Made by a program: the position numbers and the translations under genes. The notes under the pieces were generated by a model that made no database searches, was not told the DNA's origin, and worked only from the letters and a program-made list of their open reading frames with translations. From assembly GCA_020342235.1 (NCBI GenBank), contig CP073212.1, forward strand, positions 992,001 through 1,056,000: 64,000 bases of DNA, in the 5' to 3' direction. The stretch is from Saccharomycopsis phalli. Its lineage: Eukaryota > Ascomycota > Saccharomycetes > Ascoideales > Saccharomycopsidaceae. Positions 1 through 64,000 of the stretch are shown here, piece by piece. Position 1 is the stretch's first letter; each line of letters opens with the position of its first letter.

Positions 1-1
1 C

Positions 2-1102
2 ATGGACAATGTCAATGACGTTTTAGATGGCGTGGAGACATTTACCATTGACGAAAAGCCTGCTGGACCAGATACCAGCACCTCTAGTGAAGGAATGGAG
101 ACTCCGTCGGAAGAAGAGTTTCAGAAAACTCGCTATGTTGACCGACTGGTGGATGCTTCCAAGTCGTATGTTTCTCAGTCGACTGGCACAGAGAAATTGG
201 CTATACAGCAGCAATGTGTCGGGAGTGAAAAGAAGAAATATGTCAATTCCAGTGTTCAGGCGTTTAACGATGATACAGAATACGTTATGCTGTTGAAAGC
301 TTCGGCGCTGCGTCCACATCAGTATGTTTTGGGTGAAGTGAAGTACCCAGCATTATCGGACAATCCAATTGCATCTACGCTTGAGAACTTGTATTACGAC
401 TCGATGTCGGAGTTTCAGGTATTGGAAGTGTGCCAGAGATCGCTTGACAAGTTTGTCAATGACCATTTACAAGCGAAGATCAATCCAAAGAGGCTGGAAG
501 CTGCTCTAGACAATTGTTTTGTATGGCGGCTTTCCGAAGGGAAGCTTGTGGAGGATATTATTAGCAAGTACCAAGAGTCTGTTGGCGAGTTGTTGGCGGA
601 TCTTCGAGAAGGGCATGACGCGGTGGAGAAGTTCAAGAGCGAAGACAAGTTTGCGGACCAGTACGACGAGTTTGTAAAGCAGTTTCAGATGGTGGAGTTG
701 AACAGTGAGCTTATGCGGACAAGCAGTGCCAACGAGCGTGTGCTACCATTTCGGTTTTTGATTCTCAAGGATAAAATCACCAAGAAGTTCAACTCGGTGG
801 GCAAGTTATATCAGGATGTTCAGGACGGGTTGATTGGGTTGAAGACACAGTTTCAGAAGGGCGACACCAAGCAGATGTATAGTAAGTTGGGGACGATGAT
901 TCATCAGATCCGTGTGGCTACTCTGACGCAGATGAATGATATTAGTGTGCTTGTTAAGGAGATGGAGGGTTTGAAGGAGAAGGAGGCTGGTGATTTGGAT
1001 GAATTGGATGGGGAAGTGGAGGGTGTGAAGGCTGAAGGTCGACGGGTTGTTTTGGAGATGATGCGGGATGCGAGTTTGGATAGTTTGACTGAGGTGATTT
1101 GA
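2..1102 (+). CDS. Coiled-coil protein of unknown function, 366 aa
   Basis: An open frame starts at an ATG at the second base of the window, so the true start could lie further upstream, outside the window. The first 40 residues are acidic and Ser/Thr-rich, as in a disordered tail. From about residue 140 the protein is rich in Glu, Lys, Leu and Asp with long predicted helices, and residues 190-350 look like coiled coil. There is no signal peptide, membrane segment or catalytic motif. The layout would fit a cytoskeletal, kinetochore or vesicle-tether subunit, but I recognise no family and assign none. Codon use resembles the neighbouring host genes and the length is compatible with a real gene. 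Confidence 0.75.
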   Translation: MDNVNDVLDGVETFTIDEKPAGPDTSTSSEGMETPSEEEFQKTRYVDRLVDASKSYVSQSTGTEKLAIQQQCVGSEKKKYVNSSVQAFNDDTEYVMLLKASALRPHQYVLGEVKYPALSDNPIASTLENLYYDSMSEFQVLEVCQRSLDKFVNDHLQAKINPKRLEAALDNCFVWRLSEGKLVEDIISKYQESVGELLADLREGHDAVEKFKSEDKFADQYDEFVKQFQMVELNSELMRTSSANERVLPFRFLILKDKITKKFNSVGKLYQDVQDGLIGLKTQFQKGDTKQMYSKLGTMIHQIRVATLTQMNDISVLVKEMEGLKEKEAGDLDELDGEVEGVKAEGRRVVLEMMRDASLDSLTEVI

Positions 1103-1310
1103 TGAGGGATTGGCTGAGTATTGATTGATGGGTAGTTGATAATATGTGTATTTGCCGTGGTGTACCAACTATTGTGCTATATAGCTATCAAATTGCAGTT
1201 ATGGTTTGCAAGTGTAGATGATATTTTGTACATTAAGCGGTCATGTCCATTGGAGTACTTGAATACAGTGGTAATGATGTAATAAGTGTAGTACATTTGT
1301 AAATTAGCTG

Positions 1311-1421
1311 TAGCAATGGTTGAACTTTGCCTAGTTGAATTGTGGAAATGATTGAATTTTGGCTAGTTGAATTGTAGCAATGGTTGAACTTTGCCTAGTT
1401 GAATTGTAGCAATGGTTGAAT
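1311..1421. repeat. Tandem repeat, about 32-bp unit, just over three copies
   Basis: A unit beginning TAGCAATGGTTGAACTTTG recurs three times with small changes and then fades. It sits in the 957-bp spacer between the first gene and the MOSC gene. No gene is seen here. Confidence 0.75.
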
Positions 1422-1601
1422 TGAAAATTGTAGAGAATACAAAACTTCTCGGCAAGTTAATCCTACGTCAACAGGTAATTCAAAAGATTTTAATACGTCT
1501 TGAGAATACCAAGTTTAAAATTTCACACCATGTACTGAAAAATCACCCCAATAACTGCTAATTCAGGCATTGTACTGGAAAAATCACTACAGTAATAAAC
1601 T

Positions 1602-1745
1602 GCTAGCGTAGACTCCCAAAGTATTGCTAGCGTAGACTCCCAAAGTATTGCTAGCGTAGACTTCCAAAGTATTGCTAGCGTAGACTTCCAAAGTATTGCT
1701 AGCGTAGACTTCCAAAGTATTGCTAGCGTAGACTCCCAAAGTATT
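1602..1745. repeat. 24-bp minisatellite, six copies
   Basis: Six head-to-tail copies of a 24-bp unit starting GCTAGCGTAGACT differ only by C/T at one site. The unit length is a multiple of three, so the array is open on the minus strand and makes a spurious repetitive ORF. It lies about 315 bp upstream of the MOSC gene. Confidence 0.9.
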
Positions 1746-2059
1746 GCCAACGGTCAATTATTACCGAAAAAATTTCTAGTCTGGGATGACAAAGCCTCAA
1801 TTTGGTGTTACTAGATCCATATGCAGTAAGGCATGGATAACAGTAATACCAACATATGCTGGACTCAACCCAACGACATTGAGTCCACGCTACACGAAAT
1901 TCACGCCAATTTAATCACCCCCACACCTTACTGGTCGGATCGGCACACCATTTGAGATATAAATCAATTTAATCCAGCTAGTTTCCCCATGGGCGAGGGT
2001 AAGCCGCACGTCCCCCGGGTAATGCTGGGCCATATTGCGCCTGAAATCGAAATCTCAGC

Positions 2060-3127
2060 ATGTTCGTGGTTATTTCGGTCCTACTTGCTGTGTTTCTCCC
2101 CATTGTGGTCCACGACTGCTTTCCCATCAACTACAAGTCGTCCAATTGGCTTGTGTCGGCGCTCTACTACTTCACAAATGCGCGTTACTGGCTCACGCTG
2201 GCAGTATTCCGACGATACTTCCCCGAGCACGTGGGGACCATCAGCAGCATATATGTGTTCCCTATAAAGTCTGTTGGGTTTCTCAAAGTGCCACAGTGGG
2301 AAATTGACGAGCATGGCTTGAAACACGACCGTCAGTATGCGCTTGGCTTCCGCGAAAATGACGCTTACAAAGTGCTTACTCAGCGCGAGTGCCCGAGGCT
2401 AGCAAAAGTAAGGTACGAATATTTGGGCCACTCATTTTCTGTTTTGTATGGAGAATGCAGTTTCGCGATTCCAGCCCGGCCCGAGGTCACGTGCCCGGAG
2501 ATGCTGGTGGTGCTTTGGGGCAACGAGTTTGGAGCGCTGGAGATCGATGTGGTTCCGCAAAAGTTTGTGGAGTGGTCGGGCATTGCGGACAAGTATCCTG
2601 GGAAGCGAATCAAGCTATTGTACTCTCCCCAAGGTAAAGAGGTGAAGGTCGGGTCGCCGTTTGCTGAGCATCGCAGATCGCTTTTCCACGACTATTATCC
2701 GTTGCTATTGACGTCTGAGTGCGACGTGGAGTATGTGAACCGAAAAATCAGGCTGGATTTCCCTGATTCGGATGTGGTGGTTGAGCCGGTGAATTTCCGT
2801 GGGAACATGGTTCTAAGCGGGAAACGCGAGTTTGACATTGACACGTTCCGGCATTTTACCGTTGGCGGACACCGCTGGAAAGTGGCTACAAAGTGCATTC
2901 GATGTGTGATTCCCAACATCAGTCTAGCGACCGGCCAAGTGGATCGGCAGTTGGTGGTGCTGAAGGTGCTTAAACGGCACCGGGTCATCGACAAGGGCAC
3001 CGACTACGCTGCGTTTGGCGTCAACTGCATCCAGTACGATTCCGGGTACAAAATCTCTGTTGGCGATACTGTGCAAGTGCATCAGCGAAGAATCAGCCGG
3101 TTCGAGGCGATCGAGCCCTCCACGTGA
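2060..3127 (+). CDS. MOSC-domain protein with N-terminal membrane anchor (mARC-like)
   Basis: This 355-aa protein has a MOSC N-terminal beta-barrel domain (about residues 55-190, containing SIYVFPIKSVGF and KHDRQYALG). The C-terminal MOSC domain (about 200-350) contains TKCIRC, where family members carry the Cys that ligates the molybdenum cofactor. Residues 1-20 are a hydrophobic stretch, suggesting a membrane tail as in mitochondrial mARC proteins. mARC enzymes reduce N-hydroxylated compounds with cytochrome b5, but many fungi lack Moco synthesis, so the activity here is unproven. The start is the first ATG that keeps the anchor. The gene ends 20 bp before the FAR8 start. It contains a CTG codon at residue 146 in a run of hydrophobic beta-strand residues, consistent with Leu. 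Confidence 0.85.
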   Translation: MFVVISVLLAVFLPIVVHDCFPINYKSSNWLVSALYYFTNARYWLTLAVFRRYFPEHVGTISSIYVFPIKSVGFLKVPQWEIDEHGLKHDRQYALGFRENDAYKVLTQRECPRLAKVRYEYLGHSFSVLYGECSFAIPARPEVTCPEMLVVLWGNEFGALEIDVVPQKFVEWSGIADKYPGKRIKLLYSPQGKEVKVGSPFAEHRRSLFHDYYPLLLTSECDVEYVNRKIRLDFPDSDVVVEPVNFRGNMVLSGKREFDIDTFRHFTVGGHRWKVATKCIRCVIPNISLATGQVDRQLVVLKVLKRHRVIDKGTDYAAFGVNCIQYDSGYKISVGDTVQVHQRRISRFEAIEPST

Positions 3128-3147
3128 CTTACCCTACCTGGGATATA

Positions 3148-4941
3148 ATGGAGGAGGTGAAGTGGCCGGATTCCAGTATGATGGACGGTGCTGAGTACAC
3201 GCTTCCTGGGGTGATGAACTATCTCCAGTCTGAGTTCACTCAGATTGAGAAGATGAAGATCGCCAACAGCTTGGAGATGCTGGAGATGAAGTTCAAGATC
3301 CTGAAGTTGGAGGGTGTCAAGAACGCCTTGAACATCACCAACAACAAGCTTGTCGAGGATTTGCAACGGCTCAAAAACGAGAACGCGCGCTTGGTACGCG
3401 CTGTATGTGAGCTCAAGCAGGAGAATGCCGTTCTCAAAGGCGAACTGGCCGAGAGCCGAGCCCCGTTGGAGTCTGATGCCGAGCTCCGAAAGTTGATTGG
3501 CGATTTGGCAGAGACAAAGGCCCAGCTGTTGTTGGTGCGGGACATTGGGCAGTTGGACTTGGAAGGGGCGTCTGAGGGCACAAACTCGCTTGATCTTGCG
3601 CCGTTGGTGACCAGCCGGCGATTTCTCCAGGACTGTATGAAGGAGATGTTCTACTTGATCAAAAACGGCAACGGCAACATCGTCAACAACATCAACGACT
3701 TCAGCTTCGACAGCGAGAACGCAAACCGTGATCTGGTGCGCTCGGGCGACTTTAACGTGTTTGACAAGTACAATTACGTCGCTGCAGAACAGCAGCAGGA
3801 CCGGGCAAAAGACAGCCCGGGATTTCTCTTTGATAACGCAGAGGAGCGCGACGACAAGGAAAACAAGGTCAACTTCATTGAGAAAATCTCCGGCGAGAAC
3901 TTCTACTCATTCTCTGATAACCCTGATCTGGCCGCCAACCGTTACACGCTCCCATTGAAGGAAGAGCCGCACCAAAGCGAACCAGAGCCTTCTGGCCTCG
4001 ACCCGGCACCCGAATTGGAAGAACCAAGCGATACCGAAACCGTGGTCGAGCCTGAATTCGACCTCACCGAATCGCGGCCCATGAGCCCTGGCCAGACATT
4101 TTCCAACCCAGGGCTCATGTGCCTCGCGTACTCGCCCGAGACACACCAATTGGCTGGGTACTGCACCGAGTCGAGGCTGCTTGTTTGCTACAAGGCAGAA
4201 AAGGAGCTTGTCCAGACACACAGCATCACGTCTGCATCGCCCAGCATGATTCTCTGGGCCAGGCAACGATGCGTGATTTTCAGCGACAGCGAGCCATATG
4301 TTTTCCGAGTCGTTGACTTCAATGCCACCAGCGACACCAAGATCAACGTTCTCGAGTGTTTGAAGCAGCACCAGCAGCTGGATGACGAAGAATTCTTGCC
4401 CTTGGCCGACTCCACTATCCTCACTTTGGAGTTTTCCCAAGACAAACTCTTGGTAGTGTGCAAGAAGTTCTATTATGTGTTTGACATGACCGAGGAGCCG
4501 AAGTTGGCGTCGTACGTGCTGTTTGTCGGCAACACCGCCATCCCGTCGATCCGCTCAGGCCACTTTTCCGACGGAAAAGTCCTCATCTTGTCTGACAATG
4601 GTAAACTCTCGGACTCAAACATCATCCACTCGGACCAATATCTCGTGGGATTTGTGCCCCAGCAGCCTCATGCCATTGTGCTCGAGTCCTCCCCGTGGAA
4701 ACTGGGCCACTCCAAGCTCATGCTATTTGATACTTCCTCCTCTAAGATTACCGACTCTTGGCTCTTGAAACAAAAGTTGCAGTCGCTCCACCAGTTTGGC
4801 TCCAAGGCGGTGGCCAGGGCTGCTGACCATACGTATGTGCTTGATTTCGCAGACAAGCTGGCAAGTCTTTGTGAAGTCCAGGGTACCGTTGCAGACTACG
4901 GGTTGGTGTACAACGCCTCCGAGATTGTGTTATTGAAATAG
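3148..4941 (+). CDS. FAR8: Striatin-family scaffold, Far8-like
   Basis: The protein is 597 aa from the first in-frame ATG. The frame is open to 3124, but only through a GTG. Residues 15-60 begin EYTLPGVMNYLQSEF and continue into a heptad helix, which matches the N-terminal signature of striatins (YTIPGxxxYxQ, then coiled coil). A second coiled coil spans about 65-120, followed by an acidic Ser/Pro linker. From about 320 there are degenerate beta-rich repeats that I read as a diverged WD40 propeller. In yeast, Far8 is the striatin-like subunit of the FAR/STRIPAK complex, acting with Far11, Far3, Far7 and PP2A in pheromone arrest and TORC2 antagonism. The promoter must lie inside the MOSC gene, and a CACGTG at 3121-3126 overlaps its stop codon. 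Confidence 0.8.
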   Translation: MEEVKWPDSSMMDGAEYTLPGVMNYLQSEFTQIEKMKIANSLEMLEMKFKILKLEGVKNALNITNNKLVEDLQRLKNENARLVRAVCELKQENAVLKGELAESRAPLESDAELRKLIGDLAETKAQLLLVRDIGQLDLEGASEGTNSLDLAPLVTSRRFLQDCMKEMFYLIKNGNGNIVNNINDFSFDSENANRDLVRSGDFNVFDKYNYVAAEQQQDRAKDSPGFLFDNAEERDDKENKVNFIEKISGENFYSFSDNPDLAANRYTLPLKEEPHQSEPEPSGLDPAPELEEPSDTETVVEPEFDLTESRPMSPGQTFSNPGLMCLAYSPETHQLAGYCTESRLLVCYKAEKELVQTHSITSASPSMILWARQRCVIFSDSEPYVFRVVDFNATSDTKINVLECLKQHQQLDDEEFLPLADSTILTLEFSQDKLLVVCKKFYYVFDMTEEPKLASYVLFVGNTAIPSIRSGHFSDGKVLILSDNGKLSDSNIIHSDQYLVGFVPQQPHAIVLESSPWKLGHSKLMLFDTSSSKITDSWLLKQKLQSLHQFGSKAVARAADHTYVLDFADKLASLCEVQGTVADYGLVYNASEIVLLK

Positions 4942-5024
4942 AAAATGCATGCTTGTAATTTTGTAGTGTAACCATTTTTCTCCCCGTGCGGGTACCACCA
5001 GGCCGCAAAAAAGAGTCTGCAACT

Positions 5025-5115
5025 GGCAACGTGTCCGAGCGGTTAAGGAGAAAGACTTGAATATTAAGCAATCTTTTGGGCTTTGCCCGCGCAGGTTCGA
5101 GTCCTGCCGTTGTCG
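5025..5115 (+). tRNA. tRNA-Ser(UGA) with a short intron
   Basis: A full cloverleaf can be drawn. The 7-bp acceptor stem is GGCAACG with CGTTGTC, followed by discriminator G, the serine identity base. The D arm is GTCCGAGCGGTTAAGG. The long class II variable arm is GGGC-TTT-GCCC. The T arm is GCAGG-TTCGAGT-CCTGC. The anticodon stem AAAGA (5051-5055) pairs with TCTTT (5072-5076) and the anticodon TGA is at 5058-5060. Nine extra bases (about 5062-5070, TATTAAGCA) sit just after position 37, the usual place for a tRNA intron. Without them the loop is a normal CTTGAAA and the RNA is 82 nt. It reads UCA codons. Confidence 0.92.
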
Positions 5116-5119
5116 ATTA

Positions 5120-5125
5120 TTTTTT
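5120..5125 (+). terminator. Pol III T-run terminator of tRNA-Ser
   Basis: Six T residues begin 5 bp after the tRNA end, a standard RNA polymerase III stop. Confidence 0.85.
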
Positions 5126-5548
5126 GCATGCAACTCCACCTCTAGTCACGTGTAAACTCGAGGTGCAAATATTCACCACAACAGCGCAAAACCCAAGACA
5201 AATTGACGCACCTCGAATTTACTGACATGAATACTACATTCTGCAGGTATAAAAGATGGTAGTTTAGACTTGAGGGTCTTTAGTTCAATATATATATAGT
5301 TTACGTCTGTAGGATAGCCTGGCACTACCACGTATCTTATTGAGCTCACTACTACTATTACTTATTATTTATTTATTACTACTAGTGCAAAGTCCCCATC
5401 AGAGAAGAGACAACACTAAGTACGTCACATTCGAGGTCCCTCATTCACGGGGCCACTTTAATTTGATGCTGGTGGTTTGTTGGCAAAAGTATCAGTGGGT
5501 AACTGTTGTGTAGGTCACAGTGCACGAGTTACATCCGCAATATGTATA

Positions 5549-5926
5549 TGTTGAGGTTAAACATCACAAATATGGCACCAATAACGGAGAACTACACTAC
5601 GTTAGGATATACTCACGATACGGCACAACATACAGATAATGCTGTTGTATCGTAACGTGAAACTCATGGCCGTAGGAAAATATGAGGAGATATCTCTACT
5701 ATAAAAGGAGAGATATTCCCGTAGTTAGGATCATCTAAGAATATCAATTCAATCATCACTACCGTTCCGATTATTCAATGACAAAGGAACAAAACTCATC
5801 TAAAATTCACTAAATATCTGAGCATAAGTTTGTAACATATAGCTAAATACAAAAATAAATATTATTATTATTATTATAAGTTTGTAACAATGTCACACTC
5901 TCCAGACGAGGATTTCGACATCGACA
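5549..5926 (+). mobile_element. Solo LTR, family A (Ty1/copia-like), copy 1
   Basis: The element starts TGTTGAGG and ends CATCGACA, with a 5-bp duplication GTATA on both sides (5544-5548 and 5927-5931). It contains a TATA-like box (CTATAAAAGG) and, near its end, the start codon of gag, as in Ty1 where gag begins inside the LTR. Without a small LINE insert it is about 326 bp, matching the other two copies in the window. It is a fossil: no internal region is attached. Confidence 0.88.
5838..5876 (+). mobile_element. Extremely 5'-truncated LINE-B insertion (39 bp)
   Basis: This is the terminal 39 bp of the LINE-B 3' end (TAGCTAAATACAAAAATAAAT followed by ATT repeats). It is flanked by a 13-bp direct repeat TAAGTTTGTAACA at 5825-5837 and 5877-5889. 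The other two copies of the host LTR (33660 and 46256) have this 13-mer once, apart from one base, and no insert, so the pre-insertion state is known. Confidence 0.88.
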
Positions 5927-6604
5927 GTATAATAATATATAATCATTTGCTCCTCCATCTCATGGACCTCCTGTCCCTTAATTACTAATCTTTGATTGCG
6001 TATTGCTCCTATTGTTCTTCCCCTCATCCTTCATCCTGGTTATTCGGTATGGTTGCTTGCTGAACAACCAGGATTATTCGGCACATACGTATGCTCCAGG
6101 CCCGGCAAATTCACCAACTACTCCAGTCACATCTTTCAATGCAACCTGCTCGCATCAATATGAATACCATGTTGCTCACGTGGGGAAACAATAGGCAGCG
6201 TGTTCCAAGTTCACTAGCCTACTTTTCTGACACCGGTGTCGTTCACCAGAGCCCAAGATTCGTACAAAAGATGCTACCCATTGGTGGAAATATACGTCCC
6301 ATGGTATTCTACAACCGTTGAGATGCAACGGTAGGCGAAGAAACCCCATGATGCAGGGTAACCGTTTTATGTCAATTTATAGCGATTCAGCCTGGTCCAT
6401 GGGAATGAAAAGCTTGCAAAGGGAAGAAAAGAAGCTGGTGAAAGGGAAGAAAAGAGGCTAGTAAAAGGGAATGAAAAAGAAGCTTGTCAAGGGAACTTCA
6501 AACTGTAAATCTAAAATATACATCTGGAGAATCAGCAAGCAAGCGAAATCCCGCGTGGCTGTACGGCGATTTTTGATCCTGGGCAGCCGTGTGAATTTGG
6601 AAAT

Positions 6605-7228
6605 ATGATTCCTAGTCTTTCACTCATTTGTGGAAACCCAATCCTGATGGCAAATCTTCAGCATGGAGAAGTCGTGTATGACTTTGGTGCTGGTTTTGGA
6701 ATCGACGTGTGTCGTGTTTCTCTAGAAGTAGGCGCAGCCGGCAAGGTTGTGGGCATTGATCTGACGTCGGAAATGACGGGTATCACTAAGCCAATGGCGT
6801 ATAATCACCACGAGAATATCAGCTATTTGCAGGCAGATGTCTGCAATGTCCCCTTGGAAAGTGCTACGGCAGACATTGTCATTCTCAACTGTGGGTTGTG
6901 TTTTGAGCCCGACAAGCCTAGTGCAATTAGAGAAATGTATCGGCTCTTGAAGCCAGGGGGCCGGTTGGTCATGTGCGACATTTTGGCGACCACTGTGCTA
7001 GAAAACGAGGCCAAGCTGTCGATTTCCCAATGTCTAGGCTCGAGTTTATGTCCTTTGACAGTGGGCGAGTACATTGCGCTTTTGAAGCAAGCGGAGTTTG
7101 AGCAAGTGACGATTTTGAATAGTCTACAGGATACAAATGTATTCCAGCAAAGGCGAGGTGGTGAGCTGCATAAGATGGACTTGAACCAGTACTTGAAATT
7201 TTTTCACGTCTACGCAGTCAAGCAGTAG
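6605..7228 (+). CDS. Arsenite-methyltransferase-like SAM methyltransferase, short form
   Basis: The protein is 207 aa. ICGNPI near the N-terminus matches the CGNP motif that precedes the SAM domain in the ArsM/AS3MT group. It is followed by motif I (VYDFGAGFGIDV), an acidic ribose-binding end (GIDLTSEM), NCGLCFEPDKPSAIREM and LKPGGRLVMCDI, all in family order. ArsM enzymes methylate As(III) in the cytosol using Cys thiolates. The N-terminal part of typical ArsM (Cys-rich and YG region) is missing. The frame stays open upstream to about 6515 but without an ATG, and I see no splice acceptor with a branch motif. It may be 5'-truncated, use a noncanonical start, or be a pseudogene. The spacer on either side holds no other gene. 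Confidence 0.65.
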   Translation: MIPSLSLICGNPILMANLQHGEVVYDFGAGFGIDVCRVSLEVGAAGKVVGIDLTSEMTGITKPMAYNHHENISYLQADVCNVPLESATADIVILNCGLCFEPDKPSAIREMYRLLKPGGRLVMCDILATTVLENEAKLSISQCLGSSLCPLTVGEYIALLKQAEFEQVTILNSLQDTNVFQQRRGGELHKMDLNQYLKFFHVYAVKQ

Positions 7229-7712
7229 TGGTTGTTATGCCTCGGCAAGTTTGAAAGTGGCCAAATGATTTGTATGTATTTTGGAAATGATCTTGGCATA
7301 TACTTTGACACGTGATACGTATATGCTAGATGGACGTTTCTTGGCGACGTTTGAAAACGTGGGAGGTAAGTGTTAATAAGATGGTGATAAGATGATGAAA
7401 AGATGATGAAAAAATAGTTGTTGATGTTTGATGGTCGTTGTTTGATATTTGGGTAGGGTTGGAGTGTACAATCTTAGTAAAGAATCATGTATAAGGTATA
7501 TATTCTTGGCACAAGTCTGTCAATGTAGTCAATATGTGGTTGCTGAGCCATCAATACGATTTAGGCATTGGCCAGCCAACTGGTTGACCTTGAACGCGTG
7601 TCTATTTGGTCATCAATGTGCACTTGAAGGTTAATGTGGCCATGTGTGGATAATCTATTGCCATGACAATATTAGTATATGTTGGTGTGGTGTAAGTAGC
7701 ATTGGCACCCAC
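7229..7712. other. Intergenic spacer, no gene seen
   Basis: This is the shared 3' region of two convergent genes. It is AT-rich with a short GATGATAAGATGATG-type run near 7380 and no recognisable feature. Confidence 0.6.
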
Positions 7713-9836
7713 TTATTGGCTGACATTGAGCAGGACCATTTCAGTGACCAATTCGCTCTCGAGAGCATCTGGCTTGGTGTTTGGTAATGCAGTGGTGTTT
7801 TCGTTGATTTTCTCATCTGCATTGGTTATGCCAGTTGTGTCGTTGTGTTTTGCCCTGTATTGGTCATTTTCCTGGCCATTGGCCTCTTCTTGTTTGTCTT
7901 TTATTACTCTACCAATCTTTTTCTCTCTTTCCTCTTTCTTTGTGTCTCTTTCCTCTTTCTTTTTCTCTCTTTCCTCTTTCTTTTTCTCTCTCTTCTCTTC
8001 CTTTTCCTCCCCCTTTTCCTCTCCCTCTCCCTCCCTCATTGTCTTGGGCAAGGACAACCCATTCATCTCCTCGTCAGTACGCCCATAAAGCTGGAACCAC
8101 CAGCGGACGTTTTCGCTGTTGGGATACAACACATCGCCAAGGTCACTGTCATTGGACGAAAACTGGCTGCGCCGCGCCAAAAAGTAGTCCCACACCGAAC
8201 GAGTCTTGGCCGGCAAATCTAGAGAGTGCTTTTCACGGTCAGAGTCCACGAGAAAGTTGCCATATTGGCACGAGTGCAAGTGGTAGAATAGGCGGCGGAG
8301 AAACCGCTCGTTGAACGCAAAATGGCGGGGAAACTGCACAAGCAACTGGTAGACGCAGTCGAGGAACTGCTGGAAGATGGGCGCGGTGAACTTGACGTGC
8401 TTTCGCTTCTTGAAATGGTTGGTCAACTTGTTGAACGACTTGGATGCCGAGCTGAGCGCGTCGGAGTTGAGAAGCGACTTTGCTTCGGAATCCGACTCGT
8501 CGTCGGCATGCCGCTCGGTGTCGCTGACAAACCGCGTCTCTGAGGACAAGTGCCCCGACCGCTCCTTGAACCGGTGACCAAACGAAAACCAGTCCTTCTC
8601 AACAAGCACCATGAACCCGTCCAACGTGCGGAAATACGGATCCAAGCAGATCTGGGCCAACGCACAAACCTGGGTCGTCCGGTCCCATCCGTCGGAACAG
8701 TGCACTAGACAGTGGCTGCGGTTAAGGTGCACTGTCTTGACCACCAAGTCGACCCCCGCAAGAAGAAGTGACACGTGACGTAGCCACCCGGTGCGGCTCA
8801 ACGCGCCCGCAGTGAGGCCGGGTAGCTGTGCCGCCACGTCGCTGCTGGACAAGAGCCCCGCCACCTTGCTGTGCGAGTCGCGCATCACGTGGATGTTGTC
8901 AATGCCGAGGAACTTGCGTTTGCAGTGCGCATAGTTGTCAATGATTTCAGTGCCGGCGCCTAATGCGGTTTGTGCCATTGCGTTCGCAGCCGGTCGCGCG
9001 TCCACGATCAAGTTGCTCTGCCGCCCGTGCTCCAGCCCCGGCGCGTTGCTGCCGAAAACCGCAGCTAGCAACGTCTCGTCTTGCACCGAGCGGTTCTGGC
9101 CGAGCCCGGTCAACGGCTGTGCCGACCGGGTGATGGTGCACCCGGACTGGCGGTGGAAGTACGTCAACACCGGGATGCGGCCCTTGGACCGGAACCGTGC
9201 TGCGTACCGGAGCACGCTGTCGGGGATCAGCGCCGGCACCACGAGCTGCGGCGGATACGTCTCACAAAGCAGGTAGGACGCGTTGACGTCCGAGATGCGC
9301 CAGGCGGCCGAGATACCCTGCCGCTGGATCTCCGCCGCAAGACTGTAGATGCGCCAGCTGTCAAACGGCCGCTCCAAGGGCACGGGACAGTAGAGAAACG
9401 CATAGAGCTGGGTCACCGCCGAAAGACAAGTGAGCCGCCGCACGGACTCAAACACGTCGCGCGCCGCCCGCACGTCGGTAAAGTCAAACGACACATTGAC
9501 AAAGTCCTTGCCCTTGATGCTGATGCTCGCGCCCCGGTGCAACCCCGCAATGTCCCTGAGGCTCTGGAGCACCGCCTGGGTATCTTCGCCGTCGCTTGGA
9601 TGCACCACGTCTAGCAAGCTTGAGCCCAGTCGCAACTCCACGCTGTCGATTATCGGATAGCACAACCAGAGTTCGCGCGGAGGCGCCTGGTGGTAGGTGA
9701 AGATGAGATGGTGGGTGGTGAGGTGGAGATCGCCGCGGTATTGTCGGCCCCGCTTATATAGCGTCACGCCGCCGGCCTTGGGTTAGTGGGGTCTCAACCA
9801 ATGTCAACGTACTTTGGTGATTTTTAAATACTCCAT
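7713..9836 (-). CDS. YMR1: Myotubularin-related PI3P phosphatase, spliced
   Basis: The coding sequence is complement(join(7713..9776, 9813..9836)), giving 695 aa. Exon 1 encodes MEYLKITK and joins in phase to AGGVTLYKRGRQYRGDLHLT, which rebuilds the expected start of the PH-GRAM domain. The long exon alone begins only with a GTG. The catalytic domain carries HCSDGWDRT (about residues 367-375), the Cx5R loop of active myotubularins. The enzyme removes the 3-phosphate of PI3P and PI(3,5)P2 on endosomal and vacuolar membranes. The C-terminal tail has Lys/Glu repeats (KKEEREKK-type) around residues 590-630, then a low-complexity end. A double CACGTG lies 43-55 bp upstream of the ATG. Confidence 0.93.
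9777..9812 (-). other. 36-nt spliceosomal intron of YMR1
   Basis: Donor GTACGT, branch motif CACTAAC and acceptor AAG, with only 4 nt between the branch motif and the exon. Removal joins phase-0 codons and restores the conserved N-terminus. Confidence 0.88.
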
Positions 9837-9878
9837 GGTTTTCAATCTTGCATGGTGATTTAAACGCCGCTAGCTGGC

Positions 9879-9891
9879 CACGTGACACGTG
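9879..9891 (-). promoter_or_regulatory. Overlapping double E-box CACGTGACACGTG upstream of YMR1
   Basis: Two CACGTG cores one half-turn apart lie 43 bp before the YMR1 start. This is the consensus for Cbf1 or other bHLH factors. The role is inferred. Confidence 0.5.
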
Positions 9892-9984
9892 CTGATTATA
9901 ACGTGACAAGCATGTATTGATGTGGCGGCATGTGAAAAGAGCATTCATCTAAGGTGTAATGGTCATATTTACTGTGCCTAGCCT

Positions 9985-11290
9985 TGAATAATAATAATAA
10001 TTATTATTATTATTAATGAGTCATTGTTTAGTTAACTATTTGCTTAATCTGCCATATTTATGAGCCATATATCTAATGGGCCATGTGTTTAATGTGTCAT
10101 GTTTAGTTAACCATATGTTTAATGTCATATTTAATAAGCCATGTCTAATGAGCTATGTTAATGAGCTATGTTAATGAGCCATATCTAATGAGCCATGCTT
10201 AATGAACCATTGTTTAATGGGCCATATATTTAATTAACCATATTATTATGTGTCATGTTTAATGAGACATTGGTTAATATGTCATGCTTAATGTGCCATG
10301 TTTAATGTGCCAAGTTTAATGTGCCATGTTTAATGAACCATGTTCAATTAATTGTTCAATGCGTTATTTGTTTCCTGAGCCATATGTTTAGCTAACCATA
10401 TGCTTATTGTGTCATGGTCAATGTGCCATTTTTAATCATATATTAATGAGCCATGTTCAATTAACCATTGCTTAATAAGCCATTTGCTTAATGTGTCATG
10501 TTTACTTATCCATTGTCAATGGCAGCCTTGAGTTGATTAGGTATCCAACAATAAAATGGCGTTATCTATAAACATACAGCCTTGTTTATCCCGTCTACAA
10601 ACGTTAATTGGCAGGTATTTTTGATTCCATAGCAGTTTTGTTGAGAAATAACCCGGTTGCCTGTCGCTGGATTGAAATTTACAGAAATGTCTTGTTTAAA
10701 AGCTTGGATAAAGAAGTTTATTGTATGTCGTACTGTTGGGAAATTTCAGTCATGTATTGGTGATCTAAATGAGCTATGGAGTTTGGTAAGCAGTTGAAGA
10801 GTGTAAGGTGGATCATTTGTGATGATTGGTATGGACTGATGGTGACTGATTGAAAAATTCTTGGTTCTGATGATTTATTGATTGAATAGTCTATTGAGTG
10901 ATTGATATATAATTGAATGATTGAATAATCTATTGACTGATTGATAATTGAATGACTGAGAATTGAATGATTGACCGATTGAATAATTGATTGGCTGATT
11001 TAATGATTTAATGATTGGTAATTGAACGATTTATGATTGAACGATTTATGATTGAACGATTTATGATTGAATAATTGATGATTGAATAATTGATGGAATG
11101 ACTGATTTATGATTGAATAATTGATGGAATGACTGATTTATGATTGAATAATTGATTGATTATGATTTATGATTGATTATGATTTATGATTTATGATTGA
11201 TTATGATTTATGATTGATTATGATTTATGATTGATTATGATTTATGATTGAATAATTATTTTAATCCACTGTCCATTAATAATCCACTAA
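9985..11290. repeat. Long AT-rich degenerate repeat tract
   Basis: There are three parts. The first is a short ATT microsatellite (about 9988-10015). The second is about 500 bp of a degenerate 12-16-bp unit built on GCCATGTTTAATG (to about 10515). The third is about 400 bp built on GATTGAATAATT and GATTATGATTTAT (about 10850-11255). No gene is seen, so the region between YMR1 and MOH1 is essentially simple-sequence spacer. Confidence 0.75.
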
Positions 11291-11429
11291 ATGCTTCACA
11301 ATCGCTCGACTTAAACAATTTCTGAATAATTAAACTTGTTAATTTGCCCTCTGCTCATCACCAATCCCACTAGACACATGCGTTCCCGGGTAACCTCATC
11401 TCATCCATCCCCAATCCAAGGGGCTCAAC

Positions 11430-11814
11430 ATGGGGCTTCGTTCTTCAGAGTACTTGGAGAAAAACGGCGCCGCCACTATTTTCGCCTGTCGCCGGTGCGG
11501 AACGCATCTTGCTGCGTCGTCTCTGTTGATCTCAAAAGAGTACCGGGGCCATACCGGGACTGCTTACTTGATGGCCAACATGTGAGTAGTGCCAAGAGGA
11601 ACGAGTCTAGGATACTGACAATAGGATAAACGTGGCGCCAGGGAAAATTGCGCAGCAGGAAATGGTTACGGGATTATATATTACTCAGAAAGTGCATTGT
11701 CACCAGTGCCATGTCAATGTCGGATGGACATATCTCAAGGCACGAGACAAGGCGCAGTTGTACAAGCAAGGGAAATTTGTCATGGAATTGGCAAGAGTGG
11801 TTCCGGCCATTTGA
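11430..11814 (+). CDS. MOH1: Yippee-family zinc protein, Moh1-like, spliced
   Basis: The coding sequence is join(11430..11581, 11625..11814), giving 113 aa. The spliced product has the whole Yippee fold: CRRC (residues 20-23), HLAASSLLISKEYRGHTGTA, GLYI before CHQC (76-79), then VGWTYLKARDKAQLYKQGKF. The four Cys are the zinc ligands of the family. Yeast Moh1 is a small, stress- and stationary-phase-linked protein, and Yippee domains resemble cereblon/Mis18 folds. Neither exon alone would be called, since the first ends with the intron and the second has no ATG at its start. The exon 1 CTG codon falls at a position that is hydrophobic in the family. Confidence 0.93.
11582..11624 (+). other. 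43-nt spliceosomal intron of MOH1
   Basis: Donor GTGAGT, branch motif TACTGAC and acceptor AATAG directly behind it. Splicing in phase 2 rebuilds ...LMANMINVAPG..., as expected for the family. Confidence 0.92.
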
Positions 11815-12624
11815 GTCCATGACTTGGTCCACAACTTGGCCATATTGGATTCTGGTTATTATCCTATGTTTGTCTACTTTGCACACTCCTCTGGGTGTTT
11901 CATCAGCACAATGCCTCTAGATTTTTGCAATAATACACTTAGATGTTTGATTTCTTAATGTAGTCGGACACCAGCTGGCACGTGGTACGCAATATTTTGT
12001 ATGTAGCAAGTCTTGAGAACATGATGGTTTTATGGGTATTTACCAGCATATTCTAAATAAATTGGAAATGCTTCTATCGATTTGTACTGTTTGAATAATT
12101 TACGGAACGGCTCTTTGCTTGAGCACCCATTAAGAAGGAAATTATTAAATGTGAACGTCCAATAATCTTGACTATTTGAAATATACAACTTCCTCATCAA
12201 ACTAGCTTTTCCAAATACACACAGAATATTAATAGAAATTAAAATATTAATAGAAATTAAAAATATTAATTAATCAACTACGCAAATTAGTCAAAAGGCA
12301 TGGTGATACCACCAATGCTATGAGACATGTCATTTTGGACCCCTATGGGTAGTGACTGAGACATGCCTAATCTGTATACCTATTAACTTGGTAGCTTGAC
12401 CTGAGACAAATGGGCATGGAAATCAGTTGGAAATTTACTCTATACGTACTTTTATTAACAAAAAATATTATCCAACCACATTTGGAGTGAGTAGTTTTGG
12501 TAAATTACCATGAGGACGTAACGTAAGCTGCCACCACAAACCACTGGGACCTTACTGCTAATATTATTTAATTTGTGGTATATAAGCAATGAGATTTCCA
12601 GAAAATAGCATCAAATATTCACCA
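11815..12624. other. AT-rich intergenic region, no gene seen
   Basis: This contains a short duplicated AATATTAATAGAAATTAAA near 12225-12260 and a TATATAAG box at about 12580, 45 bp before the next start. Nothing else is recognised. Confidence 0.6.
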
Positions 12625-13011
12625 ATGCAATTCCAAACACTCTTTACTGTCGCTTCTATTGCTTTGACTGTTGCTGCTGCACCAGTTGACCAAACTTCTC
12701 CTGCACCAACTGGCCAAACTACTACTACACCAGTTGACCAAGGTACTACTACTTTGACTACTTCATTAATCCAATCTGCTACTCTGTCTGGGCTGGCTAT
12801 GACTAACACTACTTCTTCTATTAACCCACAACACACTCATGTCCACCAGCACAGAAAAAAGCCACATGGATGGAAGAAGTATTTGCCATGCTATTGTCGT
12901 TTCGGTTTCCATAGATTTCCTAGGATTGGTGGCCCTCATATTCCTGTCCCACGGAACCATTCACTGTTGCATTCTCACCTACGTCAAATTAACGGGACCA
13001 CTTTAATTTGA
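12625..13011 (+). CDS. Small secreted Thr/Pro- and His-rich protein, 128 aa
   Basis: I chose the ATG giving MQFQTLFTVASIALTVAAAP, a textbook signal peptide with cleavage after AAA or AAAP. An upstream ATG at 12589 adds 12 residues and would bury it. The mature protein starts with a Thr/Pro/Gln-rich segment with a repeated PVDQ...TT pattern, likely O-glycosylated. It then turns basic and His-rich, with two close Cys in LPCYCRFGFHRF, and ends with NGTTLI. The 3' end lies inside a dispersed repeat also found near 5.45 kb, so the present C-terminus may be acquired or shortened. No family is recognised. A cell-wall or secreted effector-like role is only a guess. Confidence 0.6.
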   Translation: MQFQTLFTVASIALTVAAAPVDQTSPAPTGQTTTTPVDQGTTTLTTSLIQSATLSGLAMTNTTSSINPQHTHVHQHRKKPHGWKKYLPCYCRFGFHRFPRIGGPHIPVPRNHSLLHSHLRQINGTTLI

Positions 13012-13090
13012 TGATGGTAGCTTTTGACAAAAGTATCAGTGGGGAACAGCATTGTGTTGGTCACAATTCACAATTCACAAATTACAGCCA
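12990..13090 (+). repeat. Three-copy dispersed repeat, copy 2
   Basis: It shares CCACTTTAATTTGATG, CAAAAGTATCAGTGGG and a following GGTCACA...TTACA with the copy at 5450-5535. It overlaps the last codons of the small secreted gene. Confidence 0.6.
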
Positions 13091-13227
13091 TGGTATGAAC
13101 GTCATATTCTCATTTTAATTACGACTCAACGCTGCTGGACGGCATGTATATACAAATAGATTTATAATACACATACAAGACTCGTGCACATGTAAGATAA
13201 AGAAATATATAAAAGACAACTTTAACT

Positions 13228-13395
13228 AGTTGAGGACCTTGAATTCACAAGACCGTTTGAAGTTGAAGGTGGTTTTTGGCAAAAAATGCAATGTGCAATA
13301 GGGTCGTATTGGTTGCAGTTTACTAATTGCAGCTGTAATATATGTATAATAATACATAAAAATTTGCTCTTCAATTTAGTGGACCTTCTGTAGTA
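13228..13395 (+). repeat. Three-copy dispersed repeat, copy 3 (uninterrupted)
   Basis: It aligns with both halves of copy 1, including GTATAATAAT at 13344-13353, where copy 1 carries a solo LTR, and GGACCTTCTGTA near its end. It is the empty form of that site. Confidence 0.55.
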
Positions 13396-13404
13396 ATGAT
13401 AATA

Positions 13405-14000
13405 TTTACTTTTGTATTTAGCTATATATTGTCTCCAGCATTACGGCTATTTGTCGTGGTTAACTAACCACTACAGAATAGGTAACAGTATTCAAGATGG
13501 AGGCCGGGGTAGCTTCCCAGACTCAGCCACAGAATACAGTAGCGCATATGCTGATCAGCGGTAACCACTGTCTGATTAGTGGACAACAGCCTCTTACGAG
13601 GATTGGCGTTCCCTATAAGAAGGCCGACCGTTTGCTGCAAATATAACGGTCACAAGACTAATTCAGCTGGATATCTTTATCTAGCAAAACCCAATCCGGT
13701 TATCCAAATCCCAAAAGAACAAAACAAACAATTAAGTAGTTTATAGTTCGCTGTAATATCATGTCTAATCGGGGTAGACCTATAAGCTAGGACAAATATA
13801 TTTTCACTCAGGAACATCATGAGGCAGTATTGCTGATTAAAACCCACATCAACTCTCAAATAGTCGTCTAGGATTAAACTTCAATTTGAGCAGTTGTATT
13901 GTTGATATATAGTACTTGTAGTGGTTGTGTAAGAAACCTGGTCTGCAAAACACTTTTCCAAGCCACTTTTCCAAGCGTGTGTGTATCAGCTGGTGTAGAC
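13405..14000 (-). mobile_element. LINE-B 3' end relic, interrupted by a solo LTR
   Basis: The segments 13405-13451 and 13795-14000 (minus strand) match the LINE-B 3' UTR: TTTGTATTTAGCTATATATT, the CACTCAGGAAC stretch and the GTAAGAAACCTGGTC stretch seen in other copies. The LTR at 13452-13794 splits it. No reading frame remains here. Confidence 0.7.
13452..13794 (+). mobile_element. Solo LTR, family B (copia-like), copy 1
   Basis: It starts TGTCGTGG and ends GGACA, about 343 bp, with a CTATAAGAAGG box in the middle and a gag start near the end. It aligns over its whole length with 34040-34384 and 35708-36049. Target duplications are no longer clear. Fossil. Confidence 0.82.
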
Positions 14001-14497
14001 CTGCTCTGATGCATGTTACAGGCCCATGAGCCAATATGACTAGGGCAAAAACAAGTGATTGGTTCGGTACGGCAATATCTGTCTATGGTTCCTGTATCAG
14101 ATGCCGTGGCGAGTCTGGGCGAATTTCAAACTTGCTATGCAAATAGCTAAGGACAGTTGTATATGATTGATGAAACGAACGAGTCTTATGCCTCTTTGAT
14201 ACTTTACTTTTGGAAGCATAATTCTTGGATAACCACATGTCACAATGTTTTGAGTGGATTCATTTTCTGGTGGCATAATCATTCCAATGGTACCCAGAAA
14301 TCAATTAATTGATATTTCAGTTCTCTTTGCCAATGAGAAAATATCCATCCAAGGTGTTCTGAAGCAAATTATTTGCTGCCGTTGCAATTTGAAACTGACA
14401 TTATCCTTGAGGTAGCGGTGTGAGGCATGAAAAATATCCATGTCAAACCACCAGATCACTACAAATACTGACCATTCTAGTCCACTTTTAATCATCA
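14001..14497. other. Spacer with no gene seen
   Basis: AT-rich sequence between the LINE relic and the 327-aa secreted gene. No repeat or RNA gene is recognised, and the promoter of the next gene lies here. Confidence 0.5.
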
Positions 14498-15481
14498 ATG
14501 AACACTTTGGCCATCTTTCACATTCTTTTAGCCATGCTCTTTATGGAGCTCGGCCTTGCATCTCCGGTCGATGTTGCCCTTGTCGCTCGGGACACTGACA
14601 TCGAAAAATTGCTTAATTCTGGGGGTATGACAGGTAAAAATGCTCCGTATGTCAGACGGAAAAAGAAAGGTCCGTATAATTGTCTCAATGAGTATACCCG
14701 AAACGTGGTTCTTGCATACACATATCTGCCAAGATTCGAAAATATCTTTATTCAAGGATTAGGAAAGTCTCCATATGAGACGCTTTTTATTCTGTCAGCA
14801 CTATTTCCCCACCGAAACTTGAAGAAGTTGTTTCAGCCACAATCTACAGTATGGGATGCTGGCTGGATCAAGACGTTTTGGGAAGATCCTGTGAAAACTC
14901 CAGAGGAGGAGACTGTTCGCCATATGGATGATTTTACATCATTGGGAATAGAATGCTATGACACAGAAGGCATTTGGGAGAATAATAATACGTACATGAA
15001 GTTGCTCGGTTTAGTGGGAACAATGACCAATAAACAGAAGAAGAAATTTGAGGACTTATCTGTTGAAGGAGAAAAGGACGGGATTCGGAGACAAGGTGCC
15101 ACTGAATACATGTCAGCCATTAATAACCTCTTTTTAGTCGACGGACATCTTCGTGACGAAGTTCGATTCCAAGAGGCGTTTAAATTTGGCAATGTTTACA
15201 GCAAGGAAGACCTTAATAATCGTTTGAAAACCTTTAAAAATGCAGAAATTGTTGGAAAAATTACTGAAGAGAACAATATGCGTTTTTGTAAGGTTGATCA
15301 GGTGTTGGTTCATTACAGCCTCCAAGAGTTTGGTCCAATCATGAAGAAGGGACTTACTCTCAAGGACCGGGCGGCTCCAGACAATGTGCGATTAAATAAT
15401 GCGTGTATAGCCACTCTTGGGTCGTTGGATGACATGGATTACTGTTTCCCAAACAGGTATGGAGAATGCAACAGAGCTTGA
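14498..15481 (+). CDS. Secreted protein of unknown family, 327 aa
   Basis: The N-terminus MNTLAIFHILLAMLFMELGL followed by ASP is a strong signal peptide with cleavage near residue 22. A basic site (RRKKK, about residues 53-57) follows after about 30 residues and could be a processing site. The rest is soluble with no membrane segment, contains about six Cys spread over the chain (NCLNEY, IECYD, RFCKV, NACIA, DYCFP, GECNRA) and has several N-x-T/S sites. The spread of Cys fits disulfides in an extracellular protein. I do not recognise the family. It lies alone among LINE and LTR remains, a setting typical of fast-evolving accessory genes. The frame is intact. Confidence 0.75.
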   Translation: MNTLAIFHILLAMLFMELGLASPVDVALVARDTDIEKLLNSGGMTGKNAPYVRRKKKGPYNCLNEYTRNVVLAYTYLPRFENIFIQGLGKSPYETLFILSALFPHRNLKKLFQPQSTVWDAGWIKTFWEDPVKTPEEETVRHMDDFTSLGIECYDTEGIWENNNTYMKLLGLVGTMTNKQKKKFEDLSVEGEKDGIRRQGATEYMSAINNLFLVDGHLRDEVRFQEAFKFGNVYSKEDLNNRLKTFKNAEIVGKITEENNMRFCKVDQVLVHYSLQEFGPIMKKGLTLKDRAAPDNVRLNNACIATLGSLDDMDYCFPNRYGECNRA

Positions 15482-16084
15482 ATTCAGCAGGTTTAAATAA
15501 AGCTCAACGAGGCAATAAATAGTATCAAATATATGTCACCATGCGGAAGTGTTAGTCCAAGCCCAATCAGAACTACTGGATAGCCAGATTTTGGCCCTGT
15601 AAGGACGAAAAAAAATTTGAGCCTCATAAATAGAGCGTAGATTCGCCGTCACTTTACAGACGCAAAATCAGTTCATTCCCTTTGAGGATTCTACATGTTA
15701 GTGCTGGATGGGTAGATTTTTTTACAGCATCACAAGGGCGGCAGGTAGTCCTATGAGTATGAATCCACAGCTCCTTCTGAGTCATCTCTCTTCAACAGTT
15801 GAAGATCAAGTCGAAAGTTTATCCCCATTTCAAGAGTGTTCTCTCGAGTCAAAACTTGGCGGCGTCGTCCTTTGTTTTTTAGACAGTGAAATGTCTCTCT
15901 CACCCTCTGGATAAGCCTAGTATAGCTATAGAAGTAAATAAACATATTATTATTGTCGTATTTCAGCGGCTTACCGACTGAATCCATAGATACTAAACAT
16001 GACTGATCAATAGCGGGACAAGCTTTGTCTATACACAAGTGTGTGGACAATGCCTAAGCGAAATGTTATGCAGTGGTTGTTAAC
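15482..16084. other. Spacer with LINE-like 3' scraps
   Basis: About 15890-15955 carries, on the plus strand, a LINE-A-like end (CTCACCCTCTGG, AAGCCTAGTATAGCTATAG, then ATAAACATATTATTATT). No coding gene is seen. The short frames here are not supported. Confidence 0.5.
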
Positions 16085-18735
16085 CACGAAATTAATCATG
16101 ACTAACCATTCCGGTAAATCTAAACTTCAATAATTATTATTATTGTTGATACATAGTACTTGTAGTGATTGTATAAGAAACCTGGTCGCCATTGTTATCA
16201 TGTTTGACCGCCGAGTCTCACTATGTGTTGGAGGATTCAGGTTCCAACGCTTTTCCAAGTGTGTTGTATATTTCATCAATGTCTGATAGAATTCGGACTC
16301 TTAGGAGCTCTGAGAATCCGAGGTCGTGTACTATGAAGGGGAGGATGCCCCATATCGTTTGCACTATGGGTCTTTATTACCAAATTGTTTGAGTAACAAG
16401 CCATCCGAGAGGCTTTTTCCACCGAGTAATTGAGATATTAAACTGAGGATTGCCTTGAATTTGCGAGGGTCTATATGAAAGGAAGTTTGATTTTATCCGG
16501 TGGGTGCACTTTGAGCCGCATGGCTCTAAACTTTAATAATAATAATATTTATTTAAGGCTATAGCTATACTAGGCTCCCAGGGGAGATTTATACTTCGCC
16601 GTCTATGACTAAGGACGGTGCTGCTATATAGTCGTCGAAAGAAAACTCTGCAGCAGAGATAAAAAACTTTCGATCGGAGCTTGTAAATATGTAAGGTAAT
16701 GAGCATTGGAGGGGCAATGAGTTTTTCGCCTAGATCTTTGGAGGTAACTTTAGCCACCCCCTCCCCAAGGTACTAACTCGGTAGCCCTCCTAACGTGCTG
16801 TAATAAAAAGGGAAAGCTACCGGTCCAGCACTGACGAGTAGAATTCTATAAGATTTTTAAGCTTCGCCTTATCTGAGAAGAGGATGCGAGCTTGAGTAGC
16901 GTTGGTAATTCCTTCAGGAATCTGTGCTTGGGCCTGAGAGTCCAATAGTATTGGGCATGTGAAATCGTGAAAAATAGATGGTGCAGCATCCTCACATCGG
17001 CTGCATGATGGGCTCGCTTCGGCATCGAATAAAGTCTTAGTTTTATGTGAGACTAGGCTTTGGCCGCTAAGGAGTTGACTGATTTTGCTTAGTGCTCGTT
17101 TGGGCCCAACTAGTGCTTCTGAAAGTAGTAATGTTGACTTTTCAGTAGTAACTTGAATTGGACCTCGGCGTAGCGTTGTGTAGTGAGTCGGTAGTCGGAT
17201 TTCATTGGAGTCAATGAGTTCTTGCCATTCCTTGGTTACTTTTTTCCTTGTAGCTTCTTTTAAAACAGAAATTTTTCTTTGTTTCAGCAGGGCCATTTGT
17301 TGTGTGGCAGCTTCCATTTCAGTCTGATCTTGAATTAGTTGCTCCGCCCTCTGATTGATTCTTGAGGAGACGTCTTCAAAGGATCGCTGGTAGGGAATGC
17401 TGATGTTGAGGACCGCGAGTGTCTCTTTGATGAGGGGATACGCGTGGAGTTCATTGTTTGCGACGCCTGATTTAATCTGCGTGTCTATGCTCTTTTGTAT
17501 GGGGTTGCTGGGATTGGTATTAGTGAACCACCTGGTGCACTTGTCAATAGCAATTCGTTTGAGTAGAAGTGATAGTGGAAGAGAGCCTGACTCAATGTTG
17601 AGGATGCCAATTGCAGTTGGTCTTAGCATGCCCAAGGCCAGTCGTAGAGCGATGTTGTGACATACCTGTATCTTGTTCCTCTGACTCTTGTTGAGCTTGA
17701 AGTAGAAGGTCTCTAGTCCGTAGGATATTATCGGGAGCGTGCATGTTTTGAACAAGGTGAGCGTGGTAGTTCCTCTTGTGCCGTGTGTAACGCGACTGAG
17801 TGTTTTAATACGCTCTGTCACTTTTTTGGCGCGGGTAATTATAGACTTGATGTGTTCTGTGAATCGTAGTCGTTTGTCTAGAGTAATTCCCAATAGTTTG
17901 ACCACCTCCGATTCGTCTTTCGTCTGTCCATTTGGAAGGCGTAGGACCGAGCCGGTGGTGCTGGGGTGGAAGCGAATGTATTGTAGCTTTTTGCCATAGT
18001 CGAAACTAGTGTGGTTTTCTCGTGCCCATTGGTGGCAGATCCTTAGGCTCTCCGAGAGGGCCTTCTGGATCGTTCTAAACTTTAATGCGTGCCAATATTG
18101 GTTGGGAAGTGTGTCACTATTAGAGGTAACAGTTTCCAGACGCTCTTTGGTTACCTATTAGGAGGCCATTGAACATCTGGATGCGGGATCGTTGTAATTC
18201 CTGCATTGGTGATGAAACATCTTCGAGTCGTTTTTGCTCTAGTGAATGATCTGTTCGTCGTTCAAACATTCGGACTACTACATCAAACGCTCTGATATCT
18301 GGGGTAAGGAGCTGTTTTATTTAGCATATCTGCAATAAGAGAGCATTTATGAATCATGACTCTTGTGTTTCTATCGTTCTGAGTAGTTTGGAACAAACTG
18401 AAGCGGACCGAGTTTTGGCTTGATGTGTTTATGAACCATCTTATGGATTTCATTATTGTCAAGGACTTGAGTAGGATCTTCTGTAGTGGAATACCACTTT
18501 CGATGCAGATGATAGGGGTGGGCATGGACACAAGTAGACCTAATGTCATTCTTAGAAATGAGTTGAATATTAACACTGACCTGACCCCGCTGGGTATTTG
18601 TCATGCTATTATAGAACTCCTCGATTCCATATGATATGATTGGAACTGCACATGTTTTAAACAAATTTTTATCGTGGTGTGTCCCGTGGTTCCTCGTGTC
18701 ATTCTGCTTGAGTACCTTGTCTGTTTAGCAGCCCG
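16085..18735 (-). mobile_element. LINE-B relic (non-LTR), split by a LINE-A insertion
   Basis: On the minus strand, 18735-18074 encodes diverged reverse-transcriptase thumb sequence (FKTCAVPIISYGIEEFYNSM, ESGIPL). The relic continues at 16536-16085 with the C-terminal part and the 3' UTR (GTAAGAAACCTGGTC type). Both parts align with the plus-strand relic at 44.9-46.2 kb. Several stops and frameshifts interrupt it, so it is old and dead. A younger LINE-A sits at 16537-18073. Confidence 0.75.
16537..18073 (-). mobile_element. LINE-A, 5'-truncated, with 12-bp target-site duplication
   Basis: This is a minus-strand non-LTR element of about 1.54 kb, whose frame is open from its 5' break (about 18073) to a stop at 16817. 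The protein begins in the RT region (QKALSESLRICHQWARENHT), then VKLLGITLDKRLRFTEHI and CTLPIISYGLETFYFKLNKS, about 200 further residues and a terminal C-x2-C-x8-H-x3-C knuckle (CSRCEDAAPSIFHDFTC). The palm motif YxDD and everything upstream are absent. The 3' UTR ends in an AATAAT-type tail. The flanks are TCTAAACTTTAA at 16525-16536 and 18074-18085. It resembles I/Jockey/Tad-group LINEs. Confidence 0.9.
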
Positions 18736-18944
18736 GCGTCGTTGCTTAAATTATTTGGCAATGATGACCCAAAGTGCAAAAGATGCGGGATTTACTCCCC
18801 CTCCATCATACATGACCTACGATGTCCAGAGCTCCTAGAAGCTCGAATTCTATCGCGCATTGATGACATATTAGATTCCACTCATGGCATACGCAATACG
18901 CTTGGAAAAGTGTTTGCCGACCAAAAATCAGTTCACAAACCACT
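18736..18944 (+). mobile_element. LINE-B ORF2 C-terminus fragment
   Basis: The plus-strand frame LLKLFGNDDPKCKRC, with IIHDLRCPELLEARILSRID following, is the C-terminal knuckle region of LINE-B and aligns with 37331 onward and 45880 onward. It faces away from the adjacent minus-strand relic. Confidence 0.75.
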
Positions 18945-19735
18945 GTAGAATAGTTGGCTTAAGCAATATTGACGTCAGTGAAATATCACGGACCTACGGC
19001 GTTGATTAGACTGAGGTATTTCTCCAATGTTGGAGAATGTCGTGACGTCTGAGGCCGTGGGATATGACACAAATGGCACCTTGTCATACCCCAGTGTATT
19101 ATGTCAATGCCACTCTAGATGTCCCCGCCAACTGCCCCAAAACTTGAGAAAGTTTCCTGAAAGATCGCACCAAGTGTCGGAAGAGCAATACAAGGAAGTC
19201 TTGCAAACAAGCAATGAACGACCTCGGCGAGTCATGAGCCCATTGCTAACAATACTGCCCCCATTGAATTTTTTCAGCTCATATAACCGTTTATGATTAT
19301 AAAGGGTTTTCTTCAACAGAATGCTGTCTCGGGATGTTCCTGAGTGAAAAAGCACGTATAAAAGACAAAGAAAGAAAAGAACAAGAAAGCAACGTTTCAA
19401 GGAGAGTAATGAAGACCATTTCATGACCAGGAGTCATTAGACGGACGTAGTGTTGTCGTGTAGAGGAAATGGGCCTGGCTAGACCATTTCCTAGGAACCA
19501 AACAGACGGTGGATAAATTTTTGGAGTAACTCTTTCATCTTTTTTATTAGAATAAGAATCATTTTACGGTATAGGGGGAACCACTATTGTGAACAATTCA
19601 GCTGGTTATTATATGAGCAGAGTCCAATCCGGTTATCCAGACGCAGAAACAAAGCAAATAATTAAGTAGTTTATAGGTATAATACCATGTCTAATCAGGC
19701 AGACCTATAAACCACGGCAAGTTTGACTGGTTTAC
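18945..19735 (+). mobile_element. Family B LTR fossil, interrupted
   Basis: The left part (18945-19035, ACTGTAGAATAG, GATTAGACTGAGGTA) and the right part (19590-19735, CAATCCGGTTATCC, AATTAAGTAGTTTATAG, gag start) align with the 5' and 3' parts of the LTR at 34040. The material between includes a LINE-B 3' UTR scrap (19270-19350) and other repeats. It is old and broken. Confidence 0.6.
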
Positions 19736-19896
19736 ATGGCATGGAAGTGGATAGCAGCAGCATTAGAATGATATTGCATGGATTGTCACAATGACAACCC
19801 ATTTAGTTTAACTAAAGACGTGATTTGGCAATTTCCATATCATGGTAATGGAACTCTGCTAATTAATTGTATTACACTTTGTCACATTCATTAATT

Positions 19897-19985
19897 CACC
19901 ATTTCATTTACCATTTCACCATTTCACCATTTCACCATTTCACCATTTCACCATTTTACCATTTCACCATTTCACCATTCCATCC
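19897..19985. repeat. CACCATTT octamer repeat upstream of VID28
   Basis: About ten copies of ACCATTTC lead into a CCATTC-rich stretch about 100 bp before the VID28 start. In the VID28 frame it would extend the protein, but only from a TTG codon, so I treat it as promoter or 5' UTR. Confidence 0.8.
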
Positions 19986-20088
19986 CATTCTATCCCATTC
20001 CATTCCATCCCATTCCAATCCACCATTCTCTAATCCCGTGCAATATGCAGAAATCTTCGCCCTTCTGCAGACCATCACTTGCTCACTC

Positions 20089-22671
20089 ATGCCAGACTTG
20101 GACTGCAACCTCGACGACTTTAATACCGCAACGGTACCAGAAAAGGCCGAAATCCTCAAGGGCATTGCCAACAACATCGTTGCCAACGAGTTCCAGAAGT
20201 CTGCGCTTCTAGAGAACCGCACGTTTGTCCAGCTGCTCTTGCTGACACTCACCCAGCCCCAGGTCGCGGAACACGGGCTTGTGGTACTCAACTCGTTGCT
20301 CCTCAGCCCCGGAACGGTGAAAATGTTGCTTGGCCTCGACGGAGTCGCGTCCTTGTCCCGCTGTGCCGTTGCGTTCCCGCAAAATCCCCCGGTGCTCGAC
20401 CTAGCATTCAAGGCCCTAGCCCGGCTCCTATACAATGCTCCTGGACCTCACAGCCCGGAATTCCTGGCCCTCCTTGTGCGGGCTGCCGCAGAAAACTGTC
20501 CGGTGTACCAACGGAGCCTCTACAACGTTGTACCGCTTTTGGACCTTGGCCCGGACGAAAAGTCGCGTCTCCGCCCGGTGCTCCAGCAGACTCTAGCTCG
20601 CGATACCGCCGAGATCGCGGCCCTGCTCCATGGCTTGTGCTCGCTAGCAGGGTTCCAGCGCGTTCCAGCACACCTCCCGTCGCTTCTCTATGCCTTGGCA
20701 TGGTGCGACTCCACGCTTGATTCCGAGCTTCGTGGTAGCGTGACGGCCTTTCTCGCAGCAGACAGCCTCCATCTCCGGCTCGCGGCGTTGAATTTGCTAG
20801 CCATAGACCCGCACGACGTTGTGTCGTTGGTCCCGACGTTGCTTGCGCTTCTCCACCAACGGCTCCCGACAAACGTGCCCTTGGTGCAGCAGCACACGCC
20901 CCATCGGCTTCTCCTACGACTCTGTCGCCATGACAGCGTGCTAGATGCGCTTCTGGGCCATGGACTCATTGATTTGCTCGTGTCGGAAGTCGCCCACTTG
21001 ATCTACTCGAAACTCGTGCCTACGTACGAGAAACGGACGCCAAGAGCAAACGTCTACAGCTCGAACGTCGCCAGCTACCACAACCTCACGAGCTTTGTGT
21101 TCCAGTACTGCTCGCTTGCTGATTTGGAGCACCTAGTCGTGCGCATCGAGATCCTCAACTGCTTCGTGGCCCTCGACTCATACAGGCAAACTGTGTTGGA
21201 AAAATTGCTTGCTCTGGCACCCAGGACCGCGTCGTGCCCCCAGGATAACATCGTCAACCTTTTAGCCGTGAATGCGTTGGCGCTACAGCTCAGACTCTTG
21301 GCCAAGGTCGACCGACTCAGCCTAGCAAACGTGCTCGAGTACTTTGGCCGGTCGTTTGAAAAGAACTTGGTGGTCAACAAGCTCCTCGAGGCAGTGCTCC
21401 GTCTCTTGAAACACTTTTCCGTAGACATCCTCATTCTCCGGTCGTTTTTCGTCATCAACTTCAACCGAGACTTGGTCACCAACCAGCTATTCGCCCTTGT
21501 CCGCGCCCCGCTCAAGGGCCTCGACGAGCCCCAGGCGGCTCCTGCAGGCACAGACGGGCCGCAAGCCGCCTGCAGCTGCTCGGCGTGCACCGGAACCGAG
21601 TTCAAGTTCCCCAGCACCAATCGCAGTCTAGCAAACTTCCAGCTATATAGACACTTTGTCGGCCAGATTGTCGCGCTCAGGGGCCTTGTGGGCTTGTTGC
21701 TTGCCAACTTCAGCTTGGAATTCTCCCCATTACAGCCATATCTCTTGAACTCACAGGTAATCGACCTCTTGGCCGTGCTGTTTGTGCCGCACGAGTTTGA
21801 CGAAACCACAGCAGGCAGATTCAAAACAGTCGCCGACGAAGACTCCACCATCACCGTCGTCTACTACAACTTTGTTGCCGACACCTACTCGTACAAACTC
21901 GCGTGGCTACATGTGCTCAAGAACCTTCTCTACGAAGCAAAGTGGCTGCTCAAGTCCCAGGTACTTGCCAAGATCGATTTCCAAGCTTTGCTCGCCCCGT
22001 TGCTCATTGAAAATCCCTCGCCCAGATTGTTGGACGTCCAAGTACAGCTTCTCAACATCGTACGCAACTTAGTGGCCAGCTCGTCGTCCATCTTGGTGGC
22101 TTTCAAACGGAACTTGCAGCTCCGCGACGACGACCAGACCCTCTGCCATCGGCTCTTGCTGTACTTTTCCCGCTTGTTGCTGCTCCACAACGTCATGGCA
22201 AAGCCAAAACTAGTATCCAACGTCTTGTACATTGTCGTCAACCTTCTCACCCTCAAATCCGAGTACAGGACCCTTGTCATTGGCTGCGATTTCTTTGTCG
22301 ACAGAGTCCAGGCACTTCTCGACGTGCCTCTTCCGTCGGTTTCCACCACAATCGGCCGCCAAGAAGCTCTCAATGCAGTTAAATTGCTCGACGGCGACTT
22401 GGAATCGTATCAGAGGTACTCCAATGTTGCAAAATACGACCCTGAAATCACCCAGATCAAGCTAGCATGTATATGGATCTTTATCAACTTTCTCTGGGAC
22501 GAAGACTCGTCCACAAACCCCCTCCACACCATCATCGACAGGTACTACATTCTACAGTCGCGCGAAGTGTACAAGAGTCTTTGTCATTACAAGGATACAA
22601 ATGTCATTGATGTGAATCAGCGGGCACGAAATGCGCTTGAAAACTTTGACACGATTCGTGGTGAGTTGTAG
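20089..22671 (+). CDS. VID28: GID/CTLH E3 ligase armadillo subunit
   Basis: The protein is 860 aa from the first in-frame ATG (the longer open frame uses TTG and simple repeat). It is helical throughout, with armadillo-like Leu-rich repeats. The last 80 residues (EITQIKLACIWIFINFLWDE, ALENFD) match the C-terminal ARM block of ARMC8 and yeast Vid28/Gid5. Gid5 docks substrate receptors such as Gid4 onto the GID ubiquitin ligase, which degrades gluconeogenic enzymes such as Fbp1 when glucose returns. It is GC-rich with many CTC/CTG Leu codons. CTG appears twice inside the hydrophobic run FVQLLLLTL, supporting standard CTG=Leu decoding. Confidence 0.82.
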   Translation: MPDLDCNLDDFNTATVPEKAEILKGIANNIVANEFQKSALLENRTFVQLLLLTLTQPQVAEHGLVVLNSLLLSPGTVKMLLGLDGVASLSRCAVAFPQNPPVLDLAFKALARLLYNAPGPHSPEFLALLVRAAAENCPVYQRSLYNVVPLLDLGPDEKSRLRPVLQQTLARDTAEIAALLHGLCSLAGFQRVPAHLPSLLYALAWCDSTLDSELRGSVTAFLAADSLHLRLAALNLLAIDPHDVVSLVPTLLALLHQRLPTNVPLVQQHTPHRLLLRLCRHDSVLDALLGHGLIDLLVSEVAHLIYSKLVPTYEKRTPRANVYSSNVASYHNLTSFVFQYCSLADLEHLVVRIEILNCFVALDSYRQTVLEKLLALAPRTASCPQDNIVNLLAVNALALQLRLLAKVDRLSLANVLEYFGRSFEKNLVVNKLLEAVLRLLKHFSVDILILRSFFVINFNRDLVTNQLFALVRAPLKGLDEPQAAPAGTDGPQAACSCSACTGTEFKFPSTNRSLANFQLYRHFVGQIVALRGLVGLLLANFSLEFSPLQPYLLNSQVIDLLAVLFVPHEFDETTAGRFKTVADEDSTITVVYYNFVADTYSYKLAWLHVLKNLLYEAKWLLKSQVLAKIDFQALLAPLLIENPSPRLLDVQVQLLNIVRNLVASSSSILVAFKRNLQLRDDDQTLCHRLLLYFSRLLLLHNVMAKPKLVSNVLYIVVNLLTLKSEYRTLVIGCDFFVDRVQALLDVPLPSVSTTIGRQEALNAVKLLDGDLESYQRYSNVAKYDPEITQIKLACIWIFINFLWDEDSSTNPLHTIIDRYYILQSREVYKSLCHYKDTNVIDVNQRARNALENFDTIRGEL

Positions 22672-22689
22672 GGTAGCTGTTGGGATTGG

Positions 22690-22995
22690 TATTATTGGAC
22701 TTGATTGGAATTTAGCTGGTATTTACTGGCATTTAATGAAATTTAATTGAAATTTAGCTAGTATTTACTGGCATTTAATGATAGTTAATTGAAATTTAGC
22801 TGGTATTTACTGGCATTTAATGAAATTTAGCTGGTATTTACTGGCATTTAATTATATTTAATTGAAATTTAACTGGCATTTTAATTTCCCATTTCAGTTG
22901 CCATTTCAGTTGCCATTCAATTGCACTCAATTGCACTCAATTGCACTCAATTGCACTCAATTGTATTCAATTGTATTCATTTGCATTCAATAATT
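22690..22995. repeat. Two tandem repeat blocks downstream of VID28
   Basis: A degenerate 35-40-bp unit around TTTAGCTGGTATTTACTGGC runs about 22710-22880. It is followed by an 11-bp unit CAATTGCACTC/CAATTGTATTC, six to seven copies, to about 22990. Confidence 0.8.
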
Positions 22996-23479
22996 TGGCT
23001 TACCAGTCTGTGATTTGGTACTCACATGGATTATAGTCCTGTCAACTTACATGTGCCAAGAATTCTAGCCTTGACACAACTATTGCGTATAAATTACAAC
23101 GTATACAAGGAGCTAAGAGCCGGTGATTATTTTAAAGCCTTTGCTCGGCTGAATTCAATGGTCAATTGTTTTTATGCAACTCTGTTGATTTGAATCCCCA
23201 ACATGACTTGTTGGTGTCAATAAGATGAATGGAGGCTAATAATAGTGTCTGATAATAGTGATGGATAATAATAGTCCGAATGAATAGAAACCGATATAAT
23301 AGTAACCTATAATGAATCACGGTCAATTTATTTTCATCAATTCAAATGGTACTTAATTACGATCCAATATGCCAGTCAACTTGCACCAAATCACCTACTG
23401 AATCACATTCAAATCCATTATGCAAAACACAGAGAAACCACTCAGACATGTCCCAATCTACTATAGAATCACAGTGTTT

Positions 23480-23700
23480 AATAACCAATACTCTGTTTCT
23501 AATAAAGAACGAGTTGCCTAATATTTTTGTTACCGTCTGTTTGGCTCAAATGGCCTAGCCAAGTCCATTTCCTTCTTCAAAGACAACGTGTCTCCCTTTT
23601 TCCAATTTTAAATAGTCAGAATATTCTTTATATAGTCAAGCGAATATATTTTAGCTATTTTACCAACTCGTATCCTAGCTACTATATTACACTGCTCATA
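23480..23700 (-). repeat. Dispersed LTR-like repeat (family C/D type)
   Basis: On the minus strand it begins TGTAATATAGTAGCTAGGAT and contains GGAAATGGACTTGGCTAGGC. The same words recur near 19470, 44650, 50470, 54470, 60980, 61220 and 63860. The start resembles family C LTRs, but I cannot define both ends, so the class is uncertain. Confidence 0.4.
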
Positions 23701-24038
23701 TTGACACATCAAATGCGTGACCCATCCAAACCTACAACTATTGAAAAATACTGGCTATAATCTTTTGCCAGAATTGAATCAATTCCACCTACCCCTCAAT
23801 TGTTTACCTATTTCCTTCATTGGCATTGTTTCCATTTGGTTAAATCCATGTTGCACTTGTCAAGATGTTTGAAATATGTAGCCTGCTGCTGGAATGAGAT
23901 TTTATATGCAACGTCCCAAATCCACCAGATCTACTGGAAATCTTTCTCCTTTACAAAGCCTCTATTTACTACTTCAGATTAACTACGTATACCATGTGAA
24001 AAATAAATTGGCAAGCTAGAATAACCTACGCCCCCCGC

Positions 24039-24139
24039 GAAAATTCTAGAAGTCGCCACCACGTGATAATTACCCGTCTTTGGAATGTCATGGAAGGTTC
24101 CATTCAGTGAAAAAATTGGCCATTGAAAAAGTATAAAAA
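24039..24139 (+). promoter_or_regulatory. HSP82 promoter: perfect heat-shock element, E-box and TATA box
   Basis: 24039-24051 is GAAAATTCTAGAA, three perfect alternating nGAAn units for Hsf1. A CACGTG follows at 24060-24065, a two-unit GAAGGTTC at 24093-24100 and TATAAAAA at 24132-24139, 45-52 bp before the start codon. This is a classical heat-shock promoter order. Confidence 0.88.
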
Positions 24140-24183
24140 CCTGAGCCCTTGTCCGAAATTGAATTTTCAAACCATTAGCAACA

Positions 24184-26289
24184 ATGACTGGAAAATCGGA
24201 GTCTTACGAGTTTCAAGCTGAGATCACTCAGCTTATGTCTCTTATTATCAATACTGTGTATTCTAATAAGGAGATCTTTTTAAGAGAATTAATTTCCAAC
24301 GCCTCTGATGCTTTGGACAAGGTCAGATACAAGGGGTTGTCTGATCCAAAAGAATTGGAGACCGAACCAAAGTTGTTCATTAGAATCACTCCAAAGCCAG
24401 AAGAGAAGGTCTTGGAGATCAGAGATTCTGGTATTGGTATGACCAAGGCTGAATTGGTCAACAACTTGGGTACTATTGCCAAGTCTGGTACCAAGGCTTT
24501 CATGGAGGCATTGAGCGCTGGTGCCGATGTGTCTATGATTGGTCAGTTCGGTGTGGGTTTCTACTCCTTGTTCTTGGTTGCTGACCACGTTCAAGTCATC
24601 TCCAAGTCTAACGATGACGAGCAATACATCTGGGAGTCCAACGCTGGTGGCAAGTTTACTGTTACCTTGGACGAAGTCAACCCAAAGATTACTAGAGGTA
24701 CTGTTTTGAGATTGTTCTTGAAGGAGGACCAATTGGAGTACTTGGAGGAGAAGAGAATCAAGGAGATTGTCAAGAAGCACAGTGAGTTCGTCGCTTACCC
24801 AATTGAGTTGGTTGTCACCAAGGAGGTTGAGAAGGAAGTTCCAGAAGAGGAAGGCGAGAAGAAGGAAGACGAGGACGACAAGAAGCCTAAATTGGAGGAG
24901 GTAGATGAAGAAGGAGAGGAGAAGAAGAAGGAGGTCAAGAAGATCAAGGAAAAGGTTACTGAAGAGGAGGTCTTGAACAAGACCAAGCCATTGTGGTCGA
25001 GAAACCCAAGCGAGGTTACCCAGGATGAGTACAATGCTTTCTACAAGTCCATCTCGAACGACTGGGAAGATCCACTTGCTGTGAAGCACTTCTCTGTTGA
25101 GGGTCAATTGGAGTTCAAGGCTATCTTGTTTATTCCAAAGAGAGCTCCATTTGACTTGTTTGAGTCGTCCAAGAAGAAGAAGTCGTCCATCAACTTGTAC
25201 GTCAGAAGAGTTTTCATCACTGACGAGGCTGACTTGTTGCCAGAGTACTTGAACTTTGTCAAGGGTGTGGTTGACTCTGAGGACTTGCCATTGAACTTGT
25301 CGAGAGAAGTCTTGCAACAGAACAAGATCTTGAAGGTCATAAAGAAGAACTTGGTGAAGAAGATCTTGGAGGCTTTCAACGAGATCTCTGAGGATGCCGA
25401 GCAGTTTGACAAGTTCTACACTGCCTTTGGTAAGAACTTGAAGTTGGGTATCCACGAGGATGCCACCAACAGAAATGCCTTGGCCAAGTTGTTGAGATTC
25501 AAGTCGACCAAGTCTGGTGAGGAGATGACCTCGTTGAGCGACTACGTGACCAGAATGAAGGAGCACCAGAAGAACATTTACTTTATCACTGGTGAGTCAT
25601 TGAAGGCGGTTGAGAAGTCTCCATTCTTGGATGTTCTCAAGGCCAAGGACTTTGAGGTTTTGTTTTTGGTTGACCCAATTGACGAGTACGCCGTCACCCA
25701 ATTGAAGGAGTTTGAGGACAAGAAGTTGGTTGATATCACCAAGGACTTTGAGTTGGAGGAGAGCGAGGACGAGAAGAAGCAAAGAGAAGAGGAGGAGAAG
25801 GAGTTTGAGGGCTTGTCCAAGGCCTTGAAGAACATCTTGGGAGACAAGGTTGAGAAGGTTGTGGTGTCGCACAAATTGCTTGACGCCCCAGCTGCGATCA
25901 GAACCGCTCAATTTGGCTGGTCCGCTAACATGGAGAGAATCATGAAGGCCCAAGCCTTGAGAGATTCGTCCATGTCTTCATACATGTCGTCCAAGAAGAT
26001 CTTTGAGATTTCTCCAAAGTCTCCTATCATCAAGGAGTTGAAGGTCAAGGTCGAGAAGAACGGTGAGGAGGACCGTACCGTGAAGGACTTGACTGTGTTG
26101 TTGTACGATACTGCCTTGATCACTTCTGGTTTCACTCTTGAGGAGCCAACCTCGTTTGCTACCCGTATCAACCGTTTGATTTCTTTGGGATTGAACATTG
26201 ACGAGGATGAAGCTGAGGAGGAGCACATTGAGGAGATTAACACCAAGGATGAGGAGGTTGCTGAGTCTGCCATGGAGGAAGTTGACTAA
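24184..26289 (+). CDS. HSP82: Hsp90 chaperone
   Basis: The protein is 701 aa, full length for cytosolic Hsp90. The N-terminal GHKL ATPase domain carries [12 protein letters not shown] (catalytic Glu and Asn), [20 protein letters not shown] and [14 protein letters not shown] highly charged Glu/Lys linker covers about 215-265. The middle domain ([17 protein letters not shown]) holds the catalytic Arg loop, and the C-terminal dimer domain ends in MEEVD, the docking motif for TPR co-chaperones. It folds kinases and receptors with Hsp70, Sti1 and Cdc37 in the cytosol. Codon use is strongly biased (TTG Leu, AAG Lys, AGA Arg), as in a highly expressed gene. The Hsp70 co-chaperone SNL1 is next downstream on the same strand. 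Confidence 0.98.
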
Positions 26290-26725
26290 GCCGGTTGATT
26301 GAGATATAGCTAATGTATGATAATTAGAGTTGTAGGACTTGTGATGAGGTGATGGATGAGGCGATGGATATAAGCCAATGGGATGAATGTAAGGTCATGA
26401 TGGTGAATGGATTACAACTATTTCGAAGTATTTTATTAGCCATTTGTAGGTATTTTATTTTAATTGTTGATGATCTCAAGTGGTTACCATGGAAATGCGG
26501 CATAGACTTGTTTTCATGTTGTAGTGTGATTGGAAAACTATTTATTGATATTACAATAGAGGGATCAACAGAGTTCTGAAGGATAAGTAGAAATAACTGG
26601 GAGATTTAGTTTTGGAACATGGTAGATTAAACTAGCAAGCTGTGTGTTGGAGCTGATTCACGTGACAATATTACGAATGCCACGTGACTTCACATGCGCA
26701 CTGGGTGTGGTTTTTCAAACTCCAG
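26290..26725. other. HSP82-SNL1 spacer with two E-boxes
   Basis: The spacer holds CACGTG at 26659-26664 and again at 26681-26686, 62 and 40 bp before the SNL1 ATG. The remainder is AT-rich with no gene seen. Confidence 0.6.
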
Positions 26726-27232
26726 ATGCAAACAATCATGGACCAGGTGTTTAATAAATTTCAAGGAAAAGTCGGCGACTTTCTAAGCAGCCAGAACGTG
26801 GTATTGAACGAGGAGCAGTTGCGCTACGTCAGTTATGGATTGACTGGCGTGGTGATGTTGCTTCCATTGCTTGCTTTCTTGCTTGGTGGCCGAAGTAGCA
26901 AGGGCGCCAAGCTGAAGAAAAAGAAGCGAACACCTGCCCAGAAAGCCCGACACAAGTCCAAAAAGGACATTGTGAGAATACGGGCGCAAGCCGAGGAGCT
27001 TGTGCCTAAGTTTGAGGCGTACAAGAGTGCAGTTGACGGCGATGTTCAGTACCAGTATTTGTATATAAGCGAGACTCTCTTGAAGTTGTTGTTGGAGTTG
27101 GATGAGGTAGAGCATTTTGGTGAGGAGAAGTTGCGTCAGGAACGCAAGGATGTGATTAAGTATATCCAGGGGATTTTGAAGGAGTTGGATCTTGTCAAGG
27201 CTGGGAAGCAGCAAGTGGGTGATGGGAAGTAG
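26726..27232 (+). CDS. SNL1: BAG-domain Hsp70 nucleotide exchange factor, Snl1-like
   Basis: The protein is 168 aa from ATG 26726. The longer frame to 26684 starts only at GTG. A membrane segment (YGLTGVVMLLPLLAFLLGG, about residues 38-56) is followed by a very basic stretch (KKKKRTPAQKARHKSKK). The BAG helices are recognised by YLYISETLLKLLLELDEVE and KYIQGILKELDLVK near the C-terminus. Yeast Snl1 has the same order: ER/nuclear-envelope anchor, basic ribosome-binding patch, then BAG domain that binds the Hsp70 ATPase domain and releases ADP. The position next to HSP82 may be coincidence. Confidence 0.88.
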   Translation: MQTIMDQVFNKFQGKVGDFLSSQNVVLNEEQLRYVSYGLTGVVMLLPLLAFLLGGRSSKGAKLKKKKRTPAQKARHKSKKDIVRIRAQAEELVPKFEAYKSAVDGDVQYQYLYISETLLKLLLELDEVEHFGEEKLRQERKDVIKYIQGILKELDLVKAGKQQVGDGK

Positions 27233-27339
27233 GAAAATGGACGTGTATATAATGAATGGACAGGTTCTGCGGATGTAGTGATGGGTGGTGGGATGAGTAG
27301 AAAGTAGAAAGTAGTAAGTAGCAAGTAAGAAGTATGAAT

Positions 27340-27800
27340 CAATGATCAATCAAGTATCAATCAACAATCAGCTATGCATCAGTGATTAAGTATCAATCAA
27401 GTATCAATCAACAATCAGCTATGCATCAGTGATTAAGTATCAATCAAGTATCCACGGCTAATCAACTATAACTATCAATCGACAATCAAGTGTTAACGAT
27501 CAATAAAATATCAATCAACTAGAAATATCATCAACTATCAACGATCAAGTATCAATCAAGTATCAACAACCAATTAACGATTAATGATCAATCACATATC
27601 AACAACCAATTAACGATTAATGATCAATCACATATCAACAACCAATCAACTATAAATATCAATCGCATATCAACAACCAATCAACTATAAATATCAATCA
27701 CATATCAACAACCAATCAACTATAAGTATACATTAACGATCAATAATCACTCAAGTATACATAAACCATCTATGATACATCAACAATCAAGAATATACCA
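27340..27800. repeat. AT-rich degenerate tandem repeats
   Basis: Units of about 35 bp such as TATCAACAACCAATCAACTA, and about 50 bp around CAGCTATGCATCAGTGATT, are repeated with drift. There is no coding potential. The rest of the spacer, to 28330, shows nothing recognisable. Confidence 0.7.
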
Positions 27801-28330
27801 ATAATTAATCAGGTCAAGACCATGCCATCTTTATAATCATCTTGCAACCATTTCTTCCTATTGGTCAACAGATTTCCTCTTGACAACTTGCTGATATGTA
27901 CTACGGCCAAAATACATGTACCAATATTCACCTAAAGGTTATCCTGAAAATCCGTCTCCAAGATCATCCCAATCCTTGTAGTTGATATGACGCTTCTTGG
28001 CTCGATTAAACAAATTCGTTAGACTACAATTGTAACATCTAATTCTAGAGTGCGGTTTTTCCTTGTTAGTCGTAGTCAGTCGTTGGTAAGTACAGTGATG
28101 GTCATACAATCATAAACATAAATCGCACGTAGTTGTTGTCGATTGCTAGTACATTGATAAACTCAACTTGGCAAGTTTAATCTGATTTAGAAAGCATGAT
28201 CAATGGCTGGATGCACATTCTATCTTGTGGACTAAAAGATGAGACATGCAGTACCCAAATTTCAGGATAACCATTCAATCACGAAATCTGGTTGTATGTA
28301 CATCTGGCAAAAGTGTTTTGTTTACATTGT

Positions 28331-28465
28331 ATTATATTCTGTTTATATTCTGTTTATAATCTATTATAATCTATTATAATCTATTATAATCTATTATAAT
28401 CTATTATAATCTATTATAATCTATTATAATCTATTATATTCTATTATATTCTATTATATTCTGTT
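28331..28465. repeat. 10-bp minisatellite CTATTATAAT
   Basis: About eight perfect CTATTATAAT units, flanked by variants with TATTCTGTTTA and CTATTATATT. Confidence 0.9.
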
Positions 28466-28855
28466 TTACCACTTTTCTCTTTCTCTTGCGCTTTCTGCTA
28501 TGCACTGTAAATTTCACTAGTCTCGGTTACTAAATCGGGCTAGTGTGAAATTACTAGTGGATTTCGAATCTACATTCATGACCGTTTAATCAGCCCACCC
28601 TTTGAGCCCAAACTAGATACTTTTGTAGACCCAAGACAAGTCAATAGTAAAATGCCACTAAAACAATGAAATAATCATGAGACATTTCAGACTATATCAG
28701 TACATTTCAATCCATATCAGACCATTCCACAACTATTCCAGACCATTTACTTTAATCCATTGTCTCAATCTGCCACTTTTGACAACTTCCAACCACTACA
28801 AACCCAATTAATATAGTAAAATTACAAACAAAAATATCTAAGGACTTTAACAAAC

Positions 28856-28986
28856 CAACTCAGCTAGTAACCAACTCAGCTAGTCATCCAACTCAGCTAG
28901 TAACCAACTCAGCTAGTCATCCAACTCAGCTAGTAACCAACTCAGCTAGTAACTAACTCAGCCAGTAACCAACTCAACTCCTAACC
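28856..28986. repeat. 15-bp repeat ACTCAGCTAGTAACC next to a gene end
   Basis: Eight to nine copies of ACTCAGCTAGTAACC or ACTCAGCTAGTCATC end 9 bp before the stop codon of the minus-strand gene, so the array is its 3' UTR. Confidence 0.85.
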
Positions 28987-28994
28987 AACTTCCC

Positions 28995-29852
28995 TCACGA
29001 ACTCTTATTCCATCCAAACAACGTCGCGTAGAAATTAGTCAACCCCAACCCACCAAAACTCTTCTTTCCCGTCTTCGGCTTCGGCTTGATTGTCGTAGTC
29101 ATCACGTTGCCGTTGCTATTGCTAATCAACGTGGTCGACCGGTTCTCTTCCAAATCTTGCTTCTTAATCGCATTGGTGACGTGGTCGGAAAACTGCAACT
29201 GGTCGTCATCCAACTTGAGCTTGGTGAACTCAAACTGAAACAGAAAAACCTCCTCTGGGTTTTCGGCCCCAGCCTCAAACACTTTTTTGTACGTCACAAC
29301 GTCCCGATCGTTATTTCCGCCATCAGAGCTCACCACAGACAGCTCCTCGTCCAAAGTATCTGGCAAATGAGCCTGTTTGGACTCCACTGCTTGTAAACTG
29401 GCCGGACTCTTGCGGCTGATTTTCCGAATCAACTTGTGCGACAACGTGCCCCTGGAGGCGTTGTCATGCTCGTAGAACCCAGGCTTGTCGTGGCTCTGGA
29501 ACGAGCTCAACGAGTTGGACTTGCGGACGCGTTTTGTCTTGGTCTTGATGAGAAAGCGCTTGGACTGTTTGGTGTTGAGCAACTTGGCATCGATCTCCTT
29601 GTGCTCCTGCAAAAACTGGTCGAAGCCATCCAACTTGTCATCGCTGATGGATGACGTGGAGAATGCGCTATTGTTAGCTGGGAGCAACAAAAATGTCTTG
29701 GATACTCACTTTGCCAAAAGATCCTCAAAATGCTCTTCCTGGACCGGCGAGTCGGGCTGGTCGCGCTTGTAGATCCTAGTGGTGAGCTCGCTCAATTCTT
29801 TAGCCACTTTTTCTTTCTGGTCGGCTATTGAAATACCCTGGTCTTGTTCCAT
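28995..29852 (-). CDS. Spliced gene of unknown function, 271 aa
   Basis: The coding sequence is complement(join(28995..29667, 29710..29852)). Exon 1 starts MEQDQGISIADQKEK and ends ...HFEDLLA. Splicing in phase 2 continues NAFSTSSISDDKLDGFDQFL. The N-terminal third is acidic and helical, the middle is basic and Ser-rich (KTKTKRVRKSNSLSSFQS) and the C-terminus ends TNFYATLFGWNKSS. It has no signal peptide or membrane segment. I recognise no domain. The pattern of short helices with basic Ser-rich linkers suggests a regulated, phosphorylated adaptor, which is a guess. A short out-of-frame ATG lies 5 bp upstream of the chosen start. The gene diverges from the 887-aa coiled-coil gene over a 191-bp promoter. 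Confidence 0.75.
29668..29709 (-). other. 42-nt spliceosomal intron
   Basis: Donor GTGAGT, branch motif GCTAAC and acceptor AATAG immediately after. The branch/acceptor block matches the MOH1 intron almost base for base. Confidence 0.88.
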
Positions 29853-30043
29853 GTCATTGATCTCTGAGACGCAACTCTATATCTAAACTAATTTGGGCAA
29901 TGGTTGGTTACCACTTGGGGAAAAATGACGTGGAAGCCCCGTGAAGGGGGTGTGCGCACCCGTTCCAAAATTCCAGGCTGGCGGAGCGCAGCGTTGCACT
30001 TTTTTTTTTTCGCTGAGCAACCCTAGTTTTCCCAATAAACAAA
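29853..30043. promoter_or_regulatory. Bidirectional promoter region, 191 bp
   Basis: The region between two divergent start codons contains a 10-base T run at about 30001-30010 on the plus strand. No specific factor site is claimed. Confidence 0.5.
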
Positions 30044-32707
30044 ATGGCAAAACACGACCCGTTTGCTAGTTTGAATCCCGTGGAAAAGCGCAAGTCGCTT
30101 CTAAGCTTGATTGTCAACCGTTCCAAATCCGCCGACAAGGACGACAGAAACGTCGATGAAGCCAATGGCCAGTACAAGTCGCCGTTTCGCGAACCTAGCG
30201 GCGCGAAACCAGCCAAGCAGTCTGAGTCGCTTGCTGGCAACTATTCGCCACCAGACTTGTCCAAGAAGTCCAAGACGCCAAAGGAGTTTGCGCCGGGCAC
30301 CAAATTGACCCAGGACTTGGGCAAGAAGCCGTTTTGGAAGCGGATATTTGGCCGTAGCAGAAAGCTGGAGAAGAGTGTGGAGAAGGTGACTGAGAAGCAG
30401 AATGGGGCAAAGGATGAACCAAAGGATGAACCAAAGGATGAACCAAAGGATGAACCAAAGGATGAATCAAAGGATGGTGTGCCAAATGTTGAAGGACAAG
30501 GTGTTGACGGCGCAAAGGAAGTTGGTGAGGAGACTACCAAGGAGACTACCAAGGAGACTAGACAGGATACTGGTAAGGAGAAGCTCAGTGTTGGTGAGGA
30601 ATCGAGTGCTGGGGAGATGAAGCCAAACTCTGGTAAAGAGAAGATTGCCGTTGACGAGGAAAAGCCACTTGAAAAGCCACTTGCTGATGAAAAGCCACTT
30701 GAAAAGCCACTTGAAGAACCTCTTGTTGAGGAACCAATTGCTAAAGAATCATCCTCTGAGGAACCAATTGCTAAATCACCATCTGAGGAACCAGTTGCTA
30801 AAGAACCTCTTGCTAAATCATCGTCTGAGGAACCAATTGCTAAAGAATCACTTGCTAAATCATCTGCCAACCCGGTTGAGCAAAAATCCACACCAAATGA
30901 CCCAGTCAAGACATCCTTGGACCCAAACCAAGTCACCGATGTTTCCAAAGCCCCTCTTGATGACAAACCATTGGACAAAGTAGAGACCAAGGTGGCGGAG
31001 TTAAAGGAGGAACCAACCGAGTCTCCAAAGGAATTGGAAAAGTCCGTCGAGCCTACTCGGGAAATTGTGCCTGAAACGTCTCCTCTGGAAATTGCGTCCA
31101 AACCAGCTGCAACTGATTCTGTTTCTCAACTGGCCAATGACGTCATTGAAAAGGACACCAATGGAAAGGCCAATGGTATTCATACCAATGAAACAAGCGA
31201 GTCTGCTGAAAAAGAAGCCTCTGAAAAGGCCTCTGAAAAAGCCTCTGAAACACCAGCTTCCTCTGAGAAACTAGCTTCTTCTGAAAAACCAGCAGCCTCT
31301 GAGAGCAAGGAACTCAATTCCATCCTCAGCGACTCAATTTCAAAACACAACCTCGAAGACAAGTCGCAAGTTGACATTGGCGGAGGCAAGACCATGAAGC
31401 AAGACGACATCTTGAACATTGCCAAGGACCGAATCAATCCGATCTTAGGACTGTTGGACCTGAACGCCAAGGAGCAACAAGAAACTGACAAGGATTATGA
31501 GGAACAAGTCAAGGAGCAACGGAGACTCAAGCGTGAGGACAAAATCTCCAAATTAAAGTCCAAGAACGAGGGCAAGATCGAAAAGACCCAGGAAAAGTAC
31601 GACTCGAAAATCAAGCTGGTAGAGACTCAGATCGAAGACGTAAAGAACAAGACGCTTGGAGCCGAGGAGCAGCACAAGAAGGACATGGCGGCGTCAAAGA
31701 AGCTGCATGAGAACGACATGAAGCAAGCTGAAAAGGATTTTGAGGAAAACAAGGCGACGTTGATCACCGAGCACGAGAAGTTGCGGGCACAAAAGGAAAA
31801 GGAGATTGAGGAGATTGCCAGCCAGCAAAAGACCAGCGGATTGCAAATCAAGGTCATGGAGACCGAGAAGCAAGCGTACGAGACCAAGAGCAAGGTTCTT
31901 GAAAAGGAAATTGAAGAAGTTGAGGTTGACTTGGTTGGAAAGCGTGCTGAGTTGGGTGTCTTGACCGAGGAGCACGAGAAGCTTCAGAAGGAGATTTCTG
32001 GGTGGAACAGCGAGATTGAAAAGACGCACCGCGACTTGGAAGCCGAGACCAGCAAGCAAAAGGAAATCGGCGCCAGTGCTGCCAAGAAGCAGCAGCGTAT
32101 TGATCTGCTCAACCAGGAGATTGGCGGTATTGAAAAGTCGTTGCAAAAGTTGAGCAAGGAGTCTGAGGAGCGCAAGGTGAAGTATGGCGAGTTGGAAAAG
32201 ATTTTGGCCGAGAAGCGTGAGCATGATAACAAGTTGCGCGATGCCAAGGCTAATAAGGAGCAAGAGATTGCTGCTTTCAAAGGAAAGAACAAGGTAGAGG
32301 AGGTTACAAAGGCGACTCCAGAGCCTTCTCCAAAGACTGTTCCAGAAGCTGCTCCAAAGGCTGCTCCAGAGGCTGAACTGCTTGTTCCTGAAGTTGAAAA
32401 GGCGGCTCCAAAGGCGGTTCCAGAATCACAGAAGCTTGTTCCTGAAGTTGAAAAGGCAGTTCCGGTAACTGAGACCAAGGTTGAAGCTCCAGAGACCAAG
32501 GTTTCAGAGTTGGAATCTCCAGAGACCAAAGCTCCAGCGGCAAAAGTTGATACCACCAGTGAAATAGATGCCACTTCTGATCTGGAGAGCGTCTCAGGTG
32601 CTGAGCCAGCTACTGACGCTAGTGAGACTGCTGGTGCAGCTAATAAGAGCAAAAGCAAGAAGAACAAGAACAAGAAGAAGAAGAAGAAGAGCAATGGCAA
32701 GAAGTGA
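30044..32707 (+). CDS. Long Lys/Glu-rich coiled-coil protein with internal repeats, 887 aa
   Basis: The N-terminus (about 1-115) is basic, with GKKPFWKRIFGRSRK. It is followed by five KDEP units encoded by a 15-bp DNA repeat and then a long acidic low-complexity segment with repeats of EEPIAKSS, EKPLEKPL and SEKASEKA (about 200-415). From about 455 (ILNIAKDRINPILGLLDLNA) to about 745 it is continuous coiled coil. After a Pro/Ala/Glu segment of PEAAPKAAPEAE type it ends in a Lys/Asn tail (KSKKNKNKKKKKKSNGKK). There is no membrane segment. The layout recalls eisosome or cortical coiled-coil proteins such as Eis1, but I see no diagnostic motif and leave it unnamed. Confidence 0.85.
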   Translation: MAKHDPFASLNPVEKRKSLLSLIVNRSKSADKDDRNVDEANGQYKSPFREPSGAKPAKQSESLAGNYSPPDLSKKSKTPKEFAPGTKLTQDLGKKPFWKRIFGRSRKLEKSVEKVTEKQNGAKDEPKDEPKDEPKDEPKDESKDGVPNVEGQGVDGAKEVGEETTKETTKETRQDTGKEKLSVGEESSAGEMKPNSGKEKIAVDEEKPLEKPLADEKPLEKPLEEPLVEEPIAKESSSEEPIAKSPSEEPVAKEPLAKSSSEEPIAKESLAKSSANPVEQKSTPNDPVKTSLDPNQVTDVSKAPLDDKPLDKVETKVAELKEEPTESPKELEKSVEPTREIVPETSPLEIASKPAATDSVSQLANDVIEKDTNGKANGIHTNETSESAEKEASEKASEKASETPASSEKLASSEKPAASESKELNSILSDSISKHNLEDKSQVDIGGGKTMKQDDILNIAKDRINPILGLLDLNAKEQQETDKDYEEQVKEQRRLKREDKISKLKSKNEGKIEKTQEKYDSKIKLVETQIEDVKNKTLGAEEQHKKDMAASKKLHENDMKQAEKDFEENKATLITEHEKLRAQKEKEIEEIASQQKTSGLQIKVMETEKQAYETKSKVLEKEIEEVEVDLVGKRAELGVLTEEHEKLQKEISGWNSEIEKTHRDLEAETSKQKEIGASAAKKQQRIDLLNQEIGGIEKSLQKLSKESEERKVKYGELEKILAEKREHDNKLRDAKANKEQEIAAFKGKNKVEEVTKATPEPSPKTVPEAAPKAAPEAELLVPEVEKAAPKAVPESQKLVPEVEKAVPVTETKVEAPETKVSELESPETKAPAAKVDTTSEIDATSDLESVSGAEPATDASETAGAANKSKSKKNKNKKKKKKSNGKK

Positions 32708-33424
32708 TGTGGCTAGTTTTATATATTTGTTTTCAAAAATTAATCAAGTATTTCGCGTAGCACATGGATTGTCAGGAGAAGCTGTAATGGTGATTAAATG
32801 GTGTACTGGAGAGTAAAATAACGGTACAAAGTTCTCAGGTCAATCCTTGAAATGCAAAATGATATACTTTGGTCGTCAAATACGTCTTGAGAGTAACTGT
32901 TTTATAATTCGTCTTGCACTACGTATTCCTTCAAAAGTGCTTCTGTAATAGCCACTAGTGTATGTGGTTTTCAATCATAATGGAATCTACATCAAGAGAT
33001 ATTTTTGGTACAACCTGAGGTGATTTCAATGTTTTGTTAAGATTATAGGCTTTTTTGTGCTGTTGATATAGAACTTTGCTGGTCTGAGACAAACTTTAAA
33101 TGCTTTTTCAATGTGAATAACCGGTAACGGTAATATTCTTTCAGTGCTATTTTCTAAAGAGTTTCACCTCTATTCGGGTAATTATCCTGCTACTTATATA
33201 ATACCCACCTGGAATTTCATTCCATCTTCAAGGAACGTACCTTGGATTTATACAACTCTTTGTAAAAGACATTTGGTACATTTATCTTGTCTATATTTCT
33301 GTCGGGTATAATACAACGATGCAACGCAATTGTTACGAGACGCAATTATTGCCAGACAAAATTACCAGACAAAATTACCAGATAACATTACCAGACACCA
33401 TTACGAGCATGAAAAGTCAATGGT
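32708..33424. other. AT-rich spacer, no gene seen
   Basis: About 33340-33400 holds a short ATTACCAGACA repeat. Nothing else is recognised. Confidence 0.5.
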
Positions 33425-33560
33425 TCTCTTTTATTTTGTATCTAGCTACATAGTGTCTCCGAAACTATGGTTATTCAACGAATATACTTTCACTCAGGAA
33501 ATTCACGAGACAGCATTGCTGTTGAAGAAAGTCCTTTGTCGCCAAGTCTGACCGCTGAAT
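33425..33560 (-). mobile_element. LINE-B 3' UTR relic
   Basis: The minus-strand 3' end of LINE-B is recognised from TTTTGTATTTAGCTA, CACTCAGGAA and CAGCATTGCTGTTGAAGAAA. It is short and without a reading frame. Confidence 0.7.
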
Positions 33561-33659
33561 CCCATTTGCAGTCTAGTATTTCATCTATTCTCGAAAGAAT
33601 TCCTGTTTTTAGTAAGGTATTGAAGAAAACCCATGTCAGATCTGTAATATTAGCCCAAC

Positions 33660-33986
33660 TGTTGAGGTTGAAAACCACAAGTAAGACACATATAACGGAG
33701 AAGCTATTCTACGTTGGAATGTACTTACGGGACGGCACAATAGGCACAATATGCAGTTGTGACGTAATGTGAAACTCATGATGATAGGTTCTTATAAGGG
33801 AATAGCTATCCTATAAAGGGGTGATATTTCCGTAATTAAAAATATAGAAGAATATCAATTCAATCACCACTACCGTTCCGATTATTCAATTATGAAAGGA
33901 ACAAAACTCATCTATAATTAACTAAATATCTGAGCATAAGTTTGTAACGATGTCACATTCAATGGACGAGGATATGGACATCGACA
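33660..33986 (+). mobile_element. Solo LTR, family A, copy 2
   Basis: The element runs from TGTTGAGG to CATCGACA, 327 bp, with 5-bp duplication CCAAC at 33655-33659 and 33987-33991. It contains CCTATAAAGG and a gag start near the end. Fossil with both ends intact. Confidence 0.92.
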
Positions 33987-34039
33987 CCAACTCACGGAGA
34001 AGCTCACAAACTTGGCGACAAGCGACCCAGCTTTTACAC

Positions 34040-34384
34040 TGTCGTGGTTGAGAACCACTGCAGAACAAGTTCACTAGTGCAACATCGGTGTCGGTAAGGA
34101 TATTACCGACTCCCGGTTTTGATTAGACTAAAGTAATCCAACCAATGATATTTTTGATAAGATATTATTGGAGGATAAAGATCTGATAAGAGATCCAGAA
34201 AAGTCTATATAAGAAGGGCTTCCTTCTTATAGAAAACACACAATTCAACTGAACAGTTCAGCTAGACATTATATCTAGCAAAGTCCAATCCGGTTATCCA
34301 AATCCTAAAGGAACAAAACAAATAATTAAGTAGTTTATAGTTCACATAATACCATGTCTTCAGGCGATACTATTAACTACGACA
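34040..34384 (+). mobile_element. Solo LTR, family B, copy 2
   Basis: The element runs from TGTCGTGG to CTACGACA, 345 bp, with 5-bp duplication TACAC at 34035-34039 and 34385-34389. The gag start lies near its end. Fossil with both ends intact, only 53 bp from the family A copy. Confidence 0.92.
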
Positions 34385-34680
34385 TACACAATCTCAAATA
34401 ATGTGAATTGCCAAAGCTGATCAAATTGAAGTTTTTAATCCCAGGCTGATCGAGGGTTGTAAAGTGTATTCACCAACAAATGCCTCTGGATTTTCCCAAA
34501 AAGTGCATTTGTCAAACCGCTGTTTCTGGAGACAATATAGCTAAATACAAAAATTAATAACAACATTTTTATTACTATTAATTCAGTCACTTGACCAAAC
34601 CACCGAAGATCTCATACATCAGAGATAGTCTCCACCGAGTCTTTTCCAGCAAGCACTTCAGAGAATATCCAAAAAATGCA

Positions 34681-35142
34681 TCATACTACCGAGAAGGCCT
34701 CTTCACTAATAATTTCAATGACAAGGCTACTGTTAATCAATTCCAAGATAACTGATTCACTGAAACACCCACGGATATTTACATATGGTGAACTTGCACT
34801 TGAAGCCACGCCGCCATATGTTTTTGAAGTTTTTCTATACAAGAACTTATTGAGTCCTGTAACATTGATATTTTTCATGCTCTTCTCTTGCTGTTTGTTT
34901 AAATAATTGACAATGGTTTGCAACTGTATATTGGAGACTTTCGAAACAAACCTGATGTCGTATAGAGCCACCAAATGTGATGACATATTAGACTGGTCCG
35001 TTTTCTGCTTGATGAATTTTTCGTCTTTAGGTGATGGTGGTTCTTTATACGGTTTAAGCGGACTGCCCAGGCTGTTCATAAATGGGAGATTGACTGCCTG
35101 GATACCAAAAATAAAGACAAAGAATAAGAATAAAAATCTCAT
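34681..35142 (-). CDS. Secreted paralogue A (signal-peptide family, 153 aa)
   Basis: Residues 1-16 (MRFLFLFFVFIFGIQA) form a signal peptide with cleavage after IQA. A Pro-rich segment (GSPLKPYKEPPSP, 26-38) follows. The core runs from YDIRFV (61-66) through a helix ending NYLNKQQEKSMKN (79-91) to TYGGV (108-112), then VNIRGCF with the single Cys at 126 and a helix/strand VILELINSSLVIEI. The layout of strand, helix, a Gly-rich turn, then xxGxF, a helix and VxxI is that of I9 inhibitors and subtilase prodomains. This is inference, not a database match. Its closest relative is the copy at 49132. The 5' flank is nearly identical in all family members. Confidence 0.83.
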   Translation of the reverse strand: MRFLFLFFVFIFGIQAVNLPFMNSLGSPLKPYKEPPSPKDEKFIKQKTDQSNMSSHLVALYDIRFVSKVSNIQLQTIVNYLNKQQEKSMKNINVTGLNKFLYRKTSKTYGGVASSASSPYVNIRGCFSESVILELINSSLVIEIISEEAFSVV

Positions 35143-35707
35143 GATGGGTTTATGATTTTAGAATGAAATTCGGCTATTTTAATATTTTCAACTGATGCCT
35201 TGCCATGCTGAAGCGTGACGTAGAACTGATGCGGCATTCAAAATGCGCAGGGCTTTGTACAAAAGCCTTGTAATATACACGTTGATGAAACTTTTAAAAA
35301 GTATAGATAAATAGATTGGAGGTAGAAGAGAGAACGGCACACCAGATTTACAATGGACTTTGAGGAGATCCACTGGCCTGCCCATTGTGTCAGACTTACG
35401 GTGCCTTTTATTCATAATACTAAAATGAAAACTATGAAAGGGGATAATTTTCTGTTATGTAAAGTCAGAGAATTGATCATTCCTCCTCACAGAGGCACTT
35501 ACAGACCCCAATACGCAGTTCATTAACTTGATTGACGAGTGGAAGAAGCCAAACGGATGGCTCGTTGCTCAATTATTTGGCAATGATTGAAATGCAAAGA
35601 TGTAGACAAATCCCCTTCAATATACATGATTTCCAGTATATAAGCCAATGATCTTGGCCCGAATTTTATCGCGCATTGATGAATTACTAGATTCTGCATT
35701 TGTCAAC

Positions 35708-36049
35708 TGTCGTGGTTAACTAACCACTGCAGAATAGGTCCAGTATTCAAGGAGGAGTTCGGAGTAGCTTAACGAACTCAGCCACAGAATACAGTAGCAC
35801 GTCCGCCAATCAATGGTAACCACCATCTGATTAAAGGACAACAACCTCTCAGGAGGATCGGCGTTCTCTATAAGAAGGCCGACATTTCGCTGCAAACATA
35901 ACGATCACAAGACCAATTCAGCTGGATATCTATATCTAGCACAACCCATTCCAGTTATCCAAATCCTAAAGGAACAAAACAAACAATTAGGTAGTTTATA
36001 GGTTGTTGTAATTCTATGTCTAATCAGGGTACACCTATAAACTACGACA
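35708..36049 (+). mobile_element. Solo LTR, family B, copy 3
   Basis: The element runs from TGTCGTGG to CTACGACA, 342 bp, with duplication TCAAC at 35703-35707 and 36050-36054. The right arm has one TCAAC (as GTTGA, 48567-48571) and no element at the same place. Fossil, relatively recent. Confidence 0.93.
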
Positions 36050-36219
36050 TCAACCCACCGTTTCCGGAGGCAATAGAGTCAAATACAAAAATTAATAACA
36101 TCATTTTTATTACTATTAATTCAGTCACTTGACCAAACCACCAAAAATCTCGTACATCAGAGATAGTCTCCATCGAGTCTTTTTCCAGCAAGCACTTCAG
36201 AGAATATCTAAAAAATGTA

Positions 36220-36684
36220 TCATTTCCGTAGTAAGGCGTTATGACAAAGAACATCAGTGACAATGCTACTGTCAATCAACTCCTGGACAACTTGTTCAGT
36301 AAAACACCCTCTGATATCAAAAACTCGTGGAAATTCAATTTTGTACACTCCGCCATATTTTTTTGAGGTTATGTCTTTAAAGACCTTTTTGACCCCTTCA
36401 TTATTGAAATTTTTCATGTTTATTTCTTGTTGTCGGTTTAAATAACTGATAATGCGGTCAATCTCATCTTGGTTGACTCCTGGCACAAACCTGGCGCCGT
36501 ACACACCCGCCAGAATGTATTCAATAGAAGACCGGCGTATTTTTTCGTTCATAATTTCTTGTTCATATGATGATGGTGGTTGTTGATAGGGTTCAAGCGG
36601 ACTGGATTGGATCGTCTTCCTAAATGGGAGATTGACTGCCTGGATGCCAAAAATAAAGACAAAGAATAAGAATAAGAATCTCAT
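36220..36684 (-). CDS. Secreted paralogue B (154 aa)
   Basis: It has the same signal peptide as paralogue A, then QSSPLEPYQQPPSS. The core is GARFVPGV, a helix to YLNRQQEINMKN, KKYGGVYKI, DIRGCF (Cys127) and VVQELIDSSIVTDV, with a second Cys at 147 that paralogue D shares and A, C and E lack. Mature length is about 138 aa. It has no transmembrane segment or GPI signal, so it should be released. Function is unknown, with an I9-like fold proposed. The ATG lies in a block AATCATAAACCCATCATG shared by all five genes. The frame is intact. Confidence 0.83.
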   Translation of the reverse strand: MRFLFLFFVFIFGIQAVNLPFRKTIQSSPLEPYQQPPSSYEQEIMNEKIRRSSIEYILAGVYGARFVPGVNQDEIDRIISYLNRQQEINMKNFNNEGVKKVFKDITSKKYGGVYKIEFPRVFDIRGCFTEQVVQELIDSSIVTDVLCHNALLRK

Positions 36685-37178
36685 GATGGGTTTATGATTT
36701 TAGAATGAAATTGAGCCATTTTAATACTTTTAACTTGTGCGTTGCCGTGAAGTAGAGATGATGCGGCATCCAAAAATTCAACGGCTTAAAACAAATTCCC
36801 CGCAGTATACACTTTAATGGAATTTTTAATAAAATGAAACTAAATATATTGAAGGTAGTGTGAAAGGCATAACAGATTATAAATGACGTGGTTTCAAGTC
36901 TTGATGCATAGGCGCTACTAATTAGATTATTACGTGAAAAGTATCTATAGTCAGATCTTTTCATGACCATTGATTGTAGAATGTTTTATTATTTGTATGA
37001 TACAATGAATACTTTGGGCTTTACAAAATTGCAAAATAGACACAATGTATCAGATATACAAATGTACCAAATATGTCAATACTGTGCCTAATAAATGCTT
37101 GCCTATTAATAGAATTGACCAGGTGCCATCTACAACATGCATCCATGGAAAGGAGTAGTGCCGTATTAAAGTGCCGAG

Positions 37179-37200
37179 ATTAGACTAGTACTAGTCTAAT
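37179..37200. repeat. Perfect 22-bp palindrome in the left arm
   Basis: The half-site ATTAGACTAGT is followed by its exact complement. The same palindrome occurs at 46584-46605 in the right arm, next to a family A LTR. Confidence 0.9.
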
Positions 37201-37330
37201 TGCTACAGAAGTAATAATGATGATATTTATTTTTGTATTTAGCTATATATTGTCTCCGGCATTACGGTTGTTCGACAGATATATTTTCACTCAGGAACGT
37301 TCTAGGGTAGCATTGCTGTTGAAGCAACCC

Positions 37331-37757
37331 TTTTACATGACCTCCGATGTCCAGAGCTCTTAGAAGCTCGAATTCTATCGAGCATTGATGACATACCAGA
37401 TTCCACTCATGGCATACGCAATACGCTTGAAAAAGTATTTGCCGACCAAAAATCAGTCCACAAATTCATTAAGTTTTACCAGAACGTGTTGGAACATGAT
37501 TCCTCCAACACATGATGAGGTCACATTCGACAATAAGGGTGAACAGGCTTCTTACACAATCACCACAAGCATTAGGTACCAACAATAGGATTGCTCCCAC
37601 TATAGTTTTTAATTCCAAGCAACCAAATGAGGGTTGACAAAGGGTTTTCTTCAACAGCAATGCTGCCTCAGGATGTTCCTGAGTGAAAATATATCTGTCG
37701 AACAACCGTAATGCCGGAGACAATATATAGCTAAATACAAAAATAAATATTATTATT
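37331..37757 (+). mobile_element. LINE-B 3' end with ORF2 C-terminus
   Basis: The plus-strand frame reads ...ARILSSIDDIPDSTHGIRNT, then SVHKFIKFYQNVLEHDSSNT and stop. It is followed by a UTR of about 240 bp that ends in AGCTAAATACAAAAATAAAT plus ATT repeats. It is 5'-truncated and the best-preserved LINE-B 3' end in the window. Confidence 0.82.
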
Positions 37758-38351
37758 ATTAAGCAACCCTTTATGAGCCCTCATACGGCTACTTGAGAAT
37801 AAAAGCTTTGATTTTAGCAGTTTTATCGATGCATGGTGCTTTTAGTGGTTGTTTGACAAACATGGTAATGCCGTTGGATTATAATAGTAAAATGATGACT
37901 ATAAAAGGGGTCACGTTACTTATGGTAAACGGGTTTTAGGGATCATGACTTGATCATTACTCCTCACAGAGGTGTTGACAGCCCCCAATTCGCAGTTTAA
38001 TATTTCAGTTACTCAGTGGAATAAGCCACATGGTAAGATTCTGCAATCAATCTTGGTGACAAGCAAATAGGCTTTTACACAACCACTACAAGAACCATGT
38101 ATGGAGAAAACTGTAAAAATAAAAGCTTTTACTCTCAAGTAGCCGCATGAGGGCTCACAAAGGGTTGCTTCAACAGCAATACTGCCTCGCAATTTTCCTG
38201 AGACGATATAGCTAAATACAAAGATTAATAACATCATTTTTATTACTATTAATTCAGTCACTTGTCCAAACCACCGAAAATCTCGTACATCAGAGATAGT
38301 CACCACCGGGTCTTTTCCAGCAAGCACTTCAGAGAATATCCAAAATATCCA

Positions 38352-38816
38352 TCATTCCTGTCCAAAAGCTTTATCTTGGGACTCAATGTCAATGACAAGG
38401 CTACTGCGAATCAACTTCTGGAGAACTGGTTTAGTAAAACACCCCCATATATCTACATATTGTAAACGCCTAGTTTCAAACACTCCACCATATTCACTGC
38501 CGGTTTTACTTTTAAAGTAACTCTTGAGTTGCTGATTTTTGTTATTTTTCATGCTCTTTTCTTGCTTTTTGTTCAAATAGTTGACAATGTTGTCCAATTG
38601 TTTATCGGTGATCTTCAGCATAAACCTGACTTGAAATACAGCCGGATTGAATAAATCAATACCAGACCGCGTCGTTTTTAGATCCACCATTTCTTGATCT
38701 CCAGATGATAGTGGTTTTTTGTAAGGGACAAGCGGGCTGACCCGTTTCTTTATTAATGGAAGATTGACTGCCTGGATACCAAAAATAAAGACAAAGAATA
38801 AGAATAAAAATTTCAT
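38352..38816 (-). CDS. Secreted paralogue C (154 aa), between the two arms
   Basis: The signal peptide is MKFLFLFFVFIFGIQA, followed by VSPLVPYKKPLSS. The core is VRFMLKI, a helix to NYLNKKQEKSMKN, EYGGVF, VDIWGCF with the only Cys, and VLQKLIRSSLVIDIE. It is the most diverged member, and its basic residues are more frequent than in the others. Its flanks keep the family pattern: a conserved promoter block on the 5' side, and on the 3' side a segment ending in a LINE-B end (about 38200-38350). It lies inside the inverted arms without a mirrored partner. The frame is intact and the function unknown. Confidence 0.82.
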   Translation of the reverse strand: MKFLFLFFVFIFGIQAVNLPLIKKRVSPLVPYKKPLSSGDQEMVDLKTTRSGIDLFNPAVFQVRFMLKITDKQLDNIVNYLNKKQEKSMKNNKNQQLKSYFKSKTGSEYGGVFETRRLQYVDIWGCFTKPVLQKLIRSSLVIDIESQDKAFGQE

Positions 38817-39815
38817 GATGGGTTTATGATTTTAGAATGAAATTCGGCTATTTCAATATTTTCAACTGATGCCTTGCCATGCTGAAGCGTGACGTATAAC
38901 TGAGGCGGCATTCAAAAAGTACAGGGCTTTGTACAAAAGCCTTGTAATATACACGTTGATGAAGCTTTTAAAAAATAACTAGATTGGTGGCAGCGAAAGG
39001 CACAAATATTATGAATGGTGTGGTTTCAAGTCTTGATGTATTGGTGCCATGTGCTAATTAGATTATTACGTAGAAAGTGTCCAGTCTGGCAGATTTCTTC
39101 TTGGCTATTTGTGAGTAAATAATGATTTGCGAGTTTTCAATGTACCTATTAGGAAATTGGCAGTCTTTGATAGGTGCCATGTACAATATGCGTCCATGGA
39201 AAGAATTGGTGCCATGAAGCACATCAATTTATCTCAAGTAGGGAAAAGGCCTCAGGCAACCAAAGCGTGGAATAAATGGACACCTCTAATAGTGACTTGC
39301 TTTCTAGTCACCAAGGCATGGACGGAAAATCAGCGCCATGTCGCTCACAGCAAAAGATATATTTGCAAAGTAACCATGACGTCGGATAAAATATAGCTAA
39401 ATACAAAACCTCAAGTTGTGGTAATGACCAGAATGAAGCCATGGAATTGAGGTATACTGGATTTTCCAATGGAGTCAGACATGCGAGTCTTTTATTCATA
39501 GCAGATGACTATATAATATGTTTATTTACATGCTATACTAGGCTCCCCAGAGGGTGAGATGACTTGGAAGAGCTTTGGGTCTTGCTGCAGGGACTACCTG
39601 CCCGGCGGCCCTTGTGACGATGAAAATCGGCAATCAAACATGGCTCAAGTAGCATGTTGGTAATAAAGGTGGTGAAATTAAGGTTGATCGCAGTTGATTG
39701 GGTATTGATGTGGGATTTGTTATGGACACCAGGATGCTGTGAATAGACAATGGCAGTGTATAACCAGCCGGAGAGAATGTATATGTAAATACAAGAATGA
39801 ATATAAGACTGGGTC
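38817..39815. other. Promoter block of paralogue C, then spacer with LINE-A-like scrap
   Basis: 38817-39110 matches the 5' flanks of the other family members. About 39515-39570 holds a LINE-A-like end (GCTATACTAGGCTCCCCAG). No gene is seen in between. Confidence 0.5.
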
Positions 39816-40065
39816 TGTAATATAGTAACTAAGATACATGTTGATAAGATAGTTAGAATATATTTGTTTGACCTATTTGTGGGGCGAGATTAGCTATATA
39901 AGTGGTGACGGAGTCAGGAAAGGAGAGCCTTAAGCGTACGGGACTGCTGCCTTAGTATTGCCTCGACTGGTTAAAGAGATGAGTTTAGGGTAATTATCTA
40001 ATACTGATTGTGGGAGTTTGAATCTTGTATCAGAAAGATTTAAGGTAGGTACGGACTTTATTACA
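39816..40065 (+). mobile_element. Solo LTR, family C, copy 1
   Basis: The element runs from TGTAATATAGTAACTA to GACTTTATTACA, 250 bp, with a perfect 5-bp duplication GGGTC at 39811-39815 and 40066-40070. It contains GCTATATAAG. Fossil with clean ends. Confidence 0.92.
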
Positions 40066-40639
40066 GGGTCTTTGGAGACTAGCTAATGAAAATGATATTA
40101 AAGCAGTCAGATAAAAGACAGATAACAGTCAGGCAACAACCAGACAATAGCCAGACAATAGCCAGACAATAGCCAGACTAACATTTTATTTGACAGTTTT
40201 ATGATTTATATTATTATGGGTATGCAGAGCCAGGTTGATCTGGAGAATATGTAAAAGAGAATCACATCAGACGTAGTCTCAAAGTATAATCTAGCCAAGA
40301 CCATTTTATTTTATAGAAAGTATATGAATGGAATTTCCATTGCACATTTGCTATTTGCAACTGGTATTCAGTTGCTAGTGTTGTAGTTGACGATGCAACC
40401 ATCATCCCAGTGGACTGGTATTAAACTACAATAGAAATGTCATTAATTGCATGTACTTTAAAACATGGCCATTATTGTTTGATAATTGGTGCCGTATAAA
40501 GAGGTATTAAACCACACAACATTATAACCCCTCACCACACCATACTACACCATTACCATTGGCATCATTGGCACCATTGGCATCCAATTCACACCATTGG
40601 TGTCCAATTCACACCATTGCTCCATCACCATTGCTCCAC
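40066..40639. other. SMC5 3' spacer with a 12-bp repeat
   Basis: 40135-40180 contains four copies of CAGACAATAGC-type units. The rest is AT-rich with nothing recognised. Confidence 0.5.
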
Positions 40640-43600
40640 CTACTCACTGGCCCACACACTCTGTGGAACCACGTGGTTCGCCAAGATACAGTGCACCGCC
40701 ATCTTCTCATGATAATACAAACCAGTCAACAACTTGGGCGTAATCAAAAAATACTGGCTGCACACCCCCATGTGCTCCTGGCACGCGCTTTCCACCATGT
40801 GCCGATGCACGATGCGCTCGTTCCTCGGGTCCATGCCCTGGTTGATTTCGTCCACCACACGAAACGGCGACGTCGCAAGCCCCTGGAGCGCAAGCATAAA
40901 AAATATCGTCGACACTGCGCGCTCTCCACCTGACTGCACGTACGGATCCAATACTCGGAGTTCCGCGTCGTCACGGAACTTGACTAGAAGCTCGAGCCGC
41001 CAGTGTTCGAGCCGCGGCTGCTTATTAAGCCGGACCTCGCCTGCCGACGCGACCGCGGCAAACCGGCTCGAGAAATTCCCCGACAAGCGCGCCACAAGCG
41101 CGTCCAAGTCGCGTTCCCATGGCGCCCGGACTCCGGCCAAGTCCGCGCGCAACCCGGCCAACTGCCCCTCCACCAGCGGGAGCCGGGCTTCGAGCCCGGC
41201 GATGCTTTCCTCAATCGCGCGTAGCTTGCTGATTGACGACACAGTCGTATGGTCGAGTCCGGCCATGGTCTGCCGGAGCGCGTCCAACTTGGCGCGCACG
41301 TCGCGCTCGGTCAACGAGCCGTCGGCTTGGTACTGCTCCGCCAACGCGCCGAGCTCGGCGCGTAAGTCGGCCGAGTATTGTTTGGTGAGCTCTTTGAGGC
41401 GCTTCACCTCGTCGCTACGCCGGACCGCGTCGTACTGTTCCTGCGCCGCCTGGAGCTGGGCGGCGACGCGCGCAACCGCGCCCGCAGACTCCGCGACTAG
41501 CCGCTCAAGACCCGCGCAGGTGTTCTGGGCGTCGACGCACGCAACCTGCAGCCGCGCGACCGTGCCGCCGAGCTCCACAATCTCCGCCGCAGGGCCGCCC
41601 AAGTCCACGAGACACTGCAACACCGCGCGCTGGAGCTCGAGCTGCTTGCGCGCGATTTTCTGAAGCGCGCCGCTGACGTCGCGCTCGGCCTCCTGCCGGA
41701 GAAGCGCGCAACCCTGCCGCTTGCGAAGGAGCTTGGCGTCCAACCCCGCGCGCTGCGCCTGGAGCTGGTGCATCCCGCTGAGCGACGCGCTCTGGAACTC
41801 GTACTCGCCCGCAAGGGTGTCGAGCTCGCGCGACACCGCGGCGACTTGCTGCTCACATTCCTCGAGCTCCGCGGTCCGCTCGCGGAGCGCGTCCTGCTGC
41901 TGCGCGAGCTCCTGCGCCGCCGCCTGGTGCGCGCTGCGCCGGTCAAACACCGGCGTCTTGGGCGGGTACACCACCTGGCTCCGGGTGACAACCTGGCGCG
42001 ACCCGTACTGCGACGCGCTGAGACTGTACACCACGTCCCCGGCAATGTACTTGGCGAACCACGGGCGGCCCGTCGCAGGGTCCCGCTGCTGAAGCCGCTG
42101 CATCTGCGCGGCACTCAACTCGCCCAAGCTCACAGGCGTCTCGTACAATACCGTGTCATACAACATCGTGCGCACCGCCTCCGGCCCGCTCACAAAGTCA
42201 ATGAGGTACCCGTCAAAGCCAAACTCGCGGAGCTGCTCCGCGGTATACTTCCGCGCCAGCCGCTCGCCAGGGTACCGGAACCCGACGTTGATGCCCTGGA
42301 ACGCGCCCCGGACCGCCTCCTGGTACACTGCGCGCGACTCTGCAGTCAACGCGACCTTGGTGTTGGCGTCGACTAGAAACTCGAGGTACTTCCCGTAGCG
42401 GTCGTCGGTGACGCCGACGCACAACACCGGCGGCTCAAACACCCGCCCCTGGAGCGCGGGCGTCGCCCGGAGCCGCTCGACCGCGCGGTAGCATGTACCG
42501 TACACTGGGTGCCCACGCATGCGCGCAAGTACCCCGATGCGGTCCTCGCTGGCCAACTGCCCCTGGAGCCGCCGCGCCGCGGCCTCGGCCGCGGCCTTCT
42601 GCTGCTGCGCCGCCCGCTGCCGGTCGCGCGCCGCCGCAAGCCGCAGCTTGACCTCCCGGATCTTCTCGCGCGTCGCCTGCTTGTCGGCGGCCGCCGCCGC
42701 AACGCGCGCGTCGTCAGGTGACTCGAGCGCCTGCAACTCGGCCTCAAGCAGCGCGACCTCGGCCTCAAGCAGCGCCAAGTCCTGGCGCTTGCGCGCGCCG
42801 CGTGTCTCCAACTGGCGCTTCTCGCGCGCCACCTGCTCGACGCGCTGCTCGACCGCGGTCTTGGCGCTGCTCTTGTCGTTATACTCGCGTTGAGCCGCCC
42901 GGAGCGCGGCCTGCAGCTCGGCGAGCCGCTGGGCCAAGTCGTCACAGACGCGTTGCGCGGCCGCAAGCTCGGCGGCTAGCGGCGCGCGGCTCGCGTCGAG
43001 CGCGTCGGCGAGTTTGCGCCACTTGTCGCGTCGCTTCTTGTACTCAGCCGCGGCACGGCGCCGGTCCAGCACGATCGCGTACGGGAGCAACTTCTCGTGA
43101 TGCTCGCACTGGCGCTTTGTCTCCTGGTACTTGATATACTTGTCGGCGGCCTGCTGCAACTCTTGCTGCTGGGCTCGCAACCCGCTGAGGGTGGTCTGCC
43201 CCTGCGCGAGTTCCTGCGCAAGGTCGTGCGCGGCTTTCTCGAGCTCGATGAGCCGCCGGTGTGCAGCTAGCAACCCGCCCGGCCCGGCGCGCTCGGTCTC
43301 TAGCAACAACAACTCGGGCTTCATCGCGGCAAACGCACTCACCTTGTCCTGCGGGAGAAAACAGCACAAGTTGCTCAACTGGATCTGCAACTCCTCCAAA
43401 AGCGCGCGGAGCCGCCGCTCGTCGCCCGGCGCGTCGTCAAAGAACCAGCGCGTCTTCTCCTTGACCCGGCTCTGACGCGTCATTTCGCGCCGCACGCGCA
43501 CCACACCCCCGCGATACTTGAGCGTGGTCTCAATCTCCGCGTAGTCCGTGCCTTGCTTGATGAACTCCGCACTGTACTTTTGGCGTCCAAGCAACTCGGG

Positions 43601-43903
43601 CTTTCCGCCGAGTCCAAGACATATTGCACACACAAACGTCGATTTGCCCGTGCCGTTTGGCCCAATGATCATGTTCAACGTCGGCGAAAGCTCAAACTGA
43701 GTCTCAGAGTACGTGACAAAGTTCTTGACCCGGATCCGTACAATACTCCCGTCGTTGAACTGCGCCAAGTTTCCCGCGTCATTCGCGCCCAGAAGCTGCT
43801 CCACTCGGGTCCGTTTCGCGCCCCGTAGCTCGCCGTCTATATTCACGTTGCCATTTTCCTTCTTGACCCGCCTTTTCACGCTTCGCGACGCGCTTTTGCT
43901 CAT
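40640..43903 (-). CDS. SMC5: SMC5 ATPase of the SMC5/6 complex
   Basis: The protein is 1087 aa. The N-terminal ATPase half has Walker A GPNGTGKS (residues 81-88) and CFLPQDKVSAF, typical of Smc5. Two long coiled-coil arms flank a hinge (about 450-620, with FRYPGERLARKYTAEQLREF). The C-terminal half has the ABC signature YVQSGGERAVST and Walker B RVVDEINQGMDPRNER. With Smc6 and Nse proteins it forms the nuclear complex that extrudes DNA, carries SUMO ligase activity and resolves recombination intermediates. The start is the first ATG, and a CACGTG lies 38 bp upstream. The gene looks much richer in G+C than its surroundings, mostly at third positions, so the antisense strand is full of long open frames. 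Confidence 0.96.
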   Translation of the reverse strand: MSKSASRSVKRRVKKENGNVNIDGELRGAKRTRVEQLLGANDAGNLAQFNDGSIVRIRVKNFVTYSETQFELSPTLNMIIGPNGTGKSTFVCAICLGLGGKPELLGRQKYSAEFIKQGTDYAEIETTLKYRGGVVRVRREMTRQSRVKEKTRWFFDDAPGDERRLRALLEELQIQLSNLCCFLPQDKVSAFAAMKPELLLLETERAGPGGLLAAHRRLIELEKAAHDLAQELAQGQTTLSGLRAQQQELQQAADKYIKYQETKRQCEHHEKLLPYAIVLDRRRAAAEYKKRRDKWRKLADALDASRAPLAAELAAAQRVCDDLAQRLAELQAALRAAQREYNDKSSAKTAVEQRVEQVAREKRQLETRGARKRQDLALLEAEVALLEAELQALESPDDARVAAAAADKQATREKIREVKLRLAAARDRQRAAQQQKAAAEAAARRLQGQLASEDRIGVLARMRGHPVYGTCYRAVERLRATPALQGRVFEPPVLCVGVTDDRYGKYLEFLVDANTKVALTAESRAVYQEAVRGAFQGINVGFRYPGERLARKYTAEQLREFGFDGYLIDFVSGPEAVRTMLYDTVLYETPVSLGELSAAQMQRLQQRDPATGRPWFAKYIAGDVVYSLSASQYGSRQVVTRSQVVYPPKTPVFDRRSAHQAAAQELAQQQDALRERTAELEECEQQVAAVSRELDTLAGEYEFQSASLSGMHQLQAQRAGLDAKLLRKRQGCALLRQEAERDVSGALQKIARKQLELQRAVLQCLVDLGGPAAEIVELGGTVARLQVACVDAQNTCAGLERLVAESAGAVARVAAQLQAAQEQYDAVRRSDEVKRLKELTKQYSADLRAELGALAEQYQADGSLTERDVRAKLDALRQTMAGLDHTTVSSISKLRAIEESIAGLEARLPLVEGQLAGLRADLAGVRAPWERDLDALVARLSGNFSSRFAAVASAGEVRLNKQPRLEHWRLELLVKFRDDAELRVLDPYVQSGGERAVSTIFFMLALQGLATSPFRVVDEINQGMDPRNERIVHRHMVESACQEHMGVCSQYFLITPKLLTGLYYHEKMAVHCILANHVVPQSVWASE

Positions 43904-43965
43904 GAGTATTGGATTGCAGGCCGCAAATGATTTATGTGGTCACGTGAGAGGCGCGTGATGCCAGG

Positions 43966-44085
43966 CATTGATTTTCTGCATTGATTTTTTGCATTGATTT
44001 TTTGCATTGATTTTTTGCACTGATTTTTTGCACTGATTTTTTGCATTGATTTTTTGCACTAATTTTTTGCATTGATTTTTCATCT
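43966..44085. repeat. 13-bp minisatellite TTGCATTGATTTT upstream of SMC5
   Basis: Nine units of CATTGATTTTTTG, or CACTGATTTTTTG with T/C changes, start about 60 bp upstream of the SMC5 start codon. Confidence 0.9.
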
Positions 44086-44261
44086 CCTATTTTCATTCAT
44101 CCATCTCATTTTAATCAAAAATTCCTCAAGATTTTCATCTTGAATCGTGCATCTCACAACCACTCCACATGACCAAAGACTCATTGTACTGAAAAAAAAA
44201 TCCAATCGTCACAAGATATTATCACATTTCTTTACCTGCAATTGCCCAGTAATAATACCAT

Positions 44262-44400
44262 GTTTATTTCTTCTATAGCTATACTAGGCTCTCCAGAGGG
44301 TGAGATTGACATTTCACCGTCTAAAAAGACGGCGCCGCTAATTCTGCAGCCAAGAGAAAACTATTTGAATGGCGATAAAAACTTTCGACTTAATCTTTAG
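44262..44400 (-). mobile_element. LINE-A-like 3' end
   Basis: The plus strand shows TTTATTTCTTCTATAGCTAT followed by ACTAGGCTCTCCAGAGGG and AAAAACTTTCGACT. This is the 3' end of LINE-A with several differences, so a diverged copy. Confidence 0.65.
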
Positions 44401-44894
44401 AAAACTGTTAAAGAGATGACTAAAAAGGAGCTATGCAGTCAATTGCCAAATGTCATGGAAATCCATACAGTTGGTTTGCAACTACAATTGCCTTGTAGAC
44501 TATGGACTGAGGCAGAAGACAAGTAATCCTTGCTCAATAATCGGAATTGCTGTAGATCCAATTGTATTGTAATAAAAGAGACTTTGCTTCCAACTTATTG
44601 TCGTTTACAGCTTCTTTCTAACCACGCCTTTGGCACAAATGCATGGACTAGCCAAGTCCATTTCCTCTTTATAATACAGTCATTCCCATGGATTTGTCCA
44701 TTTTAGAGCGTCTTTGTTCCTTCTGACTTGTCTCTTCTACTTGTTTGCGGCCTTTTGTCTCAAGGTGTAATAAAAAGAGTTATATTTCTCCTGAAGCTAC
44801 ACTAATCCATTGTATTGCATGCTCTTGGCTACGCATCTTTTCCACTTCTTTCCGGCAATTGACTCGTCTTTATCAATTGACTTGTTTTTAGCAA

Positions 44895-46240
44895 TTGACT
44901 CGCCTTTATCAATTGTCAATTAGGGAACCTGTAACGACATTGAGCTTACATTTCAACTGTGGTTACAGCAATGCCACCAATTGGGTCAAGAGAATTTCAC
45001 AAGCTTTGACCATGGTCCGAAACTACAGTACATACGATTCTTCCCGAATCGCAGACGGTTACAGAACTGTGAATCCAGCCTTCACCTACCGGAAGGAGGA
45101 AACAAACGAGGTCAAGTTATTAGGCATCACCCTTAGTTCAAGGCTCAGCTTCAGGAGCCATCTAAAACAAACATTGTCCAAGATGCGCCGTAATGCTAAA
45201 CAAATTGGAATTTAAGCAGAATGACAAGAAAAATCATGGGACGCATCACGCTAAATTTGTTTAAAACGTGTGCAGTTCTAATCATATCTTACGGAATCGA
45301 GGTGTTCTATAACAGCATGACAAAACCCAGTGAGTCAAGTCCTTGGCAATAATAAAAGCCATGAGATGGTTCATGAACACGTCAAGCCAAAGCCCGGTCC
45401 GCTCCAGTTGTTCCAAACTACCACGATCAATGGAAGCACGAGAATCACAATTCCTAAACGCCCTCTTATCCAACATATGTTAAAGGCAACAGCTTTTCAT
45501 ACCCCAGATATTAGAACGTTTAATGCCGCCGCTTGAATACTTGAAAAACTGGCAGGTTATTCACTAGAGGAAAACCGAATCAAAGAAGATCTACTACCAA
45601 TCCAGAAACTACAGCGATCCCGCATCCAGATGTTCAATGGCCTCAAAACAAGCAACCAAAGAGTGGCTGGAAATGGTCACTTCTACCAGTGACTCACTTC
45701 CAAACCACTACAGGAACGCACGCAAAATCAGCACCAAGCCGATCAAGGTACATCGAGACAGAACCAAGCTCCTCCTCACGGCCTCACGGAAGCGCTTGCA
45801 GGCCCCAAGGCAATCTTCAGTTTGACATCACAACTACTTAGTGGAACGAGCTTCACAGATGGCTCGTTGCTTAAACTATTTGGCAACTATGACCCAAAGT
45901 GCAAAAGATGTGAGACTCACACCCCCGTTATTATACATGACCTGCAATGCCCAGAATGTGTTGGAACATGATTCCTCCAACACATGATGAGATTTAACGG
46001 ACACATTTGATAACAAGGGTGACCAGGTTTCTTACAAAATCAATAAAAGCACTAAGAACCGACAGTATGACTGCTCCCATTGAAGTTTTTAATCACAAGC
46101 GACCAAGTGAAGGTTGACAAAGGGTTTTCTTCAGCAGCAACGCTGCCTTAGGATGTTCCAGAGTGAAAATATATCTGTTGAACAACCGTAATGCCAGAGA
46201 CAATATATAGCTAAATACAAAAATAAATATTATCATTATT
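44895..46240 (+). mobile_element. LINE-B relic: RT thumb to 3' tail
   Basis: Successive plus-strand frames read NEVKLLGITLSSRLSFRSHL, LFKTCAVLIISYGIEVFYNS, ATKEWLEMVTSTSDSLPNHY and LLKLFGNYDPKCKRCETHTP. The 3' UTR then ends at about 46240 with AAATACAAAAATAAATATT. Several frame changes show that it is dead. It aligns with the minus-strand relic at 16-18.7 kb and with 50029-50168. Confidence 0.8.
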
Positions 46241-46255
46241 ACTTCTGTAGCAATT

Positions 46256-46581
46256 TGTTGAGGTTGAACACTACAAATAAGTCACCGATAACGGAGATCT
46301 GTTCTCCGCTAGAATGAACTCATGATACTGCACAACATGCAGTTAATGCAGTTGTAAAGGAATGTGAAGGTCATGGGTGAAGATGCTTATGAGGGGATAT
46401 TTCTACTATAAAAGGAGAGATGTTCCCGTAGTGCAGAGCAGAAAAGAATATCAATTCAATCATCCCTACCGTTCCGATTATTCAATTATAAAAGGAACAA
46501 AACTCATCTATAATTAAATAAATATCTGAGCATAAGTTTGTAACGATGTCACACTCTCAGAAGAGGAATTTGGCATCGACA
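46256..46581 (+). mobile_element. Solo LTR, family A, copy 3
   Basis: The element runs from TGTTGAGG to CATCGACA, 326 bp, with 5-bp duplication CAATT at 46251-46255 and 46582-46586. The left arm keeps the unoccupied site (AATTG at 37198-37202). Fossil. Confidence 0.93.
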
Positions 46582-46859
46582 CAATTAGACTAGTACTAGT
46601 CTAATCTCGGCACTTTACTACGGCACTACTTCTTTCTATGGATGCATGTTGTAGATGGCACCTGTCAATTCTATTAGTAGGCAAGCATTTATTAAGTTAA
46701 GTATATTTAGTTCTGTATTTAGCTATATATTGTCTCCGGAAACACGGTGATTCGACAGATATATTTTCACTCAGGAACATCCTGAGGCAGCATTCTATTG
46801 AAGAAAACCCTTTATAACCCTAAACGGTTATATGGGCTGAAAAACTTCAATGGGAGCAG

Positions 46860-46985
46860 TGTTGTTAGTGGTTTAACGTGACTGGCTATTGGTTATGCGA
46901 GAAGCCTGGCCATCCTTCGGCTAAATGCCGGCGCTATCCGGCCGCTGAATCTCGTGACGATGGGCGCACGACTCGTCGGGGTCGT
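46860..46985 (+). mobile_element. Retrotransposon gag zinc-knuckle remnant
   Basis: A short stretch reads like a nucleocapsid knuckle (CEKPGHPSAKC) with basic residues after it. It lies inside the insert that separates the right arm from its left counterpart. It is a fossil scrap of an LTR element, and the family cannot be told. Confidence 0.45.
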
Positions 46986-47074
46986 TCATTGCTCGTTTGC
47001 GAGACTTCCTTGTATTGCCCTTCTGAGGCGTAGTGTGCTCTTTCTGGAGACTTTCTTGAGTATTGGGGCGGTTT

Positions 47075-47158
47075 GGTGGGGCTCGAACCCGGTAACTACC
47101 TCATGATGCGCCCTCCATAAGGCATGAGGTGTTTTCCATTCGGCCAAACCTCCTGCCC
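47075..47158 (-). tRNA. tRNA-like sequence with A- and B-box, probably not functional
   Basis: On the minus strand, TGGCCGAATGG resembles a pol III A box and GGTTCGAGCCC a B box. An acceptor-like pairing GGAGGTT with AACCGCC has one mismatch, and ACCTCATG pairs with CATGAGGT in the anticodon region. The D stem and T stem do not pair well and no convincing anticodon loop forms. It could be a tRNA pseudogene or the head of a SINE. Confidence 0.35.
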
Positions 47159-47578
47159 CCAAGCATTTATTAGGCACAGTATCGACATATTTGGTACATT
47201 TGTATATCTGATACATTGTGTCTATTTCGCAATGTTGTAAAGCCCAAAGTATTCATTGTATAATACAAATAATAAAACATTCTACAGTCAATGGTCATGA
47301 AAATATCTGACTATAGATACTTTTCACGTAATAATTTAATTAGTAGCGCCGCCCATGCATCAAGACTTGAAACCACGTCATTTATAATCTGTTGCACCTT
47401 TCGCACTACCTTCAATTTATTTATTTTCATTTTATTAAAAGTTTCATTAAAGTGTATACTGCAAGGCTGGTATTTTAAGCCGTTGTTTTTTGGATGCCGC
47501 ATCAGTTCTACTTCACGGCAACGCACAAGTTAAAAGTATTAAAATGGCCCAATTTCATTCTAAAATCATAAACCCATC

Positions 47579-48049
47579 ATGAGATTCTTATTTTTATTCT
47601 TTGTCTTTATTTTTGGCATCCAGGCAGTCTTTAACCCATTTAAGCTGACGGAGACGATTTTGCCCAGTCCGCTTGAACCCTATGAACAACCACCATCACC
47701 AAATGACCAACTGATGATAGACCAAAAAATACGTCAGTCCCTTATTGATTTCAATCTGGCCGGTGTATATGACGTTACGCTTGTGCCAGGAATCACCAAA
47801 GATGAGTTGGAAACCATTACCAGTTATTTAAACCAACAACAAAAAATAAACATGGAAAATTTCAATATTGAAGGGATCAAAAATATCTTTAAAAGCAGAA
47901 CCACAAGAAAATATGGCGGAGTATTTGAAACTTCAAATAACGAAGTTCATGGTATCAGAGGGTGTTTCGTTGCACCAGTTGTCCAGGAGTTGATTGGCAG
48001 TAGCATTGTCACTGCTGTTTATTGTAAAGACCCCTTTCTACAGAATTGA
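47579..48049 (+). CDS. Secreted paralogue D (156 aa)
   Basis: The signal peptide MRFLFLFFVFIFGIQA is identical to that of A and B, followed by ILPSPLEPYEQPPSP. The core is DVTLVPGI, a helix to SYLNQQQKINMEN, RKYGGVFET, GIRGCF (Cys129) and VVQELIGSSIVTAVY, with a second Cys at 149. The two-Cys pattern, the VPG turn and NMENFN/NMKNFN show it is the partner of paralogue B. The upstream 250 bp mirrors the flank of B. The 3' flank is cut after about 70 bp by an insert. Intact frame; function unknown, I9-like fold proposed. Confidence 0.83.
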   Translation: MRFLFLFFVFIFGIQAVFNPFKLTETILPSPLEPYEQPPSPNDQLMIDQKIRQSLIDFNLAGVYDVTLVPGITKDELETITSYLNQQQKINMENFNIEGIKNIFKSRTTRKYGGVFETSNNEVHGIRGCFVAPVVQELIGSSIVTAVYCKDPFLQN

Positions 48050-49131
48050 TGCATTTTTTAGATATTCTCTAAAGTACTTGCTGGAAAGACTCGGTGGAGA
48101 CTATCTTTGTGTCAGAATTTATAAATATAGGAGTAGTTAATGACTATGAAGTTCTTAATATAAACTCTATATATTTTCACTCAGGAACATCCTGAGGCAG
48201 CATTGCTGTTGAAGAAACCCCTTTGTCAACCTCCTTTAAGATTGAATGATTGAATCTAAACCAAAGGTCCTTAAATCGATAGATGCCCTAGTTAGTTTAC
48301 TACCTAGCCTTATATAGTCATTCCAGTGGTCATACTATTTTACTACAAAGAGTATTCACTCCTTGTGTCGTCATAGCATGTCCATTGTCCTTGATACACA
48401 CATGAACACCACCAATGCAATGCTGTCTGCAATATCAGAACATTTGGTGATCACGACGTCTTTGATGTACGAGATTTTCGGTGGCTTGGTCAAGTGACTG
48501 AATGAATAGTAATAAAAATGGTTTTATTTATTTTGTATTTAGCTATATTGTCTCCGGGAACGGTGGGTTGACAAATGCAGAATCTAGTAATCATCAATGA
48601 ACGACAAAACTTTGGGCCAAGATCTTTGGCTTATATACTGGAAATCATGTATATTGGAGAGAGCTTGTCTACATCTTTGCATTTCAGTCATTGCCAAATA
48701 ATTGAGCAGCGAGCCATCCGTGAAGCTTTTTACACTCGTCAATCAAGTTAATGAACTGCGTATTGGGGTCCATAAGTGCCTCTGTGAGGAGAAATGATCA
48801 ATTCTCTGACTTTACATAACAGAAAATTATCCCCTTTTATAGTTTTCATTTTAGTATTATGAATAAAAGGCACCGTAAGTCTGACACAATGGGCAGGCCA
48901 GTGGATCTCCTCAAAGTCCATTGTAAATCTGGTGTGCCGTTATCTCTTCTACCTCCAATCTATTTATCTATACTTTTTAAAAGTTTCATCAACGTGTATA
49001 TTACAAGGCTTTTGTACAAAGCCCTGTGCATTTTGAATGCCGCCTCAGTTCTACGTCACGCTTCAGCATGGCAAGGCATCGGTTGAAAGTATTAAAATGG
49101 ACGAATTTCATTCTAAAATCATAAACCCATC

Positions 49132-49593
49132 ATGAAATTCTTATTCTTATTCTTTGTCTTTTTTTTTGGCATCCAGGCAGTCAATCTCCCATTTATGAAC
49201 AGCCTGGGCAGTCCGCTTGAACCCTATGAACAACCACCATCACCTAAAGACAAAGAATTTATCAAGCAAAAAACGGACCAGTCTAATGTGTCATCACATT
49301 TGATAGCTCTATACAACGTCAAGTTTGTTTCGGATGTCACCAGTAAGCAGTTGAAAACCATTGCCGATTATTTAAACAAACAGCAAGAGAAGAGCATGGA
49401 AAATGTCAATTATAAAGGACTCGATAAGTTCTTGCGTGGTAAATCACTCAACACATATGGCGGCGTGGCTTCAACTGCAAGTTCACCATATGTAAATATC
49501 AGTGGGTGTTTTAGTAAATCAGTTATCTTGGAATTGATTAACAGTCGCCTTGTCATTGAAATTATTAGTCAAGAGGCCTTTTTGGTGGTATGA
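49132..49593 (+). CDS. Secreted paralogue E (153 aa)
   Basis: The signal peptide is MKFLFLFFVFFFGIQA. The mature part starts VNLPFMNSLGSPLEPYEQPP, as in paralogue A, and shares KQKTDQSNxSSHLxALY, LNKQQEKSMxN, TYGGVAS, SSPYVNI.GCF with a single Cys, and VILELINS.LVIEII with it. A and E are therefore mirror partners. About 300 bp of upstream sequence, including a 75-codon open frame, is nearly identical between the two. Its 3' flank lacks about 30 bp present downstream of A. The frame is intact. Substitutions between A and E are scattered in the mature part, while the signal peptide and flank are held. Confidence 0.83.
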   Translation: MKFLFLFFVFFFGIQAVNLPFMNSLGSPLEPYEQPPSPKDKEFIKQKTDQSNVSSHLIALYNVKFVSDVTSKQLKTIADYLNKQQEKSMENVNYKGLDKFLRGKSLNTYGGVASTASSPYVNISGCFSKSVILELINSRLVIEIISQEAFLVV

Positions 49594-50028
49594 TGCATTT
49601 TTTAGATATTCTCTGAAGTGCTTGCTGGAAAAGACTCGGTAGTTTGGTCAAGTGACTAAATTAATAGTAATAAAAATGATATTATTAATCTTTGTATTTA
49701 GCTATATTGTCTCCAGAAACGGTGGTTTGACATATGCAGAATCTGGTAATTCATCAATGCGCGATAAAATTTGGACCAAGATCTTTGGCTTATATACTGG
49801 AAATCATGTATATTGGAGAGAACGTGTCTACATCTTTGCATTTCAGTCATTGCCAAATAATTGAGCAACGAGCCATCCGCGAAGCTTTTTCCACTCGTCA
49901 ATCGAGTTTATAAACTGAGTGCTGGGGTATGCAAATGCCTTTGTTGGGAGGAATGATCAATTCTCTGACCATTCACAACAGAAAATGATCCCTTTTATAG
50001 TTTTCATTTTACTATTATGAACAGACCC

Positions 50029-50168
50029 CAAGGCAATCCTCAGTTTAGCATCACAGCTACTTAGTGGAACGAGCTTCACAGACGGCTCGTTGCTTAAACT
50101 ATTTGGCAACTATGACCCAAAGTGCAAAAGATGTGAGACTCACACCCCCGTTATTATACATGACCTGC
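50029..50168 (+). mobile_element. LINE-B knuckle fragment
   Basis: It is nearly identical to 45806-45952 (CCAAGGCAATC...CATGACCTGCAA), which encodes the LINE-B terminal knuckle. It stops exactly where a LINE-A tail begins. Confidence 0.75.
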
Positions 50169-50366
50169 AATAATAATAATATTTATTTAAGGCTATAGCT
50201 ATACTAGGCTCCCAGGGGAGATTTATACTTCGCCGTCTATGACTAAGGACGGTGCTGCTATATAGTCGTCGAAAGAAAACTCTGCAACAGAGATAAAAAA
50301 CTTTCGACCAGAGCTTGTAAATATGTAAGGTAATGAGCATTGGAGGGGCAATGAGTTTTTCGCCTA
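50169..50366 (-). mobile_element. LINE-A, strongly 5'-truncated (about 198 bp)
   Basis: It is nearly identical to 16537-16735, ending in the same AATAATAAT tail, and placed in the LINE-B fragment to its left. The sequence right of 50366 is unrelated to LINE-B, so the far target flank has been lost or rearranged. The near identity to the copy at 16.5 kb implies recent activity. Confidence 0.85.
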
Positions 50367-50853
50367 ATTTCGGTACTATATTTGTAAAAAGAGACATTTT
50401 CACTTTTTGTCTTCACCACCTTCTCAGAATTTTATTCTAACAATCTCTTTCAAAGGTAATGGCCATTTCCATTTTATAACTCGTATCCTAGTTATTATAT
50501 TACTGCATTAAAGTGCAAATCACATTAAATACCCAGTCATAATGCGCAACAGTGTTTTATTTACATTTTCGTCCTTGACCTTATTCAAACTCCGTGTCTA
50601 TAAATCATCCAAGACTACTGACAAATGCCTATAACCATCATGTTTCAAAGCTTGTCTCGTTTATCCACAAACCACTAGAATGTCACAGGTTCCATGGTCA
50701 AATCTTTGCGAGTGCAATATATTTCCCAATGCCATTGAAAATTAGCCTGTATAACCTGTTGATGTTAACCTATTCACATTCGTATTCCATCTTCAAATAA
50801 ACACATTCCTTATTCATCGCTTAATATCCCTGGCTCCAGCAAAGTCTCATATA

Positions 50854-53373
50854 TTACAGTTCCAATTTAATTTCCCCCGACTTGGCCAAATCCTCAGTCA
50901 TTTCCGCCTTTATCGCAAATGTCGAGGGCCGTTTATTGTACTTTTTCTTCTCTCTGGCTTCTTCTGCATCGTATAGTTTCTTTCTCAAATCTTCGGCAAT
51001 CGCCTCATCATGGATACCGTCCACAGAGTACCACATGTAATATTCTGGAGCCTTGACGCCGTGGCGGATTATAAATTCCATCTTCCGGTACACCTCCTGC
51101 TGGTTAGCAAAGCTGTTTTTGATAAGCTGAGTAAACCGTGGCGGGATATCATACATTACCATAGTATTGGTGATGTACTTTATTTTTGGCTCTGATTCTT
51201 CCTCTTCTTCTTCCTCTTCTTCAAAGTCGTCGTCTTCGTCATCTGACTCGGTTGGCCGCTGGATGATTTCCTTTTTCTCCATGGCCGAGATCCGTTTACT
51301 TTTTCTAGGCACAAACCGTCTTTTTGGTTTCCGTTTTGGTTTCTTTTTTGCCTTGGTTTCGTCTTTCTTTATCTTGTCTTTATTTGCCTCTCCATCGTTT
51401 TCCTCACTCTTTACCTTGCTCTTTTCCCCATCTTTTTCCTCACTCTTTTCCTCATTATTTTCACCATCCTTTTCATCCTTTTCATCCTTTTCCCCATCCT
51501 TTCCATTGTTTTCCTCACTCTTTTCCCCATCTTTTTCATCTTTTTCATTATTTTCTCCATCCTTTACCTCCTGTACATCCTCTTCATCCTTTTCATCGTT
51601 CTCCCCTTTCTCTCCATTACCCAGCTTTTCCTCCTCCAATAACCTATCCAACAACTCCTTGGACTCGTCATCCACAATCCGAATATACGAAATCAACAAC
51701 TTCCCATCATCACACACCTCAATGATCGATTCCTTTGGTAATCTATACCGTTCCGTCGGAAACTCACTGTACTCAAACACCAAGTCGGAATTCATCAAGT
51801 ACCGTTCCTGAAACGCCGTCAATTTCTGCTCTCTAACAGGTTTCTCCTTCTTGGTTCGTGGAGCAACCATGGGCTGTGTCAGCATCATATTAGGACCGGC
51901 CATTGGAACTGGCTGATATTGAACCACCCAAGGAAAATTGGCAGTACCTGCATCGATTTCTTGTTGCAACTGCCGAAAAAACTCATTTGGATCGTCGATT
52001 TTGCGCCGGCCCATTTCCCGGGCCTTTTTTATGTACCCTTGGAACTCGTGGATCTGCTGAGGCGACGATTTCCCAGAAGCAACCACCTTCATAAGTCCGT
52101 CCAAGTACTGATCGACCCGTGCGATTGCATTTAAGTTTTTGATCATGATGGAGTTTTCTGGCGACTGCATAATGTCGTTGGAAGGTTTTGGTTTGTCTGG
52201 CTCTGTTGGTGGGACGGTGGTTGAAGGTGATGTGTTGGTGATTGGGGCGGGATTCAGATTGATTAGTTTTATTTTAGAGACGTCCTGTCCCGAGACAATT
52301 GGGTTTTTGTTTTCCTGATTGTCCAGTTTTGGTGTATTTTTCATTTCATTGCTTTCGTTGTGGTTTTCACTTTCATGATTTCCTTTGTCATTGTCTTTAT
52401 GGGTCGTTTTGTCTTGTTTATTTTCGTCTTGTTGTTTCTTTTCCTGCTTCTTTTCCTGCTTCTTTTCCTGCTTCTCTTCCTGCTTGTCTTCCTGCTTGTC
52501 TTCCTGCTTGTCTTCCTGCTTCTCTTCCTGCTTCTCTTCCTGCTTGTCTTCCTGCTTCTCTTCCTGCTTCTCTTCCTGTTTCTCATTCGTAAGACTACTC
52601 AACGGCTTTAGTGCACCCATAGGCTTCGAACTTGGCACCACTGAATTCAAAGGCACCGGATTCCCCATATTCTGATTCAAAACCGGAACCTCTCTAGGTA
52701 AAACGGGAGCACTGGTAATGCTGCTCAACAGTTGTGTGGGCTTGGGAAGTGGCATACCAGAATTGGAAATAAGACTGCTCATTGGACGCAACTGCTGAAT
52801 ATTCAGAGACTGGATAGCCGGACGGAACCCATTGTTGAGAAGCGAAATATTATTAGAAAGGCCCGGACCAGGTCCATATAAAGGGAGGTTGTTTTCTTCT
52901 CTGATTTTGCGCATCTCGAGCTTCTTCTGCATCTCCTCCTCCTTGGCCAATTTTTTCTGCTTCTTCAACTCCTTCTTGCGCTCCATCAACGACTCGTGCT
53001 GCTTTTCCACCGCCTCGTTCTTTAATATAAACAATCGCACGCCAAACACATGAGGTCCAGACTCAATCGTACAGTCACACAATTTGTTCATTTTCTCACG
53101 GATATTCAGCCGGTGCTTACCATTCACCGCCGGCTGGTCGTGCCGAAGTTTATCCTGCTGCTTTGACCAGTATAATCTGAACATCTTGGTGAGCCAAAAG
53201 TCTCGCGACGCTTTTAGCGAAGAATACAACACCGCGGAGTCCTTTATAGAAAGACCATTTGATATTTTGGAGTACACGGGCCGCGTGTTTGATAATGGAA
53301 ACCCGTCAATCACTTTAAATGGCCTTTTGACCTCTTCCGTTTCTGTGTTGCCAGACCGTGTTTGCCGCCTCAT
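50854..53373 (-). CDS. SWC3: SWR1 complex subunit Swc3
   Basis: The protein is 839 aa. The N-terminal block PFKVIDGFPLSN, the SGPHVFGVRLFILKNEAVEK segment and a Lys/Glu helix match Swc3. So do the C-terminal LTAFQERYLMNSDLVFEY...RYRLPKESIIEV and PPRFTQLIKNSFANQQEVYR...GVKAPEYYMWY. Swc3 is a non-catalytic subunit of the SWR1 chromatin remodeller, which swaps H2A for H2A.Z. Species-specific insertions are two low-complexity tracts: KQEE/KQED repeats (about 265-315, encoded by 12-bp DNA repeats) and a Glu/Lys/Asp tract (about 585-690), then a polyacidic run. It is longer than S. cerevisiae Swc3 (about 625 aa) because of these. A CACGTG lies 43 bp upstream. Confidence 0.9.
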   Translation of the reverse strand: MRRQTRSGNTETEEVKRPFKVIDGFPLSNTRPVYSKISNGLSIKDSAVLYSSLKASRDFWLTKMFRLYWSKQQDKLRHDQPAVNGKHRLNIREKMNKLCDCTIESGPHVFGVRLFILKNEAVEKQHESLMERKKELKKQKKLAKEEEMQKKLEMRKIREENNLPLYGPGPGLSNNISLLNNGFRPAIQSLNIQQLRPMSSLISNSGMPLPKPTQLLSSITSAPVLPREVPVLNQNMGNPVPLNSVVPSSKPMGALKPLSSLTNEKQEEKQEEKQEDKQEEKQEEKQEDKQEDKQEDKQEEKQEKKQEKKQEKKQQDENKQDKTTHKDNDKGNHESENHNESNEMKNTPKLDNQENKNPIVSGQDVSKIKLINLNPAPITNTSPSTTVPPTEPDKPKPSNDIMQSPENSIMIKNLNAIARVDQYLDGLMKVVASGKSSPQQIHEFQGYIKKAREMGRRKIDDPNEFFRQLQQEIDAGTANFPWVVQYQPVPMAGPNMMLTQPMVAPRTKKEKPVREQKLTAFQERYLMNSDLVFEYSEFPTERYRLPKESIIEVCDDGKLLISYIRIVDDESKELLDRLLEEEKLGNGEKGENDEKDEEDVQEVKDGENNEKDEKDGEKSEENNGKDGEKDEKDEKDGENNEEKSEEKDGEKSKVKSEENDGEANKDKIKKDETKAKKKPKRKPKRRFVPRKSKRISAMEKKEIIQRPTESDDEDDDFEEEEEEEEESEPKIKYITNTMVMYDIPPRFTQLIKNSFANQQEVYRKMEFIIRHGVKAPEYYMWYSVDGIHDEAIAEDLRKKLYDAEEAREKKKYNKRPSTFAIKAEMTEDLAKSGEIKLEL

Positions 53374-54164
53374 TGTGTTTCTGTTTATGAAATAAATTCA
53401 ATTTCTATGTGAGGTCACGTGCCCCGAGTAAGCCTGGCTACAGGTGGGATGTAAAACGGGATATAGTAATATTTATTTGTATGTAGATATCAATTGGACA
53501 ATACAAGTTGATTTGTAAATTTTGTAGTGCTGAAATGGCCAAAGTGTGGTTTGATATCTGCATAGAGGTTGGAAGTTGTGTGAAGTTTACTCATGGGAGG
53601 TTAATGGGTGTAATGTATGCTATATCCCTTGTTGGATATTATTTTTGCGATTTTAGTTGATGATTTTCAACTCACCGATGTGCAATTGCCAGAGACAAAA
53701 ATTTCTCTCAGAGACTTTGGCTGGTCAAGGGAAAATTGCAAGCCTAATCAGTCAATTCCCAAGTGAAAAATGGCATCATATCCGTTCTAAAATTTTTTAA
53801 TTCATATTGATTCCAAGTGCCCTGAGGAACCCTCTCCAACAATCTTCCAAGACATATGCCCATATTCAGAGGTATTCTGAAATCAGGCAACACGAAAAGG
53901 CCACACGAGCACAAGTTGTCGCCTCTTTATAGAAGCAAAAGCAGGTTACTCATGTATTTGATTCAGAATTAGTGCTGGTTGGCTCATTCTCTTCATTACA
54001 GCATCACAAGGGCAGCCAGTTTTAGGTGAGACTCTGCAGCTCCTTCTGGTCCTTTCTCTTGTAGTTGGAAAACACTTTCCAACCAGGCTTGCACAACCAA
54101 GTGCTATGTATCAGCAATACAATTGGTCAAATAAAGTTTAGTAATGGGCGACTATTTGAGAATT
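53374..54164. other. SWC3 promoter and spacer
   Basis: CACGTG is at 53416-53421. The rest is AT-rich with no gene. About 53980-54060 resembles the spacer at 15700-15800 (AGCATCACAAGGGC, CAGCTCCTTCTG), so it is another dispersed piece. Confidence 0.5.
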
Positions 54165-54285
54165 GACGTTGGTTTTCAGCAATGCTGCCTGGACTTTACT
54201 GAGTAAAGATATATTTGTCGAATCGCCTGGTCTCGGAGACGATATCGTAAATAGAAATATAGATGTTATTATTAGTCTTTTGGCA
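54165..54285 (+). mobile_element. Old LINE-B 3' UTR relic
   Basis: CAGCAATGCTGCCT, GAGTAAAGATATATTTGTCG, GGAGACGATAT and a TTATTATTA tail follow the LINE-B 3' UTR order with many substitutions. Confidence 0.6.
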
Positions 54286-54524
54286 GTTTTACAGATTAAT
54301 TTGAGTGTATTTATTGCCATTCAGAGGTTTTGTACAAAAGTGGTGCCGTCCTTTGTTGGAGACGAGAATGAGTTCCCTGGGACATAGCAATAGCATTGGT
54401 AGATTAATATAGTGGTACTTTACGCGAATATTTAAAGAAAAGACTGACTATTTATACTTGGAAAAGGGAATGGACTTGGCTGGATTGTTGTATTTTTACA
54501 GGACCCCTCCATACATGACCACCG

Positions 54525-55192
54525 AAGCCCAGAGTTCTTAGAAGCTCACATTCTATCACGCTGTAATATAATAACCAAGATACTTGTTGATGAGATAGTT
54601 AGAATGTATTTGCTTGACTTATTTTGGGGGCGAGATTAGCTATATAAGTGATGACGGAGTCAGGAAAGGAGAGACGCGAACGTACGACACGGCTGCCTTA
54701 GTATTGCCTCAACTGGTCAAAGGAATGTGTTTAGGGTAATTATCTAATACTAATCGTGTGAGTTTGATTCTTGTATTAGAAAGAATTAAGGTAGGTACGG
54801 ACTTTATTACACACACATTGATGAAATACTAGATTCCACTCATGGCATACGCAATATGCTTGGAAAAGTGTTTGCCAATCAGTTCAAAAACTCATTGAGT
54901 TTTACCAGAACGTGTTGAAATATGATTCCTTCAACACATGATGAGATTCAGTTGTCACACTCGATAAAACAGGTGACTAGGCTTCTTACACAATCGATAC
55001 AAGCACAAAGTACCAACAATAGGATTGCTCCCATTGAAGATTTTAATCCCAAACATCCAAATGAGGGTTGACAAGGGTTTTCTTTAGCAACGGTCTTCAG
55101 GATGTTCCTGAGTAAAGATATATTCGTCAAATAACCGTAATGCTGGAGACAATATATAGCTAACTACAAAAAAAAATATTATTATTATTTTT
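54525..55192 (+). mobile_element. LINE-B 3' end interrupted by a family C LTR
   Basis: The C-terminal ORF2 text (LEAHILSR, then HGIRNMLGKV) and the 3' UTR to an ATTATTATT tail are present, but 54562-54811 is a solo LTR. Otherwise it follows 37331-37757. Confidence 0.8.
54562..54811 (+). mobile_element. Solo LTR, family C, copy 2
   Basis: The element runs from TGTAATATAATAACCA to GACTTTATTACA, 250 bp, flanked by CACGC (54557-54561) and CACAC (54812-54816), a 5-bp duplication with one later change. Fossil. Confidence 0.9.
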
Positions 55193-55244
55193 ACAGGAGA
55201 TTGGCCATGAAACAGGTTTAAAAGACGAGTTTCAAAAGCAAAAA

Positions 55245-55345
55245 AGCTTGGAAAAGAGCAAAAGCTCAAAAGGAGAAGTTTGGAAAAGAGCAAAAGCTCA
55301 AAAGGAGAAGTTTGGAAAAGAGCAAATAGCTCAAAAAGGAAAAAG
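55245..55345. repeat. 43-bp tandem repeat (GAAAAGAGCAAAAGCTCAAA)
   Basis: Two and a half copies of a unit GAAAAGAGCAAAAGCTCAAA followed by AGGAGAAGTTTG. No gene is seen between here and the TIM50 stop. Confidence 0.7.
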
Positions 55346-55837
55346 ACTTGATTCTATAAAGAATCAAAGAACGATCCGGGTTGTAAAAATATTAGGGTTG
55401 ACTTAGTTTATAGATCTAACCTGATTAGATATGATACTGTCTCCAATACCATTGGACGGATTACTTGGTCCAAGACTGGAGGTTGGTGATAATTTAACCT
55501 ACGCCGATTATGGATAAGTAGACTGTTTTGCAGTGGTTAACCACGGCAAGGGGAAATTTTATTAGATAATTCTTGTCCTTTGATTAACTAAATACCCTCA
55601 ATTAGTCGGTATATGGCTTGGCTATAAATGTCTGAGTTTCATTTCCCTTGGCCATCATCTCCCTTGAATATTCAACAGTTGGCCATTTCATTGGATAATT
55701 CATTTCCATCCTACCTCTATTTCCCACCTCTCCTCATTGTCTATTTCTATTTCCTACAACAGTACATCCGTGTATTAGGTCAGCATTATTCACATAGTCT
55801 ACACGACTTATATACACGACTTTCCATCTACACCCAC

Positions 55838-57232
55838 TCATTTCTCCTTACTAGCCTTTTCCAAAATCTCCTGCGGATTCACGTCGCCCAAGAGCATCTT
55901 CTCCACGGTATACCGCTCCTTCTTCACATGCTCAGACAACAACTCCTTCTGCTTTGCTTCCGCAGCCTTAATCTCGGCAATTTGCTGCTCGGCACGCATC
56001 TTGGTGTCCTTGTACTGCAACTGGCCACGCTCCCTCATAAAGTCCAATGGAAACACGGGTTTGTCGTTGGCGATTCCAAAGAGCCGTGAAGCCCAAGCGG
56101 ACGCGCCGCCATGCTTCTTGGAGTTCCAGTCGCGGTAAAAATCTTCTCGCAACTTGGCCTCACGCTCGGCAAAATCCACCAGGAAGTCTGTGCTGTTCTT
56201 GTAAGTAGCAAGAATTGGCCGCACGTCCTTCAAATTAGGCTGGATGGCAAGCCATTCCAAGAACAGAAGGTACTGTACCAAGCGATCGTCGCTGGATCCG
56301 TCCCAAGGCCGCACTGGAAGCCCGTTTTCTGGCTGGAGCTGATAGTGTTCCGGATCGCAGTCAAGCATCACCACACGTCTCAAATCACGGTTCAATCGCG
56401 ACATGTCCAAGATGACTTTCCCGTTGGACGTGACTGCATTCTCGCGGGCAAGATGGAACGTGAAATAGAGTCCATAAGGGTCCAAGGAGCGGACCAACGG
56501 CTCGATATAGCTCAGGTACTGCTTGCTAAAGAGCACAATCTCGTAGTGGCTCACGAGATAGGTCAAGAAGTACTCCAAACCAGGTCGTTTTGCGACTCTC
56601 CAGCCGTGTTCCGCGGACCATTCCGAGTGGACAAGCAAATCCTCCAAAGCGACCACCAACGTCAAAGGCTTCTGGTATGGGCTAGCCAACTCGGGCGGAA
56701 GCATCAGGTCCGAGAGAGGCTCGGTGAAATACGAGAAGTAGCTCTTCCATCGTTGGCGGAGACGCTGGTACATCAACTGCGGGGTGTATCCGTTTTCGAC
56801 CTTTTTCTCGCCTGGTTCCAAGTGCTGGACCTCGTTTTCGTCCCAGTCGCGAACCAAATACCCTGCTCCGGCAATGGCGGCGACAAAGAAGCCCAAGTAG
56901 AAGTAGTTGGCGACTTTTTCACGCTTGATTTCCGTGGTGGTTTGGCGATGTGCCCGGCGACGTTTTGGCTCGTTGGCATGTTGTTCTGGGTCTTCGAATC
57001 CTGCGCGAGCAAGTAGATCTTCATCTAAAATGGAGGACGATTGATTGGAGAGAGGAGATTGGTTGGAGAGTGGTGATTTTTCATGCTCCACTGGTCGCTC
57101 CTCTGGCTTTCCCTCTGATTTCTCTGACTTCTCTGGCTGATAATTTCCCTTTTGAAACGCCTGAGAATAAAACCGTACCCGGTTCACACTAGGCCGGATC
57201 ACAGTCCGCACACGTACTAATCGCAGAAGCAT
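55838..57232 (-). CDS. TIM50: TIM23 translocase receptor Tim50
   Basis: The protein is 464 aa from ATG 57232. The frame extends upstream only without good start context and would overlap GVP36. The N-terminus MLLRLVRVRTVIRPSVNRVR is a basic mitochondrial presequence. After a Ser/Glu linker there is one membrane span (YFYLGFFVAAIAGAGYLV, about residue 110-130). The intermembrane-space FCP1-like domain follows: LVVALEDLLVHSEWSAEHGW, FLTYLVSHYEIVLFSKQYLS, LSKLNRDL-like MSRLNRDLRRVVMLDCDP, LQPENGLPVRPWDG. As in yeast Tim50 the phosphatase DxDxT motif is replaced (ALEDLL), so it is a receptor and not an enzyme. It hands presequences from TOM to TIM23. Confidence 0.94.
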   Translation of the reverse strand: MLLRLVRVRTVIRPSVNRVRFYSQAFQKGNYQPEKSEKSEGKPEERPVEHEKSPLSNQSPLSNQSSSILDEDLLARAGFEDPEQHANEPKRRRAHRQTTTEIKREKVANYFYLGFFVAAIAGAGYLVRDWDENEVQHLEPGEKKVENGYTPQLMYQRLRQRWKSYFSYFTEPLSDLMLPPELASPYQKPLTLVVALEDLLVHSEWSAEHGWRVAKRPGLEYFLTYLVSHYEIVLFSKQYLSYIEPLVRSLDPYGLYFTFHLARENAVTSNGKVILDMSRLNRDLRRVVMLDCDPEHYQLQPENGLPVRPWDGSSDDRLVQYLLFLEWLAIQPNLKDVRPILATYKNSTDFLVDFAEREAKLREDFYRDWNSKKHGGASAWASRLFGIANDKPVFPLDFMRERGQLQYKDTKMRAEQQIAEIKAAEAKQKELLSEHVKKERYTVEKMLLGDVNPQEILEKASKEK

Positions 57233-57335
57233 GGCAAGAGTGTCACTGGAGAGAAAAAAAAAACCACCCTGTACATTACCCGGCCGCGCATATAAGAGGG
57301 CTTGAGGCCCCAAGCTGCAGCTCCATCCTCCAAAC
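57233..57335. promoter_or_regulatory. 103-bp divergent promoter TIM50 / GVP36
   Basis: Two start codons face away from each other across 103 bp. It includes GCATATAAGAGG (57287-57298) toward GVP36 and a run of A (57253-57262). Very compact. Confidence 0.6.
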
Positions 57336-58388
57336 ATGGCCTTCAACTTTGCAAAGTCGTTTACCAAGGACATTGACTTCCAGAAAATCGGCACCAACAT
57401 CAGCAGCACCGTCCAGGGCTCCATCAAGGAGATCAGCCGCGACTTCAACGAAAACTTCCAGCCGCTCACCAAAAACGCCTTCAACTTCGTCAAGGGCGGC
57501 TTGGATGGCGCCGAGATCAGCGAGCTTCCAGCAGACTACTTGGCGCTCGAGGCTCGTGTCGACGCGCTCCGGAACGTCTATCGGCGGCTTCTCGACGTAA
57601 GCGCCACCTATGAGGTCGAGAGCTACGACTACCCGCCAAACGTCAAGGAGAGTCTCAGCGACTTTTCGAAAAGCGTCACCGAGAAGTTCCTGGAGTTGAG
57701 CCACGCATCCACCACCAAGGAGGCCGAGCAGATCCTCACAAAGCCAACGGGCACTCAATTCCCCAAGACATTGGCCCACGCGCTCGCCAAGGCGGCATTG
57801 CAGTCACGTGACTTGTTGCTTGCGCAAGGAGCCGACGACGAAGATGGGTTTGCGCGGGTGTTGTTGCACTTGGCTGAGCGGCAGCAGGCGGTGGGCGGTC
57901 GCCGGTTGCAGCAGGACGGCTTGATTGCGCGCGAGTTCAACAGCAAGGTGCGCGAGTTGCTTGACAAGATTTTCAAGGAGAACTTGGCGACCCGGAAGCA
58001 GGTGGAGAACTCGCGGTACCGGTTGGACCATACGCGGTACGAGTTGCGGATTGCCACTGAGGAGACGGGGCGGTTGCAGAAGCAGGAGAAGAAGCAGGAG
58101 TTGGCGGCGCACGAGAAGTATGTGGAGGATTTGACGGCGAAGTTGGAGGCTGCGGAGGACGACTTGGTGAATAACACGGTTGTTGCCGCGGAGCTGATGC
58201 AGAAGTTTTTGAATCCGGCCGAGGCGATTAACTTGGTGAAGGTGATGACGCAGGTGCAGTTGAATTATTTCCGGGGCGCGGTGAGTGAGTTGGAGGGGTT
58301 GTTGGGTGAGATTGAGGTGGTTGAGAAGGAGGGAGAGGAGGAGGAGGGAGAGGAGGGGGAAGAGGAGGAGGAAGGTGCCAAGGAATAG
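57336..58388 (+). CDS. GVP36: BAR-domain protein Gvp36-like
   Basis: The protein is 350 aa. It begins MAFNFAKSFTKDIDFQKIGT, then a long helical BAR domain (about 60-310; LPADYLALEARVDALRNVYR, KAALQSRDLLLAQGADDEDG, coiled-coil LRIATEETGRLQKQEKKQEL) and an acidic Glu/Gly tail (about 320-350). Gvp36 is a Golgi-vesicle and endosome BAR protein that shapes membranes in traffic and endocytosis. Its size matches yeast Gvp36 (326 aa). The G-rich 3' end comes from the Glu/Gly codons. The start is the first ATG after the compact promoter. Confidence 0.88.
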   Translation: MAFNFAKSFTKDIDFQKIGTNISSTVQGSIKEISRDFNENFQPLTKNAFNFVKGGLDGAEISELPADYLALEARVDALRNVYRRLLDVSATYEVESYDYPPNVKESLSDFSKSVTEKFLELSHASTTKEAEQILTKPTGTQFPKTLAHALAKAALQSRDLLLAQGADDEDGFARVLLHLAERQQAVGGRRLQQDGLIAREFNSKVRELLDKIFKENLATRKQVENSRYRLDHTRYELRIATEETGRLQKQEKKQELAAHEKYVEDLTAKLEAAEDDLVNNTVVAAELMQKFLNPAEAINLVKVMTQVQLNYFRGAVSELEGLLGEIEVVEKEGEEEEGEEGEEEEEGAKE

Positions 58389-59250
58389 TTAGGTTAATGT
58401 ATTTAGTGAGTATTGTAGAACGATCAAGAGGAAAAGGAATTGTAGGATTATATATTTAGTGAGTGTTGTAAAAGAAGAGGGAAGAATCGTGGATTTTTTT
58501 AGTGAGTATCAAAGGTTAGGAGGTCAAGAAGGTGTGGGTAGGATTAATACATTTAGTGAGTATTGTAGAACGATCAAAAGGAGGAAATGGATTGGATTAA
58601 TTTATTTAGTGAGTATCAAAGGTCAGGTGTATATAGGATTATACATCTAGTTTAGAATGAGAACTTGCAAAAGTACGAATCGAGTCGGTGAATGGTGTTT
58701 ATAATTGGAAGTACAATGGCAAATACAAGGCATTACTTGTAACATTAAAGACTAGTTTTGTAGTTTAATCCATCAACGGCCCATGATACAGTAGAAGTTG
58801 GCTTTAGATTGCAGATGGTTAGGGCATGCAGTTGAATGTGACTGACGAGAATGATGAGTGAAGTAACGAATAGAGTGGAGTAGCGAATAGAATAGTATAA
58901 ACGAATAGAATAGTGTAGAGTAGTGGAGTAGAGTAGTAGTAGAGTAGAGTAGAGTAGTAAAATAGATAAATGATGTAAATGACTAGAGTAGAATAGATGG
59001 CTAGGGTAGAATCAAGTATATCGAGTACATCGAGTACATTGAATAAATAAATAGACTATATGATAAACTGATGAGCATATTGAAATGAACCAAATGAGTA
59101 ATGAGTAAATAAAGTGCAGATTAGTTGAGCAAATATAAATGCAAGCAGATGAAAATTGACATTAAATCAAAAGAAAATGAGAAAATGAGAAAATAAATGT
59201 GACAAATTGTAAATCAGCATAAAAATGCCAATGCAATACCATCAATACAC
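58389..59250. other. Repeat-rich spacer downstream of GVP36
   Basis: An imperfect unit TTTAGTGAGTATTGTAGAAC, with GATCAAAAGGA, recurs four to five times at 58395-58625. A GAGTAGAGTAGA microsatellite lies at 58865-58960. No gene is seen. Confidence 0.6.
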
Positions 59251-59299
59251 ACCCGCGTATCATTAATATCCCACACCAATTAACCTACACTAACATTCT

Positions 59300-59366
59300 A
59301 CCATTAACATATTACCATTAACATATTACCATTAACATATTACCATTAACATATTACCATTACCAC
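59300..59366. repeat. 14-bp repeat ATTACCATTAACAT
   Basis: Four perfect copies plus a partial one, about 265 bp upstream of the copper transporter start. Confidence 0.9.
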
Positions 59367-59511
59367 TCACTATTCCACTTACCACTCACTATTCCACTCC
59401 ACTCCTCACTATCGATGCAACCCATTCATTATCCACGGCTCACAAATAGTGCGGCACTACCAAACATTACCATACCAATAAACAGCCATGCCAATTTCCC
59501 ATCTTGCCTTA

Positions 59512-59528
59512 TTTGCTCTTATTTGCTC
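59512..59528 (+). promoter_or_regulatory. Tandem copper-response elements (Mac1 type)
   Basis: Two TTTGCTC cores occur at 59512-59518 and 59522-59528, spaced 10 bp (one helical turn) and followed by A in the second copy. They lie 103-119 bp upstream of a copper transporter. In S. cerevisiae paired TTTGCTC sites bind Mac1 and induce CTR1 when copper is scarce. A TATATATA box is at 59598-59605. Confidence 0.7.
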
Positions 59529-59630
59529 ATGGTGCTTGGCCAGTCGATCGCCTGCAGAGCGCATCCGTTTTAGGCAGAATCTGCTCATTAGCAGCAGTAT
59601 ATATAGACGCACGATTCCTCGGACATTAAA

Positions 59631-60335
59631 ATGGATCACAGCATGAGCGGAATGGATATGAGCGGGATGGATATGAGTGGAATGAGTGGAATGAGTGGAA
59701 TGAGCGGAATGAATATGACCGACGGAATGAACATGCCTGGAATGAGTAGTATGAGTGGCATGCCTGGAATGAACATGTTCTTTGTCAGTGACTACACAAA
59801 CTACCCTATTATGTTCAAGAACCTCAAGGCCGACACCGGAGCCAAGGCATTTGGCATCTTTGTGTTTTTATTTGCCTTGGGATTCGCCCTCCGTGGATTG
59901 AGCTTCTTGCTGTTGTACTTGGAACAAAAAGTCTGGAACACCCAGAGCGTCAACATCACCATCGAGGAGTGCGATTGTGATGACCAGGACGTCAAGGAGG
60001 TCGAACAAGGTGACTGCTGTGACACTGAAAAAGTCGTGGTGAAACTGGCCCACAACCATGGGTCACACGTCGTCCAGAGCTCGGGCCGCTCGTTGGTGTC
60101 CAAGATATTGACCCCAGGAATGCAGGAAGTCAAGCGTGACGTCGTCCGCTTGCTCATTTACTTTGTCTCGGCAATGTTTGGTTATGCCCTTATGATTGCT
60201 GCCATGAGTTACGTGCTATTGTACTTTTTTGCAGTCTGTTTGGGCTTGGCCTTTGGCGAGTTGTTTTTTAACCGTGTCCGGATTGCCTCGGGGATGAACA
60301 ATAATATCAACGGAATATGTGGCAATTTACACTAG
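59631..60335 (+). CDS. High-affinity copper transporter, CTR family
   Basis: The protein is 234 aa. Residues 1-49 are almost only Met, Ser, Gly and Asp (MSGMDMSGMDMSGMSGMSGM), the extracellular Mets motif that collects Cu(I). TM1 is AFGIFVFLFALGFALRGLSF. The loop holds acidic and Cys motifs (ECDCDD, GDCCDTE) that could bind copper on the cytosolic side. TM2 contains the essential MxxxM (YALMIAAMSY) and TM3 the GxxxG helix-packing motif (GLAFG). Three spans and trimer assembly are expected at the plasma membrane. It is closer in size to fungal CTR3/CTR4-type proteins than to the 406-aa ScCtr1, so I give no exact symbol. Regulation by copper is suggested by paired Mac1-type sites. Confidence 0.93.
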   Translation: MDHSMSGMDMSGMDMSGMSGMSGMSGMNMTDGMNMPGMSSMSGMPGMNMFFVSDYTNYPIMFKNLKADTGAKAFGIFVFLFALGFALRGLSFLLLYLEQKVWNTQSVNITIEECDCDDQDVKEVEQGDCCDTEKVVVKLAHNHGSHVVQSSGRSLVSKILTPGMQEVKRDVVRLLIYFVSAMFGYALMIAAMSYVLLYFFAVCLGLAFGELFFNRVRIASGMNNNINGICGNLH

Positions 60336-62794
60336 AAAACGAGTCGCCTGTGTGGCACTTGATAGATTCACACCTTAATATAGTAACTGGAATGTGTTGT
60401 AATGGTGAATGTGGTTTAACCGGTGATGTTGTGTTTTTATTGACGAGTGGTGAGTGGTTTATTTGACTTCATTTCAATCTCTCATCAGATGGTTTAGCAG
60501 GTATTTTGTTTATAACAAAGATTTTTGAGTATAGTCGGACATAATAGCCGAGAGATGTTAGCCATTTTAGACTCGTACCTAGTTGCTAAATTATATATTT
60601 AATTCAAACTTGGAGACTTGTTCTCTGTAGAAGGAACTGGTGGACCAATTGATGGCAAAAGAGGTTCACCAATATGGACAAAAGAGGTTCACCAATATGG
60701 ACAAAAAAGGTTCACCAAGATGGACAAAAGACAAAAACTTGGAGAGGTCCTGAGAAAGACGACCAAGGTAAAAGGAAATACACTTGGATATACCATTGTA
60801 TTGACCAGTATTGGGCCAGAAGTCATGACATGATAATTGGAAATGATAAATTACAGACATCAGAGCCAAATTAAATTCCCTATATAACCAGTATAATGTC
60901 ATTACATTGTCACTGTACTATACCAACTAAAATACATGTAGATAAATAGTTGTAATTCACTTGACTATTTATACTCGGAAAAGGAAACTCGTTCCTTGTC
61001 AAAGGAAATGAACGTGCTAGACCATGGCCTTCATACCGGACATTGGGTCAGAAAACAAGTTGAAAAGAACAAAAAAATTCTCTAAAGAGGACAAGTTATT
61101 AGCAAGATTATGCTCTGATGGGAAAGAAACCTAGACTAGACCATTTCCTTTGTGTCAGCAGTTTGAATCAGCTACAATGGAGTCAAAAGTAAATCTCTTT
61201 TATTAGAGCCACTGTTATATAGTAACTAGGTTACTAGTTGTAAAATGGCTATTCATCGCTTGACTATTAATGTTTGACTATCCTCAAGGATATTCGTTCT
61301 CTATAAAAAAGACCTGCTAAACTTTTATCTTGACAAGAGATTGAATAAATGGAGTCAAGTTAATGTCTCTTTATTACAATATTTACCATGTGCTATATGC
61401 TAGCCTCAGTGAGATGATTTATATTTCGCCCTACACGGCACCACTAAATAGTGTCGGCAAAAGGCACTAAATGGATAAAATCATTCAACCGAGTTTTGAG
61501 TTACGATAAAGAATAACCAGAGCCAAGTATCCTTTTTCTAGGAATCTGAGTTTTCATAAATTAATGAAATACTAGACCTTCCAGTGGAATTCCCACTCAA
61601 AAATATTAGCCAACCCACAAACTTAGTTTTACCAGAACATGATGTGATTTGGTGGGCAAACTTGTATACAGGAATGACCAGGCTTGTACAATCACTTCAA
61701 GCACTGCCAATTGATAAACAAGCACAATTACTGGAAGTTATTTAAATTGCAAGCCCAGGAGAAACCATGGTCTTTGTGTAGCTACAAAGAGAAGTAAAAC
61801 CTTTTACAACCGGTGGAATATAGTGACCAGGATACAAGTTGGTAGAATAACTGCAGTATATTTGCTTGAGTATTCAAAGGCTACAGCTATACCATGTTCC
61901 AAGAGGCAAGTGCTTTTGCCTCATGTGGAAAGATGTAGATATAATTGGTGAGACTATACCTGGTGAGAATAGAGTCAGAAGTTTAAATCTCTTGGACCAT
62001 TACCTTGACAAGAGATTGGATATATGGAGTCAAGTTAATGTCTCTTACAATATTTACCAGGCTATATGGTAGAGTCCAGTGAGGAAAATAGTCAGGGCAA
62101 TGGGTTTCGCACATAGGCAGGTGCCCAGCATTTTATTGTGTTGCTTAAAAGAATTGTCCAGTACTAATGTGTAAATTCAACATTTTATATTGCATTCATC
62201 TATAAAGGTAAACTTGGGCTTGTTTGTGAGGCCATTGGCTATTTTTCCTGAGACCCAAATATTATACGTGGGTAAGATGAATTGTGAAATTTCAAAGAGA
62301 TTTTGCAACAGGGCACTTGGGATTGAACGCTGGATTAAACTCTTTCACAATGGTGTATACTAAACTTCCCACCAAGGTAACTAGTCGAGGGTTAAACTTT
62401 GAAAGTAAAGGGTTTTGAGAGAATTGTGTATGGCAACCTTTCATGACTGGTGAAGCATGGTTCTAGCCATGAATTTTTGCACTGAGTATCTTTTGACGGC
62501 ACTTTGGTATTTACTATTAATGGATGAAATTCAAATTGTCATAACATGGTAGTATTTTGTACCACAAAGGATGGCCAGTGGATAAGCCGAGGCGAAAATA
62601 AGGTGGATAACAATGAATGAATGGGAAATGAAAAGTAGAATCGACATCAATGAGGCAATGGGAAATGGAAAAATCAAGATAGATATCATTGAGTGAGAAG
62701 TCCAAATGGAAAAGTAAGTTGGATCAATGAGTGAATAGTCCAAATGCCAAAGTAAGTTGGATCAATGTGTTATGGGAAATGGAAAACTAACCAT
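60336..62794. other. Gene-poor spacer with diverged dispersed repeats
   Basis: The spacer holds several old copies of LTR-C/D-like words (TATAGTAACTAGG, CTTGACTATTTATACT, GACTAGACCATTTCCTT) at about 60575-61380 and 61815-61900. It also holds a LINE-A-like end at about 61385-61520 and an old LINE-B-like piece at 61600-61760. No intact frame is supported. A TCATTGAGTGAATAGTCCAA-type repeat lies at 62640-62770. Confidence 0.5.
60657..60729. repeat. 23-bp tandem repeat, three copies
   Basis: The unit AAAGAGGTTCACCAATATGG plus ACA is repeated three times with two changes in the last copy. Confidence 0.88.
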
Positions 62795-63502
62795 TTACAA
62801 CCCCTTGCGCCGCTCCTTCATCGAATTCCCCGCCAGCTTCCCCGCCTTGATATCCTCAGCAGCAAGAGCATCAGCAGCAGCGCGTTTTGGAAGATACTCA
62901 AGCACCTGATCCACGAGCTCAGGCCGGCTGGAAGGCACTCGAACCACGCCAAATTCGTCACCAACAATAACATCACCTGGACAGACGACTTCGCACTGCT
63001 CAAGAACCACTTGTATTGGCTCGTTGATCGCCACCACCTTCAAGAACGTCTTTGGCGACGTCACCCCAAGTCCGTACGCATACACCGGGTAATCCAAGTC
63101 GCGGTGTTCTTGTACATCTCTGATTCGACCCAACACCACTGTACCAGCGGCTTGCAAGTACTTTGCTCGAGTAGACATGAGTCCTCCGTAAAGTGCGCTA
63201 TTGCTCTTGACGTACGGAGCGCCGGTTGTTTGAAGCTCCGGGGTCAAGCCAATGACAATAACCGACCCGGAAGGCACAGTATCAATATATGGCTCCTTGA
63301 TTGCCGGTCGTGAGTCGCTAAGTGGCGCGTAAATCACAGTGTAAGCTGGACCATGGAACCCCCGGTTCGGGGCCGAGAACCGGGTCAAGTTTGGGAGAAA
63401 ACCGCCCGTGGCGTCGCCAAATTTAATTAGTGCGTCGGCAATATCGCAGGGCGAGAATTCTGCCAATGTTTTTATCGCTGATTTTGAAATGGGTTGCAAC
63501 AT
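62795..63502 (-). CDS. RraA-like protein, yeast YER010C orthologue (HMG/OAA aldolase family)
   Basis: The protein is 235 aa from ATG 63502 (MLQPISKSAIKTLAEFSPCD), the start that matches the family length. Upstream in-frame ATGs or a TTG would add unrelated residues. Family blocks are CDIADALIKFG, GFLPNLTRFSAP, GPAYTVIYAPL, SGSVIVIGLTPEL, YGGLMSTRAKYLQAAGTVVL, GRIRDVQEHRDLDYPVYAYG and CPGDVIVGDEFGVVRVP. In S. cerevisiae YER010C these residues bind Mg2+ and pyruvate-like substrates, and the purified protein has 4-hydroxy-4-methyl-2-oxoglutarate aldolase and oxaloacetate decarboxylase activity. It forms trimers with an RNase E-regulator-A fold but does not bind RNase. The in vivo role is unknown. 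Confidence 0.93.
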   Translation of the reverse strand: MLQPISKSAIKTLAEFSPCDIADALIKFGDATGGFLPNLTRFSAPNRGFHGPAYTVIYAPLSDSRPAIKEPYIDTVPSGSVIVIGLTPELQTTGAPYVKSNSALYGGLMSTRAKYLQAAGTVVLGRIRDVQEHRDLDYPVYAYGLGVTSPKTFLKVVAINEPIQVVLEQCEVVCPGDVIVGDEFGVVRVPSSRPELVDQVLEYLPKRAAADALAAEDIKAGKLAGNSMKERRKGL

Positions 63503-64000
63503 TTCAAAAATTGGTTGGGTGAATAATCGGATGCAAGATACAATTTCGCCCAACATGCACCCATGTACCAAGACTTACCCGATAATGTTGCCGGGGGAAT
63601 GGAGATGTGACGAGACTGTTATTTTGCAGATGTTGACGACGGGTCTAATGGGGTTTATAGCTGCATTTTCGACTTGCCATGTAGTGATTGATGTTTCATG
63701 GGAATATAAGGGAATTCATGGGAATATAAGGGAATTCACTAGACTCTATATCCAATCTCTTCTAAGGCAATGGTCTAGCAAGTCAGTTTGTATAGATAAA
63801 GTCGAGGAAATCGTAGTCTGACGTTGGACAAGCTATATTTAGCCATTTGCAACTCGTATCCTAGTTGCTATATCACAATTCCAGTTGTATTGTCTAGTCC
63901 ATTGACTTGAGTTATCACACTGTGCATGCCATTTGACGAGTGTTTTTTATTTATGAATCCCAATGCAGAATTGCAGTTGGAAAACCTAGTCAGTAAATGG
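63503..64000. other. Upstream of the RraA-like gene, then an LTR-like dispersed repeat
   Basis: GGAATATAAGGGAATTCA is duplicated at about 63700-63735. From 63735 the text (TCTTCTAAGGCAATGGTCTAG, ACTCGTATCCTAGTTGCTAT) matches the same unclassified dispersed repeat seen near 23.5 and 61.2 kb. No gene is visible before the window end. Confidence 0.5.

What the first reader, a model, noticed from the sequence alone, without database searches (positions are those of the whole stretch)
34515..49740. A mirrored inverted duplication carries five paralogous secreted-protein genes around SMC5
Seen directly: three minus-strand genes (34681, 36220, 38352) and two plus-strand genes (47579, 49132) encode one family with near-identical signal peptides. 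A pairs with E (KQKTDQSN..SSHL, TYGGVAS, one Cys) and B pairs with D (VPG turn, two Cys). The order is therefore A-B-C | D-E, a palindrome about 15 kb across. Intergenic DNA matches too, for example 35188-35415 with 48859-49086 and 36692-37200 with 46584-47560. Large inverted repeats next to an essential gene and active retroelements are unstable, so this looks like an expanding locus. I know of no described family with these features.
Basis: partly seen in the sequence, partly recalled or inferred. Interest (0 to 1): 0.82.

Follow-up and report, generated by a model that had tools for sequence, protein, structure and literature searches.

The report
Free-standing protease propeptides in a yeast
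Five mirrored yeast genes belong to a fast-changing family of secreted proteins that look like the removable 'safety cap' of subtilisin-type proteases, in a genome that also carries many such proteases lacking their own cap, so cap and enzyme may work as separate partners.

Summary
Five related secreted-protein genes flank SMC5; A pairs with E and B with D in an inverted duplication of a ~3-kb two-gene block (92% and 86% identity), not a continuous 15-kb palindrome; C has no partner. The family can be placed: the genome's full-length secreted subtilases carry a homologous propeptide, and AlphaFold2 models of A and D match best the propeptide of Aspergillus fumigatus alkaline protease. These are stand-alone secreted subtilase propeptides: 16 intact genes plus one pseudogene, one clade. 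The genome has 46 S8 matches; of 22 read within 25 kb of contig ends, 19 have a signal peptide joined directly to the mature protease, without propeptide. Sixteen of these, analysed together, keep the catalytic residues and evolve under purifying selection. The stand-alone propeptides evolve under strong diversifying selection (omega 1.3; about 3 at 38% of sites), enriched in the C-terminal tail, the part that reaches the protease active site in known inhibitors. Best reading: secreted trans-acting subtilase inhibitors, perhaps folding partners, in a protease-propeptide system spread over separate genes. Activity and target are untested. CTG is probably read as serine here.

The parts
34681..35142 (-). 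Gene A: stand-alone secreted subtilase-propeptide-like protein, 153 aa
   Evidence: ORF; AF2 model; fold match; alignments
36220..36684 (-). Gene B: same family, 154 aa, two Cys, partner of D
38352..38816 (-). Gene C: same family, 154 aa, no partner in the right arm
47579..48049 (+). Gene D: same family, 156 aa, partner of B
   Evidence: AF2 model; fold match
49132..49593 (+). Gene E: same family, 153 aa, partner of A
34504..35707 (.). Left arm, A block of the inverted duplication (pairs with 48567-49738)
   Evidence: 92.4% over ungapped columns
48567..49738 (.). Right arm, E block (pairs with 34504-35707)
36158..37202 (.). Left arm, B block (pairs with 47160-48109 and 46582-46694)
46582..48109 (.). 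Right arm, D block with ~0.47 kb of extra sequence
40640..43903 (-). SMC5 in the spacer between the arms; not part of the family
   Evidence: matches Smc5 chains of the PDB, best E 4e-145

Best explanation
Genes A-E are five of 17 loci (16 intact genes, one pseudogene) of one family of secreted stand-alone subtilase propeptides. Shown: signal peptide plus a domain homologous to the propeptide of the genome's full-length secreted subtilases, single origin, predicted I9-like fold, strong diversifying selection. Inferred: outside the cell, or in the secretory pathway, the domain docks by its beta-sheet on the subtilase catalytic domain and lays its C-terminal tail in the substrate cleft, so it inhibits the protease (slow, tight binding as for free propeptides) and may help it fold in trans. 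Most likely targets: secreted proteinase-K-like subtilases, first of all the genome's own subtelomeric set, which lacks covalent propeptides. Changes of the tail would retune which protease each paralogue fits.
Against: No inhibition or binding could be tested. Pfam Inhibitor_I9 does not reach the five proteins even at E 1, and a profile of 16 found no relevant PDB sequence, so the fold rests on homology to the full-length proteases plus AF2 with a five-sequence alignment; no Foldseek match fell below E 0.001 for either model. The two halves do not look like the products of one gene split: the stand-alones resemble L026/L032 most, while the propeptide-less proteases are sister to L061 (UFBoot 98). 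One propeptide-less copy (L072) has lost the catalytic Asp and Ser. The passage on tails also says that for cucumisin and PfSUB the tail contributes but is not essential. A shared 8-mer upstream of both classes lies at -25 in one and at scattered places in the other, so co-regulation is not shown. The propeptide-less proteases diversify less but not nil (2dlnL 28, 10% of sites at omega 2.4; two of five close pairs above 1, not significant), and a foreign target fits the strong diversification of the inhibitors as well. The codon models are my own implementation on fixed trees; gene conversion between paralogues could inflate them. A/E alone is not significant (omega 1.7, p 0.22), and two of the seven pairs are below 1.
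Confidence: 0.62

Rival explanations
1. They are secreted inhibitors aimed at subtilases of other organisms (competitors, hosts, predators), not at the yeast's own; the arms race with foreign proteases drives the diversification.
For: Gene-wide omega above 1 with tail sites enriched, much weaker diversification in the genome's own propeptide-less proteases.
Against: The genome itself holds an unusually large matching set: 46 S8 matches, fragments and pseudogenes included, at least 19 without propeptide. The survey PMC5371821 (passages) gives 0-19 proteinase-K-like genes per species in 83 fungi, with Yarrowia (16) as the exception among yeasts. The propeptide-less proteases also have some selected sites, and 3 of 7 (L063 130, 170, 172) align near proteinase K 100 and 138-140, beside the substrate strands (aligned by eye, the role of those strands is recalled).
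Confidence: 0.25
2. The propeptide fold was kept but the proteins took up another secreted role (adhesion, toxin or immunity factor, signal) and no longer bind proteases.
For: Long branch (1.42) between stand-alone and full-length propeptides, N-terminal helix with many selected sites (8 of 14), no Pfam I9 score.
Against: Selected sites are enriched at the tail, the protease-contacting part of known inhibitors (PMC10580911 passage), and the GGV motif is kept in 16 of 16 stand-alones.
Confidence: 0.1
3. They are decayed relics: truncated protease genes drifting without function.
For: One of 17 loci is interrupted by a stop (L012); several S8 copies are fragments.
Against: 16 of 17 are intact, 151-171 aa, with conserved signal peptides; relics would drift to omega 1, not above it, with 16% of sites held at 0.08.
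Confidence: 0.02
4. The mirrored arrangement is an assembly error.
For: Reads could not be examined.
Against: The arms differ by 8% and 14% and by ~0.47 kb; the three contig ends read are telomere-like arrays, so the assembly looks near complete.
Confidence: 0.01

Closest known systems
Subtilase propeptide domain (Inhibitor_I9, PF05922), e.g. A. fumigatus alkaline protease propeptide 8gkp/8gko
   Same: Homologous to the propeptide part of the genome's full-length proteases; best fold match of both models.
   Different: Here a separate secreted gene with no protease attached, under diversifying selection, and without a score to the Pfam model. The models also show a helix before the domain (38-51 in A); whether known propeptides have one was not checked.
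POIA1 (Pleurotus ostreatus proteinase A inhibitor 1) and yeast YIB2/Pbi2
   Different: Those are small (POIA1 chains 76-77 aa) and, as recalled, cytosolic without signal peptide; here 16 secreted paralogues of 151-171 aa.
Proteinase-K-like (S8A) secreted subtilases of fungi
   Same: Full-length and propeptide-less proteases of this genome match proteinase K, aqualysin and fungal alkaline proteases.
   Different: Motifs around Asp and His deviate (D-x-A or D-x-V, often H-A-I-N, instead of DTG and HGTH), and at least 19 lack the propeptide.
Saccharomycopsis fibuligera subtilase and I9 expansion (PMC5106798, passages)
   Same: A yeast with many subtilases and I9 domains.
   Different: There most of the subtilase genes are said to contain the I9 domain themselves; its telomere repeat GGGTGGTGTAA differs from TGTGCGGA here.

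Membership tests
Inhibitor_I9 / subtilase propeptide (PF05922) | Propeptide fold beta-alpha-beta-beta-alpha-beta | tested here: met
   Predicted only:
Inhibitor_I9 / subtilase propeptide (PF05922) | Homologous to the region N-terminal to an S8 domain | tested here: met
Inhibitor_I9 / subtilase propeptide (PF05922) | Score above the Pfam gathering cut-off | tested here: not met
   No I9 match at E up to 1 for the five proteins; L026, L032 and L061, which have a propeptide, do not match it either. So I call it a homologue of propeptides that works like I9, outside the Pfam model
Inhibitor_I9 / subtilase propeptide (PF05922) | C-terminal tail that enters the substrate cleft | tested here: inconclusive
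   A tail is present and hypervariable; no complex could be modelled
Stand-alone subtilase inhibitors (POIA1, YIB2) | Encoded without protease domain | tested here: met
   Frames of 157-179 aa, 16 of 17 intact
Stand-alone subtilase inhibitors (POIA1, YIB2) | Inhibits subtilisin or proteinase K/B | not testable with these tools
   Needs an assay
Proteinase-K-like S8 subtilases (the supposed targets) | Asp/His/Asn/Ser catalytic residues | tested here: met
   31 of 33 sequences tabulated; L047 has Tyr for His, L055 is truncated. L072, read later, lacks Asp and Ser
Proteinase-K-like S8 subtilases (the supposed targets) | N-terminal I9 propeptide | tested here: not met
   Absent in 19 of 22 subtelomeric copies read; the other 3 (L055, L058, L074) have no readable N-terminus. 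Present in the 13 internal proteases read

The most novel reading that the evidence does not exclude
A natural split-zymogen system: a yeast has divided a secreted subtilase arsenal into propeptide-less enzymes near telomeres and separately encoded, fast-evolving propeptides inside the chromosomes, which fold and restrain the enzymes in trans, so that enzyme-propeptide matching works like a toxin-immunity code.
Probability: 0.3. Interest if true: 0.88.

Novelty: new variant of a known kind. Interest (0 to 1): 0.74.

Why it matters
Subtilase propeptides are the textbook intramolecular chaperone, normally part of the same chain as the enzyme. A genome in which many secreted subtilases have lost it while a separate secreted propeptide family diversifies would make trans-acting propeptide function testable in nature, and would show how inhibitor specificity evolves at the tail. 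My keyword searches for such a system listed no paper that names one (open-licence papers only; I saw listings, and passages of four papers).

Tried and rejected
Protein database searches: gene A gave no hit among 12 candidates, the 16-member alignment none among 1429, propeptide-less L063 only two I9+S8 proteins at 30-31%. The collection seems to hold few fungi, so this says nothing on how widespread the family is. Profile against PDB sequences: one chance hit at E 0.86. Viral contigs, phage, plasmid and E. coli collections: not used.

Co-regulation: TTCATTCT occurs upstream of 9 of 16 stand-alone and 11 of 18 propeptide-less genes, 0 of 13 full-length and 0 of 15 other genes, but at a fixed -25 in a conserved leader in the first and scattered from -92 to -371 in the second; not taken as evidence.

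Species: words for the telomere unit TGTGCGGA found only two unrelated papers; Hsp90 is nearest to yeast Hsc82/Hsp82 among solved structures. Not identified.

Genetic code: first analyses used CTG=Leu; the stand-alone and propeptide-less models and four full-length pairs were run with CTG=Ser, the stand-alones also without CTG columns, with the same outcome. One search also holds five propeptide-less pairs (omega 0.38, 0.49, 0.54, and 1.41 and 3.01, the last two not significant) and full-length pairs L029/L030 (propeptide 0.52) and L026/L032 (saturated), not repeated. AF2 models carry Leu at 1 (A) and 3 (D) CTG codons.

Trees: the 'support 26/31' printed for the two clades is a label displaced by re-rooting; the unrooted Newick in that call gives 100 for both splits. 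The tree used 16 propeptide-less sequences (L055 and L058 dropped as broken; L072, L073, L075 read later), 13 propeptide-bearing ones (two others not fetched) and 16 of 17 stand-alones (pseudogene dropped). The start of L032 was set by me to a later Met that opens a signal peptide; starts of propeptide-less genes were taken as the last Met before the Asp motif. In one search the pair L062/L064 failed and was dropped. In one search the outer 95 columns of the B-D global alignment (44%) are an alignment break over the extra sequence and were left out of the flank figures.

One search translated L063 with wrong ends; one search used corrected ones.
Full report
WHAT IS THERE. The window is C1:992001-1056000 of a 14.15-Mb, 8-contig genome of a budding yeast (Hsp90; Smc5). 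Five ORFs of 153-156 aa lie at the stated places: A, B, C on the minus strand, SMC5, then D and E on the plus strand. A/E (77% identical) and B/D (59%) are sister pairs. Inverted DNA similarity covers 34504-35707 / 48567-49738 and 36158-37202 / 46582-48109, far above shuffles (1636 against at most 31 bits in 40). So a two-gene block was duplicated in inverted orientation on the other side of SMC5; C is unpaired. By coordinates, part of the remaining inverted matches is a dispersed element at 37205-37770.

A CLUE IN THE ARMS. Within the arms the non-coding flanks are more alike than the mature coding parts: A-E 94-97% against 88%, B-D 90-96% against 78%, with the signal-peptide codons at 92% and 98%. 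Ordinary constraint gives the opposite.

THE PROTEASES. S8 gives 46 matches (lower bound by the tool's own note). Twenty-five lie within 25 kb of a contig end, on 12 of 16 ends; the three contig ends read are arrays of TGTGCGGA. Of the 25, 22 were read: 19 start with a signal peptide that runs straight into the mature protease (16, L073 and L075, L072), two (L058, L074) lack a start Met before the domain, and L055 is truncated and interrupted; three were not read and are short frames of 174-239 aa. The remaining 21 are further inside, L061 nearest at 39 kb; 13 read proteases of this clade have a propeptide, three are ordinary types (kexin-like L036, Prb1-like L037, and L038; names by my reading), two with frames of ~500 aa were not fetched and three are fragments or pseudogenes. 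Propeptide queries find nothing in 16 of the 19 propeptide-less loci plus L055 and L058 (best 22 bits, E 0.39). The 16 propeptide-less copies in the tree are one clade (UFBoot 100), sister to L061 (98). Catalytic residues are complete in 31 of 33 S8 sequences tabulated; L072 lacks Asp and Ser. The mature domain of 16 propeptide-less copies evolves at omega 0.42, so most are probably working enzymes.

SELECTION. On 16 stand-alone mature regions (138 codons, CTG=Ser) M0 omega is 1.32 (2dlnL 10.5 against 1) and M2a beats M1a by 131 (omega 3.0 at 38% of sites); with CTG=Leu M8 beats M7 by 126. Twelve data sets simulated under the fitted model without positive selection (CTG=Leu) gave at most 6.4. 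Without any CTG column the gain is 98. Signal peptide: omega 0.62, no significant selected class. Close pairs that I picked, uncorrected: L024/L025 4.6 (p 0.0003), B/D 2.5 (p 0.007), L015/L016 1.85 (p 0.07), A/E 1.7 (p 0.22), L019/L022 1.4 (p 0.27), L021/L023 0.89 and L017/L021 0.76 (not significant). In full-length proteases the same domain has omega 0.32, 0.35, 0.46 and 0.64 (the last p 0.19) in four pairs while their catalytic domains are at 0.83-1.00. Of 35 sites with posterior above 0.9 among 136, seven are in the nine tail residues 145-153 (Fisher p 0.001 against all others, 0.0002 against the rest of the core), and 8 of 14 in the N-terminal helix. In the propeptide-less proteases M2a beats M1a by 28 with 10% of sites at omega 2.4; 7 sites pass 0.9, and three of them align next to the substrate strands of proteinase K (alignment by eye, roles of the strands recalled).

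HOW IT PROBABLY WORKS. Free subtilase propeptides are slow tight-binding inhibitors, and in YIB2 and POIA1 replacement of the six tail residues by those of the subtilisin BPN' propeptide raised potency; for cucumisin and PfSUB the tail helps but is not essential (PMC10580911, passages). A secreted propeptide with a hypervariable tail is what a specificity-tuned inhibitor would look like. The genome's own propeptide-less proteases are the obvious partners: they must fold without a covalent propeptide, and propeptides can act in trans in vitro (recalled). Steps shown: homology, predicted fold, secretion signal, selection, proteases without propeptide. Steps inferred: binding, inhibition, folding help, choice of target. 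Against a simple gene split: the two halves are nearest to different full-length genes, and the inhibitors diversify more than the proteases, so foreign proteases remain a fair alternative.

GENETIC CODE. SMC5 has nine CTG codons. Eight are aligned with Smc5 of the best PDB hit: they face Lys, Lys, Ile, Phe, Asp, Thr, Thr and Gln, the Ile, Phe and Asp in a poorly aligned coiled coil. The pattern search gave 11 tRNA-like places; ARAGORN on five of the loci found Leu(AAG) and Leu(TAA). Three of the 11 are a Ser-type tRNA whose loop I read as CA-CAG-A followed by an intron; ARAGORN does not call it by default and calls Thr(TGT) when introns are allowed. So CTG=Ser is probable, not proven. Paralogue columns with CTG are variable and do not decide.

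NOVELTY. Stand-alone I9 inhibitors and subtilase expansions are known. A multigene, secreted, diversifying propeptide family beside a propeptide-less protease family was not listed in my searches, which cover open-licence papers only.

One search resolved L072, which raised the propeptide-less count from 18 to 19 of 22 and added one copy without catalytic Asp and Ser; the B-D identity is quoted (86%) instead of the broken global alignment.

Noticed in passing
37205-37770; pieces near 33429-33540, 46119-46255, 46698-46860: Dispersed element with ~122-bp inverted arms; 40 other matches of ~0.38-0.44 kb reported (lower bound). By comparing coordinates, at least 16 of these 40 lie within 2 kb of an RVT_1 domain, often at ~1.5 kb, so it may be the end piece of a retroelement.
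   Followed up: partly
40640-43903: The SMC5 region is 57-64% GC while the neighbouring 2-kb steps are 37-41%.
   Followed up: no
whole genome (L079, L082, L085; SMC5): CTG is probably read as serine; a Ser-type tRNA with an apparent CAG anticodon, a purine before it and an intron occurs in three copies.
   Followed up: partly
L069 1-323, L070 1-300, L071 11-308: Telomere-like repeat TGTGCGGA, not found in the paper library.
   Followed up: partly
upstream of A-E and relatives (about -30 to -5): Conserved leader around TTCATTCTAAAATCATAAA; the exact TTCATTCT stands at -25 in 9 of 16 stand-alone genes.
   Followed up: partly
14498-15481: A 327-aa ORF that begins like a secreted protein and has no Pfam match at E 0.001.
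   Followed up: no
L047/L029 (C1:690386-691543) and L072 (C2:2181281): Possible pseudoproteases: one full-length copy has Tyr for the catalytic His and its open frame lacks the signal peptide; one propeptide-less copy lacks Asp and Ser in an otherwise open frame.
   Followed up: partly
C3:1524142 (L025) and C3:1541316 (L024): A second pair of family members on opposite strands 17 kb apart, with the strongest pairwise selection signal (omega 4.6); whether the flanks are mirrored too was not tested.
   Followed up: partly
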